Of a stretch of DNA of 64,000 nucleotides, positions 1 through 64,000 are shown piece after piece. This DNA is from Eubacterium sp. (GTDB lineage Bacteria; Bacillota; Clostridia; Oscillospirales; Acutalibacteraceae), in assembly GCA_029258375.1 (NCBI GenBank), contig JARHZA010000001.1, positions 663,564 through 727,563 on the forward strand, in the 5' to 3' direction. Position 1 is the first letter of the stretch; the number at the start of each line of letters is the position of its first letter. Below the pieces are notes generated by a model. The model was not told where the DNA came from, made no database searches, and saw only the letters and a list, made by a program, of their open reading frames with translations. The translations under genes and the position numbers were made by a program.

Positions 1-169
1 GCTGAATAAGCACTTTTTCTGAAAGAGTAATGTCCTCTAATTTCTTATCGGTTTGTATTGTTAAACAAACAACAAAAGGGTCACTCATGTTACCATAATA
101 AACTGTTTTTCCGCATCTTACTAAAGGCTTTCCTTTGTAAGTAAGAAATTGGCTGTTTTTGTCTGCCAA
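1..169 (-). CDS. conserved small protein of unknown function, 3' end outside window
   Basis: Only the first 56 codons are inside the window. The protein begins with a TTG codon at 169, seven bases after a strong AAAGGAGGG ribosome site, and reads ADKNSQFLTYKGKPLVRCGK, then a YYGN(M)SDPFVV stretch and beta-rich sequence. It lies 44 bases downstream of ireB in the same direction, so the two probably share a transcript. I recall similar small proteins beside ireB in other clostridia, but know of no function. The single Cys and short beta-like segments do not identify a domain. Confidence 0.7.
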   Translation of the reverse strand, partial: MADKNSQFLTYKGKPLVRCGKTVYYGNMSDPFVVCLTIQTDKKLEDITLSEKVLIQ

Positions 170-213
170 AGAAAACCCTCCTTTATTAAATTATTTACTT
201 AAAACAACATTTG

Positions 214-459
214 TTAATTGTTAAGATAAGACTTTACCATAGCTGCTAAGAGCTCATCACGGTCAATGCGTCTGATAAGGCTTCTTGCATTATTATGGGT
301 AGTGATGTAGGTTGGGTCTTCAGAAAGAATATATCCTACTATTTGGTTAATTGGATTATAGCCCTTTTCTTTAAGTGCATCAAAAACCTCTGTAAGAGTT
401 TCCTTCATAACATCTTCTCGTTCATCACTTATTCTAAATGTCATTGTTTTATCTGTCAC
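214..459 (-). CDS. ireB: IreB family regulatory phosphoprotein (UPF0297/DUF965)
   Basis: This 81-residue protein matches the IreB/UPF0297 family over its whole length: TMTFRISDE near the start, the [20 protein letters not shown] core and the IRRIDRDE segment. In Enterococcus, IreB is a substrate of the PASTA kinase IreK and affects cephalosporin tolerance. The N-terminal TDKTMTF contains the Thr residues that are phosphorylated in that system. The start is GTG at 459, placed correctly behind AGGAGGTGA; the ATG six codons later lies inside the conserved N-terminus. ruvX, the usual partner, would lie beyond the small downstream gene and is not in view. Confidence 0.93.
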
Positions 460-533
460 AGTAAAGTCACCTCCTGCACATATATTTAATTATATACAAA
501 AATCATCTCAATTACAATGTTTTTTTAAAAAAT

Positions 534-2936
534 TTAAGAACGAAGGTTAATTCCTAACTTGTCAAGAGCTTTAATTACTCTCTTCATTGCAGCGTCTGAT
601 TCTTCATCAGTAAGTGTTCTTTCAGGACTTCTCATACGAATGTTGAAAGCAACACTCTTTTTACCATCTTCAATTTGACTTCCTTCATAAACGTCAAATA
701 GTTTAACTGCTTCAAGAGTTTTACCAACAGCTTCACCAATTGCCTTTTGAAGTTTAAGAACTGGAATGTTTTTATCACAAACAAAAGCAAGGTCACGGTT
801 TGATGCAGGGAATTTTGGAAGAGGTTTGTGTGTGCGAGTTCCGAGTTTATTTTCATAAGCAGTGTTTGCATCAATTTCAGCAACATATACTTTTGTTCCA
901 ATTGCATAGTTTTCGGCAACCTTTGGGTGAACCTCGCCAAGTGTTGCAAGCACTCTATCGCCAATAGTGAACTTAGCAGTTCTTCCTGGGTGGAAAGTAG
1001 GGTTATCTGTTACAGGTTCAACATCGTATTCGGCAATGTTGAGAACGCTGAATAATCTTTCTAAGATACCTTTAAGAGTGTAAAAGTCTGTATCATTGCC
1101 ATAAAGACCAATTGCAACTTTTTGTCTTTCAATAGGAAGTTTGCCCTCAGAAGTTGGTTCGTATACAGTTCCTATTTCATAAAGGTAAGCAGTTTCATTT
1201 TTGTGGTTGTAGTTATGTGAAAGAACATCAAGAATTGAAGGAACAATAGTTGTTCTCATAATACTTGTGTCTTCGCCAAGAGGATTTCTAATTACAACAG
1301 AATTTCTGTCTTTAGAATCTTTTGGTAAGCAGATTTTGTCATAAGCCTTAGGGCTAATGAAACTAAATGTTGAAATTTCACTGCATCCACAAGAAAGTAA
1401 AGTGTTGTTAATATCTCTAAAGAATTTTTGTTCATCAGAAAGTTTACCAACAGCAATACCACTTAAAATTCTGTTTGGAATGTTGTGGAAACCATAGAAA
1501 CGAGCAACTTCTTCTGAAATATCAGCAATGTGTTCAATATCGTTTCTAAAAGTAGGTGAAACAATGTTTCCTTCGTTATCAAAAGTAAACTCAATTCTTT
1601 CAAGAATTTCTTTTTGTTCTTGTTCACTTAAATCAATACCAATGAAATTGTTAATCCATTCGTAATCAAATTTAACTTTAACAGGTTCTTTAACTTTAAC
1701 ATAGTTATCAACAACACCGTTAACAACGTCACCTGCGTCAAGTTCTTGAACAAGTTGAAGAGCTCTGTTTAAAGCCATAAGGCAAGCGTTAGGATCAAGT
1801 TCTTTTTCGTATCTGCCAGAAGCTTCAGTTCTCATACCAAGAGCCTTTGCAGTTCTTCTAACAGAAATACCGTTAAAGCAAGCAGATTCGAATACGATAG
1901 TTGTTGTATCATCCATAATGCCACTGTATTCGCCACCCATAACGCCGGCAACAGCAACTGGTTTGTTTTCGTCAGCAATTACAAGCATAGAACTATTAAG
2001 TTCACGTTCTACGCCATCAAGTGTAGTGATTTTTTCGCCGTCTTTGGCGCATCTTACATTAACTGTGTTGCCGTCAAGAAAACGAAGGTCGAAAGCGTGC
2101 ATTGGTTGACCATATTCAAGCATTACATAGTTTGTAATATCAACAATATTGTTGATTGGGCGAACACCGCTTGCACGAAGTCTTTCACGCATCCAACGTG
2201 GGCTTTCTTTAACTCTAACATTTTCTACTACTGCACCGGTGTAACGGTAACATTTTTCAGGTTCTGCAATGTTAACAGTAAGAAGTTCGTTAACATCTCC
2301 GTGACCTTCTTTAACTACTGGAGTAGGAAGATTGAACTCTCTTTTAAATGTTGCAGCAGCTTCTCTTGCAAGACCACTAACAGAAAGACAATCGCATCTG
2401 TTTGATGTGATTTCAAATTCAACAGAAGTATCGTTGTAACCAATAGCTTCGTGAATATCCATACCAAGTGTGTGGTCGCAGTCATCCCCAAGAATAAAAA
2501 TACCATCTGCTGTTGCGTAAGGGAAATCATTTTCAGTTAAACCAAGTTCGTCAAAAGAGCAAAGCATACCGTTTGATTCAACACCACGAAGTTTGCCTTT
2601 TTTAATCTTTTCAAGGCGGTGATCTTTTCTGTTAACAACTGTTGCACCAGGAAGAGCAACTGGAATAAAATCGCCAACTGTAAGGTTTTGTGCACCTGTT
2701 ACAATTTGTTCGTCATTTTCATTGCCAACTGCAATTGAGCAAATCCAAAGGTGGTCTGAATCAGGATGAGGAGTCAATGATTTAACTTGACCAACAACAA
2801 CGTTCTCGATTTCAAAACCTTCTACTTTATATTCTTCTACTTTTGAACCTGAAAGAGTCATTTCGTCGCAAAATTCTTTGTCTGAAATATCTTCAAGGTT
2901 AACATAATCTTTAAGCCATTTTCTTGATAAAATCAT
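534..2936 (-). CDS. pheT: phenylalanine--tRNA ligase beta subunit
   Basis: The 800-residue protein is the beta chain of the cytoplasmic (alpha-beta)2 PheRS, which charges tRNA-Phe. Its domain order is normal: an N-terminal OB-fold tRNA-binding domain (about residues 40-150, ending near the GVESNGMLCS motif), B3/4 editing and B5 domains in the middle, the catalytic-like core, and a C-terminal ferredoxin-fold anticodon-binding domain (LPKFPASNRDLAFV to the RSPERTLTDEE end). Length is typical. The ATG follows an AGGAGGTGC site located 13 bases after the pheS stop, so pheS and pheT are co-transcribed and controlled by the T-box upstream of pheS. Confidence 0.98.
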   Translation of the reverse strand: MILSRKWLKDYVNLEDISDKEFCDEMTLSGSKVEEYKVEGFEIENVVVGQVKSLTPHPDSDHLWICSIAVGNENDEQIVTGAQNLTVGDFIPVALPGATVVNRKDHRLEKIKKGKLRGVESNGMLCSFDELGLTENDFPYATADGIFILGDDCDHTLGMDIHEAIGYNDTSVEFEITSNRCDCLSVSGLAREAAATFKREFNLPTPVVKEGHGDVNELLTVNIAEPEKCYRYTGAVVENVRVKESPRWMRERLRASGVRPINNIVDITNYVMLEYGQPMHAFDLRFLDGNTVNVRCAKDGEKITTLDGVERELNSSMLVIADENKPVAVAGVMGGEYSGIMDDTTTIVFESACFNGISVRRTAKALGMRTEASGRYEKELDPNACLMALNRALQLVQELDAGDVVNGVVDNYVKVKEPVKVKFDYEWINNFIGIDLSEQEQKEILERIEFTFDNEGNIVSPTFRNDIEHIADISEEVARFYGFHNIPNRILSGIAVGKLSDEQKFFRDINNTLLSCGCSEISTFSFISPKAYDKICLPKDSKDRNSVVIRNPLGEDTSIMRTTIVPSILDVLSHNYNHKNETAYLYEIGTVYEPTSEGKLPIERQKVAIGLYGNDTDFYTLKGILERLFSVLNIAEYDVEPVTDNPTFHPGRTAKFTIGDRVLATLGEVHPKVAENYAIGTKVYVAEIDANTAYENKLGTRTHKPLPKFPASNRDLAFVCDKNIPVLKLQKAIGEAVGKTLEAVKLFDVYEGSQIEDGKKSVAFNIRMRSPERTLTDEESDAAMKRVIKALDKLGINLRS

Positions 2937-2949
2937 TTAGCGCACCTCC

Positions 2950-3969
2950 TTAGAATTGTTCGAGAAATCTTAAATCATTCTCGTAAAGTAATCTCATATC
3001 ATCAATGTTAAAACGGAACATAACAAGTCTTTCAAGACCAATACCAAATGCAAAGCCACTGTATTCTTCTGGGTCAATGCCACCGTTTTTAAGAACCTTA
3101 GGGTGAACCATACCACCACCAAGAATTTCTATCCAGCCTTCGCCTTTACACATAGGGCAACCTTTACCACCACATTTAAAACAAGAAACGTCAATTTCGC
3201 AACTTGGTTCTGTGAATGGGAAATGGTGAGGTCTTAAACGAATTTTAGTATCTTCTCCGTAAAGACGTTTTGCAAATGCTTCAAGAGTGCCTTTAAGGTC
3301 TGCCATTGTAACACCCTTGTCCACTACAAGACCTTCAATTTGGTGGAATAAAGGAGAGTGAGTAGCATCTACTGCATCTGAACGGAAAACTCTACCTGGA
3401 GCAATCATTCTAAATGGAGGTTTGTTATTTTCCATAAAACGAATTTGTACAGGAGATGTTTGAGTTCTTAATACGATGTTGTCTTCGATGTAGAAAGTAT
3501 CTTGTGTATCTCTTGCAGGGTGATCTGGAGGAATGTTGAGTGCCTCAAAGTTGTAGTAGTCATATTCAACTTCAGGACCTTCTGCAACGTCAAATCCCAT
3601 ACCCATAAATATTTCTTTAATTTCATCAAGAACTATTGAAAGAGGGTGTTTGTGACCAAGTGAAGCCTCTTTGCCAGGCATTGTAACGTCAATAGTTTCT
3701 TCTTTAAGTTTTCTTTCTAATTCTTTTTCTTTAATTTCAGCGCTCTTTTTAGCAATAGTTTCTTCAATATCTGCACGAATTTCGTTTGCAAGTTGACCGA
3801 TTACAGGTCTTTCTTCAGCAGATAATTTACCCATTTGCTTTAAGATTGCAGTAAGTTCACCTTTTTTACCAAGGTATTTAATTCTTGCTTCTTCAATCTG
3901 TTCTTTGGTTTCAAATGTTTCAAGAACTTCTTTTGCTGCTTGTCTAATTTGTTCAAGCTGTGTTTTCAT
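2950..3969 (-). CDS. pheS: phenylalanine--tRNA ligase alpha subunit
   Basis: This is the catalytic alpha chain of PheRS. It has an N-terminal coiled coil (about residues 1-90) and a class II synthetase core with the motif 2 region ([19 protein letters not shown]) and motif 3 ([15 protein letters not shown]). A Cys cluster ([17 protein letters not shown]) interrupts the core; such Cys pairs occur in many PheS proteins. The reading frame is open to 4002, but that extension runs into the T-box terminator. ATG 3969 lies about nine bases after AAAGG and gives 339 residues, the usual length. It is the first gene of the pheST operon. Confidence 0.97.
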
Positions 3970-3997
3970 TTTATTCATCCTTTCATTTTGTTTTTGG

Positions 3998-4258
3998 GAC
4001 AAAAAAAGACTTGCCCCTTATCTAAGGGACAAGTCATTATAACCTGCGGTACCACCCTAATTTTTGCATCATCTGAGCAAACACTCTTTGAGCCTATAAC
4101 GTTGCTCGAACCGTCTACACCTACTGCAATTTCAGCATAGCCACTCAGAAGGGAACTTCGCTTTTATTTATCATACAAAACTTACAGCCAATGGTTTTGC
4201 TCTCTTAATGCCTCTTAAAAGTTACTTTTCTTCGTCACAGTGTTTAATTTAATAAAGT
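3998..4258 (-). promoter_or_regulatory. T-box riboswitch controlling pheST
   Basis: Read on the minus strand, the leader carries the conserved T-box core AGGGTGGTACCGCAGG at 4058-4043, which pairs with the uncharged tRNA acceptor end. It is followed by a terminator hairpin (4035-4008) and seven U residues. Upstream (about 4240-4140) are Stem I-like elements, including AAGAGGCATTAAGAGAGC and a GAAGTTCCCTTC segment with UUC triplets suited to a Phe specifier. I could not fix the specifier register by eye. Uncharged tRNA-Phe is expected to favour antitermination. The 5' boundary is approximate. Confidence 0.93.
4001..4035 (-). terminator. T-box regulated terminator before pheS
   Basis: GACTTGTCCC pairs with GGGGCAAGTC (one G-U) around a short loop, followed by seven T residues on the minus strand. 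It overlaps the 3' side of the T-box antiterminator region, so the two structures are mutually exclusive. Confidence 0.92.
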
Positions 4259-4302
4259 AATTATATTACATTATAATTACTTTTGCAAGTAATTTTTAGC
4301 AA

Positions 4303-5640
4303 TCAAATTAAATCAGAAATTTTAAATGTTTTAAATTCAATATAACTGCTTGGTTCTGATTCATAAAGAACACCAATGTTATCATTATCAATTTTAACAA
4401 GGGAACTGTAAGCAAAAAAGCCGTCGTTAATTTTTTGGTGACCAACCCAGTCAATACCAACTGCTTGAGTGCCTTTTATTCTAAATTTACCAACACTTAT
4501 TATGCCTTTTTCTCTTTTCTTTTCACTTGGATGAGAACAAAGAACATAGTCGCCCAAAGTAATAACACTCTTTTGACAATTTGGAGAGTAGAGATCGGTA
4601 GGCGATAATTTATTCCAGTTGTTGCTATCGTTTCTTGAAATTGAAAGTGGAGTTTTTTTGTATTTGTTCTGCATACCAAAAGCAAAAATTGAACCATCTG
4701 GAGAAATAGCAGGAACCCATTCGCCACGAACTTCATTGTATTTTTGATTTCTTGTTCTGTGCCAAGTTTCTCCGTTATCATCACTGTAAATTGAAAGTGC
4801 ATCTTTTTTTGTGTAAAGTGGCATTATAATTCTTCCATTTTTATTTGTAACACCTGTGCCAGCAGAAACACCTAAAAAAGTGCCATCTTTTTCGTCAAGA
4901 ATCATTGGAGTTATATCAACAGGAGTGCTCCACGTTTTGCCGTTGTCGCTGCTTTTAATCATAAATACATAGCTTCTTTTAGGTGCTTTAATTTTTGCAC
5001 CGAAAGTCGTTTCTGCATTAAGTTCATTTTTTCCCATTGCACCATTGAGATAAATGTTTCCGTAATATTCATCATTTTTATAAAGATTTCCAATACCTTC
5101 AACTCGGTAACTTGTTTTAGTATTGCTTTTGTCAAAAACAGATCCATCTTTTCTAACGCTATAAAAGTTACCGTCTCTATCATAAATGACAGGGCAAAAT
5201 TCGCCACTTACAGAAGTATAAGGAATTTTCTTTTTATCAAGTAATTTTTCGTTATGTATTCCTTTGCTTTCTGGGTAAAAGTTTGTTATCAAAACAATGT
5301 CACCGTTTTTTGCAACGGTCATACAAGGATTTATAAAGAAAGATGATGCAAAACACTCTGCACTTTTCTTAGTAGCTCTTGCTGGTGGTGTAGCTATTGA
5401 TTCAACATTGCTCCAAGTTTTTCCTCCGTCTTCACTTCTTCTAACTACAAGTTCAATATAGCCCCAATCCATTCCACAAGATTGTCTATCTGAAACTGCA
5501 ACAAGAGTTCCATTTGCATTTACTATACTTGGAATTCGAAATGCAACACCGCCGTTTGCTTCGTTGCTCTCTTTTGTTAATTCTTCACGCAAGAAATCTG
5601 CGTTATTTCCACAAAATATAACGTTTTTATTGTTCATCAT
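4303..5640 (-). CDS. sialidase-family exo-glycosidase (BNR/Asp-box)
   Basis: The 445-residue protein has the sialidase FRIP motif (GGVAFRIPSIV, about residue 34), which contributes an arginine of the catalytic triad, and several Asp-boxes: SEDGGKTW (about 70), SSDNGKTW (about 230) and SDDNGETW (about 286), plus a degenerate SRNDSNNWNK. This fits a six-bladed beta-propeller cleaving terminal sialic acid or a related sugar. There is no signal peptide or membrane segment, so it is predicted to be cytoplasmic. No nan genes for sialate transport or catabolism are in the window, so substrate is uncertain. Start is ATG 5640 or 5637 after AAGGTG. Confidence 0.85.
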   Translation of the reverse strand: MMNNKNVIFCGNNADFLREELTKESNEANGGVAFRIPSIVNANGTLVAVSDRQSCGMDWGYIELVVRRSEDGGKTWSNVESIATPPARATKKSAECFASSFFINPCMTVAKNGDIVLITNFYPESKGIHNEKLLDKKKIPYTSVSGEFCPVIYDRDGNFYSVRKDGSVFDKSNTKTSYRVEGIGNLYKNDEYYGNIYLNGAMGKNELNAETTFGAKIKAPKRSYVFMIKSSDNGKTWSTPVDITPMILDEKDGTFLGVSAGTGVTNKNGRIIMPLYTKKDALSIYSDDNGETWHRTRNQKYNEVRGEWVPAISPDGSIFAFGMQNKYKKTPLSISRNDSNNWNKLSPTDLYSPNCQKSVITLGDYVLCSHPSEKKREKGIISVGKFRIKGTQAVGIDWVGHQKINDGFFAYSSLVKIDNDNIGVLYESEPSSYIEFKTFKISDLI

Positions 5641-5714
5641 TAAACACCTTAATCTAATATATATAGTTGTATTGCTTATTGTATCATATTTTTTACAGTT
5701 TTTGAATATTTGTA

Positions 5715-5743
5715 TTGCAAATAGATACGGTATTTAGTAAAAT
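5715..5743 (+). promoter_or_regulatory. sigma-A-type promoter for the alcohol dehydrogenase gene
   Basis: TTGCAA (5715-5720) and TAAAAT (5738-5743) are separated by 17 bases and lie 37 bases before the ATG of the downstream gene. Two mismatches to consensus in total make this a reasonable but unproven call. Confidence 0.55.
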
Positions 5744-5779
5744 AATTTTTATAGATTAAGTTCTAAAGGAGTGAAATTT

Positions 5780-6985
5780 ATGGTTTGGGAATTAAAAAAA
5801 TGTTGGTATAGAACATATCAAAATGCTTTTAAACTCGCAATGAAGTTTATAGACTGGTCTGAACCACAACTTTTGGAAGGTAAAGACTCTGTTTTAAGAT
5901 TGCCAGAGCTTATTAAAAGCAAGGGTGTAACAAAAGTTCTTATTGTAACCGGTAAAGTTATTAGAGGGCTTGGTATGCTTAATCCAATGCTTGAAAAACT
6001 TGATGAGGTTGGAATAGAATATGTTATTTTTGACGATGTTCAAGCAAATCCAACAATTCCTAATATTGAGGCTTGTAAAGATACATACATTGCAAATAAT
6101 TGTAATGGAATAATTGCTTTTGGTGGCGGTTCTCCAATGGACTGTGCAAAAGTTGCAGCAGCAAGAGTTGTTAAACCAAAACAATCAGTTCGTAGTATGA
6201 GAGGTTATCTTAAAGTTTGTAAAAAAATTCCACCGTTCTTTGCAGTTCCAACAACTGCCGGTACTGGTTCAGAAACAACAGTTGCAGCTGTTGTAACAGA
6301 TCCAGAAACACACGAAAAGAACGCAGTAAATGATATTTGTCTTCGTCCAAAATATGCGGTTCTTGATCCAGTATTAACTGTTGGCTTACCACCACATGTT
6401 ACATCAACAACTGGTATGGATGCATTAACACACGCAGTAGAGGCTTATATTGGAAAAAGCAATACAAAAGAAACTATTGAACAAGCAGAAAAAGCAACTA
6501 AACTTATTTTTGATAATATTGAAAAAGCATATAACAATGGTCAAGATTATGAAGCAAGAGCAAATATGCTTAAAGGCTCATACTGGGCAGGTTGTGCTTT
6601 CACTCGTGCTTATGTAGGTTATGTTCATGCAATTGCTCATAATTTAGGTGGTTTATACGGCACTCCTCACGGACTTGCAAATGCAGTTATTCTTCCTTAT
6701 GTTCTTGAGTGGTATGGCGAATGTATTTACCCACAACTTGCAAGACTTGCAGATGTTGTTGGTATTGAAGGTGCAAATCAAGCAGAAAAAGCAAATAACT
6801 TTATTAAAGCTATTAGAAAACTTAATAAAGATATGAACATTCCAGATAAGTTTGACATGATTAAAGAAGAGGATTTACCAACTTTAATCACACGTGCACT
6901 TAAAGAGGGTAACCCTGGCTACCCTGTTCCAAGAATTATGGATTATAATGATTGTGAAATTGTTATTCGCAGATTTATGGCATAA
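5780..6985 (+). CDS. iron-containing alcohol dehydrogenase
   Basis: This is a group III, iron-dependent NAD(P)-linked dehydrogenase. It shows the nucleotide-binding GGGSPMDCAK motif (about residue 110), the metal-ligand region DALTHAVEAYIG and the HAIAHNLGGLYGTPHGLANA stretch with the further His ligands. About 401 residues is slightly above the usual 380-390. GTG 5771 opens the same frame, but ATG 5780 sits seven bases after AAAGGAG and is preferred. The physiological substrate (butanol, ethanol, lactaldehyde or similar) cannot be read from sequence. The gene stands alone, with its own promoter and terminator. Confidence 0.93.
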   Translation: MVWELKKCWYRTYQNAFKLAMKFIDWSEPQLLEGKDSVLRLPELIKSKGVTKVLIVTGKVIRGLGMLNPMLEKLDEVGIEYVIFDDVQANPTIPNIEACKDTYIANNCNGIIAFGGGSPMDCAKVAAARVVKPKQSVRSMRGYLKVCKKIPPFFAVPTTAGTGSETTVAAVVTDPETHEKNAVNDICLRPKYAVLDPVLTVGLPPHVTSTTGMDALTHAVEAYIGKSNTKETIEQAEKATKLIFDNIEKAYNNGQDYEARANMLKGSYWAGCAFTRAYVGYVHAIAHNLGGLYGTPHGLANAVILPYVLEWYGECIYPQLARLADVVGIEGANQAEKANNFIKAIRKLNKDMNIPDKFDMIKEEDLPTLITRALKEGNPGYPVPRIMDYNDCEIVIRRFMA

Positions 6986-7003
6986 TGATTTTTGAATGAT
7001 GTT

Positions 7004-7034
7004 AAACGGGCAACTTTTAGTTGTCCGTTTTTTT
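7004..7034 (+). terminator. intrinsic terminator after alcohol dehydrogenase
   Basis: AAACGGGCAAC and GTTGTCCGTTT pair (one G-U) around a TTTTA loop, followed directly by a T run. Confidence 0.9.
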
Positions 7035-7155
7035 ATATCTATAATTCATTATCAATAAGTTTATTAGTCAATTTATAAAAAATAGTTAAGTTTTTAGTCA
7101 GTTGTATATCTGTGTTTGTGCATTTATTATAAATATGATAATTTAAATTTTACGG

Positions 7156-7193
7156 TTTACACAATTTAAACTTATGTAAAAAAGTAGTATAAT
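7156..7193 (+). promoter_or_regulatory. putative promoter with flanking inverted repeat before the GPH symporter
   Basis: A TATAAT box at 7188-7193 has only a weak -35 element (TTTAAA, 7165-7170, 17-base spacing). The inverted repeat TTTACA...TGTAAA spans about 7156-7180 over that weak -35, which would suit a repressor or activator site. No regulator gene lies next to it. Confidence 0.4.
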
Positions 7194-7214
7194 AAAATTT
7201 AAGGGGGTAAATCT

Positions 7215-8768
7215 ATGAAAAACACAAACACATACACAAAGAAAGAACGCAATTCTTATCTTGCCGGTATGTTTGGTCAAAATGTTATTTATAACATTAT
7301 TGCCACAGGTCTTTTAGGTTACTATCTTCAATATGTAATCTATCTTCCTGTTATTGCTATCGGTTGGATTGTTGCTGTTGCAAGAGTTTGGGATGCTATC
7401 AATGACCCAATGATGGGCACAATCGTAGACAGAACAAAGAGTAAGTGGGGTAAATGCAGACCTTATCTTATTATCTTCCCAGCAATTATTTGCGTTGTTA
7501 CAATTTTAACTTTTGTAAATGGTAACTATGCTGAGGCAACAACTTCAACAGGCAAGTTTTTAATTGTTGCTTGGGCAGCTGTTTCATATATTGTTTGGGG
7601 TATGGTATATACCGTTGGTGATATTCCACTTTGGGGATTAACATCACTTATGACAGAAGACGAAAATGACCGTTCAAAATTACTTGGCCTTGCAAGAATG
7701 GTTGCAGGTATTGGCGGTATCGGTGTATTAGTAGTTCAAATTGCACAAGTTGTTTCTAAAGTCTTTATTGATAGAGGAATGGAACTCAACAAAGCAAACC
7801 AATATGGCTTTATTGTAACTGTTACTGTAATGACTGTTATTAGTTCTATTATGTTTGAATTTGCTGGTACTGGCACAAAAGAACGTGTTTCACAATCAGA
7901 AGAACGTCACACAATGAAAGAAAACTTCAAAATGATGTGGCAGTGCAAACCTTTCCGTCAACTCCTTATTTCTGGTATTTTAAGAAGCCCTATCCAACTT
8001 CTTATGCTTGTTGTAATGTCATTTGTAACATATTATTATGCTAATGGTAACTTTACAAACATATTCCCAGAAGGTCAACCAATTAACTTTGCAATGTTAT
8101 TAAATATTGCTCTTATCGCAGTTGCAATTTTTGCAGGTCAATTTGTTGCAATGGGTATTACTCCAGCACTTATTAAAAAGTTTGAAAACAAAACTCTATA
8201 TAACTTCTATTCAATAGCAGGCGCAGTTCCTTTCTTCTTGCTCTTTATAATATTCAAAATTGCAGGTGGCGACCTTACTCCAATAGGCTGGGTTATTGTA
8301 ACTGCTGTGTTGTTTACTTTAGCAAGCGCAGGTATGGGCGGTATAAACGTTCTTCAATCAGTAATGATTGCTGACTGCGTAGACTATGAAGAATATAATA
8401 ATGGCATCAGACCAGACGGTGTTTTCTTCTCAGGTCAAAGTTTCATTACAAAACTTTCTGGTGGTATTGCAGCACTTCTTCAATCATTTGTTTATGGTGC
8501 AGTTCACTTCTCAGATAAAAATATTGAAGTTATGAATAATAGCCTTGCAGCAGGCGAAAGCTTCATTACATATAACGATGGTAAATATGCAGCTGCAATG
8601 TTCTTCCTTATCACTATTCCACCAGCAATTGGTATGGTGCTTTCAGCAATTCCAACTTGGAAATATGCACTTTCTGATAAAGAACACGAAAGAATGCTTA
8701 GTGAAATTGTTAAGAAACGTTTAGAAAAGAAAAATGAAACTCCAGTTAATGAAGAAGTTTCTAAATAA
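7215..8768 (+). CDS. GPH-family sugar:cation symporter (MFS)
   Basis: The 517-residue integral membrane protein has about twelve hydrophobic segments and the glycoside-pentoside-hexuronide family signature WDAINDPMMGTIVDRTKSKWGKCRPY near residue 60, with a second conserved region DCVDYEEYNNGIRPDGVFFS in the C-terminal half. Family members import glycosides or uronides with Na+ or H+. The substrate is not determined by sequence. ATG 7215 follows AAGGGGGT. It is monocistronic, ending at a strong terminator. A second, different GPH member lies at 26.2-27.6 kb. Confidence 0.92.
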   Translation: MKNTNTYTKKERNSYLAGMFGQNVIYNIIATGLLGYYLQYVIYLPVIAIGWIVAVARVWDAINDPMMGTIVDRTKSKWGKCRPYLIIFPAIICVVTILTFVNGNYAEATTSTGKFLIVAWAAVSYIVWGMVYTVGDIPLWGLTSLMTEDENDRSKLLGLARMVAGIGGIGVLVVQIAQVVSKVFIDRGMELNKANQYGFIVTVTVMTVISSIMFEFAGTGTKERVSQSEERHTMKENFKMMWQCKPFRQLLISGILRSPIQLLMLVVMSFVTYYYANGNFTNIFPEGQPINFAMLLNIALIAVAIFAGQFVAMGITPALIKKFENKTLYNFYSIAGAVPFFLLFIIFKIAGGDLTPIGWVIVTAVLFTLASAGMGGINVLQSVMIADCVDYEEYNNGIRPDGVFFSGQSFITKLSGGIAALLQSFVYGAVHFSDKNIEVMNNSLAAGESFITYNDGKYAAAMFFLITIPPAIGMVLSAIPTWKYALSDKEHERMLSEIVKKRLEKKNETPVNEEVSK

Positions 8769-8793
8769 TTAAACATATTTAATTAAAAAATTT

Positions 8794-8824
8794 AAGCAGG
8801 GTATTTTACCCTGCTTTTTTTATA
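8794..8824 (+). terminator. intrinsic terminator after GPH symporter
   Basis: AAGCAGGGTA and TACCCTGCTT form a perfect stem around TTT, followed by a run of T residues. Confidence 0.93.
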
Positions 8825-8922
8825 ATTGTAAACAATTAAGCACTTATATTGACTAATAAATTTATTAGCTTTATAGTATTCAATAGTGTATTTTAGTATT
8901 GATTTTTTAAATGGTGATTGTT

Positions 8923-9324
8923 TTGAGAATGTTTGTTTTATTATTTTTAATAATTGGTGGAAAAATTCTTCTTACTAAGGTGTTTTCACTTGTCATAATG
9001 TTATTGCTTTTTACAATAAAGGGGCAACAACTAAGAAAAAATCAAAAAAGTTTTGATGATTATTTAATGTCTGTAACAGAAAAGTTAGCAAGAAAGTGTA
9101 TCTTTGTTGTTTATGCTATATCAACGTTATTATCATCAATTGCTGCATATTTTACACTTAATGCGTTTAATTTTGAATACTCTCTTTTATTCACAATTGT
9201 TTTAACTTTAGTTTGTATGTTAATAACTATAATTAAGTATAATAAAAAGGGTAAAGACGAAATTTTAAAAACTATTTATAAAATTCATCATCCTGAAGAA
9301 AAAGATGTTAAAAACAATAAATAA
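8923..9324 (+). CDS. small membrane protein of unknown function
   Basis: I do not recognise this protein. It has two hydrophobic N-terminal stretches (about residues 1-30) and two more in the C-terminal half (FVVYAISTLLSSIAAYF and LLFTIVLTLVCMLITII), with basic loops and a charged tail ending near HHPEEKDVKNNK. The frame opens at ATG 8911, but that codon has no ribosome site; GGTGAT at 8913 suits TTG 8923, which I use as start. It converges with the MscS gene, with a shared terminator between them. There is no operon context for function. Confidence 0.6.
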   Translation: MRMFVLLFLIIGGKILLTKVFSLVIMLLLFTIKGQQLRKNQKSFDDYLMSVTEKLARKCIFVVYAISTLLSSIAAYFTLNAFNFEYSLLFTIVLTLVCMLITIIKYNKKGKDEILKTIYKIHHPEEKDVKNNK

Positions 9325-9335
9325 AAAGAAATAAA

Positions 9336-9371
9336 AAAGGAGATACAAAACGTATCTCCTTTAATTTTTTT
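9336..9371. terminator. bidirectional terminator
   Basis: AAAGGAGATAC and GTATCTCCTTT form a perfect 11-bp stem around AAAAC. A T-rich tract follows on the plus strand, and an A-rich run precedes it, so the hairpin can serve both convergent genes. Confidence 0.88.
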
Positions 9372-9387
9372 GCTTAAATACAAGTCC

Positions 9388-10434
9388 TTAATTTTTTTCA
9401 AGATAAATACTTCTTGTTGGGTAAGCAAAATCTGTATTGTTATGTTCAATAATTCTTTTAATTTCAAAGTTAAGTTCTTCAATAAATTTAAAATAAACTT
9501 CAATTTGCGTTGTGTCTATATAACATCTAATTTGAAGATTTATTGCAGATTCTTCATATTCAGCAAAGCAAACTCTAATTGTGTTTGAGTCAACCATTTC
9601 GTGTTTATCAAGATATTCAAAAATTTCTTTTTCACAATTCTTTAAAGCACTTTCAGGAGTAGAATAAACAAGTCCAATCTTAAATTCAACAAGTTTTCTT
9701 GTTAATCTTGCGTAGTTGGTAATTAAAGAGTCTGAAAGAGTAGAGTTTGGTACAACAATTATTGAATCATCAAGTTTTCTAATTCTTGTTGAACGCATTG
9801 TAATATCTTCAACTGTGCCTTTAAAATCTTTTGTTTCAATAAAATCGCCAGCACCAAAAGGCTTGTCAAATATAATAACAAAACCAGATACAAGGTTTTT
9901 AAGTGTGTCTTGTGCAGCAAGCGATATTGCCAAACCACCAACACCAAGACCTGTTAAAAGACCGTTTATGTTATAACCAAGTTCAGATATTACCATTACA
10001 ACGGCAATACAAACAACTATTACTTTTAATAGGTTTGAAAAAAACTTAATAGCAACTTCATTTACTTCACTATCGCCGTTTTTTAAGTTGAAAATAAGGC
10101 TAATGTTGTTTGAAACATAGTTTAATATACCTGAACAAAAAATCATTATAGTTATGATTTTAAAAGTGTCTACAATCATTTTGTGCTTGTAGTTTAGATA
10201 AATTCCAATAAATAAACCACACACTATTAAAAACGTTGATAAAGGACGTTTTAAACTTGATTTAAATGCTTCATTAAGTTCTGGCTTTTTGCTAAACAAT
10301 ATTTTGCCAGTAATATTTAAAACAAAATCAGAAATTTTATTTTTTAATGAATAAATTACAAAGAATATAAAAATTCCAATAACAATATTTACATACGTTT
10401 TATATTCAGTTAAAAATGCAATAAAGTTTTCCAT
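9388..10434 (-). CDS. small-conductance mechanosensitive channel (MscS family)
   Basis: The protein (348 residues) has about four N-terminal membrane segments. The last carries the glycine/alanine-rich pore helix GLGVGGLAISLAAQDTLKNL characteristic of MscS TM3, followed by the beta domain (GDFIETKDFKGTVEDI...TRIRKLDDSIIVVPN) and an alpha/beta C-terminal domain. It would release solutes on hypo-osmotic shock from the cytoplasmic membrane. The length is longer than E. coli MscS (286) because of extra N-terminal helices. It is likely monocistronic, and the ATG follows GGAAGTAA-like sequence. Confidence 0.94.
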   Translation of the reverse strand: MENFIAFLTEYKTYVNIVIGIFIFFVIYSLKNKISDFVLNITGKILFSKKPELNEAFKSSLKRPLSTFLIVCGLFIGIYLNYKHKMIVDTFKIITIMIFCSGILNYVSNNISLIFNLKNGDSEVNEVAIKFFSNLLKVIVVCIAVVMVISELGYNINGLLTGLGVGGLAISLAAQDTLKNLVSGFVIIFDKPFGAGDFIETKDFKGTVEDITMRSTRIRKLDDSIIVVPNSTLSDSLITNYARLTRKLVEFKIGLVYSTPESALKNCEKEIFEYLDKHEMVDSNTIRVCFAEYEESAINLQIRCYIDTTQIEVYFKFIEELNFEIKRIIEHNNTDFAYPTRSIYLEKN

Positions 10435-10512
10435 AAATTACTTCCTTTCTTTTTTGTGAATTTAATTTTTTAGCAAACTATTTTTACACTATTCCTATTT
10501 TACATTTAAACA

Positions 10513-11571
10513 TTAAATTGTGCAATAAAAATTGCTTTCCCAAGCAGGAATATAAGGGGAGTGACGAAAATAAATCTTATAATTTTCGTTTAGTTCAAGA
10601 ATTTTCATAGGCAAAGAAAATAAATCTTCGTTTCTATGATAAGCACAAACATATAGTTTTGGAGAATGTTTTTTTATAGTGTTTTTACAACCTTCAAGTG
10701 CCTTTAATTCAGCGCCTTCAATATCCATTTTTAACATTGTAACTTCGTCATCAATTAAACTATCTATGTCTGTTACAGAAACAGGAACACCTTCTGCGGA
10801 TAGTTTGGAATTTCGCCCTGCTTTTTTAGAAAAAATAAGTGTATCTCTCTTTTCCCAAGCACCAAGATTGTAAAGTGAAACACCTTGCATACCACTTGTG
10901 TTTTTGGTTAACTTTTTGTAGTTTTTTTCATCGGGTTCAAGAGCGTAAATATGCTTGTAATTATTTCCTGTATATGCGGTAAATTCTCGTATTGTATCAC
11001 CATCATACGCACCCATATCAACTATTGTTTCGTGGTCATTTAACTGCAATATATTTTCATATATTTCACTCTTGTTATATGTGGTTGAATTGTAAAGGTA
11101 TTTAACTTTACCACTTATTTTGAAATTTATAATGTCCTCATATACTTTTTTGCTTTCTTCATCAGCAAGTTTATTGTAAATATACTCAAATTTGTCTTTG
11201 TTTTCTTCAAAATATTCTCTTGTAAATATTCCGTCGCCAGCAACTGGAACATCAGGGGCAAAAACAGAATGTTCATCATTCATCTTTTTTATTTTTTTTA
11301 GCATATCATCAAGGTGCGTTGCAAATGCTAATACTATATTGAAATCATTATATTTTTCACACACTTCACTGTATTTTAAAACTTTGTGCCCAAGAAATGA
11401 ATGTCCTCTTACAAACTCATCGCTTGCAAAAATGTCTGCAACTTCAACACCATAATCTTTTAAAACAGAAATGATTTTTTCTGCACCGTTGCCCATTCCA
11501 TAAATAACAACAGGTTTATTGTCATCGGCAAGAAATTGCCACACGTCTTTTTCAAAAATATTTAAACTCAT
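10513..11571 (-). CDS. FkbM-family methyltransferase with N-terminal Rossmann-like domain
   Basis: The C-terminal half (about 165-352) is an SAM-dependent FkbM methyltransferase: motif I IVDMGAYDGDTIREF, acidic loop YALEPDEKNYKKL and post-motif LKMDIEGAELKALEG. The N-terminal half has a nucleotide-binding-like start (VVIYGMGNGAEKIISVLKDYG), resembling Rossmann domains in sugar-modifying proteins. FkbM enzymes O-methylate small molecules or glycans; the acceptor is unknown. ATG 11571 follows GAGGTGATGAT. No glycan cluster surrounds it, so a role in surface polysaccharide modification is only inference. Confidence 0.85.
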   Translation of the reverse strand: MSLNIFEKDVWQFLADDNKPVVIYGMGNGAEKIISVLKDYGVEVADIFASDEFVRGHSFLGHKVLKYSEVCEKYNDFNIVLAFATHLDDMLKKIKKMNDEHSVFAPDVPVAGDGIFTREYFEENKDKFEYIYNKLADEESKKVYEDIINFKISGKVKYLYNSTTYNKSEIYENILQLNDHETIVDMGAYDGDTIREFTAYTGNNYKHIYALEPDEKNYKKLTKNTSGMQGVSLYNLGAWEKRDTLIFSKKAGRNSKLSAEGVPVSVTDIDSLIDDEVTMLKMDIEGAELKALEGCKNTIKKHSPKLYVCAYHRNEDLFSLPMKILELNENYKIYFRHSPYIPAWESNFYCTI

Positions 11572-11680
11572 ATCATCACCTCGTTTATGATAACATAAAA
11601 TAGCCCTCTTTACAAATAAATTAAAAAAGTATATAATAATTAAAATATTTTAATATACAAAAGTGGGGGTTTATGCCTTT

Positions 11681-12484
11681 ATGGCTGGCAATCTATTAAA
11701 ACTGTTCAAAAAGAACTCAACGGAGGAAGAAATTAAGCAGCTCGTTGACGAAGACGAACAGGTTGGTGAACTTGAAGTTTCACAAAGACAAATGATAAAC
11801 AACATATTCCAGTTTGATGATATCAATGCAGGCGATATAATGACACATCGCACAGATATTGAAGCTATTGAAGATAACACATCACTTTCAGATGTTGCAA
11901 GTGTGGCAATCAAAATGGGATTTTCTCGAATTCCTGTTTATCACGAAGATCTTGATAATATCGTTGGTATACTTTATGTTAAAGATTTACTCAAATTTAT
12001 TGGCTCAAAAATATCTTCAGATGAAAATCTAAAAGATTATATTCGTGAGCCTGTTTTTGTGCCAGAGACTATTGCTTGTGGTAAACTTTTTGCAAAAATG
12101 ACAGAAACAAGAATTCAAATTGCAATTGTAGTTGACGAATATGGTGGCACAGCTGGTCTTGTCACTATGGAAGATGTGCTCGAAAGCATAGTTGGTAATA
12201 TTCAAGATGAGTATGACGACGAAGAAGAAGAGATTGAAAAGATTGACGAAAAAACCTATACTTTTGACGGCTCAACGGATATTGAAGATGCAGAAAAAAT
12301 CCTTGGTACTAAAATTCCAAACGGTGATTATGATACCATTGCTGGATTTGTAATAAATCTTCTTGGTTTTCTTCCAAGTGGTAATGAAGAAGAACCAATA
12401 GAAGTTGAATTTGGGAATATTAAATTTACTGTTCTTAAAGTTGAGGACAGACGAATAGAACTTATTAAGGCAGAGATAAATTGA
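11681..12484 (+). CDS. CorC/HlyC-like CBS-domain protein without DUF21 membrane domain
   Basis: About 267 residues with two CBS domains (IMTHRTDIEAIEDNTSLSDV... and VPETIACGKLFAKMTETRIQ..., with DEYGGTAGLVTMEDVLESIVG) and a C-terminal CorC_HlyC domain (TYTFDGSTDIEDAEKILG...). The N-terminal DUF21 transmembrane domain of CNNM-type transporters is absent, as in proteobacterial CorC/YbeX. Linkage to phoH, ybeY and era fits YbeX, which is implicated in ribosome maturation and Mg homeostasis. GTG 11663 opens the frame, but the GGGGG tract suits ATG 11681. Its stop overlaps the phoH start (TGATG). Confidence 0.88.
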   Translation: MAGNLLKLFKKNSTEEEIKQLVDEDEQVGELEVSQRQMINNIFQFDDINAGDIMTHRTDIEAIEDNTSLSDVASVAIKMGFSRIPVYHEDLDNIVGILYVKDLLKFIGSKISSDENLKDYIREPVFVPETIACGKLFAKMTETRIQIAIVVDEYGGTAGLVTMEDVLESIVGNIQDEYDDEEEEIEKIDEKTYTFDGSTDIEDAEKILGTKIPNGDYDTIAGFVINLLGFLPSGNEEEPIEVEFGNIKFTVLKVEDRRIELIKAEIN

Positions 12485-13449
12485 TGACAGAAGAAATTAT
12501 AAATTTTGACGGAATCGAACAAGCAGTTAGTTTGTTTGGTTCTTTTGACAGTAATATTAACCTAATTGAAGACGAGTTTGGCGTAACTGTAATAAGCAGA
12601 GGAAGCGATTTGAAAGTTGTTGGAGAACCAGAAAATGTTTCTCTTGCTGCTAAAACGTTAAATAGTTTGTTAACACTCATAAATAAAGGCGAAAATATTA
12701 CTGACCAAAATGTTCGTTATGTTATTAGTCTTGTAAGAGAAGGCAGCGAAGATAAAATTACTTCAATGTCAACAGAATCTATTTGCATTACTTCAAAAGG
12801 CAAACCTGTAAAACCAAAAACACTTGGTCAAAAAAAGTATTGTGAGGCAATAGATAAAAACACTATCACTTTTGGTGTTGGACCTGCTGGTACAGGCAAA
12901 ACTTATCTTGCTGTTGCAAAAGCAGTTACAGCTTTTCGTTCAAAAGAAGTTAGCAGAATAATACTAACGCGTCCTGCTGTTGAAGCTGGAGAAAAGTTGG
13001 GCTTCCTTCCAGGCGATTTGCAAAGTAAGGTTGATCCCTATTTAAGACCGCTTTACGATGCACTTTTTGATATGTTTGGTGCAGAAAATTTTCAACGCTA
13101 TCAAGAACGTGGTGCTATTGAAGTTGCACCTCTTGCTTATATGAGAGGTCGCACACTTGATGATAGTTTTATAATTCTTGATGAAGCTCAAAACACAACA
13201 CCAGAACAGATGAAAATGTTTTTAACACGTTTAGGTTTTGGTTCAAAAATGGTTGTTACTGGCGATATTACGCAAATAGATTTGCCTGATGGTAAAACAT
13301 CAGGATTAAAAAAAGTTATTCGCATTTTAAAAAATGTTGATGATATAGAAATTTGTAAGTTTACTCAAAAAGATGTTGTGCGTCATCGTTTGGTGCAAGA
13401 TATTATTAAGGCTTACGAAAGATATGAAAATGAAGGAGGAAAAAGGTAA
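12484..13449 (+). CDS. phoH: PhoH-like ATPase (YbeZ)
   Basis: This P-loop ATPase has an N-terminal KH-like segment (about 1-80), Walker A GPAGTGKTYLAVAKA (about residue 138), Walker B FIILDEAQNTTPEQMKMFL and a sensor region VVTGDITQIDLP. PhoH/YbeZ proteins are thought to work with YbeY in rRNA processing. ATG 12484 overlaps the preceding stop, and its own stop overlaps ybeY (TAATG), so translation is likely coupled. The length of about 321 residues is normal. Confidence 0.96.
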   Translation: MTEEIINFDGIEQAVSLFGSFDSNINLIEDEFGVTVISRGSDLKVVGEPENVSLAAKTLNSLLTLINKGENITDQNVRYVISLVREGSEDKITSMSTESICITSKGKPVKPKTLGQKKYCEAIDKNTITFGVGPAGTGKTYLAVAKAVTAFRSKEVSRIILTRPAVEAGEKLGFLPGDLQSKVDPYLRPLYDALFDMFGAENFQRYQERGAIEVAPLAYMRGRTLDDSFIILDEAQNTTPEQMKMFLTRLGFGSKMVVTGDITQIDLPDGKTSGLKKVIRILKNVDDIEICKFTQKDVVRHRLVQDIIKAYERYENEGGKR

Positions 13450-13952
13450 TGGATTCAATCAAAGTAGTAATTTCAAATGATCAAAAAAAAGTAAAAGTAC
13501 CTACCGGTATAAGACTTCTTATACGTCGTTCATGCCATGCAGTGTTAGAACTGGAAAATTTTGAAGGGTCAGCAGAAGTATCTGTTCGCTTTGTAGACAA
13601 TGCTCAAATTAGAGAACTTAATAATACATATCGTCATATCGACAGAGAAACAGATGTTTTATCATTTCCACTTGGAGAAAATGGTGTTTATGATATAAAC
13701 CCATCAACAGGTGCAAAATTGCTTGGTGATATTGTTATTTCTATGGAAAAAGCAATGGAACAAGCAGAGTTATATAATCACCCACTTCAACGTGAAATTG
13801 GATTTTTAACAGTTCACTCAATGCTTCATCTTCTTGGATATGACCATGAAGCTGGTGGAATGGAAGAAGTTAGAATGAGAGAAAAGGAAGAAACAGTGTT
13901 AACTCGAATCGGCTGGAAGAGAGATAACAGTTATTATATGGGAGACGAATAA
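13449..13952 (+). CDS. ybeY: endoribonuclease YbeY
   Basis: This 167-residue metal-dependent RNase acts in 16S rRNA 3' end maturation and late 70S quality control. It carries the zinc motif HSMLHLLGYDHE (H-x3-H-x5-H) near residue 125 and the conserved RHIDRETDVLSFP segment. An excellent GAAGGAGGAAAAAGG site precedes ATG 13449. It overlaps phoH and era by one base at each end, making a tight operon. Confidence 0.97.
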   Translation: MDSIKVVISNDQKKVKVPTGIRLLIRRSCHAVLELENFEGSAEVSVRFVDNAQIRELNNTYRHIDRETDVLSFPLGENGVYDINPSTGAKLLGDIVISMEKAMEQAELYNHPLQREIGFLTVHSMLHLLGYDHEAGGMEEVRMREKEETVLTRIGWKRDNSYYMGDE

Positions 13953-14839
13953 TGACAAAAACAGCATTCATCGCTATTGTTGGTAAGCCAAATGTTGGCA
14001 AATCTTCTTTGTTAAATAAAATGCTTGGTGCAAAAATTGCAATTGTTTCATCAAAACCACAAACTACAAGAACAAAAATTATGGGTGTTCTAACTGTTGA
14101 TGAAACACAACTTGTTTTTACTGATACACCAGGTTTTCATAAACCACATAACAGGCTTGGTGAATATATGAATACTGCCGTTGGCGATAGCATTGGCGGA
14201 ACTGATGCAGTTATTTTTGTAGTAGAGCCAAGAGGCGAACTTGATGAAAAAGAACTTGAACTTATCAAGAAGTTTAAGCAAGAAAAACTCCCAGTAATTC
14301 TTGCAATAAACAAGATTGATATGATAAAAGAAAAAACGGAACTTTTAGCACGAATTTTGCACTTAACAAAGCTTTTTGATTTTGAGGCAGTTGTTCCAGT
14401 TTCTGCAACTGAGGGAGACGGTGTTTCCGAACTTCTTGATGAGTTGAAGAAGTTAGCATTCGAAAGTGTTCACTTTTTCCCAGATGACACTTTAACAGAT
14501 CAGCCAGAAAGAGTTATTGCAGCAGAAATTATAAGAGAAAAAATTCTACGTCTTATGGATAAAGAAATTCCTCATGGCATTGCAGTTTCTATCGAAAAAA
14601 TGCACGAACGTGAAAATAAAAAGATTCTTGATATTGATGCAACTATCTATTGTGAACGTGATACTCATAAGGGTATGGTAATTGGCAAAAACGGTTCAAT
14701 GCTTAAAAAGATTTCTACCTTTGCAAGACAAGATTTAGAATCATTTTTTGATATAAAAGTAAACCTTCACACATGGGTTAAAGTTAAGGATAACTGGAGA
14801 AATAAGGAAGGTTTAATTCACAACTTCGGATTGGATTAA
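13952..14839 (+). CDS. era: GTPase Era
   Basis: Era binds 16S rRNA near its 3' end and couples 30S assembly to GTP. It has G1 GKPNVGKSSLLNK, G3 DTPGFH, G4 NKID, and a C-terminal KH domain ending in VKVKDNWRNKEGLIHNFG. At 295 residues it is the standard length. The start overlaps the ybeY stop (TAATG). Confidence 0.98.
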   Translation: MTKTAFIAIVGKPNVGKSSLLNKMLGAKIAIVSSKPQTTRTKIMGVLTVDETQLVFTDTPGFHKPHNRLGEYMNTAVGDSIGGTDAVIFVVEPRGELDEKELELIKKFKQEKLPVILAINKIDMIKEKTELLARILHLTKLFDFEAVVPVSATEGDGVSELLDELKKLAFESVHFFPDDTLTDQPERVIAAEIIREKILRLMDKEIPHGIAVSIEKMHERENKKILDIDATIYCERDTHKGMVIGKNGSMLKKISTFARQDLESFFDIKVNLHTWVKVKDNWRNKEGLIHNFGLD

Positions 14840-14894
14840 AATGGCACAAATTTTATCATACGTCATAGGATAAAATAATATTGGCGGTGATAAA

Positions 14895-15047
14895 ATGATT
14901 GATGAAAACTGGGTTAAGTTTACCCAAACAGGTAGTATAAATGACTATCTTAAATATAAAGAAAACGAGAATTATTTGAAGGCAGAAGAAAATGCAAACA
15001 ACTACCAAGGGACTTGTAATAAGGGAACGGAGTATAGGGGAGAGTGA
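14895..15047 (+). CDS. yqzL: YqzL-family small protein
   Basis: A 50-residue ORF begins MIDENWVKFTQTGSINDYL and continues KYKE. The pattern W-x-x-F-x-x-TG-x-x-x-x-YL plus the position between era and recO match the small YqzL family of Bacillus and clostridia; its function is unknown. GGCGGTGA six bases upstream is a good ribosome site. The 3' third is out of frame with, and overlaps by 56 bases, the start of recO, so the conserved part lies before the overlap and the tail beyond residue 32 is probably unconstrained. Translational coupling to recO is likely. Confidence 0.75.
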   Translation: MIDENWVKFTQTGSINDYLKYKENENYLKAEENANNYQGTCNKGTEYRGE

Positions 15048-15729
15048 CCGTTTAGTTACTCTCCTTACTGCTGATTATGGACTTGTTAAGGCATTTGTAA
15101 GGCGTGCAAATCAAATAAAAAGCAGACTGAATTCTGCAACAACTCTTTTTGCATACAGTGAATTTAGTCTTTATAGAACTAAAGAAGCTTTTGTTGTTGA
15201 TAATGCCGTTCCAATTGATGTTTTTTTTGATTTAAGAAAAGATATAGACAGGCTTGCACTGGCACAGTATTTTGCTCAACTTGCTTATGAAATGGGAGCA
15301 GAAGAGCAACCAAATGAAGAACTATTAAGATTAACTTTAAATTCTTTACATCTTCTTTGTAAGGGTGGAAAAGAATTAAAACAAATCAAAGCTGTTTTTG
15401 AATTTCGTGCCCTTTCGCTTGGTGGCTATATGCCATCAATTCTTGCTTGTGATAATTGTGGTACATACGAAACAGATATGATGTATTTTGATACGTTAGA
15501 GGGCAAAATTTATTGCGAAAATTGTCAAAAAACAGGTGCAATTCTTTTGCCAAAAAATGTTATTACAGCTGTTAGGTTTATTTGTCTAACAGAGCCAACA
15601 AAAATTTTTAGTTTTAGTTTAAGTAAAGAAAATCTTGATTTACTTAGTGATATAGCAGAAAAATATATGATGTCTCATGTTCAAAGAAAACTGAGCACAC
15701 TTGAATTTTATAAAGGATTACAAGGATGA
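14992..15729 (+). CDS. recO: DNA repair protein RecO
   Basis: RecO loads RecA with RecR/RecF by displacing SSB and annealing strands. The N-terminal OB fold starts TTKGLVIRERSIGESDRLV, and a four-Cys zinc site is present (CDNCGTYE... and ...IYCENCQKTG, about residues 150-178). 245 residues is typical. ATG 14992 lies inside yqzL, and the AGAAGAA upstream is a weak ribosome site, consistent with translation coupled to yqzL. It overlaps mutS2 by four bases. Confidence 0.95.
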   Translation: MQTTTKGLVIRERSIGESDRLVTLLTADYGLVKAFVRRANQIKSRLNSATTLFAYSEFSLYRTKEAFVVDNAVPIDVFFDLRKDIDRLALAQYFAQLAYEMGAEEQPNEELLRLTLNSLHLLCKGGKELKQIKAVFEFRALSLGGYMPSILACDNCGTYETDMMYFDTLEGKIYCENCQKTGAILLPKNVITAVRFICLTEPTKIFSFSLSKENLDLLSDIAEKYMMSHVQRKLSTLEFYKGLQG

Positions 15730-18098
15730 ATAAACATTACGAAGCGCTTGAACTTAATACAGTTTTAAAAATGCTTGCAAACGAGGCAACTTGTGAAGAT
15801 GCAAAAGATTTGGCAGAAAGTTTAACTCCAACAAGTGATTTAAGCGAAGTAGAACTTCTTTTAGCCCAAACAGAAGATGCGTTTTCACTTCTTGCACGAT
15901 TTGGTGCACCATCTTTTTCAGGACTAAAAAATGTAAACAACCCTCTTCACAGAGCAGCAGCAGGCGGTGCACTTAATACAATAGAACTTCTGAATATTGC
16001 ATATACATTGCGTTCTCTTCGTTCGCTTTATGAGTGGTATGGCCATTGCTCTGGTGTTAAAACTAATCTTGACTTTTTCTTTGACGGAATTGTTGTAAAC
16101 AAATATCTTGAAACAAAGATTTTAACCGCAATTTTAGGCGAAGATGAAATATCAGATAAAGCATCAGAAGAGCTTTTTGAAATTAGAAGAAAAATAAGGG
16201 CAAAGTCAAACTCTGTTCGTGAAAAACTTGATGCTATTATACATTCTTCACATTATCAAAAGTTTTTACAAGAATCTATTGTTACACAAAGAAATGGAAG
16301 ATACGTTGTTCCTGTTAAAGCAGAAAATAGAAGTGAAGTTCAGGGACTTGTGCACGACACCTCTTCTTCTGGTGCAACAGTATTTATAGAACCAATTTCA
16401 GTAGTTGATGCTAACAACGAAATAAAAGTTCTTGAGGGCAGAGAAAGAGAAGAAATTCAAAGAATTTTATACGAACTTTCTGTTGAAGCAGGCACTTTTT
16501 CAGAAAGCATTAAACATTCTTATGAAAATGCAGTAAGACTTAATCTCATTTTTGCAAAGGCACACCTTGCTTATAAAATGAAAGCATCAAAACCAATTTT
16601 AAATGATGAGGGTATTATAGAACTTAAAAATGCTCGTCATCCTCTTTTAAATCCAAAAACGGTTGTGCCAACAAATATTTCTCTTGGAGAAAGTTTTGAT
16701 ACACTTGTTATAACTGGTCCAAACACTGGTGGTAAAACTGTTTCAATTAAAACTATTGGTCTTTTTACATTGATGACTATGTGTGGGCTACTCATACCAG
16801 TATCAGACCAATCAAAAATATCTGTTTTTAATAAAGTTCTTGTAGATGTTGGCGATGAGCAAAGTATTCAACAGAACCTTTCAACATTTTCTGCACATAT
16901 GGTTAATATAATAGATATAATGAAAAAGGCAGATGAACGATCTCTTGTGCTTATAGACGAACTTGGTGCAGGCACAGACCCAGTTGAAGGCGCAGCACTT
17001 GCCGTTTCAATTATAGAAAATATTCGCTCAAAGGGTGCTAAGATTGCAGCAACAACTCACTATGCAGAATTAAAAGCTTATGCGCTTGAAACAGAAGGCG
17101 TTTCTAACGGTTGTTGCGAATTTGATGTTAAAACTTTAAGACCAACTTATAAATTGTTGATTGGTGTTCCAGGTAGATCAAATGCTTTTGCTATTTCCGA
17201 ACATCTTGGTATGGATAAATCTGTTGTTGAAGAGGCAAAGGCTTTAATTGGTAACGATAATCGTTCTTTTGAAGCAGTTCTTCAAAAACTCGAAAATACA
17301 AGAATAGAACTTGAAGAAGAAAAGATAAAAGCACAAAAAGCAACTGAGGCTGCAAATAGAATGAGATCTAAAGCTCAATCTGAAAAAGATAAGATTGAGC
17401 AACTCAAAGCAAATGAAATGGAAAAAGTTAAACGTGAGGCAGAAAAAATTATAAACGATGCTAAACGTCAAAGCTCTGATTTCCTTTTACAACTTGAAAA
17501 GTTAAAGAAAGATGCAACAAAAACAAACGTAACAGAAGTTGCAAGAAAAACAAGAAGAGAAATTAAAAATCGCCTTGGCGAAATGGATGATATTATCAAT
17601 CCACGTCAACTTGCTGAAAATTGGGACGATGATTACAAACTTCCTCGACCAGTTGTTAAGGGTGATAGTGTAATAATTCGCAATATTGGCGAAGGCGAAG
17701 TTCTTGAAGTAACCAAAGATAAAGTTCTTGTTCAGTCTGGTATGTTAAAAACCCGTGTTAAAATGAGCGATTTGGTTCTTACAGAAAAGAAAAAGAAGAA
17801 AGAAGTTAAAACTACTCGTTCAGTTTATAGAACAACATCAAAGGCAGATGCCGATTTTAAAACAGAAATTGATTTAAGAGGTCAGTTAGTAGATGAGGCA
17901 CTTTCAAATCTTGAATTGTTTATTGATAAGTGCGTTCTAAATAATATTTCTGAGATAAGAATTATACACGGAAAAGGAACAGGTGCACTTAGAAGTGCTG
18001 TTTCGGAAGAATTAAAGCATCACAGAAACATTAAAGAATACAGACTTGGTGTTTATGGCGAGGGCGAAAATGGTGTTACAATTGCAACTTTAAAATAA
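15726..18098 (+). CDS. mutS2: MutS2 (ribosome-collision/recombination ATPase with Smr domain)
   Basis: 790 residues: MutS core and clamp region (1-300), ABC-type ATPase with Walker A GPNTGGKTVSIKT (about 330) and Walker B VLIDELGAGTDPVEGAALA, a long coiled coil (about 515-600), a KOW-like segment and a C-terminal Smr endonuclease domain with DLRGQLVDEAL and HGKGTGALR. MutS2 suppresses homologous recombination in some bacteria and splits collided ribosomes in Bacillus. ATG 15726 overlaps the recO stop (ATGA) after AAGGA. It ends the corC-to-mutS2 run; the next gene has its own promoter. Confidence 0.96.
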   Translation: MNKHYEALELNTVLKMLANEATCEDAKDLAESLTPTSDLSEVELLLAQTEDAFSLLARFGAPSFSGLKNVNNPLHRAAAGGALNTIELLNIAYTLRSLRSLYEWYGHCSGVKTNLDFFFDGIVVNKYLETKILTAILGEDEISDKASEELFEIRRKIRAKSNSVREKLDAIIHSSHYQKFLQESIVTQRNGRYVVPVKAENRSEVQGLVHDTSSSGATVFIEPISVVDANNEIKVLEGREREEIQRILYELSVEAGTFSESIKHSYENAVRLNLIFAKAHLAYKMKASKPILNDEGIIELKNARHPLLNPKTVVPTNISLGESFDTLVITGPNTGGKTVSIKTIGLFTLMTMCGLLIPVSDQSKISVFNKVLVDVGDEQSIQQNLSTFSAHMVNIIDIMKKADERSLVLIDELGAGTDPVEGAALAVSIIENIRSKGAKIAATTHYAELKAYALETEGVSNGCCEFDVKTLRPTYKLLIGVPGRSNAFAISEHLGMDKSVVEEAKALIGNDNRSFEAVLQKLENTRIELEEEKIKAQKATEAANRMRSKAQSEKDKIEQLKANEMEKVKREAEKIINDAKRQSSDFLLQLEKLKKDATKTNVTEVARKTRREIKNRLGEMDDIINPRQLAENWDDDYKLPRPVVKGDSVIIRNIGEGEVLEVTKDKVLVQSGMLKTRVKMSDLVLTEKKKKKEVKTTRSVYRTTSKADADFKTEIDLRGQLVDEALSNLELFIDKCVLNNISEIRIIHGKGTGALRSAVSEELKHHRNIKEYRLGVYGEGENGVTIATLK

Positions 18099-18212
18099 AT
18101 GTTGATAATACACTTATTATATTAAAATATGTAATTAAGTTAACTAAAACTATAATATTAGAAAAAATGTGCGTTATTTTGTAAATAAGTAAAAAAAATA
18201 TTGTGTTTTTTC

Positions 18213-18241
18213 TTGACTTATTTGAATTACTTGGGTATAAT
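18213..18241 (+). promoter_or_regulatory. sigma-A promoter for ylxM-ffh
   Basis: TTGACT (18213-18218) and a perfect TATAAT (18236-18241) are 17 bases apart, with TGGG just upstream of the -10. It lies 57 bases before the ylxM GTG in the 200-base gap after mutS2. Confidence 0.85.
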
Positions 18242-18298
18242 AACCATTGCTGTAAAGATTATATACTTTACACTTATTTCTGTGAGGAGGGCATAATA

Positions 18299-18661
18299 GT
18301 GGCAAAAAATTTAGAAGTTTCGTTTTTGCTTGATTTTTATGGCGAAATGTTAACACAAAAGCAACACGATTTTCTTGTTTACTATTATGATGATGACCTT
18401 TCACTTTCAGAAATTGCAGAAAATGAGGGTATTACCCGTCAAGGCGTTAGAGATGCTATTAAAAGAGCCGAAGGTCAACTTTTCGATATGGAAGAAAGAC
18501 TTGGTCTTGCAAAGCGTTTTACAGAAATGAGAAAAGGCCTTGAAGAAATTAAAGAATGTGCAGAAAAGATTAACGAATACAATCTAAATCACAGTCTTTC
18601 AATGGAAATAAACGATAATGTTACAAAAATTAAATCTCTTGCCGATTTTCTTGCAGAATAA
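18299..18661 (+). CDS. ylxM: YlxM-type helix-turn-helix protein, SRP-associated
   Basis: A 120-residue protein starting AKNLEVSFLLDFYGEMLTQK with a sigma-70 region 4-like HTH (DDLSLSEIAENEGITRQGVRDAI), the hallmark of YlxM/p13 proteins encoded next to ffh. YlxM binds the SRP and modulates its GTPase in streptococci. The frame is open from 18203, but the promoter lies in that part; GTG 18299 with GAGGAGGG eight bases upstream is the real start. ffh follows 78 bases later. Confidence 0.92.
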   Translation: MAKNLEVSFLLDFYGEMLTQKQHDFLVYYYDDDLSLSEIAENEGITRQGVRDAIKRAEGQLFDMEERLGLAKRFTEMRKGLEEIKECAEKINEYNLNHSLSMEINDNVTKIKSLADFLAE

Positions 18662-18739
18662 TTAGCTAATTTAATTTGTAACTTACATAAATATATAAAT
18701 TATACATTTATATTGATAATTGCAGGGAGTTGATTACTT

Positions 18740-20143
18740 TTGGCATTTGAGGGTCTCTCAGAAAGACTGGAAAATTCCTTTAAAAAACTTCGTGCCAAGG
18801 GAAAGTTGACCGAGGCAGATGTTAAAGAAGCAATGCGTGAAGTTCGTCTTGCACTTTTAGAGGCAGACGTTAACTATAAAGTTGCTAAGGACTTTACCAA
18901 AACAGTAACAGAACGTGCCGTTGGCGAAGACGTTATGGAATCATTAACGCCTGGTCAAATGGTAATTAAAATAGTAAATGAAGAATTAACTGCCCTTATG
19001 GGTGGTAACGAAAGCCGTCTTGCAATTGCAAATCATCCACCAACTGTTATTATGATGTGTGGTTTGCAGGGTTCAGGTAAAACAACCCACAGTGCAAAAC
19101 TTGCTTTAAAATTGAAAAAAGAAGGTCATAGACCTCTTCTTGTTGCTTGTGACGTTTATCGTCCAGCAGCTATTAAACAGTTGCAAGTTGTCGGTGGTCA
19201 AATAGATGTGCCTGTTTTTGAAATGGGCAACGAAAATCCTGTTAAAATTGCAGAAGAGGCAATTAAGTTTGCTAAAGACCACGGTCATGACTATGTGTTC
19301 CTCGATACAGCAGGTCGTCTTCATGTAGATACCGAGCTTATGCAGGAACTTCAAAATATTCGCAGCACAGTTCATCCAAACGAAATTTTACTTGTAATTG
19401 ACGCAATGACAGGTCAAGATGCCGTTAATGTTGCAAAAAGTTTCAACGAAACACTTGGAATTGATGGTGTTATTCTTACAAAACTTGATGGTGATACTCG
19501 TGGTGGTGCTGCACTTTCAGTAAGAGCGGTAACAGGCAAACCAATTAAATTTGTTGGTACTGGCGAAAAACTTAGCGATCTTGAAACATTCCACCCAAGC
19601 CGTATGGCTTCTCGTATTCTTGGAATGGGTGACGTGCTTTCATTTATTGAAAGAGCAGAGCAATCTCTTGACGAGAAAAAGGCTGCTGAACTTGAAAAGA
19701 AACTCGCTAAAAATAAATTTGACCTTAATGACCTTCTTGATCAGTTCGACCAAATCGAGCGTATGGGAAGCATTAAAGATACAATAAAGATGATTCCTGG
19801 TCTTGGAAGTAAAATTAAGGATGAAGATATTGACGAAGGTGCTTTTACAAGATTTAAGTCAATAGTTTATTCAATGACTATGCAGGAGAGAACACATCCT
19901 GAAATCATAAATCCATCAAGAAAGCGCAGAATTGCTGCTGGTTGTGGTATGCAGGTTGAAGATGTAAATAAACTTCTTGCACAGTTTAAGCAAATGAAAA
20001 AAATGATAAATCAATTTGGTGGCAAAAAAGGCCCTAAAATGAGTAAAAAAATGCGCCGTATGATGGATCAAAATCCTGAAATGGCAGAAAAAATGCTTGG
20101 TATGACAGGCGGCGGAAAAAGTAAAAATCCTTTTGGATTCTAA
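18740..20143 (+). CDS. ffh: signal recognition particle protein Ffh
   Basis: Ffh (467 residues) binds SRP RNA and signal sequences and delivers ribosomes to FtsY. It has the N domain helical bundle (1-90), the G domain with GLQGSGKTTHSAKLA (about 107), DTAGRLHVDTELM and TKLDGDTRGGAALS, and a Met-rich M domain (about 325-440). The tail MLGMTGGGKSKNPFGF is typical. The start is TTG 18740 after GGGAGTTGA; no ATG is available at the conserved N-terminus (AFEGLSERLENSFKKL). Confidence 0.97.
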   Translation: MAFEGLSERLENSFKKLRAKGKLTEADVKEAMREVRLALLEADVNYKVAKDFTKTVTERAVGEDVMESLTPGQMVIKIVNEELTALMGGNESRLAIANHPPTVIMMCGLQGSGKTTHSAKLALKLKKEGHRPLLVACDVYRPAAIKQLQVVGGQIDVPVFEMGNENPVKIAEEAIKFAKDHGHDYVFLDTAGRLHVDTELMQELQNIRSTVHPNEILLVIDAMTGQDAVNVAKSFNETLGIDGVILTKLDGDTRGGAALSVRAVTGKPIKFVGTGEKLSDLETFHPSRMASRILGMGDVLSFIERAEQSLDEKKAAELEKKLAKNKFDLNDLLDQFDQIERMGSIKDTIKMIPGLGSKIKDEDIDEGAFTRFKSIVYSMTMQERTHPEIINPSRKRRIAAGCGMQVEDVNKLLAQFKQMKKMINQFGGKKGPKMSKKMRRMMDQNPEMAEKMLGMTGGGKSKNPFGF

Positions 20144-20235
20144 AACGTATTAACCCAATGAGGAGACAAAAGTCAAACTTTAATTGGTTTAGTAATAAAT
20201 AAATTTATATATATTTTTTTTTGGAGGTAACAAAA

Positions 20236-20478
20236 ATGGCAGTAAAAATTAGACTTCGCAGAATGGGCGCAAAGAGAGCACCTTTCTATCGTGTAGTAGT
20301 AGCAGATTCAAGATTCCCACGTGATGGACGTTTCATCGAAGAAATCGGAACATACAACACAACTGTTGATCCTGCTGAAATTAAGATTGACGCAGAAAAA
20401 GCAAAGAAATGGATCGCAAACGGTGCACAACCAACTGACACAGTAAAAGATATTCTTAAAAAAGAAGGCATACTTTAA
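20236..20478 (+). CDS. rpsP: 30S ribosomal protein S16
   Basis: The 80-residue protein begins [20 protein letters not shown] and contains the conserved [18 protein letters not shown] segment of S16. The ATG at 20236 follows TTGGAGGTAA; the in-frame upstream TTG is inside the ribosome site. It is in the usual ffh-rpsP-khpA-rimM-trmD arrangement; rplS, which often ends this operon, does not follow trmD here. Confidence 0.97.
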
Positions 20479-20520
20479 TCTTAAATTTAGTTTTCTAAAG
20501 ATTAAATGGAGGTGTTTTCT

Positions 20521-20754
20521 TTGAAAGATTTGTTAATATCTATAACAAAGGGATTAGTTGATAATCCTAATGCTGTTTCTGTTGATGTTGATGAACCTAA
20601 TGAAGAGGGCATAACAGTTTACCATCTTCACGTTGCTGAAGATGATATGGGCAGAGTAATTGGAAAGCAGGGCAGAATTGCAAAGGCAATCCGTGTTGTT
20701 ATGCGTGCTGCAGCAACAAGAAACGATGCAAGAATTTCAGTTGAAATTGACTGA
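20521..20754 (+). CDS. khpA: KH-domain RNA-binding protein KhpA
   Basis: A 77-residue single KH domain protein (KDLLISITKGLVDNPNAVSV..., with the GXXG loop in VIGKQGRIAKAI). KhpA pairs with KhpB/Jag and affects cell elongation and division in Firmicutes. The frame begins at ATG 20506, but that codon is part of the TGGAGGTG ribosome site; TTG 20521 eight bases downstream is the likely start. Confidence 0.93.
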   Translation: MKDLLISITKGLVDNPNAVSVDVDEPNEEGITVYHLHVAEDDMGRVIGKQGRIAKAIRVVMRAAATRNDARISVEID

Positions 20755-20773
20755 TATACTTAGTAAACATACA

Positions 20774-20799
20774 GGGCGTTACATATTGTAACGCCTTTT
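20774..20799 (+). terminator. stem-loop between khpA and rimM
   Basis: GGCGTTAC and GTAACGCC form a perfect 8-bp stem with an ATATT loop, followed by TTTTGTT. The T tract is broken, so it may attenuate rather than stop transcription into rimM, 20 bases downstream. Confidence 0.6.
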
Positions 20800-20819
20800 G
20801 TTATATAGGTGGTACTATT

Positions 20820-21329
20820 ATGAAACAATATCTTGAAGTAGGAAAATTAGTTAACACACACGGAATTAAGGGCGAACTTAAACTTGAAATGTGGTGTGAC
20901 GGCATAGAATATGTTAAGCAATTCAAAACTCTTTATCTTGATGATAAGGGAACAAAGCCACTAACTCTTTTATCTGTGCGCCCTCAAAAAAATCATGCAA
21001 TAATTAAATTTGCAGAAATAACTTCAATTGATGATGCTGAAAAATATAAAAATAAAATCATTTATGGTAACAGAGATGATGCTTCAATAGATGATGATGC
21101 AAATTATATTCAAGATTTGATTGGTTGCAGTGTTGTTGATATTGAAAGCGAAAAATGCTACGGAAAAGTTTATGATATTATAAATCACGGTGCATCAGAT
21201 ATTCTTGATATTATTGAGGACAAAACTCATAAATATATACCTGTAATTCCAGATATCGTTAAAGATATAGACGTTCAAAATGGAATTATTACAATTAAGT
21301 ATATGAAAGGACTTTTCGATGAGGATTGA
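20820..21329 (+). CDS. rimM: ribosome maturation factor RimM
   Basis: RimM (169 residues) helps assemble the 30S head and binds S19. The N-terminal barrel starts KQYLEVGKLVNTHGIKGELKL, and the C-terminal PRC-barrel holds the YIQDLIGCSVVD and GASDILDI segments. ATG 20820 follows TAGGTGGT. It overlaps trmD by 11 bases. Confidence 0.95.
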   Translation: MKQYLEVGKLVNTHGIKGELKLEMWCDGIEYVKQFKTLYLDDKGTKPLTLLSVRPQKNHAIIKFAEITSIDDAEKYKNKIIYGNRDDASIDDDANYIQDLIGCSVVDIESEKCYGKVYDIINHGASDILDIIEDKTHKYIPVIPDIVKDIDVQNGIITIKYMKGLFDED

Positions 21330-22050
21330 TATACTAACACTATTTCCTGAAATGTGTAATGCGTATCTATCTGAAAGTATAATAGGCAGAGCAAGAAAAG
21401 CAGGAAAAGTAGAAATTGAATGTACAGACATTCGTGATTATACTAAAGATAAACATAGAAGAGTAGATGATACACCGTATGGTGGCGGAATGGGTATGAT
21501 AATGCAGGTTGACCCGATATACGATTGTTATAGTGCAATTTGTGAAAAAACGGGCACTAAACCTCATTTAATTTATCTTACCCCCCAAGGTAAAACTCTT
21601 ACACAAGAAAGAGTTAAAGAACTGTCAAAACTTGATAATATAGCTCTTTTATGTGGCCATTATGAAGGTATTGATGAGCGTGTAATAGAAGAGCTTCAGC
21701 CAGAAGAAATATCTGTTGGAGATTATGTTTTAACTGGTGGTGAACTTCCGGCACTAATCCTTGCAGATTCTATTTCTCGTATGTTGCCAGATGTTTTATC
21801 TAATGATGAATGTTTTGAAGACGAGAGCCACTATTCATCTCTTCTTGAATACCCTCAGTACACACGCCCTTATGAGTGGCACGGTAGAAAAGTTCCTGAT
21901 GTTTTGTTAACAGGTCATCACGCAAATGTTGATAAATGGCGCAGGGAAAAATCACTTGAAAGAACTTTAAAAAGAAGACCTGATATGCTCGAAAAAGCGA
22001 ATTTGACAAAGAAAGATGTAGAGTTTTTGTCAAATTTAAAAAAATGCTAA
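21319..22050 (+). CDS. trmD: tRNA (guanine-N1)-methyltransferase TrmD
   Basis: TrmD methylates G37 of tRNAs, preventing frameshifts. This 243-residue SPOUT enzyme shows RIDILTLFPEM, the DDTPYGGGMGMIMQ segment, LCGHYEGIDERV and the trefoil-knot SVGDYVLTGGELPAL. Its start lies within the end of rimM. The operon ends here without rplS. Confidence 0.97.
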   Translation: MRIDILTLFPEMCNAYLSESIIGRARKAGKVEIECTDIRDYTKDKHRRVDDTPYGGGMGMIMQVDPIYDCYSAICEKTGTKPHLIYLTPQGKTLTQERVKELSKLDNIALLCGHYEGIDERVIEELQPEEISVGDYVLTGGELPALILADSISRMLPDVLSNDECFEDESHYSSLLEYPQYTRPYEWHGRKVPDVLLTGHHANVDKWRREKSLERTLKRRPDMLEKANLTKKDVEFLSNLKKC

Positions 22051-22131
22051 AATATTCTGTGTATTTTGCACAAATCGAGGCATAATACTTTGTGTTTAAT
22101 TTATAAAGCATACGAACTTTGATTTAATTTG

Positions 22132-22159
22132 TTGACCTATATCACTTTAGTGGTATAAT
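22132..22159 (+). promoter_or_regulatory. sigma-A promoter for ptsH
   Basis: TTGACC (22132-22137) and a perfect TATAAT (22154-22159) are 16 bases apart, 64 bases before the ptsH ATG. Confidence 0.8.
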
Positions 22160-22222
22160 AGCAATATAATATTAAAGGAAAACAGATTTGAATATTTCAG
22201 TAATTGATGAGAGGTTTTAATT

Positions 22223-22486
22223 ATGTTCGTTAAAGATGTTAAAGTAGAAAATCAGGTTGGTCTTCATGCTCGTCCAGCAACATTCTTTATCCAAAAGGCT
22301 AATGAATTTAAGTCTTCAATTTGGGTAGAAAAAGAAGAAAGAAGAGTAAATGCAAAATCACTTCTTGGTGTTCTTTCACTTGGTATCATGGGCGGAACAG
22401 ATATCAGAGTTATTGCAGATGGCACTGATGAAGAAGAAGCAGTTGAAGGTCTTGTAGCTCTTGTTGAGAGTGGCTTTACTGATTGA
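22223..22486 (+). CDS. ptsH: HPr phosphocarrier-family protein
   Basis: This 87-residue HPr keeps the active-site His (VGLHARPAT, His15) and the regulatory Ser46 region (NAKSLLGVLSLGI) phosphorylated by HPr kinase in Firmicutes. It can therefore function in PTS transfer and/or carbon catabolite control. It is monocistronic, with its own promoter and terminator and no ptsI beside it. The ATG follows GAGAGGTTT. A Crh-like purely regulatory role is less likely because the His is present. Confidence 0.94.
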   Translation: MFVKDVKVENQVGLHARPATFFIQKANEFKSSIWVEKEERRVNAKSLLGVLSLGIMGGTDIRVIADGTDEEEAVEGLVALVESGFTD

Positions 22487-22500
22487 TTAAAACTTTCACT

Positions 22501-22536
22501 AATAATGGTACAGAGTATTCTGTACCATTATTTTTT
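22501..22536 (+). terminator. intrinsic terminator after ptsH
   Basis: AATAATGGTACAGA and TCTGTACCATTATT form a perfect 14-bp stem around GTAT, followed by TTTTTT. Confidence 0.94.
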
Positions 22537-22594
22537 ATTCTTTTTTATTTGATTTAATAAATATTTATGTTAATTTATAGATGGGAGTGAAAAT

Positions 22595-24415
22595 ATGACT
22601 GAAAAAGAACTTCGTAAAAAAGCAATGGCACTGCCTCTTCAACCAGGCGTCTATATAATGAAAAATAAAGACAAAAAAATCATTTATATAGGTAAAGCAA
22701 AAAAACTTAAAAACAGAGTATCGTCATATTTTGGCTCACATTCAAACCATTCTTTAAAAGTAATTAGAATGGTAGAAAATGTAGATGATTTTGATTATAT
22801 TCTTGTAGATACTGAATTTGAGGCACTTGTTCTTGAGTGTTCGTTAATTAAACAACACATGCCTAAATACAATATTCTTTTAAAGGATGATAAGGGCTAT
22901 AACTATATCAAAATCACAAAAGGCGAATTTCCTAAAATTACAGAATGTAAGCGAATGGATGATGATGACGCAGTTTACATTGGTCCTTATATTTCTAATT
23001 TTTCCGTTAAGCAAGCAGTAGAAGAAACATTAAAAATATTTAAGTTGCCAAGATGTAATAAACAGTTTCCTCGTGATTATGGTAAATCTCGTCCTTGTTT
23101 AAATGGGTTTATGGGAATTTGTTCAGCACCATGTGCAGCAAGAATAACAAAAGAAGAATATGTAAATAATGTTAATGACGCAGTTGCATTTTTAAAGGGT
23201 GGCAGTCAAAAAGCAGTTAAGGAACTTACCGAAGAAATGAATAGACTTTCAGAAAATCTTGAATTTGAAGAGGCTGCAAAGTTAAGAGATAGAATTAAAT
23301 CAATAAAAAATCTTGATGAAAAACAAAAAGTAGTTTCAATAAATGTTCCCGAAGAAGATGTTTTTGCAGTTGTTAATGGCAAAAAGAAAGCGTGCTTTGA
23401 AGTTATTAGATTCCAAAATGGAAAACTAACAGATAGTGAACATTGGCTTATTGATTCTGTTGATGATTTGCCAAGTGCAAGGTTTGAACTTATAGAACAA
23501 TATTATTCTATGAGAAATAGAATTCCTTCAAGAATCGCTGTTGATGGAGATGTAGAAGATGAAGAACTTTTAATTGAATTTCTTGAAAGTAAAAGAGAAA
23601 AGAAAGTTCAGTTTATTCATCCACAAAAAGGCGAACATTTGTCAATTATAAATATGTGTATTAGAAATGCAAATGAACACCTTGCTCAAAATCAAGGCAG
23701 ACTTGGTAAAGAATTTTCTGCACTTGAAGAACTTGCAGAACTTTTGGCGTTGCCAAAGCCACCCGAATATATAGAAAGTTATGATATTTCCCATACTTTT
23801 GGTGCAGATAACGTTGCAGGAATGGTAGTGTTTCATAACGGCAGACCTATGAAGTCTGCATATAAAAAGTTTGCTATTAAAGGCTTTGACGGTCAAAATG
23901 ACGTTGGCTCAATGAATGAAGTTTTAACACGAAGATTTAATCATTATTTCAATGATGAAGAGGGCAGCACTTTTAAAATTCTTCCTGATTTAATTTTGCT
24001 TGACGGTGGTCAACCTCAAGTAAATGCAGTGTTGCCGGTAATAGAAAAAATGGGCATAGATGTTCCTGTGTTTGGTATGGTAAAAGATAATAAACACCGA
24101 ACAAGAGCAATTGCATTTGGTGGTGGAGAAATAGAGATAAATTATAAAAGAAGTGCTTTTACTCTTGTATCTAATATTCAAGAAGAAGTGCATCGCTTCG
24201 CAATTTCTTATCACCATAAAAAGCACAAAAAAAGTTCATTTACTTCAGGACTCTTAAATATAAATGGGATAGGAGAGGCAAAAGCAAAAGCACTTTTAAA
24301 ACATTTTAAAACTATTTCAAAGATTAAAGAAAGTTCAGTTGAAGAACTATCTGAATGTGATTCTATAAGTAGCAAAAACGCACAAGATATATTTAATTTT
24401 TATCATAATATGTAA
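22595..24415 (+). CDS. uvrC: excinuclease ABC subunit C
   Basis: UvrC makes both incisions in nucleotide excision repair. It has an N-terminal GIY-YIG nuclease domain (PGVYIMKNKDKKIIYIGKAK), a Cys cluster (CNKQFP...CLNGFMGICSAPC), a UVR motif (ENLEFEEAAKLRDRIKSI), the RNase H-like domain (ESYDISHTFGADNVAGMVV...DLILLDGGQPQVNAV) and C-terminal helix-hairpin-helix. 606 residues is normal. ATG 22595 follows GGGAGTG. Confidence 0.97.
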   Translation: MTEKELRKKAMALPLQPGVYIMKNKDKKIIYIGKAKKLKNRVSSYFGSHSNHSLKVIRMVENVDDFDYILVDTEFEALVLECSLIKQHMPKYNILLKDDKGYNYIKITKGEFPKITECKRMDDDDAVYIGPYISNFSVKQAVEETLKIFKLPRCNKQFPRDYGKSRPCLNGFMGICSAPCAARITKEEYVNNVNDAVAFLKGGSQKAVKELTEEMNRLSENLEFEEAAKLRDRIKSIKNLDEKQKVVSINVPEEDVFAVVNGKKKACFEVIRFQNGKLTDSEHWLIDSVDDLPSARFELIEQYYSMRNRIPSRIAVDGDVEDEELLIEFLESKREKKVQFIHPQKGEHLSIINMCIRNANEHLAQNQGRLGKEFSALEELAELLALPKPPEYIESYDISHTFGADNVAGMVVFHNGRPMKSAYKKFAIKGFDGQNDVGSMNEVLTRRFNHYFNDEEGSTFKILPDLILLDGGQPQVNAVLPVIEKMGIDVPVFGMVKDNKHRTRAIAFGGGEIEINYKRSAFTLVSNIQEEVHRFAISYHHKKHKKSSFTSGLLNINGIGEAKAKALLKHFKTISKIKESSVEELSECDSISSKNAQDIFNFYHNM

Positions 24416-24505
24416 ATTTTAATATTATTCGACTTGACTATGCTATAACCCGACTGTATAATATTAAAGAATAAAAATAAGCAATAATGTAAGGAAATGC
24501 CCACT

Positions 24506-25051
24506 ATGATGAGAGTAATTACAGGTTCTGCTCGTGGAAGAAAGTTAGAAACTCTTCCTGGTGATGCCGTAACAAGACCAACTACTGAAAGTGTAAAAGA
24601 GGCACTTTTTAGTATGATTCAGTTTGAAATTGAAGATAAAAAAGTGCTCGATTTGTTTGCTGGTTCTGGTCAACTCGGAATAGAGGCATTATCTCGAGGA
24701 GCTCGCTATTGCGTGTTTGTAGAGAATAATAAAAATGCAAAAAAAATTGTAGAAACAAATATATCTAATTGTGGATTTAGCAACGTTTCTCAAGTTGTTT
24801 TGTCAGACGCATTATCATATCTTTCAAGAAAAGAAAATTTTGATATTGTTTTTCTTGATCCACCTTATCAAAATGGCTTAATCCCAAAATGTATGGATAG
24901 CATTGTAAGTTCTTTGAGTGATGATGGCATTGTTGTTTGTGAAACATCAAGGGAAGAAAAGTTACCTGAAAAGGTAGGTCCATTTGTGATAGATAGAGAG
25001 AGAAATTATGGTAAAACAAAAGTAACTCTTTATCGAAAGGAAAATGAATAA
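24506..25051 (+). CDS. rsmD: 16S rRNA (guanine966-N2)-methyltransferase RsmD
   Basis: RsmD methylates G966 of 16S rRNA. It has RVITGSARGRKLETLPG, the TRPTTESVKEALF segment, SAM motif LDLFAGSGQLGIEALSRGA and catalytic DPPY (FLDPPYQNG). The frame opens at ATG 24497, but that codon is only two to three bases after AAGGA. ATG 24506 (or 24509) has normal spacing and matches the usual MRVI start. It overlaps coaD by one base. Confidence 0.95.
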   Translation: MMRVITGSARGRKLETLPGDAVTRPTTESVKEALFSMIQFEIEDKKVLDLFAGSGQLGIEALSRGARYCVFVENNKNAKKIVETNISNCGFSNVSQVVLSDALSYLSRKENFDIVFLDPPYQNGLIPKCMDSIVSSLSDDGIVVCETSREEKLPEKVGPFVIDRERNYGKTKVTLYRKENE

Positions 25052-25542
25052 TGAAAGTTGTTATTTGTCCTGGTAGTTTTGATCCTGTTACACTTGGTCA
25101 TCTGGATGTAATAAATAGGGCTGCCGGTCTATTTGATAAAGTTATTGTTCTTGTTATGAGCAATAGTGCAAAACATTCTATGTTTACAGTTGACGAGCGT
25201 GTTGATTTTATTAAACGTTGTGTTAATCTTGATAACGTAGAAGTTGATACATACAACGGACTTTTGGTTAATTACGCTAAAGAGAAAAAAGCCGTTGCAA
25301 TTGTTAAGGGATTAAGAGCCAACTCTGATTTCGATTACGAATTTCAGCAGGCACTTACAAATAAAAGTCTTTTACCTGAGATTGAAACAGTTTTTCTTAC
25401 TGCTAAAAGTAAAAATATGTTTTTATCATCAAGTATGATTAAAGAAGTTTGTCGCTTAGATGGCGATATTTCACAGTTTGTTCCAAAAGAAATTTTGGCT
25501 GATGTTATAAAAAGATGTAAAGGAGATACTACTTATGACTAA
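25051..25542 (+). CDS. coaD: phosphopantetheine adenylyltransferase
   Basis: CoaD converts 4'-phosphopantetheine and ATP to dephospho-CoA. It shows the nucleotidyltransferase motif PGSFDPVTLGHLDVINRAA, the KGLRANSDFDYEFQ segment and the SSSMIKEV motif. 163 residues is standard. It forms the common rsmD-coaD pair (TAATG overlap) and overlaps the next gene by eight bases. Confidence 0.98.
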   Translation: MKVVICPGSFDPVTLGHLDVINRAAGLFDKVIVLVMSNSAKHSMFTVDERVDFIKRCVNLDNVEVDTYNGLLVNYAKEKKAVAIVKGLRANSDFDYEFQQALTNKSLLPEIETVFLTAKSKNMFLSSSMIKEVCRLDGDISQFVPKEILADVIKRCKGDTTYD

Positions 25543-26092
25543 TACAGATATTTTACTTGAAGATTTAGAGGATGTTCTTGATGATGCAACTTCAATGCCT
25601 ATGACTAAAAAGAGCCTTGTAGACGTTGAAAAGATTAAAACAATCATTGAGGATATTAGACTTAACACTCCTCAAGAAACAAAGCAAGCAAAAGCTATTG
25701 TGGATTCAAGAAATGGAATCATTGAAGAAGCAAAGAAAGAAGCAGAGGAAATTAGATTACAAGCAGAAGCACAAGCTCGTGAACTTGTTGCACGTGATCA
25801 AATTACTGAAACTGCTCAAGCAGAAGCTGCTGACATAATTGCAAAAGCAAAAGAAGAATGTGAAAACTATATTCGTGAAGCTCAGGCTCAAGCATCTGAA
25901 CTTCTTAGCAATGCAACAGCACAAGCTAACGAAATGGTAACTTCAGCTCAAAACAAGAGCCGTGAAATGCTTACTGCTGTTAATAACTATGCAGATGATA
26001 CACTTCTTGCTATTGATGATTCTCTTTATAAAGCACTTACAGACGTAAGAAGAATTCGTCAAGGCATTATGAGCAAAAAAGCAGATAAATAA
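25535..26092 (+). CDS. coiled-coil protein, DivIVA/F-type-b-like, function unknown
   Basis: The 185-residue protein has a short N-terminal region (ILLEDLEDVLDDATSMPMTKKSLVDVEKI) reminiscent of DivIVA-type proteins and then a continuous Ala/Glu/Gln/Lys-rich helix (about residues 50-150), predicted to be coiled coil. Similar proteins next to coaD in clostridia carry vague labels such as ATPase or ATP synthase b subunit-like, but no nucleotide motif or membrane segment is present here. AAAGGAG precedes ATG 25535, inside the coaD 3' end, so it is translationally coupled. A scaffold role at the membrane or septum is inference only. Confidence 0.8.
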   Translation: MTNTDILLEDLEDVLDDATSMPMTKKSLVDVEKIKTIIEDIRLNTPQETKQAKAIVDSRNGIIEEAKKEAEEIRLQAEAQARELVARDQITETAQAEAADIIAKAKEECENYIREAQAQASELLSNATAQANEMVTSAQNKSREMLTAVNNYADDTLLAIDDSLYKALTDVRRIRQGIMSKKADK

Positions 26093-26110
26093 TTATAATT
26101 AAATATTATT

Positions 26111-26140
26111 AAAGACCTAACTTTTATGTTAGGTCTTTTT
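26111..26140 (+). terminator. intrinsic terminator of the rsmD-coaD operon
   Basis: AAAGACCTAAC and GTTAGGTCTTT form a perfect stem around TTTTAT, followed by a T tract. Confidence 0.92.
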
Positions 26141-26151
26141 ATTTTATAAAT

Positions 26152-26184
26152 AAAAGGCGATGAATGTAAAATCATCGCCTTTTT
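26152..26184 (-). terminator. intrinsic terminator of the minus-strand GPH symporter
   Basis: AAAAGGCGATGA and TCATCGCCTTTT form a 12-bp stem around ATGTAAAA; read on the minus strand it ends in a T run after the hairpin. T residues also flank the plus side, so it may act both ways. Confidence 0.85.
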
Positions 26185-26201
26185 ATTATTTTAGTAATAG
26201 T

Positions 26202-27590
26202 TTAGTTTTCACTTTTTGCACGTTTTTCTGAAATATAGTCATGAACCTTTTTACGAAGTTCGCCGTGAATATTAAATTTTGTGCGGAAAATGATAAGAGA
26301 AATTATAATTAAAATTGGAGGAATACCAAAACAAATAAATCCAATTGCATTTTTTGTTGGTTCGTTTACAGAACCAGCTGTGATTTGGCTATTATAACCC
26401 ATAATTCCAAGGCCTCCAAAAAGGAAGATGGTTTGAATTGTGTAAGCCATTTTTTGAAGAAATCCTTTCATAGAGAAAGTTATGCTTTCGTTTCTTTTAC
26501 CAGTTTTGTATTCGCCATAGTCAACTATATCAGCAAGGAAAATTGTTTGTGCAACAAACATAGAACCAATACCAATACTTGCAAGAATATAACTAATATC
26601 AAGTGCAATGGTGATTTTTAATATTGGTCCAAAAATATACATTAGCACATAACCTATAATCGCCATAATAAGTGAAATTTGATAAATTGTTCTGTTTGAA
26701 AATTTCTTTTCAAGAATAGGAATAACAAGAAGACCAAGAACAGAGCCAACAGCACCAATCATAGAGAATAAACTTTGTGCAGTGCTATCACCAATAACAT
26801 CTGTGAAATAGTAAACAGCTGTTCCGCTTGTAAGGTACCAACCTGCGTTAGAAATCATTGCAAACAGCATAAATACTACAAGCTGATCATTTTTAGCAAT
26901 TATTTTAAACATTTGTTTAAAACTAAATTTTTCATTGTTGTAAATAACGTTGCGTTCTTTAGTTGAAAAAACACAAATACTTGAGAAAAGTACAAGGAAT
27001 ATGCCACAAATCATTGCCCAGCGAGAAAAACCAGATGCGCTATAACCTTTATCTGTTGTCATTCCGCTTGAAAGAAGTGGAAGAACGATAGGTGTAAGAA
27101 CTGTTATTATACCTTGTCCTAAACCACTAAATGTTCTGGCAACAGTTGCAATAAGGTTTCTGTCTTTAGGGTCATTTGTAAAACTTGGAACCATTGACCA
27201 ATAAGGAATGTCTGCCATTGTATTTGTCATTCCCCAAAGAACATACATAAAACCAATGTAAACGTAAAGTTTAGTTCCACTAAGTCCAAATGATGTAAAT
27301 AAAAGAGTAAGAACTATTGCATTTGACAAAGAACCAATAACAATCCAAGGGCGATATTTACCCATTTTTGTTTTTGTGCTGTCAACAATTGTTCCCATCA
27401 TAGGGTCGTTAATACCATCCCAAATTCTTGCAAGTGGTGTTAGTAAAAGTAAAAATCCTTCTTTAAGACCAAGCACACTTGAAAGATAGTATGAAAGGTA
27501 AGAGTAAAAAAGACCATAAGAAAGATCAAGTCCAACAGCACCAATGCCATAACCTAATTTTTCTTTTAACGAAGTCTTGTAGTCTGACAT
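26202..27590 (-). CDS. GPH-family sugar:cation symporter (MFS)
   Basis: 462 residues, about twelve membrane segments. GPH signatures include RIWDGINDPMMGTIVDSTKT and, in the second half, the FLADIVDYGEYKTGKRNESI region. It shares the family motif with the 7.2 kb transporter, but the two differ strongly elsewhere, so they probably carry different sugars. No glycosidase lies in its operon; it stands alone between two terminators and the divergent mraZ promoter. The ATG follows GGAGGAAATAA. Confidence 0.91.
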   Translation of the reverse strand: MSDYKTSLKEKLGYGIGAVGLDLSYGLFYSYLSYYLSSVLGLKEGFLLLLTPLARIWDGINDPMMGTIVDSTKTKMGKYRPWIVIGSLSNAIVLTLLFTSFGLSGTKLYVYIGFMYVLWGMTNTMADIPYWSMVPSFTNDPKDRNLIATVARTFSGLGQGIITVLTPIVLPLLSSGMTTDKGYSASGFSRWAMICGIFLVLFSSICVFSTKERNVIYNNEKFSFKQMFKIIAKNDQLVVFMLFAMISNAGWYLTSGTAVYYFTDVIGDSTAQSLFSMIGAVGSVLGLLVIPILEKKFSNRTIYQISLIMAIIGYVLMYIFGPILKITIALDISYILASIGIGSMFVAQTIFLADIVDYGEYKTGKRNESITFSMKGFLQKMAYTIQTIFLFGGLGIMGYNSQITAGSVNEPTKNAIGFICFGIPPILIIISLIIFRTKFNIHGELRKKVHDYISEKRAKSEN

Positions 27591-27761
27591 AAATTATTTC
27601 CTCCAATCAACAATCAATAAAATAAATTATATCATATAGCAACGCTTTAATGCAACAAAATGCAATAAAAAGAAAAAAGTTAATAAATTGTAAAGTTATT
27701 AAAAGATTAAAATACTAATTGTTACAATTTTGTTACAAAGGTTTCTGCACCTAAAATCGAC

Positions 27762-27790
27762 TTGACAATAACTATTAACACTATTATAAT
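27762..27790 (+). promoter_or_regulatory. sigma-A promoter of the dcw cluster
   Basis: A perfect TTGACA (27762-27767) and perfect TATAAT (27785-27790), 17 bases apart, lie 111 bases before the mraZ GTG. The 310-base gap between the symporter and mraZ holds this promoter, the phased array downstream, and otherwise AT-rich sequence. Confidence 0.92.
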
Positions 27791-27820
27791 AAATGAAAGT
27801 GGAGTGAAATCCTTAAAAAT

Positions 27821-27876
27821 CCCATTGATTCCACATCTATCCCATATAAAATTCATTAAAATCCATCAAAATACCA
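27821..27876. promoter_or_regulatory. candidate MraZ operator: helically phased CCA/TGG elements
   Basis: Between the promoter and mraZ, the trinucleotide CCA (TGG on the minus strand; once TCA) occurs at 27822, 27831, 27842, 27853 (TCA), 27863 and 27874, that is, spacings of 9-11 bases. Several are CCCA/TGGG. MraZ is known to bind tandem TGGG-type boxes about 10 bases apart in its own promoter, so this array is a likely autoregulatory site. It lies downstream of the start point, which fits repression. Confidence 0.6.
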
Positions 27877-27900
27877 TTTTAAGAGAAAGGAGAGATTGTT

Positions 27901-28347
27901 GTGCGTTTGTTTGTTGGTACTCTTGATAATTATAAACTTGATAGCAAAGGCAGACTTTCTGTTCCTACTAAATGGCGTGAAAGACTTGGAAAAGAGTTTT
28001 ATATGGTGTCTGTTACAGTAAAAGGATTTAATTGCTTAACACTATATCCAGTTGATGTGTTCGAAGAAGTTTACGAAAGAATGCAGTGTGGAAACGAAAA
28101 TCAAAAGTATGAAACAACTAAAAACTTTTTCAGCCGTGCAGAAGAAGGTTCACTTGATGCACAGGGAAGATTTACAGTTAATCAACGTTTGAAAGTTTTA
28201 AGTAAATTAACAAACGAAAGTGAAGTTATTTTTGAAGGTAACGGAAGAACTATTGAAATTTGGAATGCTGAAGAGTTTGAAAAAATGCAACAAACTTTTG
28301 ATTCTTCTCTTGGCATTTATGATTTGATGGATAAGGTTACAGAATAA
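27901..28347 (+). CDS. mraZ: transcriptional regulator MraZ
   Basis: MraZ (148 residues) forms rings of two-fold AbrB-like barrels that bind the dcw promoter. The two DXXXR motifs are visible: DSKGRLSVP and DAQGRFTVN. The first gene of the dcw cluster, it starts with GTG 27901 after AAAGGAGAG. The stop is followed immediately by rsmH. Confidence 0.97.
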   Translation: MRLFVGTLDNYKLDSKGRLSVPTKWRERLGKEFYMVSVTVKGFNCLTLYPVDVFEEVYERMQCGNENQKYETTKNFFSRAEEGSLDAQGRFTVNQRLKVLSKLTNESEVIFEGNGRTIEIWNAEEFEKMQQTFDSSLGIYDLMDKVTE

Positions 28348-29262
28348 ATGGAATTTGTACATAAAAGTGTGCTTTTTGATGAATCTATAAAAGCATTAGA
28401 ATTAAACGAAAATAAAATTATCGCCGATGGCACAGCAGGTGGTGGTGGCCATTCAAAAGAAATTGCTAAAACTGCTAAAAGGCTTATTGCAATTGACCAG
28501 GATCCAGATGCTATAAATGTGCTTAACGAACGAATTGGCGCTTTGCCAAATGTTACAATAGTTCATGATAATTTTTCTAATATAAAAAATATTGTTAGTG
28601 ATTTAGGGCTCTGTGGTGTAGATGGAGTGCTTCTTGATCTTGGAGTTAGTTCCTATCAACTTGATAATGGCGATAGGGGCTTTTCATTTCATCAAGATGC
28701 ACCTCTTGATATGCGTATGTCAAAAGAGGGCTTATCGGCTTATGATGTTGTAAATAATTATGATGAAAAATCACTTGCAAATGTTATTTGGAAATATGGC
28801 GAAGAAAAATTCAGCCGTAGTATAGCAAGAAAAATAGTTGAAAAAAGGCAAGAAAAACCAATTGAAACAACATTTGAACTTGTTGATATAATCAAAAGTT
28901 CAATGCCTGCAAAAGAACTTAAAAAAGGCCACCCAGCAAGAAAAACATTTCAGGCAATAAGAATAGAAGTTAACAACGAACTTGGAAGACTCGAAGATGC
29001 ACTTGATGGTATTTTTGATAGTCTTAACCCAGGTGGTATTGTTGCTATTATTACCTTCCATTCATTAGAAGATAGAATAGTAAAAGAAAAATTTGCAGAG
29101 TGGACAAGAGGTTGTACTTGTCCAAAAGAATTTCCAATTTGTGTTTGTGGAAATAAACCAAAAGGTGAGTTGTTATTTAAGTCAAAATCACCAACAGAAG
29201 AAGAGTTAAAAGATAATCCAAGAGCTCGATCATCAAGATTGCGTGCGTTTAGAAAATATTGA
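28348..29262 (+). CDS. rsmH: 16S rRNA (cytosine1402-N4)-methyltransferase RsmH
   Basis: 304 residues. It methylates C1402 of 16S rRNA. Features are HKSVLFDESIKAL at the N-terminus, the SAM site DGTAGGGGHSKEIAK, DGVLLDLGVSSYQLD, and C-terminal ITFHSLEDRIVKEKF. It contains the family's Cys segment (CTCPKEFPICVCG). Second gene of the dcw operon, directly abutting mraZ. Confidence 0.97.
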   Translation: MEFVHKSVLFDESIKALELNENKIIADGTAGGGGHSKEIAKTAKRLIAIDQDPDAINVLNERIGALPNVTIVHDNFSNIKNIVSDLGLCGVDGVLLDLGVSSYQLDNGDRGFSFHQDAPLDMRMSKEGLSAYDVVNNYDEKSLANVIWKYGEEKFSRSIARKIVEKRQEKPIETTFELVDIIKSSMPAKELKKGHPARKTFQAIRIEVNNELGRLEDALDGIFDSLNPGGIVAIITFHSLEDRIVKEKFAEWTRGCTCPKEFPICVCGNKPKGELLFKSKSPTEEELKDNPRARSSRLRAFRKY

Positions 29263-29305
29263 TCAAATTAGTTTTTAGTAAAATTTTTAAGAAAGGATGA
29301 TTGTA

Positions 29306-29833
29306 ATGACAAACGCTACCGATTTCCGTCGCTATGCATATATAAATACTTCAAGTGCATTAGAAGCGTTTAATGTAACAAGATCTGCTGCACCAGCACC
29401 CGAAAATAGGCGTCAACGTAAAAAATCATTTACAGTTATCCCAAATACTGTTAAAAAAACTAAGCAAGAACTTGTTGCAGATCAAAAACTTGCTTTTAGA
29501 AAAGTTGCAGTAATATTAGCTGTAACCATTATTGCCATTTCTATGCTATTTGGTGTTGTTTTTACTTTTGTTCAAAAAAGCGAATTAACACAAAGTATAG
29601 CAAAAGCTAAATCTCAAATAGCAATTGCTGAAAGTGAAAATATAAGCTTAAAATCCGAACTGGAATCTATGGTTTCTGTTTCCCAAATAGATAGGTATGC
29701 TATAGACAAGCTGGGAATGACAAAGTTGCAGTCAAATCAAATTAGATATATTGATACTACAAAATATAAAGAGGAACGCAATGCGTCCCTCCAAAACGAG
29801 TCGCCTGAAAACACTTCAGATGCGACCAAATAG
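29306..29833 (+). CDS. ftsL: FtsL-like division protein
   Basis: A 175-residue bitopic membrane protein: a basic cytoplasmic tail (about 1-65), one membrane helix (VAVILAVTIIAISMLFGVVF, about 70-90) and an extracellular heptad-rich segment (about 95-150) ending in DKLGMTKLQSNQIRYI, typical of FtsL. FtsL forms a complex with DivIC and DivIB at the septum. ATG 29297 is part of the AAAGGATG ribosome site; ATG 29306 is preferred. Position between rsmH and a class B PBP supports the call. The C-terminal tail is longer than in Bacillus. Confidence 0.85.
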   Translation: MTNATDFRRYAYINTSSALEAFNVTRSAAPAPENRRQRKKSFTVIPNTVKKTKQELVADQKLAFRKVAVILAVTIIAISMLFGVVFTFVQKSELTQSIAKAKSQIAIAESENISLKSELESMVSVSQIDRYAIDKLGMTKLQSNQIRYIDTTKYKEERNASLQNESPENTSDATK

Positions 29834-29878
29834 TTATGTGCAATATTAAGAATAAATTTTAAGTATTATTATAATATT

Positions 29879-29903
29879 GAGAGTTAAGATGTTCTTAACT
29901 CTC
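29879..29903 (+). other. stem-loop between ftsL and the PBP gene
   Basis: GAGAGTTAAG and CTTAACTCTC form a perfect 10-bp stem around ATGTT. It is followed only by TTAAATAATA, not a T run, so it is more likely an RNA-processing or stability element than a terminator. Confidence 0.6.
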
Positions 29904-29967
29904 TTAAATAATAATATAAATATTTTAAGATATAACTTCAAAAAAATTAAGAAAGGCGGTAGTTAAA

Positions 29968-32184
29968 ATGAACAAGATGTTCAAAAAAGGACTTGCATCA
30001 AGAGTGCTTATTATTTTGATTATAGTTGCTTCACTGTTTGCAATTGATATAAGCCGTCTTTTTTATATCCAAGTTGCTAAAGGCGAAGAGTATGCTGAAA
30101 AAGCAAAAAGCCAGCAATTGTCTGATAAAGAGATTGAGGCTATGCGAGGAACTATTTACGATAGTGAGGGCAACGTACTTGCACAGTCGGCAACAGTTTG
30201 GACAGTGTTCCTTGATCCTTCAAATATTTCAGACAAAAACAGAATGTTAATTGTTGATTTTCTTTCAAAAACTTTCCAATATGATGATGAGAAAAAAGAC
30301 GAACTTTTAGAGAAATCAAAGAAAGATAGTAAGTATGTTGTTGTCGAAAATAAGGTGGATAACATCAAAAAAGAAGAAATTGCTGGTTTTGTGTCAGAAA
30401 ATAAATTATCTCTTTGCATCGGTTTTAAACAGGCAACTGAACGTTATTATCCATACGAAAATCTTGCTTCATCTGTTATCGGATTTACTGGTGCAGATAA
30501 CCAAGGTCTTGCAGGAATTGAATCTTATTACAACGACCAGTTAACTGGTACAAACGGAAGAGTAATTACGTTAACAGACTCAAAGTCAAATTCAATTTCT
30601 TCAGACTATGAAACTTCAGTCGAAGCACAAGATGGTAATTCATTAGTTCTCACAATCAATAGCACTATTCAGTATTATCTCGAAAAAGAATTGAGAAATA
30701 CTCTTGAAGAGTATCAAGCAAAAGGTGCTTATGGTGTTGTTATGGATTGCAACACAGGGGCAGTGCTTGCAATGGCTTCTATGCCTGATTTTAACTGCAA
30801 TGACCCTTATAAAATCACTTATGACAAATATCTTAAAGAAATAGATGCTGCAAAAAGTAAAGAGGCAAAAACTGCACTTCAAAGTCAGTATGTTCAAAGA
30901 CAGTGGAGAAACTTTGCAGTATCAGATACATACGTTCCAGGTTCAGTATTCAAAACGTTTATTGCATCTGCTGCACTTGAAGAGAATGTTGTTAATTTAA
31001 ACACAACATACAATTGCACAGGCTCAATCAAAGTTGATGAATATGAAATGAAATGTCATTATCATCCTGGTCACGGTGTTGAAACCTTTACTCAAGGTCT
31101 TGAAAATTCATGCAACCCATTTTTTGTAACAGTAGGTCAAAAGTTAGGTGTTCATAATTACTTCAAATATTTTGACGGATTTGGTTTTACACAAAAAACT
31201 GGTATTGATTTGCCTGGTGAGGCAAGTCCACAATATTACAAAGAAGAACAGTATGGTATTGTTGAACTTTCTTCTGCATCATTTGGTCAAACAAACAGCG
31301 TAACACCAATTCAAATGTGTGCAGGTCTTTCTGCAATTGCAAACGGTGGTACTTATGTAAAGCCTTATGTCGTTTCAGAAATAAAAGATAAAAACGGAAA
31401 TTCAATTTCCAAAACAACTACAACAAAGGTCCGAGAAGTTATTAGCAAGGAAACATCTCAGCAAGTTTGTAAAATGATGAAATCTGTTGTCGATAACGGA
31501 ACCGGTAAAAACGGTTATGTAGCAGGCTATGGCGTTGGTGGTAAAACCGGAACATCAACAAAACTTGGTGAATCAAAACCAGGCGAAAAAGATAAATACA
31601 TTGTTTCTTTTGCTGCAATTGCTCCAACAGATAACCCACAAATTGCTATGCTTATAATTTGTGATGAACCTAATAAAGACTTGGGTGGTGGTGCTATTTG
31701 TGCACCAATCGCTGCAGTAGTTGTTGAAGAGGCAATGAATGTTTATGGTATTGAACCAAAATATTCAAAAGAAGAAAGCAAAAAATTATCAATCAAAACT
31801 CCAAACTTTGTTGGTAGTGATGTTTCTTCAGCAGAAGAAAAAGCAAAAAATGCCGGCCTAACTTGTAAAATTGTCGGCAACGGAAAAGTTGTAAAAAAAC
31901 AATCTCCTGCCGCAGAAAAAAGTATACCTACAAAAGGTGTAGTTGTTCTCTATACAGAATCATCAGGAAATTCAAAAGTAAAAGTTCCTGATTTTTCAGG
32001 CTTAACAATAGCAGAAGTCAATAAACTTGCAGCATCAAAAAATCTAAATATCAAGATTTCAGGTAATGATAATTCTAATGCTCAAGTAATTGCCTATAAG
32101 CAAAGTGAAGCTAAAAATAACGAAGTCGAGATTGGCACTGTTATAACAGTAACATTCAAATCAACTAAGGCAGTTTTAGACTAA
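29968..32184 (+). CDS. ftsI: class B penicillin-binding protein with PASTA domains (FtsI/SpoVD type)
   Basis: 738 residues: N-terminal membrane anchor (about 10-30), PBP dimerisation domain (DSEGNVLAQSATVWTV region), transpeptidase domain with the catalytic PGSVFKTF (SxxK), SCN (ENSCNPFF) and KTGTS motifs, and two C-terminal PASTA domains (about 610-735). It cross-links septal peptidoglycan with FtsW. SpoVD, the sporulation paralogue, has one PASTA, while PBP2x-type proteins often have two. The position in the dcw cluster favours the vegetative division role. AGAAAGGCGG precedes ATG 29968. Confidence 0.93.
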   Translation: MNKMFKKGLASRVLIILIIVASLFAIDISRLFYIQVAKGEEYAEKAKSQQLSDKEIEAMRGTIYDSEGNVLAQSATVWTVFLDPSNISDKNRMLIVDFLSKTFQYDDEKKDELLEKSKKDSKYVVVENKVDNIKKEEIAGFVSENKLSLCIGFKQATERYYPYENLASSVIGFTGADNQGLAGIESYYNDQLTGTNGRVITLTDSKSNSISSDYETSVEAQDGNSLVLTINSTIQYYLEKELRNTLEEYQAKGAYGVVMDCNTGAVLAMASMPDFNCNDPYKITYDKYLKEIDAAKSKEAKTALQSQYVQRQWRNFAVSDTYVPGSVFKTFIASAALEENVVNLNTTYNCTGSIKVDEYEMKCHYHPGHGVETFTQGLENSCNPFFVTVGQKLGVHNYFKYFDGFGFTQKTGIDLPGEASPQYYKEEQYGIVELSSASFGQTNSVTPIQMCAGLSAIANGGTYVKPYVVSEIKDKNGNSISKTTTTKVREVISKETSQQVCKMMKSVVDNGTGKNGYVAGYGVGGKTGTSTKLGESKPGEKDKYIVSFAAIAPTDNPQIAMLIICDEPNKDLGGGAICAPIAAVVVEEAMNVYGIEPKYSKEESKKLSIKTPNFVGSDVSSAEEKAKNAGLTCKIVGNGKVVKKQSPAAEKSIPTKGVVVLYTESSGNSKVKVPDFSGLTIAEVNKLAASKNLNIKISGNDNSNAQVIAYKQSEAKNNEVEIGTVITVTFKSTKAVLD

Positions 32185-32233
32185 TTATACTAAATATTTT
32201 CTAATTGCTTATAATATAAACGGAGGAACTAAA

Positions 32234-33661
32234 ATGAAATTATCTCAGATTTTAAACGGTGTAAAAGTTGAAAATAACTTTAATGACGTTGAAATTCTTG
32301 ATGTAACACAAGATTCAAGACTTGTTAAAGAAGGTTCACTTTTTGTGTGCGTTAAGGGAAATACTTTTGACGGCCATTCAGTTGCAGAAGAGATGCTCAA
32401 TAAAGGAGCTGCAGCCGTTATTGTTGAAAAAGACTTAAATCTTAAAAATCAAGTTTTAGTTTCTGATACCAGAGCTGTTTTTTCTCTCATTTGTTCAAAT
32501 TTCTTTGGTAATCCAGCTGAAAAACTCAAACTCATTGGTTTAACAGGAACTAACGGTAAAACAACAACAACTTTTTTGATTAAACAAATTCTTGAAAACA
32601 CAGGCAAAAAGGTTGGACTTATTGGAACTGTTCAAAATATGATTGGTAGTGAAGTATACCCTGCAAAATATACAACCCCAGATCCATATGAACTTCAAAA
32701 GTTATTTAGACTTATGGTGGATGCTGGTTGCGAGTATTGTGTTATGGAAGTTTCATCACAAGCACTTGCTCAGGGCAGAGTAAACGGATTACATTTTCTT
32801 GTAGGGGCTTTTACAAACTTAACTCAAGATCATCTTGATTACCATAAAACTTGGGAAAACTATTTCAATTCAAAAAGAATTCTTTTTGAAAATTGTGATT
32901 ATGCAGTAACAAATTTAGATGATGAATATGGTCTTAAAATTGTTGATGGATTACCTTGCAAAACAATAACTTATTCAATAGACAAAAATGATGCAGATTT
33001 TTGTGCTAAAAATGTTAAGTTTAAGGCAAGTGGTGTTGAATATCAACTTGTGTCAGATTATATTGGTAGAGTAGAATGCCCAATTCCTGGCAGATTTTCA
33101 GTTTATAATTCTCTTTGTGCAACAACAATTGCACTTACTTTAGGAATTGATTTCAACAAAGTGCTTTATGCTATTTCAAAATCAACAGGAGTAAAAGGCA
33201 GAATTGAAGTTGTTCCAACAGACACAAATTATACAGTCATTATTGACTATGCCCATTCTCCAAATGGACTTGAAAACATAATTTCATCTCTTCGTGAAAT
33301 TGCAAAGGGAAGAGTTGTAACACTATTTGGCTGTGGTGGCGATAGAGATAAAACTAAACGTCCACTAATGGGTAAAATTGCAGCAGAACTTTCTGATTTT
33401 TGCATTGTTACTTCTGATAATCCAAGATCAGAAGATCCTTCAAAAATTATTGAAGATATTCTTGTTGGAATGGAAGGCATATCAACTCCTTATGTTGTTG
33501 TTGAAAACAGAAAAGAAGCAATTCGTTGGGCGTTAGAACACGCAGAAGAGGATGATATAATTCTTCTTGCGGGCAAGGGACATGAAACTTATCAAATACT
33601 TCCAACAGGAACAATTCATTTTGACGAAAGAGAAGTTATTGCAGAAATATTAAAAAAATAA
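32234..33661 (+). CDS. murE: UDP-MurNAc-tripeptide synthetase MurE, meso-DAP type
   Basis: MurE adds the third stem-peptide residue. The ATP site is GLTGTNGKTTTTF (about residue 105). The amino-acid specificity loop reads TSDNPRSEDP; DNPR is the signature for meso-diaminopimelate rather than lysine. 475 residues is normal. ATG 32234 follows CGGAGGA. It is followed by murF after 12 bases. Confidence 0.96.
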   Translation: MKLSQILNGVKVENNFNDVEILDVTQDSRLVKEGSLFVCVKGNTFDGHSVAEEMLNKGAAAVIVEKDLNLKNQVLVSDTRAVFSLICSNFFGNPAEKLKLIGLTGTNGKTTTTFLIKQILENTGKKVGLIGTVQNMIGSEVYPAKYTTPDPYELQKLFRLMVDAGCEYCVMEVSSQALAQGRVNGLHFLVGAFTNLTQDHLDYHKTWENYFNSKRILFENCDYAVTNLDDEYGLKIVDGLPCKTITYSIDKNDADFCAKNVKFKASGVEYQLVSDYIGRVECPIPGRFSVYNSLCATTIALTLGIDFNKVLYAISKSTGVKGRIEVVPTDTNYTVIIDYAHSPNGLENIISSLREIAKGRVVTLFGCGGDRDKTKRPLMGKIAAELSDFCIVTSDNPRSEDPSKIIEDILVGMEGISTPYVVVENRKEAIRWALEHAEEDDIILLAGKGHETYQILPTGTIHFDEREVIAEILKK

Positions 33662-33673
33662 AGTGAGATAAAA

Positions 33674-35032
33674 ATGGAAGTTTTAAAATTATCAGAAATC
33701 GCAGAAGCTTGCGGTGGCAGTTATAGCAAAGATGTTGCAATAAATGCTGTCTGTATTGATACAAGAAAAATTACAAATGGTTGCCTTTTTATTTGCATAA
33801 AAGGGGAAAGGTTTGATGCACATCAATTTGCAGAAGAGGCACTACAAAAAGGTGCTGGGGCTGTAATGATTTGTGAAGAAATTGAAGTTAATGGGCCTTT
33901 CGTTAAAGTAGCAGATACTTCAAAAGCTCTTCTTGACCTTGGTGGTTATTACCGTAGCAAGTTTAATATTCCAATAGTAGGATTAACCGGTTCAGTTGGA
34001 AAAACAACTACAAAAGAATTTACACACCTTGTTTTAAATGCAAAATATAATGCAATTAAAACTCAGGGCAATCTTAATAATGAAATTGGACTTCCACAAA
34101 TGCTTTTTCAAATAGATAATTCTGTTGAGGCAGCAGTAATAGAAATGGGAATGAATCATTTTGGCGAAATTCATAGACTTGTTACTGCAACAAAGCCAAC
34201 TATTGGAATTATTACAAATATTGGTGTATCACATATAGAAAATTTAGGTTCACGTGAAGGAATATTAAAAGCAAAACTTGAAATTCTTGATGGACTTGAA
34301 AAGGGTGCACCACTTCTTTTAAATGGAGATAATGATTTACTTAAAACTGTAAAAGACGATAATCATAAAATTTATTTTTATGGCATTGAATCAAATGCAG
34401 ATTTCAAGGCAACAGATATAGTTGAAGAAAATAATAAAACTACTTTTATAGTAAATTATTTTGGTAATAAAAAGGAAATAGAAATTCCAACAATAGGAAT
34501 ACATAATGTGTATAATGCACTTGTAGCTTTTGCAACAGGGTATTTTCTTCAAATTGATGAAGATGATGCCGTGAATGCTTTAAAGAATTACGAGCCTTCT
34601 GGTATGAGACAAAAGTGTGTTAATGTTAATGGCATTACATCAATTGAAGATTGCTATAATGCGTCACCAGATTCAATGAAAGCAGCAATAAATACACTGA
34701 AAAATATTAAAGCAAATAAAAAAATTGCGGTTTTATCAGATATGCTTGAACTTGGTGATTTTTCAAAAGAAGCACATTTTTCTGTTGGCGAAATGGTGGC
34801 AGAAAATAAAATAGATTATTTACTGTGTGTTGGTAAAGATTCAAAGTATATTGTTGAGGGTGCAAAGTCTAAAGGGCTTCAAAATGCCTTTTTATTTGAC
34901 TCAAAAGAGCAATTAACAGATGAACTTTACAATGTAGTAGAAAAAGGCGATGCGGTTATATTTAAAGCAAGTAGAGGAATGAAACTTGAAGATATAATTT
35001 CGTCAATTTATAAAAGGTGGGAAAATAAATGA
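33674..35032 (+). CDS. murF: UDP-MurNAc-tripeptide--D-Ala-D-Ala ligase MurF
   Basis: MurF completes the pentapeptide precursor. It has the N-terminal MurF domain (CIDTRKITNGCLFICIKGE), P-loop GLTGSVGKTTTKEF, and the C-terminal DCYNASPDSM motif common to MurF. 452 residues. It overlaps mraY by four bases (ATGA). Confidence 0.96.
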   Translation: MEVLKLSEIAEACGGSYSKDVAINAVCIDTRKITNGCLFICIKGERFDAHQFAEEALQKGAGAVMICEEIEVNGPFVKVADTSKALLDLGGYYRSKFNIPIVGLTGSVGKTTTKEFTHLVLNAKYNAIKTQGNLNNEIGLPQMLFQIDNSVEAAVIEMGMNHFGEIHRLVTATKPTIGIITNIGVSHIENLGSREGILKAKLEILDGLEKGAPLLLNGDNDLLKTVKDDNHKIYFYGIESNADFKATDIVEENNKTTFIVNYFGNKKEIEIPTIGIHNVYNALVAFATGYFLQIDEDDAVNALKNYEPSGMRQKCVNVNGITSIEDCYNASPDSMKAAINTLKNIKANKKIAVLSDMLELGDFSKEAHFSVGEMVAENKIDYLLCVGKDSKYIVEGAKSKGLQNAFLFDSKEQLTDELYNVVEKGDAVIFKASRGMKLEDIISSIYKRWENK

Positions 35033-36078
35033 GTATGACAGTTGCAATAATAATAAGTGTAATAATAGCTTTTGGCGTAACAGCAGCACTGGGGTTTGTG
35101 ATAATTCCATGGCTTCGTAAATTAAAATTTGGGCAAACAATTCTTGAAATTGGCCCATCTTGGCACAAATCAAAACAAGGCACACCAAATATGGGTGGCA
35201 TAATGTTTATAATTGGCATATTTGTTTCATTCATAATTGCAACAGTTGCTTTTGTTGCAATGGGTGGCAATTTAGAAAGTGAATATTCTGCAATATTTAA
35301 TGGCAGAGAAAAAATCCTTGTTTTCTCAAGCCTTGCACTGGCACTCGGTTGTGGAATCATTGGCTTTACAGATGACTTTATCAAAATTAAACTTAAAAGA
35401 AATGAAGGCTTAACACCAAAGCAAAAAACAATTGGTCAACTTCTTATGACATTTGCTTATGTTTTAACTTTATGGCTTTCACACAATACATCTTGGAATA
35501 TACCATTTTTGGGAACAGTTAATTTTGAAAAGAATCTTTTCACATCAGTATTGTTCTGGTTATTCTCATTATTTATAGTTTATGGTTGCACAAACTCAGT
35601 AAACCTTACAGATGGTATTGACGGACTTTGTACTTCTGTTACATCAACAGTTGCTGTAACATTTATAATAATCGCTTTTATGCAAAATTTTGCAGGACTT
35701 GGCATCCTTTCTGGTGCACTTCTTGGCGGTATGCTTGGTTTCCTTTGTTGGAACTGGAACCCAGCTAAAACATTTATGGGTGACACTGGCTCATTGTTCC
35801 TTGGTGGGCTTGTTGCAGCACTTGGTTTTTGTATAAAATGTCCTATATTATTACTTCCAATTGGAATTATTTATGTTTGCGAAACTTTAAGTGATATTAT
35901 CCAAATTGGTTACTTTAAAATCACACACGGAAAACGTGTTTTCAAAATGGCACCAATCCATCACCACTTTGAATTATGTGGCTGGAAAGAAAAGAAAATC
36001 TGTGTCATTTTTTCATTAGTTAGTATAGTTGGTTGCGCTATTGCAATAATGTTAATTTATTTTGGAGCAGCTGCCTAA
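35029..36078 (+). CDS. mraY: phospho-MurNAc-pentapeptide transferase MraY
   Basis: MraY makes lipid I on the inner face of the membrane. About ten membrane segments; family motifs GTPNMGGI, NLTDGIDGL, FMGDTGSL and the HHHFELCGWKE loop are all present. 349 residues. murD, which commonly follows mraY, is absent; the next gene is ftsW. Confidence 0.97.
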   Translation: MSMTVAIIISVIIAFGVTAALGFVIIPWLRKLKFGQTILEIGPSWHKSKQGTPNMGGIMFIIGIFVSFIIATVAFVAMGGNLESEYSAIFNGREKILVFSSLALALGCGIIGFTDDFIKIKLKRNEGLTPKQKTIGQLLMTFAYVLTLWLSHNTSWNIPFLGTVNFEKNLFTSVLFWLFSLFIVYGCTNSVNLTDGIDGLCTSVTSTVAVTFIIIAFMQNFAGLGILSGALLGGMLGFLCWNWNPAKTFMGDTGSLFLGGLVAALGFCIKCPILLLPIGIIYVCETLSDIIQIGYFKITHGKRVFKMAPIHHHFELCGWKEKKICVIFSLVSIVGCAIAIMLIYFGAAA

Positions 36079-36095
36079 TAATAATTTAAGTTGAA

Positions 36096-37403
36096 ATGAG
36101 TGTTAGTATGTCTGAACGACTTGAACCTCCAATTCGTTATAACAATAACGATAACAACAGTGAAGGTAAAAGAAAGCAAAAGAATAAAAGGTCATATAGT
36201 TCTGAAGATAAAATTATCAAATCTGAAAAAACATTTATGTCTTTAAGAAAGTCAGATGTTTTTGTAACAGGAGGATTTGACGTTCCTTTTTTTGCTTTAA
36301 CAATTACACTTCTTGCAATTGGTCTTGTAATGCTTTTTTCAGCATCTTATCCAACATCATATTTTAAATACGGAAATTCATATCATTATTTTATAAGACA
36401 ATTGATTTTTGGAATTATAGGTGTAACTGTTTTACTTTTTATTTCAAAAATAAACTATAAGTGGTTTAAAGTATTAGTGCCAGTGTTATTGGCAATAACA
36501 CTATTTTTGCTTGTAACTGTTTTGTTTTATCATACAAATGTTGCAACAGAAGGTGGAGAAAAATTTAAAAGATATATGAAAATCCCTGGAACGGGACTTA
36601 CATTTCAACCATCTGATATAGCGAAATTTACTTTGGTAGTAACACTTGCATCATATATGTCAAAGAATGCAAGAAGATTAAGAAATTTTAAAGAAGGCAT
36701 AGTTTATCCAGCAGTTATAATTGGCATATTTTGCGTACTGATACTTTTAGAACATCACGTTTCCGGTACAATTCTTGTGTTTGTAATTGGCCTTATAATG
36801 ATGTATGCTGGAGGGTCTGCAGAAGGCAATAATAGAATTTTATTTATAATTAGTGTTTGTATTGTTGCAGCAGCAATATTTGTAGTAATAAAATATCCAG
36901 ACGTATTACCAGACTATGTAAACAGAAAACTTGAGGCTTGGCGAAACAAAGACCTTGATCCTCGTGGCGTTCGTTGGCAAAATAATAACTCGCTTTATGC
37001 AATTGGTTCAGGCTCTTTTTTAGGTGTTGGACTTGGTAACTCAAAGCAAAAATATCTTTATGTTTCAGAACCACAAAATGACTTTATTTTTTCAATTGTG
37101 TGTGAAGAACTTGGTTTTATTGGAGCAATCGTTATAATTGCACTTTTTGCTGCACTCATTATAAGAGGATTTATAATTGCACTTCGCACAACTGATAGAT
37201 TTGCATCTTTAATAGTGATTGGTATAATTGCTCAAGTTGGTGTTCAAGTTGCATTGAATATTCTTGTTGTAACAGATACTATACCTAACACAGGTATTGC
37301 TCTTCCTTTCTTTAGTTACGGTGGAACGGCATTACTAATGTTGTTATTTGAAATGGGTGTAATTCTTGGAATATCAAGAAAATCAAATCAAAAAAAGGTT
37401 TAG
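36096..37403 (+). CDS. ftsW: septal peptidoglycan glycosyltransferase FtsW
   Basis: A SEDS-family polymerase, working with the class B PBP encoded four genes upstream. It has about ten membrane helices from residue 60 on, the extracellular loop with the EGGEKFKRYMKIPG and FQPSDIAKF motifs, and the C-terminal SYGGTALLMLL motif. The N-terminal 55 residues are hydrophilic, Asn/Lys-rich and longer than in most FtsW proteins. Upstream ATG 36096 lacks a strong ribosome site, so a start at ATG 36108 is possible. Confidence 0.94.
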   Translation: MSVSMSERLEPPIRYNNNDNNSEGKRKQKNKRSYSSEDKIIKSEKTFMSLRKSDVFVTGGFDVPFFALTITLLAIGLVMLFSASYPTSYFKYGNSYHYFIRQLIFGIIGVTVLLFISKINYKWFKVLVPVLLAITLFLLVTVLFYHTNVATEGGEKFKRYMKIPGTGLTFQPSDIAKFTLVVTLASYMSKNARRLRNFKEGIVYPAVIIGIFCVLILLEHHVSGTILVFVIGLIMMYAGGSAEGNNRILFIISVCIVAAAIFVVIKYPDVLPDYVNRKLEAWRNKDLDPRGVRWQNNNSLYAIGSGSFLGVGLGNSKQKYLYVSEPQNDFIFSIVCEELGFIGAIVIIALFAALIIRGFIIALRTTDRFASLIVIGIIAQVGVQVALNILVVTDTIPNTGIALPFFSYGGTALLMLLFEMGVILGISRKSNQKKV

Positions 37404-37412
37404 GAGATAATT

Positions 37413-38531
37413 ATGAAAATACTATTTGCAACAGGCGGAACTGCAGGACACATAAACCCTGCATTGGCAGTTGCGTCTTATATAAAAGAAAACTATGATA
37501 ATGTAGATATTTTGTTTGTTGGCACAAAAGACCATATGGAATCAAGACTTGTACCAAATGCTGGTTTTGATTTCAAAACAATTGAAATTAGTGGCTTTAG
37601 ACGTTCATTTAGTCCAAGTGCAATTTCACATAATGTTAAGACAGTATGTCAACTTGTTAAATCTAATAGCGCTTGCAAAAAAATAATTGAAGAATTTAAA
37701 CCAGACGTTTGCGTTGGTTTTGGCGGATACGTTTCAGGTCCAGTTCTTCAAAAAGCAGTTAAAATGGGTGTTCCAACTTGTATTCACGAACAAAATGCTT
37801 TTCCTGGCATTACAAATAAAACACTTGCTAAACAAGTAGATAAAGTGCTTGTAACTGTTGAAGATGCTATAAAGCATCTTGATGCAAAAAACAAACCAAT
37901 AGTTACAGGCCTTCCAGTTCGTGGCGAAATTTTAAAAGCTGACAAAGACTTTTCAAGAGCAGAACTTGGCATACCTGAGGACAAGCCACTTGTTTTATCA
38001 TTTGGTGGCTCTTTAGGTGCAAAACCGCTTAATGATGCAATGTATGATATTTTACTTGCAAGTGCAGAAAATGAAAAGTATTGTCATATTCATTCTGTTG
38101 GTACAAACGGTACAGAATATCTTAAAAAGTTTGAAGATGCTGGTTTTGTGAATGGTAAAAAAGGCACAGTTGAAGTAAGGCAGTATATTGATAATATGGA
38201 TATTTGTATGTCTGCTGCAGACCTTGTAATTGGAAGAGCAGGTGCGTCATCTTTGTCAGAGATTGAGGCACTTGGTAAAGCTTCAATTCTTATTCCTAGC
38301 CCTTACGTTGCAGAAAATCATCAGTATCATAATGCAATGGCTCTTGTAAATCGAAATGCTGCAAGAATTATTGAAGAAAAAGATTTAACATCAGAAAAAC
38401 TTAGTTCTCTTATTGATGAAATACTTTCAGATAAAAATGAACTTGCAAACATTGAAAACAATGCAAAAAATATGGCAATTACAAATGCTTCTGAAAGAAT
38501 TGCAAATATAATTGTTAGTTTAATCAAATAG
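37413..38531 (+). CDS. murG: UDP-GlcNAc transferase MurG
   Basis: MurG converts lipid I to lipid II at the membrane. It has the N-terminal GGTAGHINPALA glycine loop, VGFGGYVSGPVL, HEQNAFPGITNK and the C-terminal donor site GRAGASSLSEIEALGKASILIPSP. 372 residues. ATG 37413 follows TAGGAGATAAT. Confidence 0.97.
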   Translation: MKILFATGGTAGHINPALAVASYIKENYDNVDILFVGTKDHMESRLVPNAGFDFKTIEISGFRRSFSPSAISHNVKTVCQLVKSNSACKKIIEEFKPDVCVGFGGYVSGPVLQKAVKMGVPTCIHEQNAFPGITNKTLAKQVDKVLVTVEDAIKHLDAKNKPIVTGLPVRGEILKADKDFSRAELGIPEDKPLVLSFGGSLGAKPLNDAMYDILLASAENEKYCHIHSVGTNGTEYLKKFEDAGFVNGKKGTVEVRQYIDNMDICMSAADLVIGRAGASSLSEIEALGKASILIPSPYVAENHQYHNAMALVNRNAARIIEEKDLTSEKLSSLIDEILSDKNELANIENNAKNMAITNASERIANIIVSLIK

Positions 38532-38619
38532 TATTAAATATATTTATAATATAAAATCTCTTAACAAATTCATCTGCTTTGCATAGTATAAATAAGATTA
38601 TGCACAGTAGGTGAATTAT

Positions 38620-39897
38620 TTGGAAAAATTACTTGTTAATGGCAATAATCTGCTTGGTGGTGAAATTGCAGTTCACGGTGCCAAAAATTCTGTATTGCCA
38701 ATTTTAGCTGCAAGTTTACTTGTTGAAGGAAAAAGTGTTATACATAACGTTCCAAAGTTGTCTGATGTTGATGAATCAATAAATATACTAAATTATCTTG
38801 GCGCAAAAGTTAAAAGAGAAAATAGTACTTTAATAATAGATACAACAAATATAACTAACAATGCAATTCCCGAGGAAATGATGCGAAAAATGCGTTCCTC
38901 GATTATTTTTTTAGGTTCTTTGTTGTCACGTTTAAAAGAAGTGTATTTATGCTATCCTGGTGGTTGTGATATAGGAATAAGGCCAATTGATTTGCATCTT
39001 AGTTCACTTAGAAGTTTAGGTGCTTCAATAGTAGAAAATGGGAATTGTATTTGTTGCAAATGCCAAAATCTTCATGGTGCAAAAATTATTTTATCTTTTC
39101 CAAGTGTTGGCGCAACTGAAAATATAATAATTTCATCTGTACTTGCAAAAGGCAGAACAACAATTATAAACGCAGCACGTGAACCGGAAATCTCAGATCT
39201 TGCAACTTATTTGAATTTGTGTGGAGCAAAGATATTTGGCGCAGGAGAAGGCACTATCGAAATTGAAGGAGTAGATAGGCTGCATTCTGCCGAACATACT
39301 ATTATTCCAGATAGAATCGTTGCAGCAACATATATGAGTATAGCGTCTATAAATTCGCAAGAACTTATTATAAACAATGTTAAACCAAGTCATTTGAATC
39401 CTGTAATCCCTGTTTTTATGGAAATGGGATGTAAGATATATTTATCGAAAGATAGTTTAAAAATAGTGTCACCTAAAAGACTTAAAAGGGTAAGAACTAT
39501 AAAAACTATGCCTTATCCAGGTTTTCCAACAGATTGTCAAGCTGTTGTTATGGCTGCACTAACAAAGGCAAAGGGTACAACTGTTATAAACGAAAGTATT
39601 TTTGAAAATCGTTTTAAGCATATAAGTGAACTTAATCGGTTTGGTGCAGAAATTACTGTTAATGATAGAGTTGCAATAGTTAATGGCGTAAAAAACCTTT
39701 ATTCAGCAAATGTATATTGCACTGATTTAAGGGGTGGCGCTTCATTATTAGTTGCTGCTCTTTCAGCAGATGGAACTTCAACAATAGGCAATATTTATCA
39801 TATTGATAGAGGTTATGAGGATATAGAAAATAATCTTGCACTTATCGGTGCAGATATTAAGAGGATAAATCATGAAAAAAAAGGCGAGAAGAATTGA
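38620..39897 (+). CDS. murA: UDP-GlcNAc 1-carboxyvinyltransferase MurA
   Basis: MurA commits UDP-GlcNAc to peptidoglycan by adding enolpyruvate; it is the fosfomycin target. It has the GAKNSVLPILAASLL motif and a PGGCDIGIRPIDLHL loop with the catalytic Cys retained. About 425 residues. GTG 38611 opens the frame, but AGGTGA overlaps it and suits TTG 38620 (MEKLLVNG). It overlaps divIB by 26 bases. Confidence 0.95.
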   Translation: MEKLLVNGNNLLGGEIAVHGAKNSVLPILAASLLVEGKSVIHNVPKLSDVDESINILNYLGAKVKRENSTLIIDTTNITNNAIPEEMMRKMRSSIIFLGSLLSRLKEVYLCYPGGCDIGIRPIDLHLSSLRSLGASIVENGNCICCKCQNLHGAKIILSFPSVGATENIIISSVLAKGRTTIINAAREPEISDLATYLNLCGAKIFGAGEGTIEIEGVDRLHSAEHTIIPDRIVAATYMSIASINSQELIINNVKPSHLNPVIPVFMEMGCKIYLSKDSLKIVSPKRLKRVRTIKTMPYPGFPTDCQAVVMAALTKAKGTTVINESIFENRFKHISELNRFGAEITVNDRVAIVNGVKNLYSANVYCTDLRGGASLLVAALSADGTSTIGNIYHIDRGYEDIENNLALIGADIKRINHEKKGEKN

Positions 39898-40777
39898 AAT
39901 AGAAAAGCCTGAAACTTCAAACTATTCGTTTGATCCAACACACTTAGAGCCTCCTAAAATTTATAGGGAAGATCAAAGAATCGAGCGTTATACAAATAAC
40001 AAAAGTGAAGTTAGAAAAAAACCAAAAGTAAAAAGAAGACTAAAAAAGAAAGTTAGAAATGCACTCATTGTGATTTTACTTTTTATTATTTTAATTTCTG
40101 TTGGTGTGGTATTGTCGCTTACAACTTTTTTTAATATAGAAAATATAAATGTTACAGGTAGCGAAATTTATACCACTCAAGAGATTATAGATAATTGTGG
40201 TATTGATTACGGTGAAAATTTATTTTTATTAAATAAAGAAAGTGCTAAAGAAAAGCTTGAAAAGAATTTGCCTTATATATATGATGCTAAAATAAAAATT
40301 AAACTTACTAATGTAGTTAATATTGAAATTACAGACGCAGTGGCATCATACACAATTAAGAATAAAGATAATACTTTTATTCTGCTTGATGATAAGTTTA
40401 AAGTGCTTAATAATATGTCTGCAGAGAATGTAGAAGGCACTGTAAATATAGTCGATTCAAAGATATCAAGTGCCGAAACAGGTAGTAAAATTGTGTTTGA
40501 CAACGATAGTATTAGTGAATGTTTATCTAAAATATCTTCTGCAGTTAAGGACACACAAATGACAGAAGCTACTGCTATTAGCAGTGAAGGATTTGACAAA
40601 AACTTTATAATTTATGAAGATAGAATTACATTTGAATTAGGTAATTGTGAAAATTTAGAAAATAAAGTTTATAAAGGGTTAGCTGCTTGCGAAAAAATCA
40701 ATGCCAACAATCCAAAGGCAAAAGGCAAAATTGATTTGAGCGATGACAAGCAAATATACTTTACAGAAGAATATTGA
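39872..40777 (+). CDS. divIB: division protein DivIB/FtsQ
   Basis: 301 residues: a basic cytoplasmic tail (1-65), one membrane helix (ALIVILLFIILISVGVVLSL), a POTRA domain (FFNIENINVTGSEIYTTQEI...), and a C-terminal beta domain. It forms the trimer with FtsL and DivIC that activates septal synthesis. The start lies inside the murA 3' end after AAGAGGAT. Last gene of the long dcw transcript before the separate ftsZ promoter. Confidence 0.9.
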   Translation: MKKKARRIEIEKPETSNYSFDPTHLEPPKIYREDQRIERYTNNKSEVRKKPKVKRRLKKKVRNALIVILLFIILISVGVVLSLTTFFNIENINVTGSEIYTTQEIIDNCGIDYGENLFLLNKESAKEKLEKNLPYIYDAKIKIKLTNVVNIEITDAVASYTIKNKDNTFILLDDKFKVLNNMSAENVEGTVNIVDSKISSAETGSKIVFDNDSISECLSKISSAVKDTQMTEATAISSEGFDKNFIIYEDRITFELGNCENLENKVYKGLAACEKINANNPKAKGKIDLSDDKQIYFTEEY

Positions 40778-40918
40778 TTTTTTCAGTGTAAAGAAATGTA
40801 CTTTACAAAAAATTCCAATTTTCAACAATGTTTTTATATGTTGTGCAAAACCAACAAAATAAATTAATTTCCTTATTGAATATTTGATAACAATATTTAA
40901 TTAAAATGAAAATAAATA

Positions 40919-40947
40919 TTGCAAAAGAATTACAATATTGTTACAAT
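40919..40947 (+). promoter_or_regulatory. sigma-A-type promoter for ftsZ
   Basis: TTGCAA (40919-40924) and TACAAT (40942-40947) are 17 bases apart, 62 bases before the ftsZ ATG, within a 232-base gap after divIB. A TTTTCAACA nonamer resembling a DnaA box lies upstream near 40820. Confidence 0.65.
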
Positions 40948-41009
40948 AATGTATGTAAGAAACCATATAGGTATTTTAGCTATTTTACATATTTAAGGAG
41001 AATTAAAAC

Positions 41010-42101
41010 ATGGGACGTTATGAAATTGATACAGATGACACAAAAGTTGTTTCTATAAAAGTTGTTGGTGTAGGCGGCGGCGGTGGAAACGCTGTTAACC
41101 GCATGGTACATTGCAACATTCAAGATGTTGATTTTGTTGCAGTAAATAGTGATAAGCCTGCTCTTGCTAATTCAACAGCAGCACACAAAATTTTAATCGG
41201 TGAAAAAGCTACTAAAGGTCTTGGCGCTGGTGCTAAACCTGAAATCGGAACAAAAGCTGCAGAAGAAAGCCGTGAAGCTCTTACAGATGTTCTTACTGGT
41301 TCAGAAATGGTATTTATTACAGCTGGTATGGGTGGCGGAACAGGTACTGGTGCAGCTCCTGTTGTTGCTAAAATTGCAAAGGATCTTGGTATCCTCACAG
41401 TTGGTGTTGTAACAACTCCTTTTGCTTTCGAAGGTAAGCGTCGTATGAATCAAGCACAAGCAGGTATTGAAGATCTTGCTCAGTATGTTGATTCTCTTAT
41501 GGTTATTCCAAACGAAAACCTTAAATTTGTTACAGAAGAAAGAATTACTCTTCTTAACGCTTTTGAAATCGCAAACGATGTTCTTCGTCAAGGTGTACAA
41601 TCAATTTCAGATCTTGTTAATGCAACAGGTCTTGTTAACTGTGACTTTGCAGACGTTACAGAAATTATGAAAGATGCTGGCTACGCTCATATGGGTGTTG
41701 GTCGTGGTAAAGGTAAAGATAAGGCTGAAATCGCTGCTCAACAAGCAATCTCAAGCCCACTTCTTAATACATCAATTGATGGTGCTCGTGGCGTTCTTCT
41801 TAACATTACAGCATCAACTGATATCGGACTTGAAGAAATCGATGTTGCTTCAACAATCGTTACAAATGCAGTTCATCCTGATTGTGAAATCATTTGGGGT
41901 GCTAACTTCGATGAAGATCTTGAAGATGAAATGATCATCACAGTTATTGCAACTCGTTTTGGTGAAAATGGTCCTGGAGAACCAATTAAATCAACAACTG
42001 CAAATATTGAAGTTGCTCCTCCAGTTGCAGCTGCTCCAAGCAGTTTTTCAGCAAACGATGATGATGCGTTCAGCGATATCGTAAGCTTCTTCAAAAAGTA
42101 A
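41010..42101 (+). CDS. ftsZ: cell division GTPase FtsZ
   Basis: FtsZ assembles the division ring. It has GVGGGGGNAVNRM, the tubulin signature GGGTGTGAAP, the T7 loop NATGLVNCDFADVTEIM, and a short C-terminal linker ending FSDIVSFFKK, a membrane/FtsA/SepF-binding peptide. 363 residues. AAGGAGAA precedes the ATG. Codon use is visibly more biased than in neighbours (GTT, CTT, GCT endings), as expected for high expression. Confidence 0.98.
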   Translation: MGRYEIDTDDTKVVSIKVVGVGGGGGNAVNRMVHCNIQDVDFVAVNSDKPALANSTAAHKILIGEKATKGLGAGAKPEIGTKAAEESREALTDVLTGSEMVFITAGMGGGTGTGAAPVVAKIAKDLGILTVGVVTTPFAFEGKRRMNQAQAGIEDLAQYVDSLMVIPNENLKFVTEERITLLNAFEIANDVLRQGVQSISDLVNATGLVNCDFADVTEIMKDAGYAHMGVGRGKGKDKAEIAAQQAISSPLLNTSIDGARGVLLNITASTDIGLEEIDVASTIVTNAVHPDCEIIWGANFDEDLEDEMIITVIATRFGENGPGEPIKSTTANIEVAPPVAAAPSSFSANDDDAFSDIVSFFKK

Positions 42102-42122
42102 TTTAATAGTTATAAAAACGTT

Positions 42123-42155
42123 AAAAGGATTGAACTTTTGTTCAGTCCTTTTTTT
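42123..42155 (+). terminator. intrinsic terminator after ftsZ
   Basis: AAAAGGATTGAAC and TTCAGTCCTTTT pair (one wobble) around TTTTG and end in seven T residues. Confidence 0.92.
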
Positions 42156-42205
42156 GTATATATAAAATTGCGTACTTTTTGTCAAAATGAATAAAATTTT
42201 AAAAT

Positions 42206-42326
42206 TGTGGAAAACTTTATTAAAAACAGCAAATAATCAAATATCTTGAACATTTCCCACAATATTTTCCACAATAAAATGTGCAAATACCCATAGTTTT
42301 CAACATACTTAACATAGTTTTCAACA
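42206..42326. promoter_or_regulatory. cluster of DnaA-box-like nonamers
   Basis: In the 368-base gap after ftsZ: TGTGGAAAA (42206, minus), TTTCCCACA (42253), TTTTCCACA (42265), TTTTCAACA (42297) and TTTTCAACA (42318). These differ by one or two bases from the DnaA box TTATCCACA. The last two lie in a direct repeat CATAGTTTTCAACATA. No gene was found in the gap. Binding is inferred. Confidence 0.45.
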
Positions 42327-42376
42327 TATATTTAAACATTTGAAATTAGTCAAGTACTTTTAATTAAAAATAATAA

Positions 42377-42417
42377 AAAACCTATATACATTTCTTGTAT
42401 ATAGGTTTTCTTTTTTT
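42377..42417. terminator. strong bidirectional hairpin terminator
   Basis: AAAACCTATATACA and TGTATATAGGTTTT form a perfect 14-bp stem around TTTCT, with T tracts on the plus side and A tracts (T on minus) on the other. It lies 53 bases past the alpha-mannosidase stop and suits that gene as well as readthrough from ftsZ. Confidence 0.88.
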
Positions 42418-42469
42418 GCCTGCATATTTTAATGAATATTTTTTTAGTTTTGTAAAAAAATTACTAAAA

Positions 42470-45400
42470 TTAAAAATGTTTTTTTATAAAATTATTTAAA
42501 GAATTTTTTGTTTTTTCGATTTTTATTTTACTATCATTTTTAGATTTCATCATTTTTTGTTTTACATCTGTAACTAAACCATTTGTTTTTTGAACAACTT
42601 TTTCAACTGGTGCAATTTTGCCAAATTCGTAATTATCATCATTAAGATTATCAATAAGATTTGTTGAAATCGTTGTGTTAGATTTTTTGTTAAGTGCAGT
42701 TATTGCAAAAATAATAATATCGTTATTTTTTGGCAAAATAATTTTATGTTCATTTTTGATTTTAAATCTGTACATAAAAAAATATGCTTTTGCATTGGAA
42801 AGATCTTTATTATTACAATGTAGGTGTGTGAATTCTATAGCTGTATTTGCGTCTTTTAAATATGCTTTTTGGTTTAATCCAAACATATCCCATGTTCCAA
42901 TTGGCTCGTTAAATGAATGAACAGTTATTTCCTTTTTCTTAGAACCTATTGAAAATTCAACTTTTTGATCAGTGGTAGTTGATGCTGCTATAATGCAAAT
43001 TTCTTTTGTTTCTTTTGGTATTTCAATTTCTTGTCCATCAGAAATTAAAATATCAAAATCTTTATTGTTTATAGAAGTATCAAAATGAATTCCACCAATA
43101 TTTAGTGAATTTGGCCGCTGTTCTAAAGGAAGGGAACAGTTAGTCCCAGCTAAATTACTTGTGTCTCTTTTTTTGTTTGAAGTAAATCCATTTGTATTAT
43201 ATTTAATTTTAATTGGTGTTGATGAATTTATAATATCCTTTTTTTCTTCGTTTAGATTTATTCTAAATGATTTTACTTCAAAAGGTTTTATATTAAAAAT
43301 CAATTCATCAAGTTCACATTGTACATTATTTTTGAACTCTTCATTAGCAAAAACTTCATTACATTTTTCAATATTTCTAAAGAATTTTACAGATACATTT
43401 TCTTGATTTTTGCCATTAGGTTCAGTAACCCTTAATATAAATCCATTGCCGTTTTCAGCTTTTTTTATAGTTTTTATAAGGATATTTCCATTTGTTATTT
43501 TGGCAAAAGAAAACTCATCTTTGAATTCTCCATTGTTTCGTAAATCTGATTGAAAGGCTATAAGTGGTTTTTGAAATAATTCATTTTGAATTTGTGTATC
43601 TTCATTAAAATTGCCACTGTGACTGAAAATTCCAAACGAAAAAATATTTCTTCCTATATCTTGTAAATCTTGGCGAGATTCGTTGTTAAAAGCACCTGCT
43701 GGTGTGTGAATACAAGTTAAACGTAATGTGTTGTTATTTGGTTTATCCCAACCATATTTACAATCTGAAAAAATAGATACTCCAAAACTATTATCTTCAT
43801 CACTTATGTCAGCCCACTTTTGAGCAGGAACTTCGTACATATTTTCGCTATTTGTTTTTCTTTTTATAACACCAATACCAAGGTCATAATTTGCGTATTC
43901 GTTATAAGCAGAAAAAGGAAAAATAACTTTAAGCATTTTCCTTCTTGATTGCCAGTCAACAAAATTATAAACAGATATATATTTGCTTTCGCTTGAAAGG
44001 GAAATGATTTGTGTAACCTTAGAATAGTCAATTTCTCTTGTTACTTTTATTGCAATTTTCGCCGGACCGTTTTCAACAATTTCAAACTTAGGAGAATTTG
44101 CATAGCAAAATGGTTCACTATCTATATCGCTTTTGTTTATTTCCCAACTTGGATATCTTTTTGAACCTGTGTCATTAAGTAGTGCAAGTTTAACTGGAGA
44201 TTCAAGAATTTGTTTGTTAAGTTCTTTATCTGTTATAGATGCAATATCACCATTTTTGTTTAGAATAACCTTATATTTACTATTTTCTAAACTATGTTCA
44301 GTAACAACTAAATCAGTTTTTAATTTGCATGTTTCGTTAGATGGAATAATGTTATAAACTTTAAACCCAAGTGCTTTTACGTTTGCAACAAAACTAATAT
44401 CAAATTCTTTACCAGTTTTCTTAATTACTTGGCTTGGCACTTCGTTTTCTTCTTTATCTAAAACCTTAATAAATTTGCAGTTGTGCTTCATTTTTATATG
44501 TGCGTTAACATTATCTTTCCTATCAAAACAAGAAGGGTTGTTAACTATAACTGCACATTCGTCTGTAAAACTTGTATCTAATTTATTAGTAATAGCATCA
44601 ACTGCACCCACGTATTCGTTTTTAAATTCATTAAGAGAAACGTAATAGTCGTTGCAACTATCATTATAAACTTCCATAATAGAAGTACCTGTAATGTCAT
44701 CGTGAAAATGGTGGCGAATTACACGTTTCCATGCTTTTGTAATATTATCAGTAGGGTAATCGTAAACGCCTAAAACATCAGCTGTAACGCATGCTTTTTC
44801 TGTTAGGTCTGCCAAAATTTCATTTTGTGCATTTAGCCTTTTAACCATTGTTCTTGATGTGTATGCACCTGTGCCATGACTTGTCATAATAAGTTCGCCA
44901 TCAAATACTGGTAACTTCTTTTTGTCTTTTTCAGATAGGTTGTCAAGGTCATTAAAAAAGTTCTGAGTAGATGATGATAATACTTCTAAAATATTCAAAT
45001 CATTTTCTTTAATAGCATTTTCAAGGTTAATAACACTGTTTTCATCAGGTGCACCGCCTAAATCTCCAACACCGTAGTAATTAAGAGTTTGTGGAAATTC
45101 ATATTTTTCGCCGTTTGCATTGATTTTGTCTATAATAACATTGTCTTTTCTAATATTATCTTGAAGTTTAGAACGATATGATTTAGCATCAATCGCAGCA
45201 AAAACTTTTGACCCGTCTACACCTTGCCAATAACCTATATCAAATGGAATACCATTTGCACAGCCCCAAGTTAATTTTTGGGTGCTGAATCCTTTAAGCC
45301 CTGAATGCGCCATTATTGTTGGTAACGCATAACTAAAACCAAAACAGTCAGGCAGAAAAATATCGCAAGTTTCTTTGCCAAATTTATTTTTAAAATAACT

Positions 45401-45724
45401 GTTTCCATAAAGTATATTTCTAAATAATGATTCTGGTGAAGGAATATTTACATCGCCATTTTCATAACTTGAACCACAAGGACACCATTTTCCATCATTA
45501 ACATATTTTTTAATAGTTTCAAAATATTCGCTATAATATTCTTCAATTAGTTCATAACGATAGACACCCTCAAAATTAAAACAATAATGAGGGTGTTTTT
45601 TGAATAAATATAAGTTTTTAGAAATTGTGTTTGGAATGTATTCTTCAATAGTTGTAGCAAGATTCCATCTCCAAACGGTGTCAAGGTGAGCAGTTGCAAT
45701 TAAGTATGCTCTTTTTGATTTCAT
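42470..45724 (-). CDS. alpha-mannosidase, glycoside hydrolase family 38
   Basis: 1084 residues. The N-terminal domain has GH38 features: TAHLDTVWRWN (zinc ligands His-x-Asp), FLPDCFGFSYALP around the catalytic nucleophile Asp (the first D), and HHFHDDITGTSIMEVYND with the further zinc-region His. Beta-sandwich domains follow. There is no signal peptide, so it should act in the cytoplasm on imported mannosides, such as N-glycan fragments. The C-terminal 100 residues are Lys/Asn-rich and probably an extra tail. The start follows a TAAGGT site just after the 72-residue gene's stop. Confidence 0.92.
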   Translation of the reverse strand: MKSKRAYLIATAHLDTVWRWNLATTIEEYIPNTISKNLYLFKKHPHYCFNFEGVYRYELIEEYYSEYFETIKKYVNDGKWCPCGSSYENGDVNIPSPESLFRNILYGNSYFKNKFGKETCDIFLPDCFGFSYALPTIMAHSGLKGFSTQKLTWGCANGIPFDIGYWQGVDGSKVFAAIDAKSYRSKLQDNIRKDNVIIDKINANGEKYEFPQTLNYYGVGDLGGAPDENSVINLENAIKENDLNILEVLSSSTQNFFNDLDNLSEKDKKKLPVFDGELIMTSHGTGAYTSRTMVKRLNAQNEILADLTEKACVTADVLGVYDYPTDNITKAWKRVIRHHFHDDITGTSIMEVYNDSCNDYYVSLNEFKNEYVGAVDAITNKLDTSFTDECAVIVNNPSCFDRKDNVNAHIKMKHNCKFIKVLDKEENEVPSQVIKKTGKEFDISFVANVKALGFKVYNIIPSNETCKLKTDLVVTEHSLENSKYKVILNKNGDIASITDKELNKQILESPVKLALLNDTGSKRYPSWEINKSDIDSEPFCYANSPKFEIVENGPAKIAIKVTREIDYSKVTQIISLSSESKYISVYNFVDWQSRRKMLKVIFPFSAYNEYANYDLGIGVIKRKTNSENMYEVPAQKWADISDEDNSFGVSIFSDCKYGWDKPNNNTLRLTCIHTPAGAFNNESRQDLQDIGRNIFSFGIFSHSGNFNEDTQIQNELFQKPLIAFQSDLRNNGEFKDEFSFAKITNGNILIKTIKKAENGNGFILRVTEPNGKNQENVSVKFFRNIEKCNEVFANEEFKNNVQCELDELIFNIKPFEVKSFRINLNEEKKDIINSSTPIKIKYNTNGFTSNKKRDTSNLAGTNCSLPLEQRPNSLNIGGIHFDTSINNKDFDILISDGQEIEIPKETKEICIIAASTTTDQKVEFSIGSKKKEITVHSFNEPIGTWDMFGLNQKAYLKDANTAIEFTHLHCNNKDLSNAKAYFFMYRFKIKNEHKIILPKNNDIIIFAITALNKKSNTTISTNLIDNLNDDNYEFGKIAPVEKVVQKTNGLVTDVKQKMMKSKNDSKIKIEKTKNSLNNFIKKHF

Positions 45725-45733
45725 AATAAAACC

Positions 45734-45952
45734 TTACTTTTCAATAATTTCATAAGTGAATTCATATTTTTCTTGAAGCGCTTTAACTTTTTCCTCATTG
45801 TCAGCAACAAATGATTCACTGTAAATTGATTTTCCGTCAACGCAGTAGTCTTTAACTATTTGGTTAAGTTCATCCCATGCTTCGTCAGACTTGTCGTATC
45901 CGTCTTCAAATTTAATTAAAAATTCTTTGTGTTTAGGTAATCTTACTTTCAT
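45734..45952 (-). CDS. small acidic protein of unknown function
   Basis: I do not recognise this 72-residue protein (starts KVRLPKHKEFLIKFEDGYDK). It is soluble, rich in Glu/Asp/Lys, with a likely alpha/beta fold and no Cys cluster. AGGAGAA precedes the ATG. It lies 9 bases upstream of the alpha-mannosidase, whose ribosome site contains its stop, so the two are co-translated. Upstream (45960-46030) is very AT-rich sequence with repeated TATAATGTAATT elements that may include its promoter. Confidence 0.75.
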   Translation of the reverse strand: MKVRLPKHKEFLIKFEDGYDKSDEAWDELNQIVKDYCVDGKSIYSESFVADNEEKVKALQEKYEFTYEIIEK

Positions 45953-46031
45953 AACTTTTCTCCTATATTTTTATTTATTATAATGTAATTTATAATGTAA
46001 TTAAATTATAAACATTATATATATAATGAAG

Positions 46032-46496
46032 TTATATATCAAGTGTATCTTTTTGTTCTTTAAGTTTATCTTCAATCATTTTTCTAAGAACTGTTTCAAA
46101 TTTAACATCTTGTTCCTTAGTTCTTTTTGAAGGTCCTTTTAAATGTTTGCCAGCCATTCTTGCTTTTTTTGCAGCGTGGCGAGTTGCAAGAAGTAGGTCA
46201 ATGTTTTGATTGTCAATTATCATACCATTTTGTGTAATAGGACAACCTTTTTTTGCAAGTGCCATTGCAGATAAGCCATAGTCTTGAGTTACTACAATAT
46301 CTCCACTGTGAATCTCATTTACAAGTGCATAATCTGCGCTGTCAGCACCTTTGCCAACAGTTATTATTTTAATATCTTCATAATAAAAAATGTGACTTGT
46401 GTCGCAAAAAATTATAACTTCAATATTATATTCATTTGCAATTTTTATTGCGTTTTTTGTAACGGGGCAACCGTCTGCATCAATTAAAATTCTCAT
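46032..46496 (-). CDS. YaiI/YqxD family protein (UPF0178, DUF188)
   Basis: 154 residues. The conserved N-terminus MRILIDADGCPVTKNAI, the VTQDYGLSAMALAKKG segment and the RMAGKHLKGPSKRT region define UPF0178, a PIN-like nuclease-fold family of unknown function. It is divergent from the phosphatase gene with 62 bases between the starts. Confidence 0.93.
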   Translation of the reverse strand: MRILIDADGCPVTKNAIKIANEYNIEVIIFCDTSHIFYYEDIKIITVGKGADSADYALVNEIHSGDIVVTQDYGLSAMALAKKGCPITQNGMIIDNQNIDLLLATRHAAKKARMAGKHLKGPSKRTKEQDVKFETVLRKMIEDKLKEQKDTLDI

Positions 46497-46558
46497 ACAT
46501 TTATTTTAACATAATTGTATATACGTTGTAAATATGATAAAATGTTCGTGGTGATATT

Positions 46559-47275
46559 ATGAAAATTATTATATGCCGTCATGGCGATCCGGATTATTCA
46601 ATAGATTCTTTAACTGAAAAAGGTTGGAAAGAAGCTGAACTATTATCAAACCGTATTTCCAAACTTGATGTAAAAGAGTTTTATGTTTCTCCACTTGGAA
46701 GGGCTAAAGATACAGCAAGTTTAACACTTAAAAAGATGAATAGAACTGCAACAGAACTACCTTGGCTTCACGAATTTAAAGGCAAGGTTATGGAAGATAA
46801 TGTTCCTGTTTCTTGCTGGGATAGATTGCCGTCTTATTGGACAGAGGTAGATGATTATTATTCTTATGATAATTGGACAAGTGTGCCTTTGATGAAAGAA
46901 CTTGACGTGTATGGTGAATATAAAAAAGTTTGCACAGGTGTTGATGAACTTCTTGAAGAGTATGGATATAAGCACGAGGGTAGGCATTTTAAAGTGTTAA
47001 ATTCAAACCATGATACAATAGTGCTTTTTTGTCATTTTGCAATTGAGGCAGTAATTATGAGCCATATATTTGGCGTTTCTCCAATGCCTCTTTTACACAA
47101 TTTTGTTGCACTACCTACATCAGTAACAACACTTGTAACAGAAGAAAGGGAAAAGGGCATAGCGTCTTTTAGATGCTCAGGTTTTGGCGATATTTCTCAT
47201 CTTTATGCAGGTGGAGAAGAACCTGCATTTGCTGCACGTTTCTGTGAGTGCTTTGATGATGATACAAGGCATTAA
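46559..47275 (+). CDS. histidine phosphatase family protein
   Basis: The 238-residue protein has the phosphoglycerate-mutase-like motif ICRHGDPDYS (catalytic His10), SPLGRAKDTA with the second phosphate-binding Arg, and the HFAIEAVIMSH segment. Members dephosphorylate sugar phosphates, nucleotide precursors or proteins; the substrate is unknown. The insert of about 60 residues after the SPLGRA motif (WDRLPSYWTEVDDYYSYDNW) is specific to this subgroup. ATG 46559 follows GTGGTGA. Confidence 0.9.
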   Translation: MKIIICRHGDPDYSIDSLTEKGWKEAELLSNRISKLDVKEFYVSPLGRAKDTASLTLKKMNRTATELPWLHEFKGKVMEDNVPVSCWDRLPSYWTEVDDYYSYDNWTSVPLMKELDVYGEYKKVCTGVDELLEEYGYKHEGRHFKVLNSNHDTIVLFCHFAIEAVIMSHIFGVSPMPLLHNFVALPTSVTTLVTEEREKGIASFRCSGFGDISHLYAGGEEPAFAARFCECFDDDTRH

Positions 47276-47301
47276 ACTGTTATGTTTTAACTGGGTAAGA
47301 T

Positions 47302-47745
47302 TCAGTTTCGTTTCTTTACCCAGTTATTTTTTATATCTGCAATAAAAAATATTGCCATTGAAACAAGAATGCCACCAAGAGCAATACCTAACCCAGCTGA
47401 AATTGTTTGCGATGCAAAGTAGATGAATTTTTCTTTGTTAAAATGAACAAGATGGCTCATTGTATAGTATAAATAACTACCGGGCAAAAGTGGTATAGAA
47501 GATGGAATTAAAATAATATCAGATGGCGTTTTAATAATCCTCGCAAGTATCTCGCTATAAATGCAAACGATAACCATTGCAACAAAAGTGTAGGTAAATG
47601 TTTTGTAACCATTATTCATCATTGCAACTGAAATAATAGTAGAAATTGTGCCACCTAAAACAGTGTATTTTATTTTGTTTTTAGAAACTTTTATGATAAC
47701 AGAAAAAGCAGATATTGCAATGATTGATGAAATTATTTTAAGCAA
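47302..47745 (-). CDS. threonine/serine exporter, small subunit (DUF3815/ThrE_2)
   Basis: A membrane protein of about 147 residues with five hydrophobic segments (KIISSIIAISAFSVIIKV..., ILIPSSIPLLPGSYLYY...), forming the C-terminal half of a ThrE exporter. The open frame starts at 47787, but GGGAGTG suits TTG 47745, giving an eight-base overlap with the upstream partner gene. The PLLPGSYLYY motif is typical of this family. With the partner it makes the two-gene version of ThrE, exporting Thr/Ser. Confidence 0.85.
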   Translation of the reverse strand: MLKIISSIIAISAFSVIIKVSKNKIKYTVLGGTISTIISVAMMNNGYKTFTYTFVAMVIVCIYSEILARIIKTPSDIILIPSSIPLLPGSYLYYTMSHLVHFNKEKFIYFASQTISAGLGIALGGILVSMAIFFIADIKNNWVKKRN

Positions 47746-48472
47746 AGGTATCACTCCCAAAAAGAAGTATTGCAATACCAAATCCAAGGTTTATTGCAAA
47801 TGTAATTATAATTGCCTCTGCAAGTTCTAAAATGCCTGCAATAATGTTTCCACTCATCATATCACGTATTGATATTCCAACATTTAGTCCAGGAATAAAA
47901 AGCATAATAGTACCTATCATAATTTTATCTGGGTTAGCATTAAATCCTAATATTGTAGGTATAAATGAGTTTATACCAGCAATAGTAGAAGATATAAGAG
48001 TGTTTGAAAATTTGTTGTAAGAAATTCTTGTGTTTGGTAAATTGTAAATTATAAAACCAGAAATTGTAGAAAATAACGCATCAATAATGTTTCCTCCAAA
48101 AAATATACAAAAAGCAGCAACGCCAATCATAACGCAAAATGAAGATAAAAGTTTTGAATAATTGTAATCAATATTTTTATTGTTGGTTTTGTTTTTGCAA
48201 AAAGAGCGAGAAATATTGTTTAGTTCTTCAAGTTTTCCTATGTTTAATTTGCTTTTGTTAGTTCTTCTAATAATTGTTTTTTCTTCATTATTATAAATAA
48301 TTGTAACTGCAATAAGATAGGGTATAATAAATACGTGAACTTCGCTTGCTCCGCCGGCAAGGCAGTTTCGTTTTATGATTTCTTCAGCTCTTGAAATCTC
48401 TCCACCATTTTCAATAGTTTCAATACCAAGTTTAATAGCGTTATCAAAAGTGTTTTTCAAACTAATCACCAT
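47738..48472 (-). CDS. threonine/serine exporter, large subunit (DUF1212/ThrE)
   Basis: 244 residues. The hydrophilic N-terminal domain (IELGIETIENGGEISRAEE-like, with GGASEVHVFI) is the ThrE DUF1212 start, followed by five hydrophobic segments and FIPGLNVGISIRDMMSGN. It is the N-terminal partner of the downstream small subunit. The ATG is near 48472; upstream is the divergent tRNA promoter. Confidence 0.88.
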   Translation of the reverse strand: MVISLKNTFDNAIKLGIETIENGGEISRAEEIIKRNCLAGGASEVHVFIIPYLIAVTIIYNNEEKTIIRRTNKSKLNIGKLEELNNISRSFCKNKTNNKNIDYNYSKLLSSFCVMIGVAAFCIFFGGNIIDALFSTISGFIIYNLPNTRISYNKFSNTLISSTIAGINSFIPTILGFNANPDKIMIGTIMLFIPGLNVGISIRDMMSGNIIAGILELAEAIIITFAINLGFGIAILLFGSDTFA

Positions 48473-48542
48473 TTTTATTATGTGAAATTAAGTAATAAAA
48501 AACATAATTTTTAATTATTTCCTTTTAATTTCTTAAAACCTA

Positions 48543-48570
48543 TTGACAAAATTTATATATCTGCTATAAT
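48543..48570 (+). promoter_or_regulatory. sigma-A promoter of tRNA-fMet
   Basis: A perfect TTGACA (48543-48548) and perfect TATAAT (48565-48570) are 16 bases apart, 21 bases before the mature tRNA 5' end. Confidence 0.93.
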
Positions 48571-48591
48571 AATAAAGCAACAGAGAGATAT

Positions 48592-48667
48592 CGCGGGGTA
48601 GAGCAGTTGGAAGCTCGTCGGGCTCATAACCCGGAGGTCGCAGGTTCGAGTCCTGCCTCCGCAACCA
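48592..48667 (+). tRNA. initiator tRNA-fMet (CAT)
   Basis: A full cloverleaf can be drawn: acceptor arm CGCGGGG with CTCCGCA, anticodon loop CTCATAA, T arm CGCAGGTTCGAGTCCTGC and encoded CCA. The C1:A72 mismatch and three G-C pairs in the anticodon stem (GGG...CCC) mark it as the initiator, not elongator, tRNA. Confidence 0.97.
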
Positions 48668-48669
48668 TT

Positions 48670-48698
48670 AAACCACCTTTTTAAAGGTGGTTTTTCTT
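48670..48698 (+). terminator. intrinsic terminator after tRNA-fMet
   Basis: AAACCACCTTT and AAAGGTGGTTT pair around TT, followed by TTCTTTT, making the tRNA a single-gene unit. Confidence 0.92.
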
Positions 48699-48849
48699 TT
48701 ATATTAAACTTCTTAATTTTAAATGTTTAAGGCAAAATTATATCTTTATCTAATACGATAAGTATGTTTTATTTATATAAATAAAACGAATATTTTACTA
48801 AAAAACTTTTTAAAATAGAAGAAAATTTCAATTATATATAAGATAAAAA

Positions 48850-48983
48850 AGTTATTTGAGGTGGAAGATTTCGTACAGTCCACACGCCGATGGTATGACA
48901 GGGATTTGCCCGAGAGATGCAGGAGATTTGTACGCCTGCCAAATAACTATTTTTTGCACCTTGAGTAATCAAGGTGCTTTTTT
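48850..48983 (+). ncRNA. candidate structured RNA of unknown class
   Basis: No ORF explains this segment, which is more GC-rich than its surroundings. AGTTATTTG (48850) pairs perfectly with CAAATAACT (48940-48948). Inside, GTGG (48861) can pair with CCAC (48880), GGG (48901) with CCC (48909), and GCAGG (48919) with CCTGC (48935). The loop of the first contains CGTACA (48872) and the loop of the last contains TGTACG (48929), which are perfectly complementary, suggesting a kissing loop. A terminator follows. I cannot match it to a named RNA family. It could be a small RNA or a riboswitch, but it is terminated before any ORF. Upstream to 48700 I see only AT-rich sequence. Confidence 0.6.
48956..48983 (+). 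terminator. intrinsic terminator of the candidate RNA
   Basis: GCACCTTGA and TCAAGGTGC form a perfect 9-bp stem around GTAA, followed by six T residues. Confidence 0.94.
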
Positions 48984-49307
48984 ATATCCAAAATAAGAAA
49001 AGAAAAAAGGATAAAAACAATAGATATATTTTTTACGTATATTATTATAAGGTTTGCTGATAAGTTTGAAAATGTAGGTTGATTTTGAATCTATTTTTAT
49101 GATTTTAATAAATTGCTTTATTGTATGATAATAAGTACTCTGATAGTGAAAATGGACTATAAATCGGTTAAATATTTTAGATTTATTGCAACCAACTAAT
49201 TATAATGCTACACTAATAATAGATAGTTGAAGAAAAATATTTGATTTTATATGTTTTAAAAGACTATAAAATATTTTATACAGAGTTGTTAGAGAAAAGA
49301 GCAGAAT
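48984..49307. other. AT-rich gap with no recognised gene
   Basis: No convincing ORF, tRNA or hairpin was seen. A possible promoter, TTGCAA (49186-49191) and TACACT (49209-49214) with 17-base spacing, could serve the small acidic ORF at 49308. Confidence 0.4.
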
Positions 49308-49469
49308 ATGGTTCAAAAATTATTAGATGATGAATTTGATGACGATGATGTTGCGTTCAATGATAATTTTGATATTGATAAATTGATTGAAAGTTTTGCA
49401 AGAGACAAAGAAAAAATGATAAAAGCACAGGAAAAAACAAAAGAATTGCTAAAGCAATTAGAAAAATAA
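49308..49469 (+). CDS. very small acidic ORF, possibly the 5' part of a frameshifted gene
   Basis: 53 codons from ATG. The first 30 residues are strongly acidic (LLDDEFDDDDVAFNDNFDID), and the rest is a Lys/Glu-rich helix ending KELLKQLEK. The ribosome site is weak (GAGAAAAGAGCAG). I do not recognise it. An overlapping frame continues as coding-like sequence from the A-run at 49462, so a one-base indel may have split a longer protein of about 90 residues. Confidence 0.4.
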   Translation: MVQKLLDDEFDDDDVAFNDNFDIDKLIESFARDKEKMIKAQEKTKELLKQLEK

Positions 49470-49581
49470 GAAATTAAATAGAAGTGCAAACCTTGCAGAA
49501 ATTACATTGAAAATGAATTACCAAAAATATACGGATGAAATGACAGAGTTCCAATCAAATCCATTTACAGCAGACGATTAA
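49462..49581 (+). pseudogene. coding-like fragment in the +1 frame after the acidic ORF
   Basis: This frame is open from 49462 to a TAA at 49579-49581 and reads NKKLNRSANLAEITLKMNYQ, then KYTDEMTEF and an acidic end. It has an internal ATG at 49513 but no ribosome site. Removing one A from the run at 49462-49466 would fuse it to the preceding ORF. It could equally be chance or a remnant. Confidence 0.3.
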
Positions 49582-49651
49582 AGAATTCAGTATATTCGAC
49601 CTGTGTTAATAATAATAAAAATGATTCATAAATTGAAATGAAGGTGTTATA

Positions 49652-49822
49652 ATGGACAAAGAAAAAGAATACAAAAGGATTTGTGATAAATTAGGTTGTA
49701 AACCAACAGAAATAAATATACCGGACTTTAAAACAGAGGACGACAGTTGGGAAAATCCCGTTAGTAAATTGACGGCAGATGAAATTGGATTTCTTTACGA
49801 AAACGGATATCTAAATAATTAG
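49652..49822 (+). CDS. very small protein of unknown function
   Basis: A 56-residue ORF (starts DKEKEYKRICDKLGCKPTEI) with a good ribosome site (AAGGTG, six bases before ATG) and its own terminator. It is soluble, with two Cys, a mixed helix/loop pattern and an end reading LTADEIGFLYENGYL. I do not recognise the family. It lies between the structured RNA and a secreted repeat protein, in the most accessory-looking part of the window. Confidence 0.6.
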   Translation: MDKEKEYKRICDKLGCKPTEINIPDFKTEDDSWENPVSKLTADEIGFLYENGYLNN

Positions 49823-49824
49823 AA

Positions 49825-49855
49825 AGCACTGTACTTAAAAGTATGGTGTTTTTTT
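49825..49855 (+). terminator. intrinsic terminator after the 56-residue ORF
   Basis: AGCACTGTAC and GTATGGTGTT pair with three G-U wobbles around TTAAAA, then a T run. Confidence 0.7.
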
Positions 49856-50007
49856 ATTTTTTATAAAAATGTTAATATTATTAACATAAAGAGTAAAAAT
49901 CAGGTGGTATAAATCTGCTATTTTTACATTATGTGAATTATATTATCAGATTTTATTGCGTGTATGTTTTTTTATAAATCAGCATTTTATCAATGTATAT
50001 TATTTGC

Positions 50008-50036
50008 TTGAATGAACTGGAATTTTGTGTTACAAT
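50008..50036 (+). promoter_or_regulatory. promoter of the secreted repeat protein
   Basis: TTGAAT (50008-50013) and TACAAT (50031-50036) have 17-base spacing. The 318-base gap before the gene contains this promoter, the dyad at 50036-50070, and otherwise AT-rich sequence. Confidence 0.65.
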
Positions 50037-50070
50037 TATACAAAGGGTTGTTAACAAAAGTTTTGTATAA
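50036..50070. promoter_or_regulatory. nested dyad overlapping the transcription start region
   Basis: Arms TTATACAAA (50036) and TTTGTATAA (50062) are perfect inverted repeats; between them, TTGTTAACAA (50048-50057) is itself a perfect palindrome with nearly the same centre. It begins at the -10 box. It may be an operator or a 5' UTR hairpin; I know no regulator for it. Confidence 0.5.
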
Positions 50071-50140
50071 ACAGTAATATAGTTTTAAATTATTTAACAA
50101 TCTTTAATTTATTAAAAGAAGTAAAATGTGGAGGTAAATT

Positions 50141-51619
50141 ATGGTGAAGTCAAAAAAAGCGATTAGTTTGATTCTTTCAGTAGTTATGCTTATGAGCACA
50201 TTTGCAGGATTTAGCGTAACTGCGAATGCAGCAAGTGATGGCGCTTGGCACAAAAACAGTGTAGGCTGGTGGTATACTGTTTCTAATGGTTCTTATTATA
50301 AGGATAAAAAAGTAGAAATAAACGGCCAAACATATTACTTTAACGAACAAGGTTATATGATAACTGGTTGGAGATACATAAATAATAATTGGTATTGGTT
50401 TGATGCATCTGGAGCAATGGTAACAGGTTGGCGCTATATCAATGGTGATTGGTATTGGTTCAGAGATAATGGAGCTATGATCACAGGCTGGAGATATATC
50501 AACAACAATTGGTATTGGTTTAAAGATAATGGCGCAATGATTACAGGCTGGAAAGAAATAAATGGATCAACATATTATTTCCATAAAAGTGGGGCAATGG
50601 CTACAGACGAAGTTATCGATAACTCTTATGTTGATGAAAATGGAATTTTAAGACCAGAAATGTCAAGTAAATGGGTTGTTGAAAATGGCAAATGGAGATA
50701 TAAATATCATGATGGTTCTTATGCTAAAGACGGCTTTGTAAAAATTGGCGATTATGAATTTGCATTTGATACTGACGGATATATGCTTGTTGGTTTCCAA
50801 AAAGTAAATGAAAAATATTATTATTTTGATAATTCTGGTTATATGCAATATGGTTGGTTTACTATTGATAATAACCAACGCTATTTCCAAGAAGATGGAA
50901 CAATGGCAACCGATACTATGATTGGCGATAAATATGTTGATGAAAATGGTGTGTATATTGCTAATCAATGGGTGAAAGATGAAAAGGGTTTAACTTACCG
51001 TTTTGGCAATGGAACTCACCCAAATGAAGGATTTAATGATATTGAAGGATACACATATTATTTTGATAATGAAGGATATGTTATCTTTGGTTGGAAAGAA
51101 ATAGATAATAATAAATATTACTTCAATGAATTAGGTCATATGATAAGAGGTTGGCAGTTTATTGATAACAATTGGTATCATTTTGATTCAAACGGTTTAA
51201 TGGAAACTGGTTGGCAAACCATCAATGATAAAAAATATTACTTCTATAATGACGGTTCTATGGCACGTGATACTTATATAGAAGGACATTATGTTGATAA
51301 AGATGGTGTATGTCAACCTGATGAACCAAGTGGTCATGGCCCTTTGACAGAAGAACAAAAGAAATGGGTTGTTGACAATTATTTTGGTCAATTCCCAAAA
51401 TATGGTGCACACAAAAGTTTTGAAATTATAGAACAATATGATGATAACGGTCTTGATATGATGGCACCATTAACTCAAGATAATTATAAACAACGTGTTG
51501 CAGATCTTATAGATGGTATTGAAACTGATGCTAAGAATTGTAGTACAGTTCGTTATAGATTTTATGAAAAAGATGGAGAAACTATTTTAAAATATCGTTT
51601 GACTTATGATTTTTCTTAA
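50141..51619 (+). CDS. secreted protein with glucan/choline-binding-type repeats
   Basis: 492 residues. Signal peptide: KKAISLILSVVMLMSTFAGF, cleaved near TANAA. From about residue 40 to 400 it consists of about 20-residue aromatic repeats of the CW_binding_1 type (GWRYINNNWYWFDASGAMVT), with three longer spacers containing YVDENG or YVDKDG. The last 90 residues (from GPLTEEQKKWVVDNYF) form a different, repeat-free domain I do not recognise. No catalytic enzyme domain is evident, so it may bind glycans or teichoic acids and present the C-terminal domain. The ATG follows GTGGAGGT. It is monocistronic. Confidence 0.85.
   Translation: MVKSKKAISLILSVVMLMSTFAGFSVTANAASDGAWHKNSVGWWYTVSNGSYYKDKKVEINGQTYYFNEQGYMITGWRYINNNWYWFDASGAMVTGWRYINGDWYWFRDNGAMITGWRYINNNWYWFKDNGAMITGWKEINGSTYYFHKSGAMATDEVIDNSYVDENGILRPEMSSKWVVENGKWRYKYHDGSYAKDGFVKIGDYEFAFDTDGYMLVGFQKVNEKYYYFDNSGYMQYGWFTIDNNQRYFQEDGTMATDTMIGDKYVDENGVYIANQWVKDEKGLTYRFGNGTHPNEGFNDIEGYTYYFDNEGYVIFGWKEIDNNKYYFNELGHMIRGWQFIDNNWYHFDSNGLMETGWQTINDKKYYFYNDGSMARDTYIEGHYVDKDGVCQPDEPSGHGPLTEEQKKWVVDNYFGQFPKYGAHKSFEIIEQYDDNGLDMMAPLTQDNYKQRVADLIDGIETDAKNCSTVRYRFYEKDGETILKYRLTYDFS
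50366..50605 (+). repeat. four tandem 60-bp coding repeats
   Basis: Units starting at 50366, 50426, 50486 and 50546 each encode 20 residues beginning GW(R/K)xI and ending with a G-A-M-x-T segment. The first three are closest; synonymous differences show they are not a very recent expansion. Confidence 0.85.
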
Positions 51620-51629
51620 AACTTAATAA

Positions 51630-51659
51630 AAAAAGACAGGTTTATACCTGTCTTTTTTT
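51630..51659 (+). terminator. intrinsic terminator after the repeat protein
   Basis: AAAAAGACAGGT and ACCTGTCTTTTT form a perfect stem around TTAT with a long T tract. Confidence 0.94.
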
Positions 51660-51763
51660 ATTTTCATAATATTTATGTTTAATTTTAAATTACAGTTATT
51701 ATACTATTGCTTAAATTTAACTTTAATATTATACTTAGTATATTGAAGTAGTGAGGTGTAGTT

Positions 51764-52423
51764 ATGATTACTTTTGATGAAATTAAACATAATGATGATA
51801 TTAACACATATATCAAAAAAGCTGATGAATCTTTAATTAAACTTGGATTTACAGAACATTCTTTCGCACACGTAACTAAAGTTTGCGAAGACACAGCATA
51901 TATTTTAAAAACTCTTGGTTATGATGATCACTTAATAAACCTTGCTAAAATTGCCGGCTATATGCACGATATTGGCAACGTAGTTAATAGGGTAGACCAT
52001 TCACAAAGTGGTGCTATAATGGCTTTTCGTATTCTTGATAAACTTGGTATGAATGCCGAAGATTTATCAACAATAGTTACTGCAATTGGTAACCACGATG
52101 AGGGAACGGGTGTTGCCGTTAGCCCTCTTGCTGCTGCACTTATTTTAGCCGATAAATCAGATGTTCGCCGCACAAGAGTTAGAAAAAGCGATATGTCAAC
52201 TTTTGATATTCACGACAGAGTTAATTATTCAGTAGATAAGTCAGAACTTAAAATAAATCAAGAAAAAACACTAATTAAATTAAAACTTCACATTGATACA
52301 AGAATAAGCCCTGTTATTGATTATCTTGATATATTTATGATAAGAATGAAAATGTGCAAAAACGCAGCACAAACACTTGGACTTGATTTTAAACTTATAA
52401 TAAATGAACAACAAATTATGTAA
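51764..52423 (+). CDS. HD-domain phosphohydrolase
   Basis: The 219-residue protein has the HD metal-site order: FAHVTKV (first His), YMHDIGNVVNRVDHSQSG (HD plus further His) and GNHDEGTGVAVSPLAAALILADKSD (His and a final Asp). It resembles stand-alone HD hydrolases acting on nucleotides. There is no receiver or synthetase domain, and the substrate is unknown. The C-terminal 60 residues form a regulatory or dimer domain. ATG 51764 follows GTGAGGTG. Confidence 0.88.
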   Translation: MITFDEIKHNDDINTYIKKADESLIKLGFTEHSFAHVTKVCEDTAYILKTLGYDDHLINLAKIAGYMHDIGNVVNRVDHSQSGAIMAFRILDKLGMNAEDLSTIVTAIGNHDEGTGVAVSPLAAALILADKSDVRRTRVRKSDMSTFDIHDRVNYSVDKSELKINQEKTLIKLKLHIDTRISPVIDYLDIFMIRMKMCKNAAQTLGLDFKLIINEQQIM

Positions 52424-52427
52424 CAAA

Positions 52428-52463
52428 AAAAGCAGATACGATTAAGTATCTGCTTTTGTTTTT
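52428..52463. terminator. bidirectional terminator between convergent genes
   Basis: AAAAGCAGATAC and GTATCTGCTTTT form a perfect 12-bp stem around GATTAA. T tracts follow in both directions, closing the HD gene and the five-gene minus operon. Confidence 0.9.
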
Positions 52464-53146
52464 TATACTACTGCGTATTTTTCTCTGTTAATTTTCTTTA
52501 CTTTTGCAGGTCTGTTTGGGTCATATTTTTTTACACCAAAACAAAAGTAAATAATATGAAAAATCCATACAGCAATCAAAGTAATGCGAGCGTATATAAT
52601 AACGTCTTTAATAGTCATAATTGTAAATCCAATAGCCATAAGTATAGATACCATTGTCATTACTTTAATTTTTGCCTCCCAAGTCATTCCTTGACCTTTA
52701 ACGTAAGTTTCAAGGTTCTTTTTATAGAGGTTTGTGTTTTTAAACCAAGTATCAAGTTTATCAGAACTTTTGCCAAAACAAATTGCCGCAATAAGCAAAA
52801 ATGGAAATGCAGGCAAGAAGGGAAGTGCTGCACCAACAGCACCAAGTCCAACACCAATTACACCAATAACTATAAAAATAATTTTTCTTAAAGACATTTT
52901 GTTTGTATCTTCAACATAACCTTTAAGTTCATCAGCACGTGCTGGTGTTATATCTATAACTTTATCGGCGTTGTTTACTTCGTCAGTATATTTATCTATA
53001 AATCTTTTTTTTACACGAAGTCTAACCACTTCTTCAATTGAATCTTTATATTGAATTGCTTTTTCATCAGCAATTTCAAAAATTTCTCCCTCATTATGTA
53101 TTTGTTGTGTATCGTCCGCAAATGTTTTTAAAACTCGTACTCTCAT
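52463..53146 (-). CDS. DUF454 (YbaN-like) membrane protein with N-terminal extension
   Basis: 227 residues. The first 80 residues are a soluble domain (RVRVLKTFADDTQQIHNEGE..., a small beta domain) not present in E. coli YbaN. Residues about 83-205 match DUF454: a membrane helix (IIFIVIGVIGVGLGAVGAAL), the PFLPAFPFLLIAAICFGKSS motif, and two further helices. Function is unknown. It is the last gene of the NEAT-ABC operon; in other bacteria ybaN-like genes are often near heme or iron genes (from memory). AGGGAGGC precedes the ATG. Confidence 0.85.
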   Translation of the reverse strand: MRVRVLKTFADDTQQIHNEGEIFEIADEKAIQYKDSIEEVVRLRVKKRFIDKYTDEVNNADKVIDITPARADELKGYVEDTNKMSLRKIIFIVIGVIGVGLGAVGAALPFLPAFPFLLIAAICFGKSSDKLDTWFKNTNLYKKNLETYVKGQGMTWEAKIKVMTMVSILMAIGFTIMTIKDVIIYARITLIAVWIFHIIYFCFGVKKYDPNRPAKVKKINREKYAVV

Positions 53147-53156
53147 AATGCCTCCC

Positions 53157-53555
53157 TTAAAATGGTTTATTTGTTTGATTTGTGGATGTTTCTTTTTTTA
53201 ATTTTTTCTTTTCTTTAATCATTATAACTAAGTGAAGTGTTGCTAAAATAGGGTGATAAAAAATCATCCTTGGCCCAGAAAAGCGCATAACTGCTTTAAT
53301 TTTTTCTCGCATTTCTGGTTTGTAACAGTGAACTTTACAGTTAGAGCAAAAAGTTTTTGTTTTCATAAATGGGCAACGGTCAATCCTTAAATATGCGTAG
53401 TCACGAAGTTCTTCACATTCACTGCAAAATTCACCTTTTTTTGAGTTGTGATTTTTTCTGCAATAAAGATTTATCATTTCGCCAACAACTTCTTTTTCTG
53501 CCTCTCTTCTTTTATCAACATCTTCTTGAATTTCTTTTAAATTTATTTTGCTCAT
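53157..53555 (-). CDS. YgbA-like nitrosative-stress protein (Cys-rich)
   Basis: 132 residues with the Cys pattern CRKN...CSEC (about 32-47), RCPFMKTKTFCSNCKVHCY (about 62-80) and the PRMIFYHPILATLHLV segment that defines the 'nitrous oxide-stimulated promoter'/YgbA family. Salmonella YgbA has been tied to growth under nitrosative stress. Eight or more Cys suggest a metal or Fe-S site. The ATG lies one base after the ABC gene stop, so translation is coupled. Confidence 0.87.
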   Translation of the reverse strand: MSKINLKEIQEDVDKRREAEKEVVGEMINLYCRKNHNSKKGEFCSECEELRDYAYLRIDRCPFMKTKTFCSNCKVHCYKPEMREKIKAVMRFSGPRMIFYHPILATLHLVIMIKEKKKLKKETSTNQTNKPF

Positions 53556-53556
53556 A

Positions 53557-55239
53557 TTAACTCATTCTTCCATTTTCAACAGAGTGGAATTTGTCTGCAA
53601 TTTTCATTGTTGATTTTCTGTGAGAAACTAATAAAATTGTTTTTTGCTCTGTTTCTTCTTTTAATGATTTAAGAATAACTGCCTCGTTAATGCTGTCTAA
53701 ATTACTTGTTGGTTCATCAAGAAGTATAAACGGTGCATTATGTAAAAATGCTCTGGCAAGACCAATTCTTTGTTTTTCGCCACCTGAAAGGGTGTCGCCA
53801 AGTTCGCCAACGTTTGTATCGTAACCGTTTGGTAAACTCATAATAAAGTCGTGAAGTGAAGCCTTTTTGCAAGCCTCTTCAATTTCTTCATCAGTTGCAT
53901 CTAATTTTGCAACTTTAATGTTATTTTTAATACTGTCTTTAAATAACTGTGTTTCTTGAGTTACAAAACTTTCCATATCTCTAAGATTTGATGTGTTTAT
54001 ATCGTTAATATCTTTGTTTGAAATAGAAATTTTACCTTGTTGTGCAACCCAAAATCTCATAAACAATTTTAAAAGTGTGGATTTACCACTGCCACTTTTA
54101 CCGGTAATGCCAATAATTTTGTCTTTTGGAATATTAACAGATAAATTGCTAATTACTTGTTCATTTCCATATGCAAAACTTACATTTTCAGCGTCTGCAC
54201 CGTTAAATGTAATATCTTCTTTTCCTTCAATTTCTTCTGTTACAGGTTCTTCTTCAAGAATATCAAGAATACGGTTGCCTGCTGCAAAAGTGCTTTGAAG
54301 TGTTGTGCCCAAGTTTGCAAGCGCAATTGCAGGGCCAAAAGAACTAATTAGTGTAACTACTGGAACAATTACATCTGCAATTTCTGTAACTCCACCAGCT
54401 TTGTTTGAGTAAAGCATAACGGCAACGAATAACATAATAAAATCAAAAAGAAGAATAAATGTGTTTGTAATAGCAGTGTTAATACCAACTTTTTTCTTTA
54501 ATTTTTCTTCTTCACTTGAAATATCACTTGTAAGTTCGTTAAGTTTGTTAAGCCTTTTTTTACCACAGTTATATTGAATAATTTCGCCTAAACCTCTTAA
54601 AGAATCAAGCATATAACTGCTTATGTTACCAGATTTATCTCTAAATCTTAAACCGTCATCGCCACTTGTTTTAGAAATAATTAAAGGAATAATAACGCCA
54701 ATTGTTAAGTGTGCAGCAAGTGCAACTAAAACGTAATAAGGGCTGTATGTGGAAAGAAAAATACAAATTATTACTGAATAAAGAATAGCAATTGCAGTTG
54801 GAGAAATTGTATGTGCATAAAAAACTTCAAGCAGTTCGGTGTCTGAAGTTATAACAGAAATTAAGTTGCCCTTGTCTTTTGTTTCAAGTTTTGCAGGGCA
54901 AAGTTTTCTTAAAGCAATAAATACTTTATCACGAATAATAGCTAAAATTTTAAATGCAATATAGTGGTTGCAACCTTGTTCAGCATATCTTAAAAGACCT
55001 CTAATAATTGCAAAAACAATTAGCAGTGTAAGTGTAGCTTTTAAACTTAAAGGGATTTCAACACCTAAAATACTTGAAACAGCAATTGAACCTAATACAG
55101 TAATTGAACTCGCTGCAAGGTGACCAATAAGCCCCATAAGTATTGCAAGCACCATAAATATAGCAAGTGGTTTTACAAGGCCAATAAGTTTTGCCATTAC
55201 CTTAAAGCCACTTCTTTGTTTTTTGTTTTCGTTCTTCAT
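53557..55239 (-). CDS. ABC transporter, CydC-like half (permease-ATPase fusion)
   Basis: 560 residues: a six-helix membrane domain (about 20-320) and an ATPase domain with Walker A GKSGSGKSTLLKL, signature LSGGEKQRIGLARAF and Walker B FILLDEPTSNLDS, plus the H-loop His (LLVSHRKST). It pairs with the upstream gene as a heterodimeric exporter of CydDC architecture. CydDC exports thiols and binds heme; here no cytochrome bd genes are nearby, and the adjacent NEAT-like gene points to heme or thiol handling. That assignment is inference. Confidence 0.9.
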   Translation of the reverse strand: MKNENKKQRSGFKVMAKLIGLVKPLAIFMVLAILMGLIGHLAASSITVLGSIAVSSILGVEIPLSLKATLTLLIVFAIIRGLLRYAEQGCNHYIAFKILAIIRDKVFIALRKLCPAKLETKDKGNLISVITSDTELLEVFYAHTISPTAIAILYSVIICIFLSTYSPYYVLVALAAHLTIGVIIPLIISKTSGDDGLRFRDKSGNISSYMLDSLRGLGEIIQYNCGKKRLNKLNELTSDISSEEEKLKKKVGINTAITNTFILLFDFIMLFVAVMLYSNKAGGVTEIADVIVPVVTLISSFGPAIALANLGTTLQSTFAAGNRILDILEEEPVTEEIEGKEDITFNGADAENVSFAYGNEQVISNLSVNIPKDKIIGITGKSGSGKSTLLKLFMRFWVAQQGKISISNKDINDINTSNLRDMESFVTQETQLFKDSIKNNIKVAKLDATDEEIEEACKKASLHDFIMSLPNGYDTNVGELGDTLSGGEKQRIGLARAFLHNAPFILLDEPTSNLDSINEAVILKSLKEETEQKTILLVSHRKSTMKIADKFHSVENGRMS

Positions 55240-55242
55240 TGT

Positions 55243-56979
55243 TTATTGCTCCTTTCCAGTGTAATTCTCAAGTTGTTGTTGAGCATTCCAAAGTTTGTAA
55301 TAACTTTGTCTGTTTTGGAGCAACTCTTCGTGCGTTCCTTCTTCGCAAATTCTGCCGTCATCAAGAACATAAATTTTATCTGCATCAACAGAGTTTGCAA
55401 GTCTGTGTGAAATCATAATGATTGATTTTGTTTTTGATAAGTTTTGAATTTCATTCATTATGTAGTTTTCACTTTCAACATCAATGTTAGATGTTGCTTC
55501 GTCAAATATAAATACTGGGCTATCGTGAAGTATTGCTCTTGCAAGCGCAAGCCTTTGGCATTGACCACCTGAAAGGTTGCTGCCTTTTTCAGTAATAACA
55601 GTGTCAAGACCATTTTCACTTTTAAGGAATCCTGCAAGTTTAACACGTTCAACTGCATCCCAAAGTTCGTCATCTGTTGCGTCAAATTTACCCATAAGTA
55701 AATTATCTCTAACAGTTCCTTTAAATAAATAACTGTTGTGACCAATATAAGTGATTTTTTGCATAAGTTCCGTTTCTGAAATTTCAGAAAGCTCAACTCC
55801 GCCAAACTTAATATTGCCAATATAGTTTTTGTTTTTGCTTGTAAGAATAGAAGCAATTGTAGATTTGCCACTACCACTTTCGCCACAAATTGCAATAAAA
55901 CTATTTTGTGGGAAAGAAAGTGAAACGTCTTTTAAAATCTGTCTGTCACTGTTGTAAGAGAAATCAACATTTTTAACAACAATGTCAGTAGTTTTTACTT
56001 TGTTTGTGTCAGTGTCTTCTGCTGGTTCTTCTGTATCAATAAGTCTAAATATCTTGTCGCTTGCTGCCATACCATTCATAGCGATGTGGAAAAATGAACC
56101 AAGTTGTCTCATAGGAATAAAGTAGTCAGCAGAAAGAAGAATAATTAAAAGACATTCTTGAGCAGTTAAAACACCTTTGTTTAACTGTAACACTGCAATA
56201 ACAACTGCAATTGCAGCACCAAGGTAAGCAACTAAATCCATAATAGTAATTGAATTTAATTGCATTGTAAGAACTTTCATTGTTATTTTTCTAAATTTTT
56301 CGGCTTCTTCATTCATTTCGTCATTTTTAAATTTATCAGCCTTGTAAATTTTTAAAGTTGTAAGTGCTTGAATGTTTTCAAGAAAACTGTCGCCAAGTTC
56401 TGTATATTGGCCCCAGTATTTGCTTAAGAGTTTTTTAGCCCAAGTTTGAACTCCAACTATTGCAAGTGGAATAAGTGGTACGCATATAAGCAAGAATAAA
56501 GCACATTGCCAAGATATGAAACTCATTACAACAAATAGAGTTACAGGAGCAAGCATTGCATAGAAAAATTGAGGAACATAAGCGCCAAAGTAAGACTCAA
56601 GTTGGTCTACACCTTCAACTGCAACTTGAATAACTTCAGAAGTCTGTACTTTTTCGTTGTAGTTTGCACCTAATTTTAAAAGTTTTTTGTAAATCATCTC
56701 ACGAAGAGATAATTTAACCCATTTAGAAGAGTAGTAACTCATTTTTGTTGAAACTAAAGCACAAGCAAAACGAATTGCCAAAGCCAAAATTGCAAACCCA
56801 AAAGTAAAAATTAAAGAATTTTTATCTATTACTTTGTTTTCAATAATGTTTCCTAAAAGACCAGTTATGCAAAACATAATAACAATGTTACATACTAAGC
56901 CAATCCATTGTGCAATAACATTTCCTGCTATGTATTTTTTACTTTCACTTACTGTTGAAAGTAGGCGTTTATTTATCAT
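55243..56979 (-). CDS. ABC transporter, CydD-like half (permease-ATPase fusion)
   Basis: 578 residues. A six-helix membrane domain and an ATPase domain with Walker A CGESGSGKSTIA, signature LSGGQCQRLALARAI, Walker B VFIFDEATSNID and ISHRLANSVDADKI. Its membrane domain shows the CydD-like SYFGAYVPQFFYAMLAPVTL region. Partner of the next gene, three bases downstream. The ATG is just after the NEAT gene (29 bases), whose spacing suggests co-transcription. Confidence 0.9.
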   Translation of the reverse strand: MINKRLLSTVSESKKYIAGNVIAQWIGLVCNIVIMFCITGLLGNIIENKVIDKNSLIFTFGFAILALAIRFACALVSTKMSYYSSKWVKLSLREMIYKKLLKLGANYNEKVQTSEVIQVAVEGVDQLESYFGAYVPQFFYAMLAPVTLFVVMSFISWQCALFLLICVPLIPLAIVGVQTWAKKLLSKYWGQYTELGDSFLENIQALTTLKIYKADKFKNDEMNEEAEKFRKITMKVLTMQLNSITIMDLVAYLGAAIAVVIAVLQLNKGVLTAQECLLIILLSADYFIPMRQLGSFFHIAMNGMAASDKIFRLIDTEEPAEDTDTNKVKTTDIVVKNVDFSYNSDRQILKDVSLSFPQNSFIAICGESGSGKSTIASILTSKNKNYIGNIKFGGVELSEISETELMQKITYIGHNSYLFKGTVRDNLLMGKFDATDDELWDAVERVKLAGFLKSENGLDTVITEKGSNLSGGQCQRLALARAILHDSPVFIFDEATSNIDVESENYIMNEIQNLSKTKSIIMISHRLANSVDADKIYVLDDGRICEEGTHEELLQNRQSYYKLWNAQQQLENYTGKEQ

Positions 56980-57008
56980 TTAACTCACTTCTCTTTGTCA
57001 AATTTAAT

Positions 57009-57794
57009 TTAGTCTTTTTTTGTTTCAGATTCGTCTTTGTTGTTTTCTTTTGCCATTTGCTGAATGTAAGCAAAATACTCATCATCTTTCTTTTTCTTAA
57101 CAATTATCGCAATAACAATACCGGCAATTACTGCAACTACTGCAACGCCAATAATTATTGGTGTGCTCTTTGAACCGCTTTCTTTATTTGTTACAGTTTC
57201 ACTGTTGCTTGTTGTTGAAACTTGATTGTTTGAAACTGTTGTTGTTTCAGCAGGTGCAGAAGTTGTTGTAATTTGTTCATATACGATTTTTTCACTACTT
57301 TTTGCCTTAGATAAACTTAAACGAGCAACAGCAGATGGGTTTACAAAAGAAGGCATACCAGGTGCTTTAAATTTAAGTCCAATATCGTTATTTATAACCA
57401 TTGGCATTTTAAATAAGTAAGAGTGTTTTTCACCACCAACAGTAACGTTAGTTAATTTTTCGGCTTTTTCAACTTTACCATTTTGCTTATCTACAACACC
57501 GTCAACATAGTAGGAAACTTCAACTTGAGATTTTTGTGAATCATCCATAACTTGCCCCATACTCTCAATTTTTTCACGAAGAGGTATGTATATTGTTTTT
57601 TCTTTTCCATTTACTTCAACATAACAGTATGATTCTAAGAAACTTGCCGCTAAAGATTCTTCATCACTGTCATATTTAACCATAGATAAAGGTATTTTGT
57701 ATGTTCCATCTTTTAAGTCTGCTGCAAAAGCACTTATCGGAAACAATGATAACATTAGTAGTGTTGTTAATAAGATTGATAAAGTTTTTTTCAT
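57009..57794 (-). CDS. membrane-anchored NEAT-like surface protein
   Basis: 261 residues: signal peptide (KKTLSILLTTLLMLSLFPIS, cleavage near AFA/AD), a beta-rich domain at about 26-165 starting LKDGTYKIPLSMVKYDSDEE that resembles NEAT heme-binding domains, a Thr/Ser-rich linker, a membrane helix (TPIIIGVAVVAVIAGIVIAI) and a basic cytoplasmic tail. The classical YxxxY heme ligand motif is not obvious, so heme binding is uncertain. First gene of a five-gene operon with two operators just upstream. GGAGGTAC precedes the ATG. Confidence 0.75.
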   Translation of the reverse strand: MKKTLSILLTTLLMLSLFPISAFAADLKDGTYKIPLSMVKYDSDEESLAASFLESYCYVEVNGKEKTIYIPLREKIESMGQVMDDSQKSQVEVSYYVDGVVDKQNGKVEKAEKLTNVTVGGEKHSYLFKMPMVINNDIGLKFKAPGMPSFVNPSAVARLSLSKAKSSEKIVYEQITTTSAPAETTTVSNNQVSTTSNSETVTNKESGSKSTPIIIGVAVVAVIAGIVIAIIVKKKKDDEYFAYIQQMAKENNKDESETKKD

Positions 57795-57808
57795 AAAGTA
57801 CCTCCATT

Positions 57809-57832
57809 AAAGGTTAGCAATTGCTAACCTTT
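57809..57832. promoter_or_regulatory. operator 2 of the NEAT-ABC operon: perfect 24-bp palindrome
   Basis: AAAGGTTAGCAA followed by its exact reverse complement, located between the ribosome site and the start point. Core half-sites GGTTAG-N6-CTAACC are of the same design as the second site at 57867. GGTTAG half-sites resemble those of DtxR/IdeR-type iron repressors, but the N6 spacer differs from the classic one. Confidence 0.75.
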
Positions 57833-57866
57833 TACTAAAAAAATATATGCCTCACCAATAATGAAT

Positions 57867-57884
57867 AGTTAGCAAGGACTAACT
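57867..57884. promoter_or_regulatory. operator 1 of the NEAT-ABC operon
   Basis: AGTTAG-CAAGGA-CTAACT: a perfect six-base inverted repeat with six-base spacer, overlapping the expected transcription start. It matches operator 2 in half-site and spacing. Confidence 0.75.
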
Positions 57885-57894
57885 CACCTAAAGT

Positions 57895-57922
57895 ATTATA
57901 TCATGTAGAAATGAATTGTCAA
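57895..57922 (-). promoter_or_regulatory. sigma-A promoter of the NEAT-ABC operon
   Basis: On the minus strand, perfect TTGACA (57922-57917) and perfect TATAAT (57900-57895) are 16 bases apart. Such a strong promoter suits a repressed operon. Confidence 0.88.
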
Positions 57923-57973
57923 GAAAATAAAAAGATAATAATTATTCAAATTTACTATAATTAAAAAAATGTC

Positions 57974-58002
57974 TTGAAATTATTAAATAATGAAGATATA
58001 AT
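57974..58002 (+). promoter_or_regulatory. sigma-A promoter of the marR-MATE operon
   Basis: TTGAAA (57974-57979) and perfect TATAAT (57997-58002) with 17-base spacing, 70 bases before the marR ATG. Confidence 0.82.
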
Positions 58003-58021
58003 ATCTCGATATCGAAATATT
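58000..58021. promoter_or_regulatory. candidate MarR operator
   Basis: A 22-bp inverted repeat with one mismatched pair, centred on CTCGATATCGA, overlaps the -10 box and start point. Position and symmetry fit autorepression by the MarR protein encoded next. Confidence 0.65.
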
Positions 58022-58071
58022 TAAAGGTTTAAATGTCAAAAAATGTAACTTGATTTATACTGGTGAATTTT

Positions 58072-58494
58072 ATGAAATCTGATAACACACTTACCATTAT
58101 TTCTAAAATATATAATGGAATGGAAGAATTGCTAATTAAAGAGTTAAAAGATGCTGGTGTATATGGAATTGTTCCTTCTCACGGGAAAATTCTTTATGCG
58201 TTATTTAAATGTAATTCTCTTTCAATGAATGAACTATCTGAAAAAATACAAAAGACTCCACAGACTGTTACAACTCTTGTAAAAAAATTAGAAGAAATGG
58301 GATATATTGAATCTCATAAACTTGATTCAGATAGACGAACAACTATTGTTTCATTAACAGATTGTGGAAAAAAATTAAAACCTGTGTTTGATGCAATTTC
58401 AGAAAAACTATATATTGAACAGTATAAAGGTTTAAGTAAAGAAGAAGTAAAAGAATTTGTCAGACTGCTAAAGTTAGTTGAAAAAAACTTTTAA
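58072..58494 (+). CDS. MarR-family transcriptional regulator
   Basis: 140 residues with a winged helix: the recognition region is LSEKIQKTPQTVTTLVKKLEEMGYIES and the wing HKLDSDRRTTIVSLT (DxRxxxxxLT motif). GTG 58063 opens the frame, but GGTGA suits ATG 58072. It is 48 bases upstream of the MATE pump in the same direction and probably controls it through the palindrome at 58000. Confidence 0.93.
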   Translation: MKSDNTLTIISKIYNGMEELLIKELKDAGVYGIVPSHGKILYALFKCNSLSMNELSEKIQKTPQTVTTLVKKLEEMGYIESHKLDSDRRTTIVSLTDCGKKLKPVFDAISEKLYIEQYKGLSKEEVKEFVRLLKLVEKNF

Positions 58495-58542
58495 ATATTT
58501 ATATACCTATTTTATTGTATAAAGTTATGAAAGGAGAAAGAA

Positions 58543-59919
58543 ATGAATTTAAAAAAGTTATTTGCACCATCAGATATGACTACTGGACAACCTTGGAAAA
58601 AAATAGCTATTTTCACTATTCCAATGATAATTGGAAATATTGCACAGCAATTATATAGCACAGTAGATAGTATTGTAGTTGGTAGATATGTTGGTGATAA
58701 CGCACTTGCAGCAGTTGGTTCTGCTGGTCCTATTTTTAATTTATTGCTTGTGCTTTTTATGGGTATATCAGTTGGTGCAAGTATTATGGTTGCACAGTAT
58801 TTTGGTGCAAAAGATAAAGAATCACTTTCAAAGGCAATTGGTAATTGTATTACATTAACTGGTATTGCATCTATTATAATTATGGTTGTTGGTGCATTAA
58901 CCATAAGACCACTTTTAGTTTTGCTTAAAACACCAGATTCAATTATTGAATGGTGTTATTCATATTTAATGATTCAACTTTTAGGTATTGCAGGTGTTGC
59001 ATACTATAATATTCTTTGTGGTGTTTTAAGAGGTCTTGGTGATTCACTATCAGCCTTAATATATCTTTTAGTTACAACTGTTTTAAATATAATATTAGAT
59101 TTAATTTTTGTAACAAAATTAAATATGGGTGTTGCAGGTGCTGCTCTTGCAACAGTTATTGCTCAGGCAGTTTCGGCAGTGCTTTGTTTAAGAAAACTGT
59201 TTAATATGAAAGATGTTTTCCACTTAAGTATGCATCATTTAAAACCAACAAAATTACACGCAGGTAAAATGATTAAGTTAGGACTTCCATCTGGTTTAAC
59301 ACAGGCTATTTTCTCAATGGCTATGATAGTTGTTCAGTCACTTACAAATAGTTTTGGCGAAATGGTAATTGCAGCAAGTGTAATTGTAATGAGGGTTGAT
59401 GGTTTTGCTATGATGCCAAACTTCTCTTTTGGTACTGCAATGACAACTTATTCAGGTCAAAATATTGGAGCAAGACGTATAGATAGAATTGAAAAAGGTG
59501 CTAAACAGGGCACACTTATTGCAGCAGGCACAGCCGCTTTTATTACAATGCTATTACTTATTTTTGGTAAATATTTAATGGCCATATTTACTACTACAAC
59601 AGAGTTAGTAAATTTAAGTGCAAATATGATGAAAATTCTTGCTGTTGGTTATATAGCAATGGCAATAACACAATCGCTTTCAGGAATCATCCGTGGTGCA
59701 GGCGACACGCTAACACCAATGTGGATTTCATTTGTAACAACAATTATTATTCGTATTCCACTTGCCTATGGTATTGCTTATTTAACAAGAAGTCCAGAAC
59801 TTCCAAATGGTTCGTATAAATGTTTATATATCTCACTTTTAACCTCTTGGGTTCTTGGTGCAATCATCACAACAATTTTCTACGTAAAAGGTAGCTGGAA
59901 AAAGAAAAGTTTTACCTAA
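58543..59919 (+). CDS. MATE-family efflux transporter
   Basis: 458 residues, twelve membrane helices, with the MATE features QLYSTVDSIVVGRYVGDNAL in helix 1 and GDTLTPMWISF-type repeats in the second half (RGAGDTLTP). It exports cationic compounds or metabolites using a Na+ or H+ gradient. AAAGGAG precedes the ATG. Partner of the upstream MarR gene; the operon ends at a terminator. Confidence 0.94.
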   Translation: MNLKKLFAPSDMTTGQPWKKIAIFTIPMIIGNIAQQLYSTVDSIVVGRYVGDNALAAVGSAGPIFNLLLVLFMGISVGASIMVAQYFGAKDKESLSKAIGNCITLTGIASIIIMVVGALTIRPLLVLLKTPDSIIEWCYSYLMIQLLGIAGVAYYNILCGVLRGLGDSLSALIYLLVTTVLNIILDLIFVTKLNMGVAGAALATVIAQAVSAVLCLRKLFNMKDVFHLSMHHLKPTKLHAGKMIKLGLPSGLTQAIFSMAMIVVQSLTNSFGEMVIAASVIVMRVDGFAMMPNFSFGTAMTTYSGQNIGARRIDRIEKGAKQGTLIAAGTAAFITMLLLIFGKYLMAIFTTTTELVNLSANMMKILAVGYIAMAITQSLSGIIRGAGDTLTPMWISFVTTIIIRIPLAYGIAYLTRSPELPNGSYKCLYISLLTSWVLGAIITTIFYVKGSWKKKSFT

Positions 59920-59930
59920 ATCAAAATAAT

Positions 59931-59973
59931 AAAAACTCCACTGGCAACAAAAGTTTTGCCCGTGGAGTTTTTT
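59931..59973 (+). terminator. intrinsic terminator after MATE gene
   Basis: AAAAACTCCAC-T-GGCA pairs with TGCC-C-GTGGAGTTTTTT around a short loop, followed by more T residues. Confidence 0.92.
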
Positions 59974-59988
59974 CTTTTTAATTAAACA

Positions 59989-60017
59989 TTGAGATATTTT
60001 GATTTTAATATTATAAT
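59989..60017 (+). promoter_or_regulatory. promoter of the two-component system
   Basis: TTGAGA (59989-59994) and perfect TATAAT (60012-60017) with 17-base spacing, 44 bases before the response regulator ATG. Confidence 0.8.
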
Positions 60018-60060
60018 GGTTCGTAGTTTATAATTTACCTCAAGGAGGCAGAAATAAAAT

Positions 60061-60765
60061 ATGAGTGAAAGCATTTTGATAGTTGATGATGAAAAAGAAA
60101 TTGCTGATCTACTTGAAGTTTATTTAAAAAATGATGGTTATAATGTGTATAAATTTTATAACGGTATTGACGCTTTGAACTGTGCTGAAAAAGAAAACAT
60201 TGATTTAGCAATTTTAGATGTTATGCTGCCAGATGTTGACGGCTTTCGTATTTGTCAAAAAATAAGGGAAAAACATTTTTATCCTATTATTATGTTAACT
60301 GCAAAGATTGAAGATTCAGATAAAATAATGGGTTTAACAATTGGTGCAGACGATTATATTACAAAGCCATTTAATCCTCTTGAAGTTGTTGCAAGAGTAA
60401 AAACACAACTTCGTCGTTATGTTCGTTATAATAAATCTGCAGAAAATATTATAGAAAACGATTCAGTTGAAGAATACGATATAAGAGGCCTTTATATAAA
60501 CAAAAAAACTCATAAGTGTATTTTATATGGTAAAGAAATTTCGCTAACACCAACTGAATTTTCTGTTCTTTATTACTTGTGCAAAAATCAAGGTAAAGTT
60601 GTTCCTTCCGAAGAATTATTTGAAGCAGTATGGAACGAAAAATATTTTAATAATAACAATACAGTTATGGCACATATTGGCAGATTAAGAGAAAAACTTA
60701 ATGAACCTGCAAGAAATCCTAAGTTTATAAAAACTGTGTGGGGGGTAGGCTATACCGTTGAATAA
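60061..60765 (+). CDS. OmpR/VanR-type response regulator
   Basis: 234 residues: receiver domain (DDEKE acidic pocket, phospho-acceptor Asp in LAILDVMLPDVDG, conserved LTAK and Lys in DYITKPF) and a C-terminal winged helix (SLTPTEFSVLYYLC... to IKTVWGVGYTVE). It resembles VanR-type regulators. OmpR-family proteins bind direct repeats about 11 bases apart, and such repeats lie in front of the peptidase gene two genes downstream. AAGGAGG precedes the ATG. Confidence 0.94.
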   Translation: MSESILIVDDEKEIADLLEVYLKNDGYNVYKFYNGIDALNCAEKENIDLAILDVMLPDVDGFRICQKIREKHFYPIIMLTAKIEDSDKIMGLTIGADDYITKPFNPLEVVARVKTQLRRYVRYNKSAENIIENDSVEEYDIRGLYINKKTHKCILYGKEISLTPTEFSVLYYLCKNQGKVVPSEELFEAVWNEKYFNNNNTVMAHIGRLREKLNEPARNPKFIKTVWGVGYTVE

Positions 60766-61858
60766 AGTTAAGTTTAATAAAAAAAGATATAAAACCATTT
60801 GTCAAAAACTTATGATTCAGTATTTGTTATCACTTATGGCTTATGGTTTAGGCTTAGTAATTTTTATTTTGCTTTGCGTTGTTATATGTAATTCAAGAAT
60901 TTGGTATGGCACAGAATTACTATATACTCCTTTGGTTTTTATTAAAAATAATATATTGGTTATTGGTGGCATTGTTCTTGTTTTGGGTTGTATTTTTATA
61001 ACATATTATTTCTTTACAAAACCTTTTGCCTATGTAGATGAGATCGCTCAAGCATCAAAAAAACTTACTAATCCAACAACTGAACAGATAGAATTATCAG
61101 ATTCACTTTATTTTGTAGAAAATGAACTTAATATAGCAAGAGAACAGGCTCTTAATAATAGAAGAGCAGCAAAAGATGCAGAACAAAGGAAAAATGATTT
61201 GGTCGTCTATTTGGCTCACGATCTTAAAACACCATTAACATCAGTTATTGGGTATTTAACATTATTGCGTGATGAAAATCAAATATCAGAAGAACTTAGA
61301 GAAAAGTATCTGTCTATTTCCCTGGAAAAGGCAGAAAGACTTGAAGATTTAATAAATGAGTTTTTTGAAATTACAAGATTTAATTTATCAGAAATAACAC
61401 TTGAATATAGTACTGTAAATTTATCTCTTATGTTAGAGCAGTTAACTTATGAATTTCAACCAATGTTTTTAAGCAAAAATTTAGAATGTAAACTTCACGT
61501 TTTACCAAATACAATGATAAAATGCGATGTAGATAAAATTCAACGTGTTTTTGATAATTTGCTTAGAAATGCAGTTAATTATAGTTTTGAAAATGGTACA
61601 ATCTATATTACTGTTACGCAAAAAGATAACTATTTGCATATTAAGTTTCAAAATGAAGGAAATACTATTCCAAAAGAAAAATTAAACAGAATATTCGAAC
61701 AGTTTTATCGTCTTGATACTTCTCGTAGTTCAAAAAGTGGTGGCGCAGGTCTTGGACTTGCTATCGCAAAGGAAATTGTTGAACACCATTCAGGAACTAT
61801 TACTGCAAAAAGTGAAAATGAAACTATAGAATTTGAAGTCATTCTTCCAACTTCGTAA
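60758..61858 (+). CDS. VanS-like sensor histidine kinase
   Basis: 366 residues: two membrane helices (about 18-42 and 65-90) flanking a short extracellular loop of roughly 20 residues, a HAMP-like linker, the phospho-acceptor His in AHDLKTPLTSVIGYL, N box (FDNLLRNAVNYSF) and G boxes (GGAGLGLAIAKEIVEHHSG). The tiny outer loop suggests sensing at the membrane rather than a large ligand domain. The start is TTG 60758, overlapping the regulator stop by eight bases. No vanHAX genes are present, so this is not evidence for glycopeptide resistance. Confidence 0.93.
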   Translation: MNKVKFNKKRYKTICQKLMIQYLLSLMAYGLGLVIFILLCVVICNSRIWYGTELLYTPLVFIKNNILVIGGIVLVLGCIFITYYFFTKPFAYVDEIAQASKKLTNPTTEQIELSDSLYFVENELNIAREQALNNRRAAKDAEQRKNDLVVYLAHDLKTPLTSVIGYLTLLRDENQISEELREKYLSISLEKAERLEDLINEFFEITRFNLSEITLEYSTVNLSLMLEQLTYEFQPMFLSKNLECKLHVLPNTMIKCDVDKIQRVFDNLLRNAVNYSFENGTIYITVTQKDNYLHIKFQNEGNTIPKEKLNRIFEQFYRLDTSRSSKSGGAGLGLAIAKEIVEHHSGTITAKSENETIEFEVILPTS

Positions 61859-61893
61859 GAAAATCGTAAGAAATTTATAAGATAAAAATAAGA
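61856..61893 (+). promoter_or_regulatory. four TAAGA direct repeats with 11-bp period
   Basis: TAAGA occurs at 61856, 61867, 61878 and 61889, exactly 11 bases apart. The first overlaps the kinase stop codon. A TATAAT box at 61936-61941 lies 43 bases downstream without a good -35, as expected for an activator-dependent promoter of the peptidase gene. Direct repeats of this period are typical of OmpR/PhoB-family binding sites. Confidence 0.65.
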
Positions 61894-61997
61894 ATATCTT
61901 TTATTTAAACTAATAAATTTCTTAAATGTTTTTGCTATAATAAATGTGCTAAAATACTTAATGTGATTTCAATTTCAATTTGTGAAAGGGAGAGGTT

Positions 61998-62843
61998 ATG
62001 AATAAAAGAAATTCTTATCAAAACAAAGATAAACATTATAATTTTAAATTTTTAGGCATAGTTATTTTAGTTGTATTTGCAGTTTGTTGCGCAGGTGTTA
62101 TAGTCTATTTTTCATTTGACCATAATTACGAACCTGATATTATTGAAAATAAAACAGATAATTATAATAAAGAGTTGAGTTTTGATGAAAAATTGGATAA
62201 ATTTGCAAAAAATAATGATATACAGCTTACTGAATGGAACCAAGAACATATACAAAAAGCAAAACTAAATCCTGAATTAGAAGATTTTGTTCTAAACTAT
62301 CCTTTAAAAAAAGATGAAAGTCCAAAGATAGATCTTAGCGAATTAAAAAATTCTAAATCAGTTCCTCTTCTTATTCAATGGGACGAGCGTTGGGGTTATT
62401 CAAAATATTCAGGAGACGTAATTGGATTTACCGGTTGCGGACCTACATGTCTTTCAATGGTAAGTATTTATCTTTTAAATGACACTAAATATAATCCTAA
62501 ATATATTGCAGAATTTAGCGAAAAAAATGGTTATAGTTCTGCTGGTAATGGAAGTTCTTGGACACTTATTTCTGAAGGTGGAAAAAAATTAGGTCTTGAT
62601 GTTAAAGAAATTCCACTTGTTGAAAAAAGAATTGTGGAAAATTTAAAAGTTGGCAATCCAATAATATGTGTTGTTGGACCTGGAGATTTTACAAGAAAAG
62701 GTCACTTCATAGTTATGACCGGTTATGAAGATGGCAAAATAAAAGTTAATGATCCTAACAGCAAAATTCGTTCTCAAGAATTATGGGAATATGACAAAAT
62801 AAAAGACCAAATTAAAAATCTTTGGGTTTGCAGAGCTAAGTAA
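61998..62843 (+). CDS. membrane-anchored C39-type papain-fold peptidase
   Basis: 281 residues: short basic N-terminus, one membrane helix (FLGIVILVVFAVCCAGVIVY), a charged linker, and a Peptidase_C39-like domain at about 110-280. The domain shows QWDERWGYS, FTGCGPTCLSM with the putative catalytic Cys, GHFIVMTGY with the His, and KVNDPNS with Asp/Asn. Most such proteins act outside the cell on peptides or peptidoglycan cross-bridges. AAAGGGAGAGG precedes the ATG. It follows the VanRS-like genes and their repeat array, so it is the likely regulated target. Confidence 0.87.
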   Translation: MNKRNSYQNKDKHYNFKFLGIVILVVFAVCCAGVIVYFSFDHNYEPDIIENKTDNYNKELSFDEKLDKFAKNNDIQLTEWNQEHIQKAKLNPELEDFVLNYPLKKDESPKIDLSELKNSKSVPLLIQWDERWGYSKYSGDVIGFTGCGPTCLSMVSIYLLNDTKYNPKYIAEFSEKNGYSSAGNGSSWTLISEGGKKLGLDVKEIPLVEKRIVENLKVGNPIICVVGPGDFTRKGHFIVMTGYEDGKIKVNDPNSKIRSQELWEYDKIKDQIKNLWVCRAK

Positions 62844-62933
62844 ATTTATATGTAATTATTATATAAGTTAGTTTTACACCGTTTTTTTGTGTTTTGTTTA
62901 AAATTAGTTTTAAAACTAAATATTAAAATAATA

Positions 62934-62975
62934 AAAAAGAGAGTACAAGTTATAATACTAATGTACTCTCTTTTT
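62934..62975. terminator. bidirectional terminator between C39 peptidase and AraC genes
   Basis: AAAAAGAGAGTAC and GTACTCTCTTTTT form a perfect 13-bp stem around a 16-base loop, T-rich on both outgoing sides. Confidence 0.9.
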
Positions 62976-62981
62976 ATTTAG

Positions 62982-63839
62982 CTATTTTTTGCTTTGTAAA
63001 AAGTCACTTGGACTTATGTGGTATTCAGACTTGAACGCTCTGTAAAAGTTTGCATAGTCGCCGAAACCACAAGATTCAGAGACATCGCCAGGAGCAATTC
63101 CTGCAAGTAACATTTCTCTTGCCTGCATAAGCCTTCTAAATATTATATATCTGTAAATACTTGTTCCAACTCTTTTTTTAAATTCGTGAGACAAGTAATA
63201 TTTGCTAACAAAAAATTCAGATGCAAGTTTTTCAAGTGTTAGGTTTTCTTGAAAATGATTACCAATGTATGACAAAACCTCTGCGATTAAATCTTGCTCT
63301 TTTTCAAGGTAAGGTACATCTTCGCTTTTACTTGCAAGTCTGTTAATTTCAATCATAAATTGAGTTAAAAGTGTTTCTGCATAAATTTTGCTATCAGGTT
63401 TATTGTCGTAATATTCTTTGTTAAGCTTTTCAAGTAAAGCGTGAAGATAGGTTCTTTGTAAATTATCAGGTCTAAGGAAGTTTGTGTGTTTTGGGCTATT
63501 TCTGTCAAAACACTCTGCAAGGTTAATACTATTTCCACCAAGTTGACTTAAATATTGGCAATCCATCCAAAGTACCATTCTTTCATAGATTTGCCCACGA
63601 TCAATTTGTGCTTGGTGAAGTTCAATAGGATTTATAAGCAAAATATCTCCTTTTTCCATAGAATAGCTGCTACTTTCAACACTATATTGAACTTTTCCAC
63701 CTAAAAAGAAATATAATTCATAAAAATTGTGATTGTGAACACCAATGTTTTCTGGCTTGTTATCACGATAGTGAAATATTTCAAACTTATTATTTTGCAT
63801 ACTTTGACGTATGTTAAAAAGTTGAACTCTATGTGCCAT
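62982..63839 (-). CDS. AraC-family transcriptional regulator with cupin sensor
   Basis: About 285 residues: an N-terminal cupin domain (GVHNHNFYELYFFLGGKVQY...GDILLINPIELHQAQ) and a C-terminal double HTH (about 185-285: NLTLEKLASEFFVSKYYLSHEFKKRVG and DVSESCGFGDYANFYRAFKSEYHISPSDFL). The frame opens at 63848, but AAGGAG suits ATG 63839. It is divergent from the uxaC start, so it probably responds to a uronate or related sugar and controls uronate use. The effector is inference. Confidence 0.92.
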   Translation of the reverse strand: MAHRVQLFNIRQSMQNNKFEIFHYRDNKPENIGVHNHNFYELYFFLGGKVQYSVESSSYSMEKGDILLINPIELHQAQIDRGQIYERMVLWMDCQYLSQLGGNSINLAECFDRNSPKHTNFLRPDNLQRTYLHALLEKLNKEYYDNKPDSKIYAETLLTQFMIEINRLASKSEDVPYLEKEQDLIAEVLSYIGNHFQENLTLEKLASEFFVSKYYLSHEFKKRVGTSIYRYIIFRRLMQAREMLLAGIAPGDVSESCGFGDYANFYRAFKSEYHISPSDFLQSKK

Positions 63840-63961
63840 AAGTATCACTCCTTGTAATTTTAAATTTACAGCAAGAATCGCAATGTGTCAAGCAATATTT
63901 GCAATTTTTATTGTACTTTATTCGTGTTATACTGAACATATTGACAAAAGGAGGGGACGTT

Positions 63962-64000
63962 TTGGTTTCATTTATTGGTAATAATTTTCTATTAAGCAAT
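63962..64000 (+). CDS. uxaC: uronate isomerase, 5' end only
   Basis: Thirteen codons are inside the window, beginning with TTG behind a strong AAAGGAGGGG site: VSFIGNNFLLSN. The NNFLLSN pattern matches the start of UxaC (glucuronate/galacturonate isomerase), which usually continues with a DYHCHL metal motif. With the divergent AraC regulator this suggests a uronate operon to the right. The call rests on very few residues. Confidence 0.5.
   Translation, partial: MVSFIGNNFLLSN

Follow-up and report, generated by a model that had tools for sequence, protein, structure and literature searches.

The locus raises the question of what is encoded by a compact, GC-rich segment downstream of a tRNA-fMet gene in the window (the whole 64,000-nucleotide stretch of Eubacterium sp. 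DNA analysed here), and which partner it serves. The GC content of the element reaches 47.5%, whereas the 150 nt upstream have 13.3%, the 315 nt downstream 20.6% and the whole window 32.1%, in agreement with the original prediction of a segment GC-richer than its flanks. The predicted 9-bp closing stem, three hairpins and complementary loop strands CGTACA and TGTACG were all found in the sequence, and the first hairpin, described as GTGG/CCAC, proved to be one pair longer (GTGGA/TCCAC). The fold of the 134-nt stretch that includes the terminator surpassed 200 of 200 dinucleotide shuffles (z = -3.8), and we found nothing favouring translation of the 46-aa TTG frame that runs through the element, which upholds the view of a structured non-coding RNA. 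A Rho-independent terminator follows, as anticipated, and no plus-strand ORF of at least 40 aa starts between the RNA and position 49308. Since the terminator stands directly behind it and no ORF follows, the element does not lead a controlled gene in the manner of a riboswitch or T-box leader. Neither ARAGORN nor Rfam called a tRNA gene on the element; the neighbouring tRNA-Met alone was called.

The element had been considered not assignable to a known class, and a scan of Rfam (release 15), a hit in which had been named beforehand as a refutation, overturned this. Using cmscan, it matched skipping-rope RNA (RF02924), a family that Rfam types as an sRNA gene and that was reportedly first described in 2017, at 53.6 bits against a gathering cut-off of 36.7 (E = 5.7e-10 in the 64-kb window; model positions 1-80 of 80 covered). 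This was the single RF02924 match in the 1.7-Mb genome. Judged by its covariance match, the window element is a skipping-rope RNA that shares with the family the closing stem, three arms, pseudoknot and terminator behind, whereas it belongs to a 97-nt subtype with a longer P3 region, is an orphan and has no recognisable promoter. Feature coordinates are collected in Table 1.

Table 1. Features of the skipping-rope RNA locus, in window coordinates.
Feature	Position	Strand	Evidence or remark
tRNA-fMet promoter-like site	48543-48570
tRNA-Met (CAT), tRNA-fMet	48592..48667	+	neighbour upstream of the RNA
tRNA-fMet terminator	48670-48693
Possible eroded 3' end of a lost PBECR2 gene and decayed RNA promoter	48797..48846	+	alignment to L256; AT-rich
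Skipping-rope RNA (RF02924, 97-nt subtype)	48850..48948	+	cmscan 53.6 bits; covariation in 29 relatives
P1 closing stem, 5' strand (partner 48940-48948)	48850..48858	+	9/9 pairs; double-sided changes in 8/9 columns
P2 hairpin GTGGA/TCCAC, CGTACA in loop	48861..48883	+	98.6% of cells paired
Kissing-loop strand 1, CGTACA (partner 48929-48934)	48872..48877	+	99.4% of 171 cells paired
P3 inner hairpin GGG/CCC	48901..48911	+	97.6% of cells paired; double-sided changes in 2/3 pairs
P4 hairpin GCAGG/CCTGC, directly abutting P1	48919..48939	+	99.3% of cells paired; double-sided changes in 3/5 pairs
Kissing-loop strand 2, TGTACG (partner 48872-48877)	48929..48934	+	6/6 pairs in window
P1 closing stem, 3' strand	48940..48948	+	covariation in 29 relatives
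Rho-independent terminator of the RNA (9-bp stem, loop of 4, T tail)	48956..48983 (hairpin 48956-48977)	+

Covariation was assessed in an alignment of 29 relatives of the 97-nt subtype, two of which score below the Rfam cut-off (L278, 27.3 bits; the third copy in G649:C70, 32.3 bits). They were chosen by length and motif from 87 extracted RNAs (85 distinct sequences), which cover some, not all, of the RF02924 matches from a search of 391 genomes and include two probable non-members (L008, 25.7 bits; L009, 25.4 bits). Across P1-P4 and the pseudoknot, 98.6% of 806 cells paired, 128 cells were double-sided and 18 of the 28 pairs contained a double-sided change; none of 500 shuffles reached the observed values, and sliding the partner columns by 1 to 3 lowered pairing to 30-44%. 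The six kissing pairs, where covarying changes had been called for as a check, contained 34 double-sided cells and paired in 99.4% of 171 cells, and 0 of 500 shuffles were as high for pairing, double-sided cells or covariation score. The number of kissing pairs with a double-sided change was reached by 4 of 500 shuffles, and the count of further pair types was not above shuffles. Within the two strands, CGT/ACG is nearly constant and three positions co-vary. By these compensatory changes, the proposed kissing loop between P2 and P4 is real. A covariation-supported pseudoknot in the family is already in print in the accessible text of the Rfam 14 paper (PMC7779021), and from its figure legend we infer that the Rfam element pk_1 is the same helix.

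The original prediction also allowed for a ligand-binding RNA or for a switch through a long alternative stem that excludes the hairpins. The element is structured, and this stem is present in its nested minimum-energy fold, as a ligand-binding or switching regulatory RNA might have it. However, the alternative stem has no double-sided changes, and one of its pairs is broken in 8 of the 29 sequences, at the very column where P4 pairing is kept by compensation; the mutually exclusive switch was rejected on these grounds. Ligand binding found no support, no gene lies between the RNA and its terminator, and the recurrent partner of the relatives lies upstream, leaving a regulatory RNA of this kind scarcely credible.

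That partner became apparent from the neighbourhoods of the relatives. The small downstream ORFs that had been offered as context do not recur; instead, one protein family recurs as the first same-strand ORF upstream of the RNA in 21 of 41 neighbourhoods, mostly 30-44 nt away, and the RNA starts as a rule within about 35 nt of the end of the nuclease gene. No other protein family was found in more than 4 of the 41 neighbourhoods, and no adjacent immunity protein gene was seen in them. All six family members tested against Pfam were PBECR2 (PF18810) or PBECR3 (PF18812), one of which (L345) is a fusion of Phage_Mu_F (PF04233, E = 2.8e-11) with PF18810 (E = 1.6e-13). The Mu_F domain was absent from the other five tested nucleases, and the window has neither a Mu_F nor a PBECR domain. 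A PDB sequence search returned two weak matches alone, both to Maf (E = 0.42 and 0.52). According to the accessible text of Iyer and colleagues (PMC5512222), PBECR2 and PBECR3 are phage Barnase-EndoU-ColicinE5/D-RelE-like nucleases, predicted to be RNases, that occur alone or fused to MuF or portal proteins and are likely packaged and injected; the terms 'RNA antitoxin', 'structured RNA' and 'noncoding RNA' are absent from that text. The accessible literature on these nucleases yielded no PBECR antidote. The coupling of skipping-rope RNA to predicted PBECR2/PBECR3 RNases is new here, and the searchable literature held no published link between the two; preprints, most subscription papers and the 2017 description of the RNA fell outside that search, so priority is uncertain. 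Two RNAs without PBECR (L319 and L294) follow frames that end in a similar peptide (QTEHTQKYLA.. and QTEYTQKYLA..), perhaps another partner family.

Because evidence built from neighbourhoods could be circular (our own nuclease profile, whose matches were listed as the best two per RNA, was built from 23 proteins of 21 of the same neighbourhoods and is partly so), the converse search was run on Pfam and Rfam matches. We searched 391 genomes of the class in the same way each time with RF02924, PF18810 and PF18812, the three genome sets being taken as identical from their matching selection and labels, and intersected the coordinates, which gave counts free of this circularity. A skipping-rope RNA lay 38-115 nt downstream of the domain end, on the same strand, for 40 of 44 PF18810 matches, and an RNA lay downstream of 36 of 54 PF18812 matches (33 of 37 in open frames of at most 200 aa), the two match lists overlapping in many genes. 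PF18812 in frames of more than 600 aa had an RNA within 250 nt in 0 of 7 cases (G729, G683, G462:C10, G431, G463, G390:C17 and G718); other means of restraint may act there. The RF02924 search of the 391 genomes used a stricter filter and missed the RNA of one PF18810 exception (G516), which was present at 40.5 bits on rescan; a second (G619) has a match of 22.2 bits, below the cut-off, at the expected place, and a third (G442) showed no RNA on rescan. PF18810 matches without RNA were thereby reduced from 4/44 to 2/44 (G442 and G595, the latter outside the rescan), with G619 counted as having the RNA though below the cut-off. Conversely, 46 of 73 RNAs had a PBECR2/3 match within 600 nt upstream and 27 did not. 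By genome, 51 carried the RNA, 50 carried PBECR2/3 and 36 carried both (n = 391 genomes; Fisher p = 1.5e-27, kinship ignored), and RNA type and nuclease type go together (43/44 pairs used).

The same arrangement was observed in phages. Twelve viral loci were found by protein, 11 through a protein search of viral contigs and one phage record through BLAST of a PBECR2 protein, and an RF02924 match above the cut-off stood behind the nuclease in all 12, although four of them (L408-L411) share one identical RNA and are not independent. The gap from stop codon to RNA was 20-33 nt in 10 of the 12 (the L409 stop being taken from the match end); the exceptions were L415, whose stop is unplaced, and L411 (5485-7356), where a 623-aa opposite-strand ORF, probably a transposase, lies between nuclease and RNA about 110 nt behind the stop codon. 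BLAST of the PBECR2 protein matched no plasmids, BLAST of a PBECR3 protein matched no phage records, and the RNA had no BLAST match among phage and plasmid records. By our own reading of the ORFs, the longer viral loci run terminase, portal, head protein with nuclease, RNA, scaffold, capsid; for L345, Pfam assigned the MuF-PBECR2 fusion. We also searched from the RNA side, where at least 240 loci were listed by a degenerate DNA pattern, too loose alone, and then passed to our own covariance model. The RNA was found in 17 of them (11 viral, 6 genomic), and in 11 of these, 8 viral and 3 genomic, a nuclease-like frame precedes it; the L064 frame is a 37-residue piece, the sequence before the RNA in L217 spans no more than 30 nt, and L054 also belongs to the loci found by protein.

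Two phage-like loci from this set have the RNA without a PBECR domain visible to our own profile: L072 (35-1232), where by ORF reading a MuF-like protein end lies upstream and scaffold and capsid lie downstream, and L044 (reverse strand, 24-1445). Another reading is that RNA and nuclease are mere travelling companions, with the RNA serving another phage function inside the capsid operon, for instance head assembly; the phage loci without PBECR slightly raised our estimate for it and slightly lowered that for the antitoxin proposed below. The ORF reading that places the phage RNA between a Mu-F-like gene and a scaffold/capsid-like gene would suit such a function, as would L072 and perhaps L044. 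Yet both loci could be eroded RNA-nuclease pairs, RNA and nuclease also stay together as a two-gene unit where the nuclease is a solo protein of 125 aa, and RNA type tracks nuclease type, all of which makes a separate phage function improbable.

We then examined how the RNA is expressed. In most cases a sigma-70-like promoter serves the RNA itself and sits close to the stop codon of the nuclease. Nuclease-linked RNAs of all types had such a promoter, with 11 or more of 12 positions matched and the -10 box 5-35 nt before the RNA, in 44 of 55 cases, compared with 1 of 55 shuffled, and a terminator in 49 of 55, compared with 9 shuffled (one mononucleotide shuffle per sequence). Orphan RNAs kept the promoter in 10 of 32 cases and the terminator in 20 of 32, and three orphans (L261, L293 and L314) retain a C-terminal nuclease stub containing the promoter. 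Where a clear promoter is present in the 97-nt type (21 rows), the nuclease-type stop codon falls between the boxes, 6 nt before the -10, in 14 rows, and the -35 box TTTACA is then usually embedded in the last nuclease codons, Leu-Tyr-Lys. The RNA is usually single-copy, except for three close copies in G649:C70 (L308:7356-7681), where a single promoter-like site precedes the first copy and a terminator follows the last, and for a pair of copies in viral L114 (344-565). These tandem copies behind one nuclease frame differ in their kissing-loop letters, and the loop strands of the second L114 copy are no longer fully complementary. Given its terminator and a start within about 35 nt of the gene end, the RNA might control the nuclease mRNA, either as a 3'-derived small RNA that base-pairs to it (type I-like) or as an element acting in cis. 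It is, however, encoded on the same strand rather than antisense, its promoter is separate, and the conserved feature is a pseudoknotted fold with compensatory changes; we consider either form very unlikely.

Because the RNase is rarely found without the RNA, the RNA is often found without the RNase, and a pseudoknotted RNA takes the position of an immunity gene, we propose that skipping-rope RNA is the RNA partner, most likely a type III-like antitoxin or immunity RNA, of PBECR2/PBECR3 RNases. We put the probability of this reading, which draws on sequence comparison and in which inhibition is presumed, at roughly 0.7. PBECR2/3, small predicted RNases with a RelE/colicin-like fold, are present solo in chromosomes or at the C-terminus of a Mu-F-like phage head protein, and the RNA, held in shape by the P2:P4 kissing loop, would bind the nuclease and block it. 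A lysogen, with late genes off and the RNA promoter on, would be protected, and so would the host, including from enzyme perhaps delivered with phage DNA. The same linkage data would also fit an RNA that is a working part of the nuclease (a guide, cofactor or preferred substrate) rather than its inhibitor, for which the accessible text of PMC12373285 supplies a precedent in AbiF, which binds its ncRNA and is discussed as a Cas13 ancestor. Such a part is rather unlikely, since RNA without nuclease is common and nuclease without RNA rare in the counts above, an asymmetry of the antitoxin type, and since a separate promoter, present in most cases, allows the RNA to exceed the nuclease.

The proposed antitoxin would have close but not exact counterparts. 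As in the type III systems ToxIN, CptIN and TenpIN, a pseudoknotted RNA stands beside a predicted endoRNase. Type III loci, according to the accessible text of PMC5086642, consist of a repeat-array RNA, then a terminator, then the toxin, under one promoter. In contrast, the skipping-rope order is reversed, with the nuclease first and the RNA behind it under its own promoter, usually as a single copy and not a tandem array; the nuclease family is PBECR, with RelE-like matches. ToxN did not figure among the 50 matches listed, and a ToxN/Kid-like fold of the nuclease may or may not be shared. AbiF and its abiF-motif RNA (RCd22, RF03085) differ as well, in that the RNA lies upstream with two repeats and the toxin is HEPN-type. 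The MuF polymorphic toxins likewise join a phage head protein to a variable toxin domain, as in L345. As far as the accessible texts go, those of temperate phages are thought to be delivered with the DNA (PMC5576092), and a MuF toxin family has been described with immunity proteins (PMC12226406). Skipping-rope RNA, unlike these, stands where the immunity gene would be.

Known members of the BECR RNases, colicins D and E5 among them, cleave tRNA, and the tRNA cloverleaf has junction spacings of 2/1/4/0, with the loops of its first and last arms touching at the elbow. The junction linkers of skipping-rope RNA in the Rfam structure line are likewise 2, 1, 4 and 0 nt, and its first and last arms are also in loop contact. 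A 5-bp P2 begins exactly 2 nt after P1 in 58 of 95 distinct sequences (1 nt in 19, 3 nt in 4; shorter stems uncounted), a 5-bp P4 abuts P1 in 83 of 95, and both features occur together in 52 of 95. Differing from tRNA, the RNA has a six-pair kissing helix and no recognisable 7-nt anticodon-like loop in the aligned sequences. A tentative, more specific form of the proposal is that the RNA is a tRNA-shaped decoy, whose cloverleaf-like four-way junction and reinforced elbow would fill the active site of a phage RNase that cleaves tRNA. The RNase would be packaged in heads, and the RNA behind it, on a lysogen-active promoter, would spare lysogens; solo pairs would be bacterial toxin-antitoxin modules, and orphans like the window copy would confer anti-phage immunity. 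Given the tRNA-like linkers and the contact between first and last arm loops, the decoy form is bold but testable.

The window copy is an orphan that has apparently lost its nuclease gene. PF18810 and PF18812 had no match in its genome, no nuclease frame lies upstream, and its best promoter-like match did not exceed chance (185 of 200 shuffles). About 50 nt before the RNA align collinearly to L256, a relative that shares its kissing loop, across the 3' end of the nuclease gene and the promoter there; 8 of 500 dinucleotide shuffles aligned equally well. With two other relatives, 37 of 500 (a weak signal) and 466 of 500 (no signal) shuffles did so. An eroded PBECR2 gene is thus possible from one of three relatives. 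When the nucleases were compared with the flank by tblastn, matches were weak and mostly misplaced or antisense, the best (E = 0.009) lying inside another gene. On the lack of a nuclease match, an upstream frame and an above-chance promoter, the window copy may be either an immunity RNA or a relic, and since the RNA itself is intact, it may have been retained for immunity or recently orphaned.

Around the RNA, the window segment 48700-49300 had no blastn match (E 0.01) near the tRNA-fMet of 18 relatives, in flanks of up to 1.5 kb on either side that were considerably shorter for some of them. A further copy of the 3' half of tRNA-fMet, some 3.6 kb distant in 3 of 80 genus genomes (G079:C17, G011:C39 and G074:C13), suggests that this tRNA gene is an integration hotspot in the genus; the window has no second copy of the 3' half. 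A perfect 22-bp palindrome (48766-48787) lies between the tRNA-fMet terminator and the RNA. Elsewhere, the window contains a T-box leader (4022-4247, minus strand; 129 bits vs 93) and a 492-aa ORF (50141-51619, plus strand) with a signal-like start and repeats, which we take to resemble choline-binding cell-wall repeats.

Together, our results make the element ordinary as an RNA family and not ordinary as a lead, as a known motif of unassigned function now has a partner often found beside it and a function that can be tested. If true, the link between skipping-rope RNA and PBECR would explain both at once, the function of the RNA and the antidote of the nuclease. It would add to the type III idea a class of RNA-based immunity in which the gene order is inverted and the toxin family unrelated, and would point to a way for lysogens to withstand an RNase possibly injected along with phage DNA.
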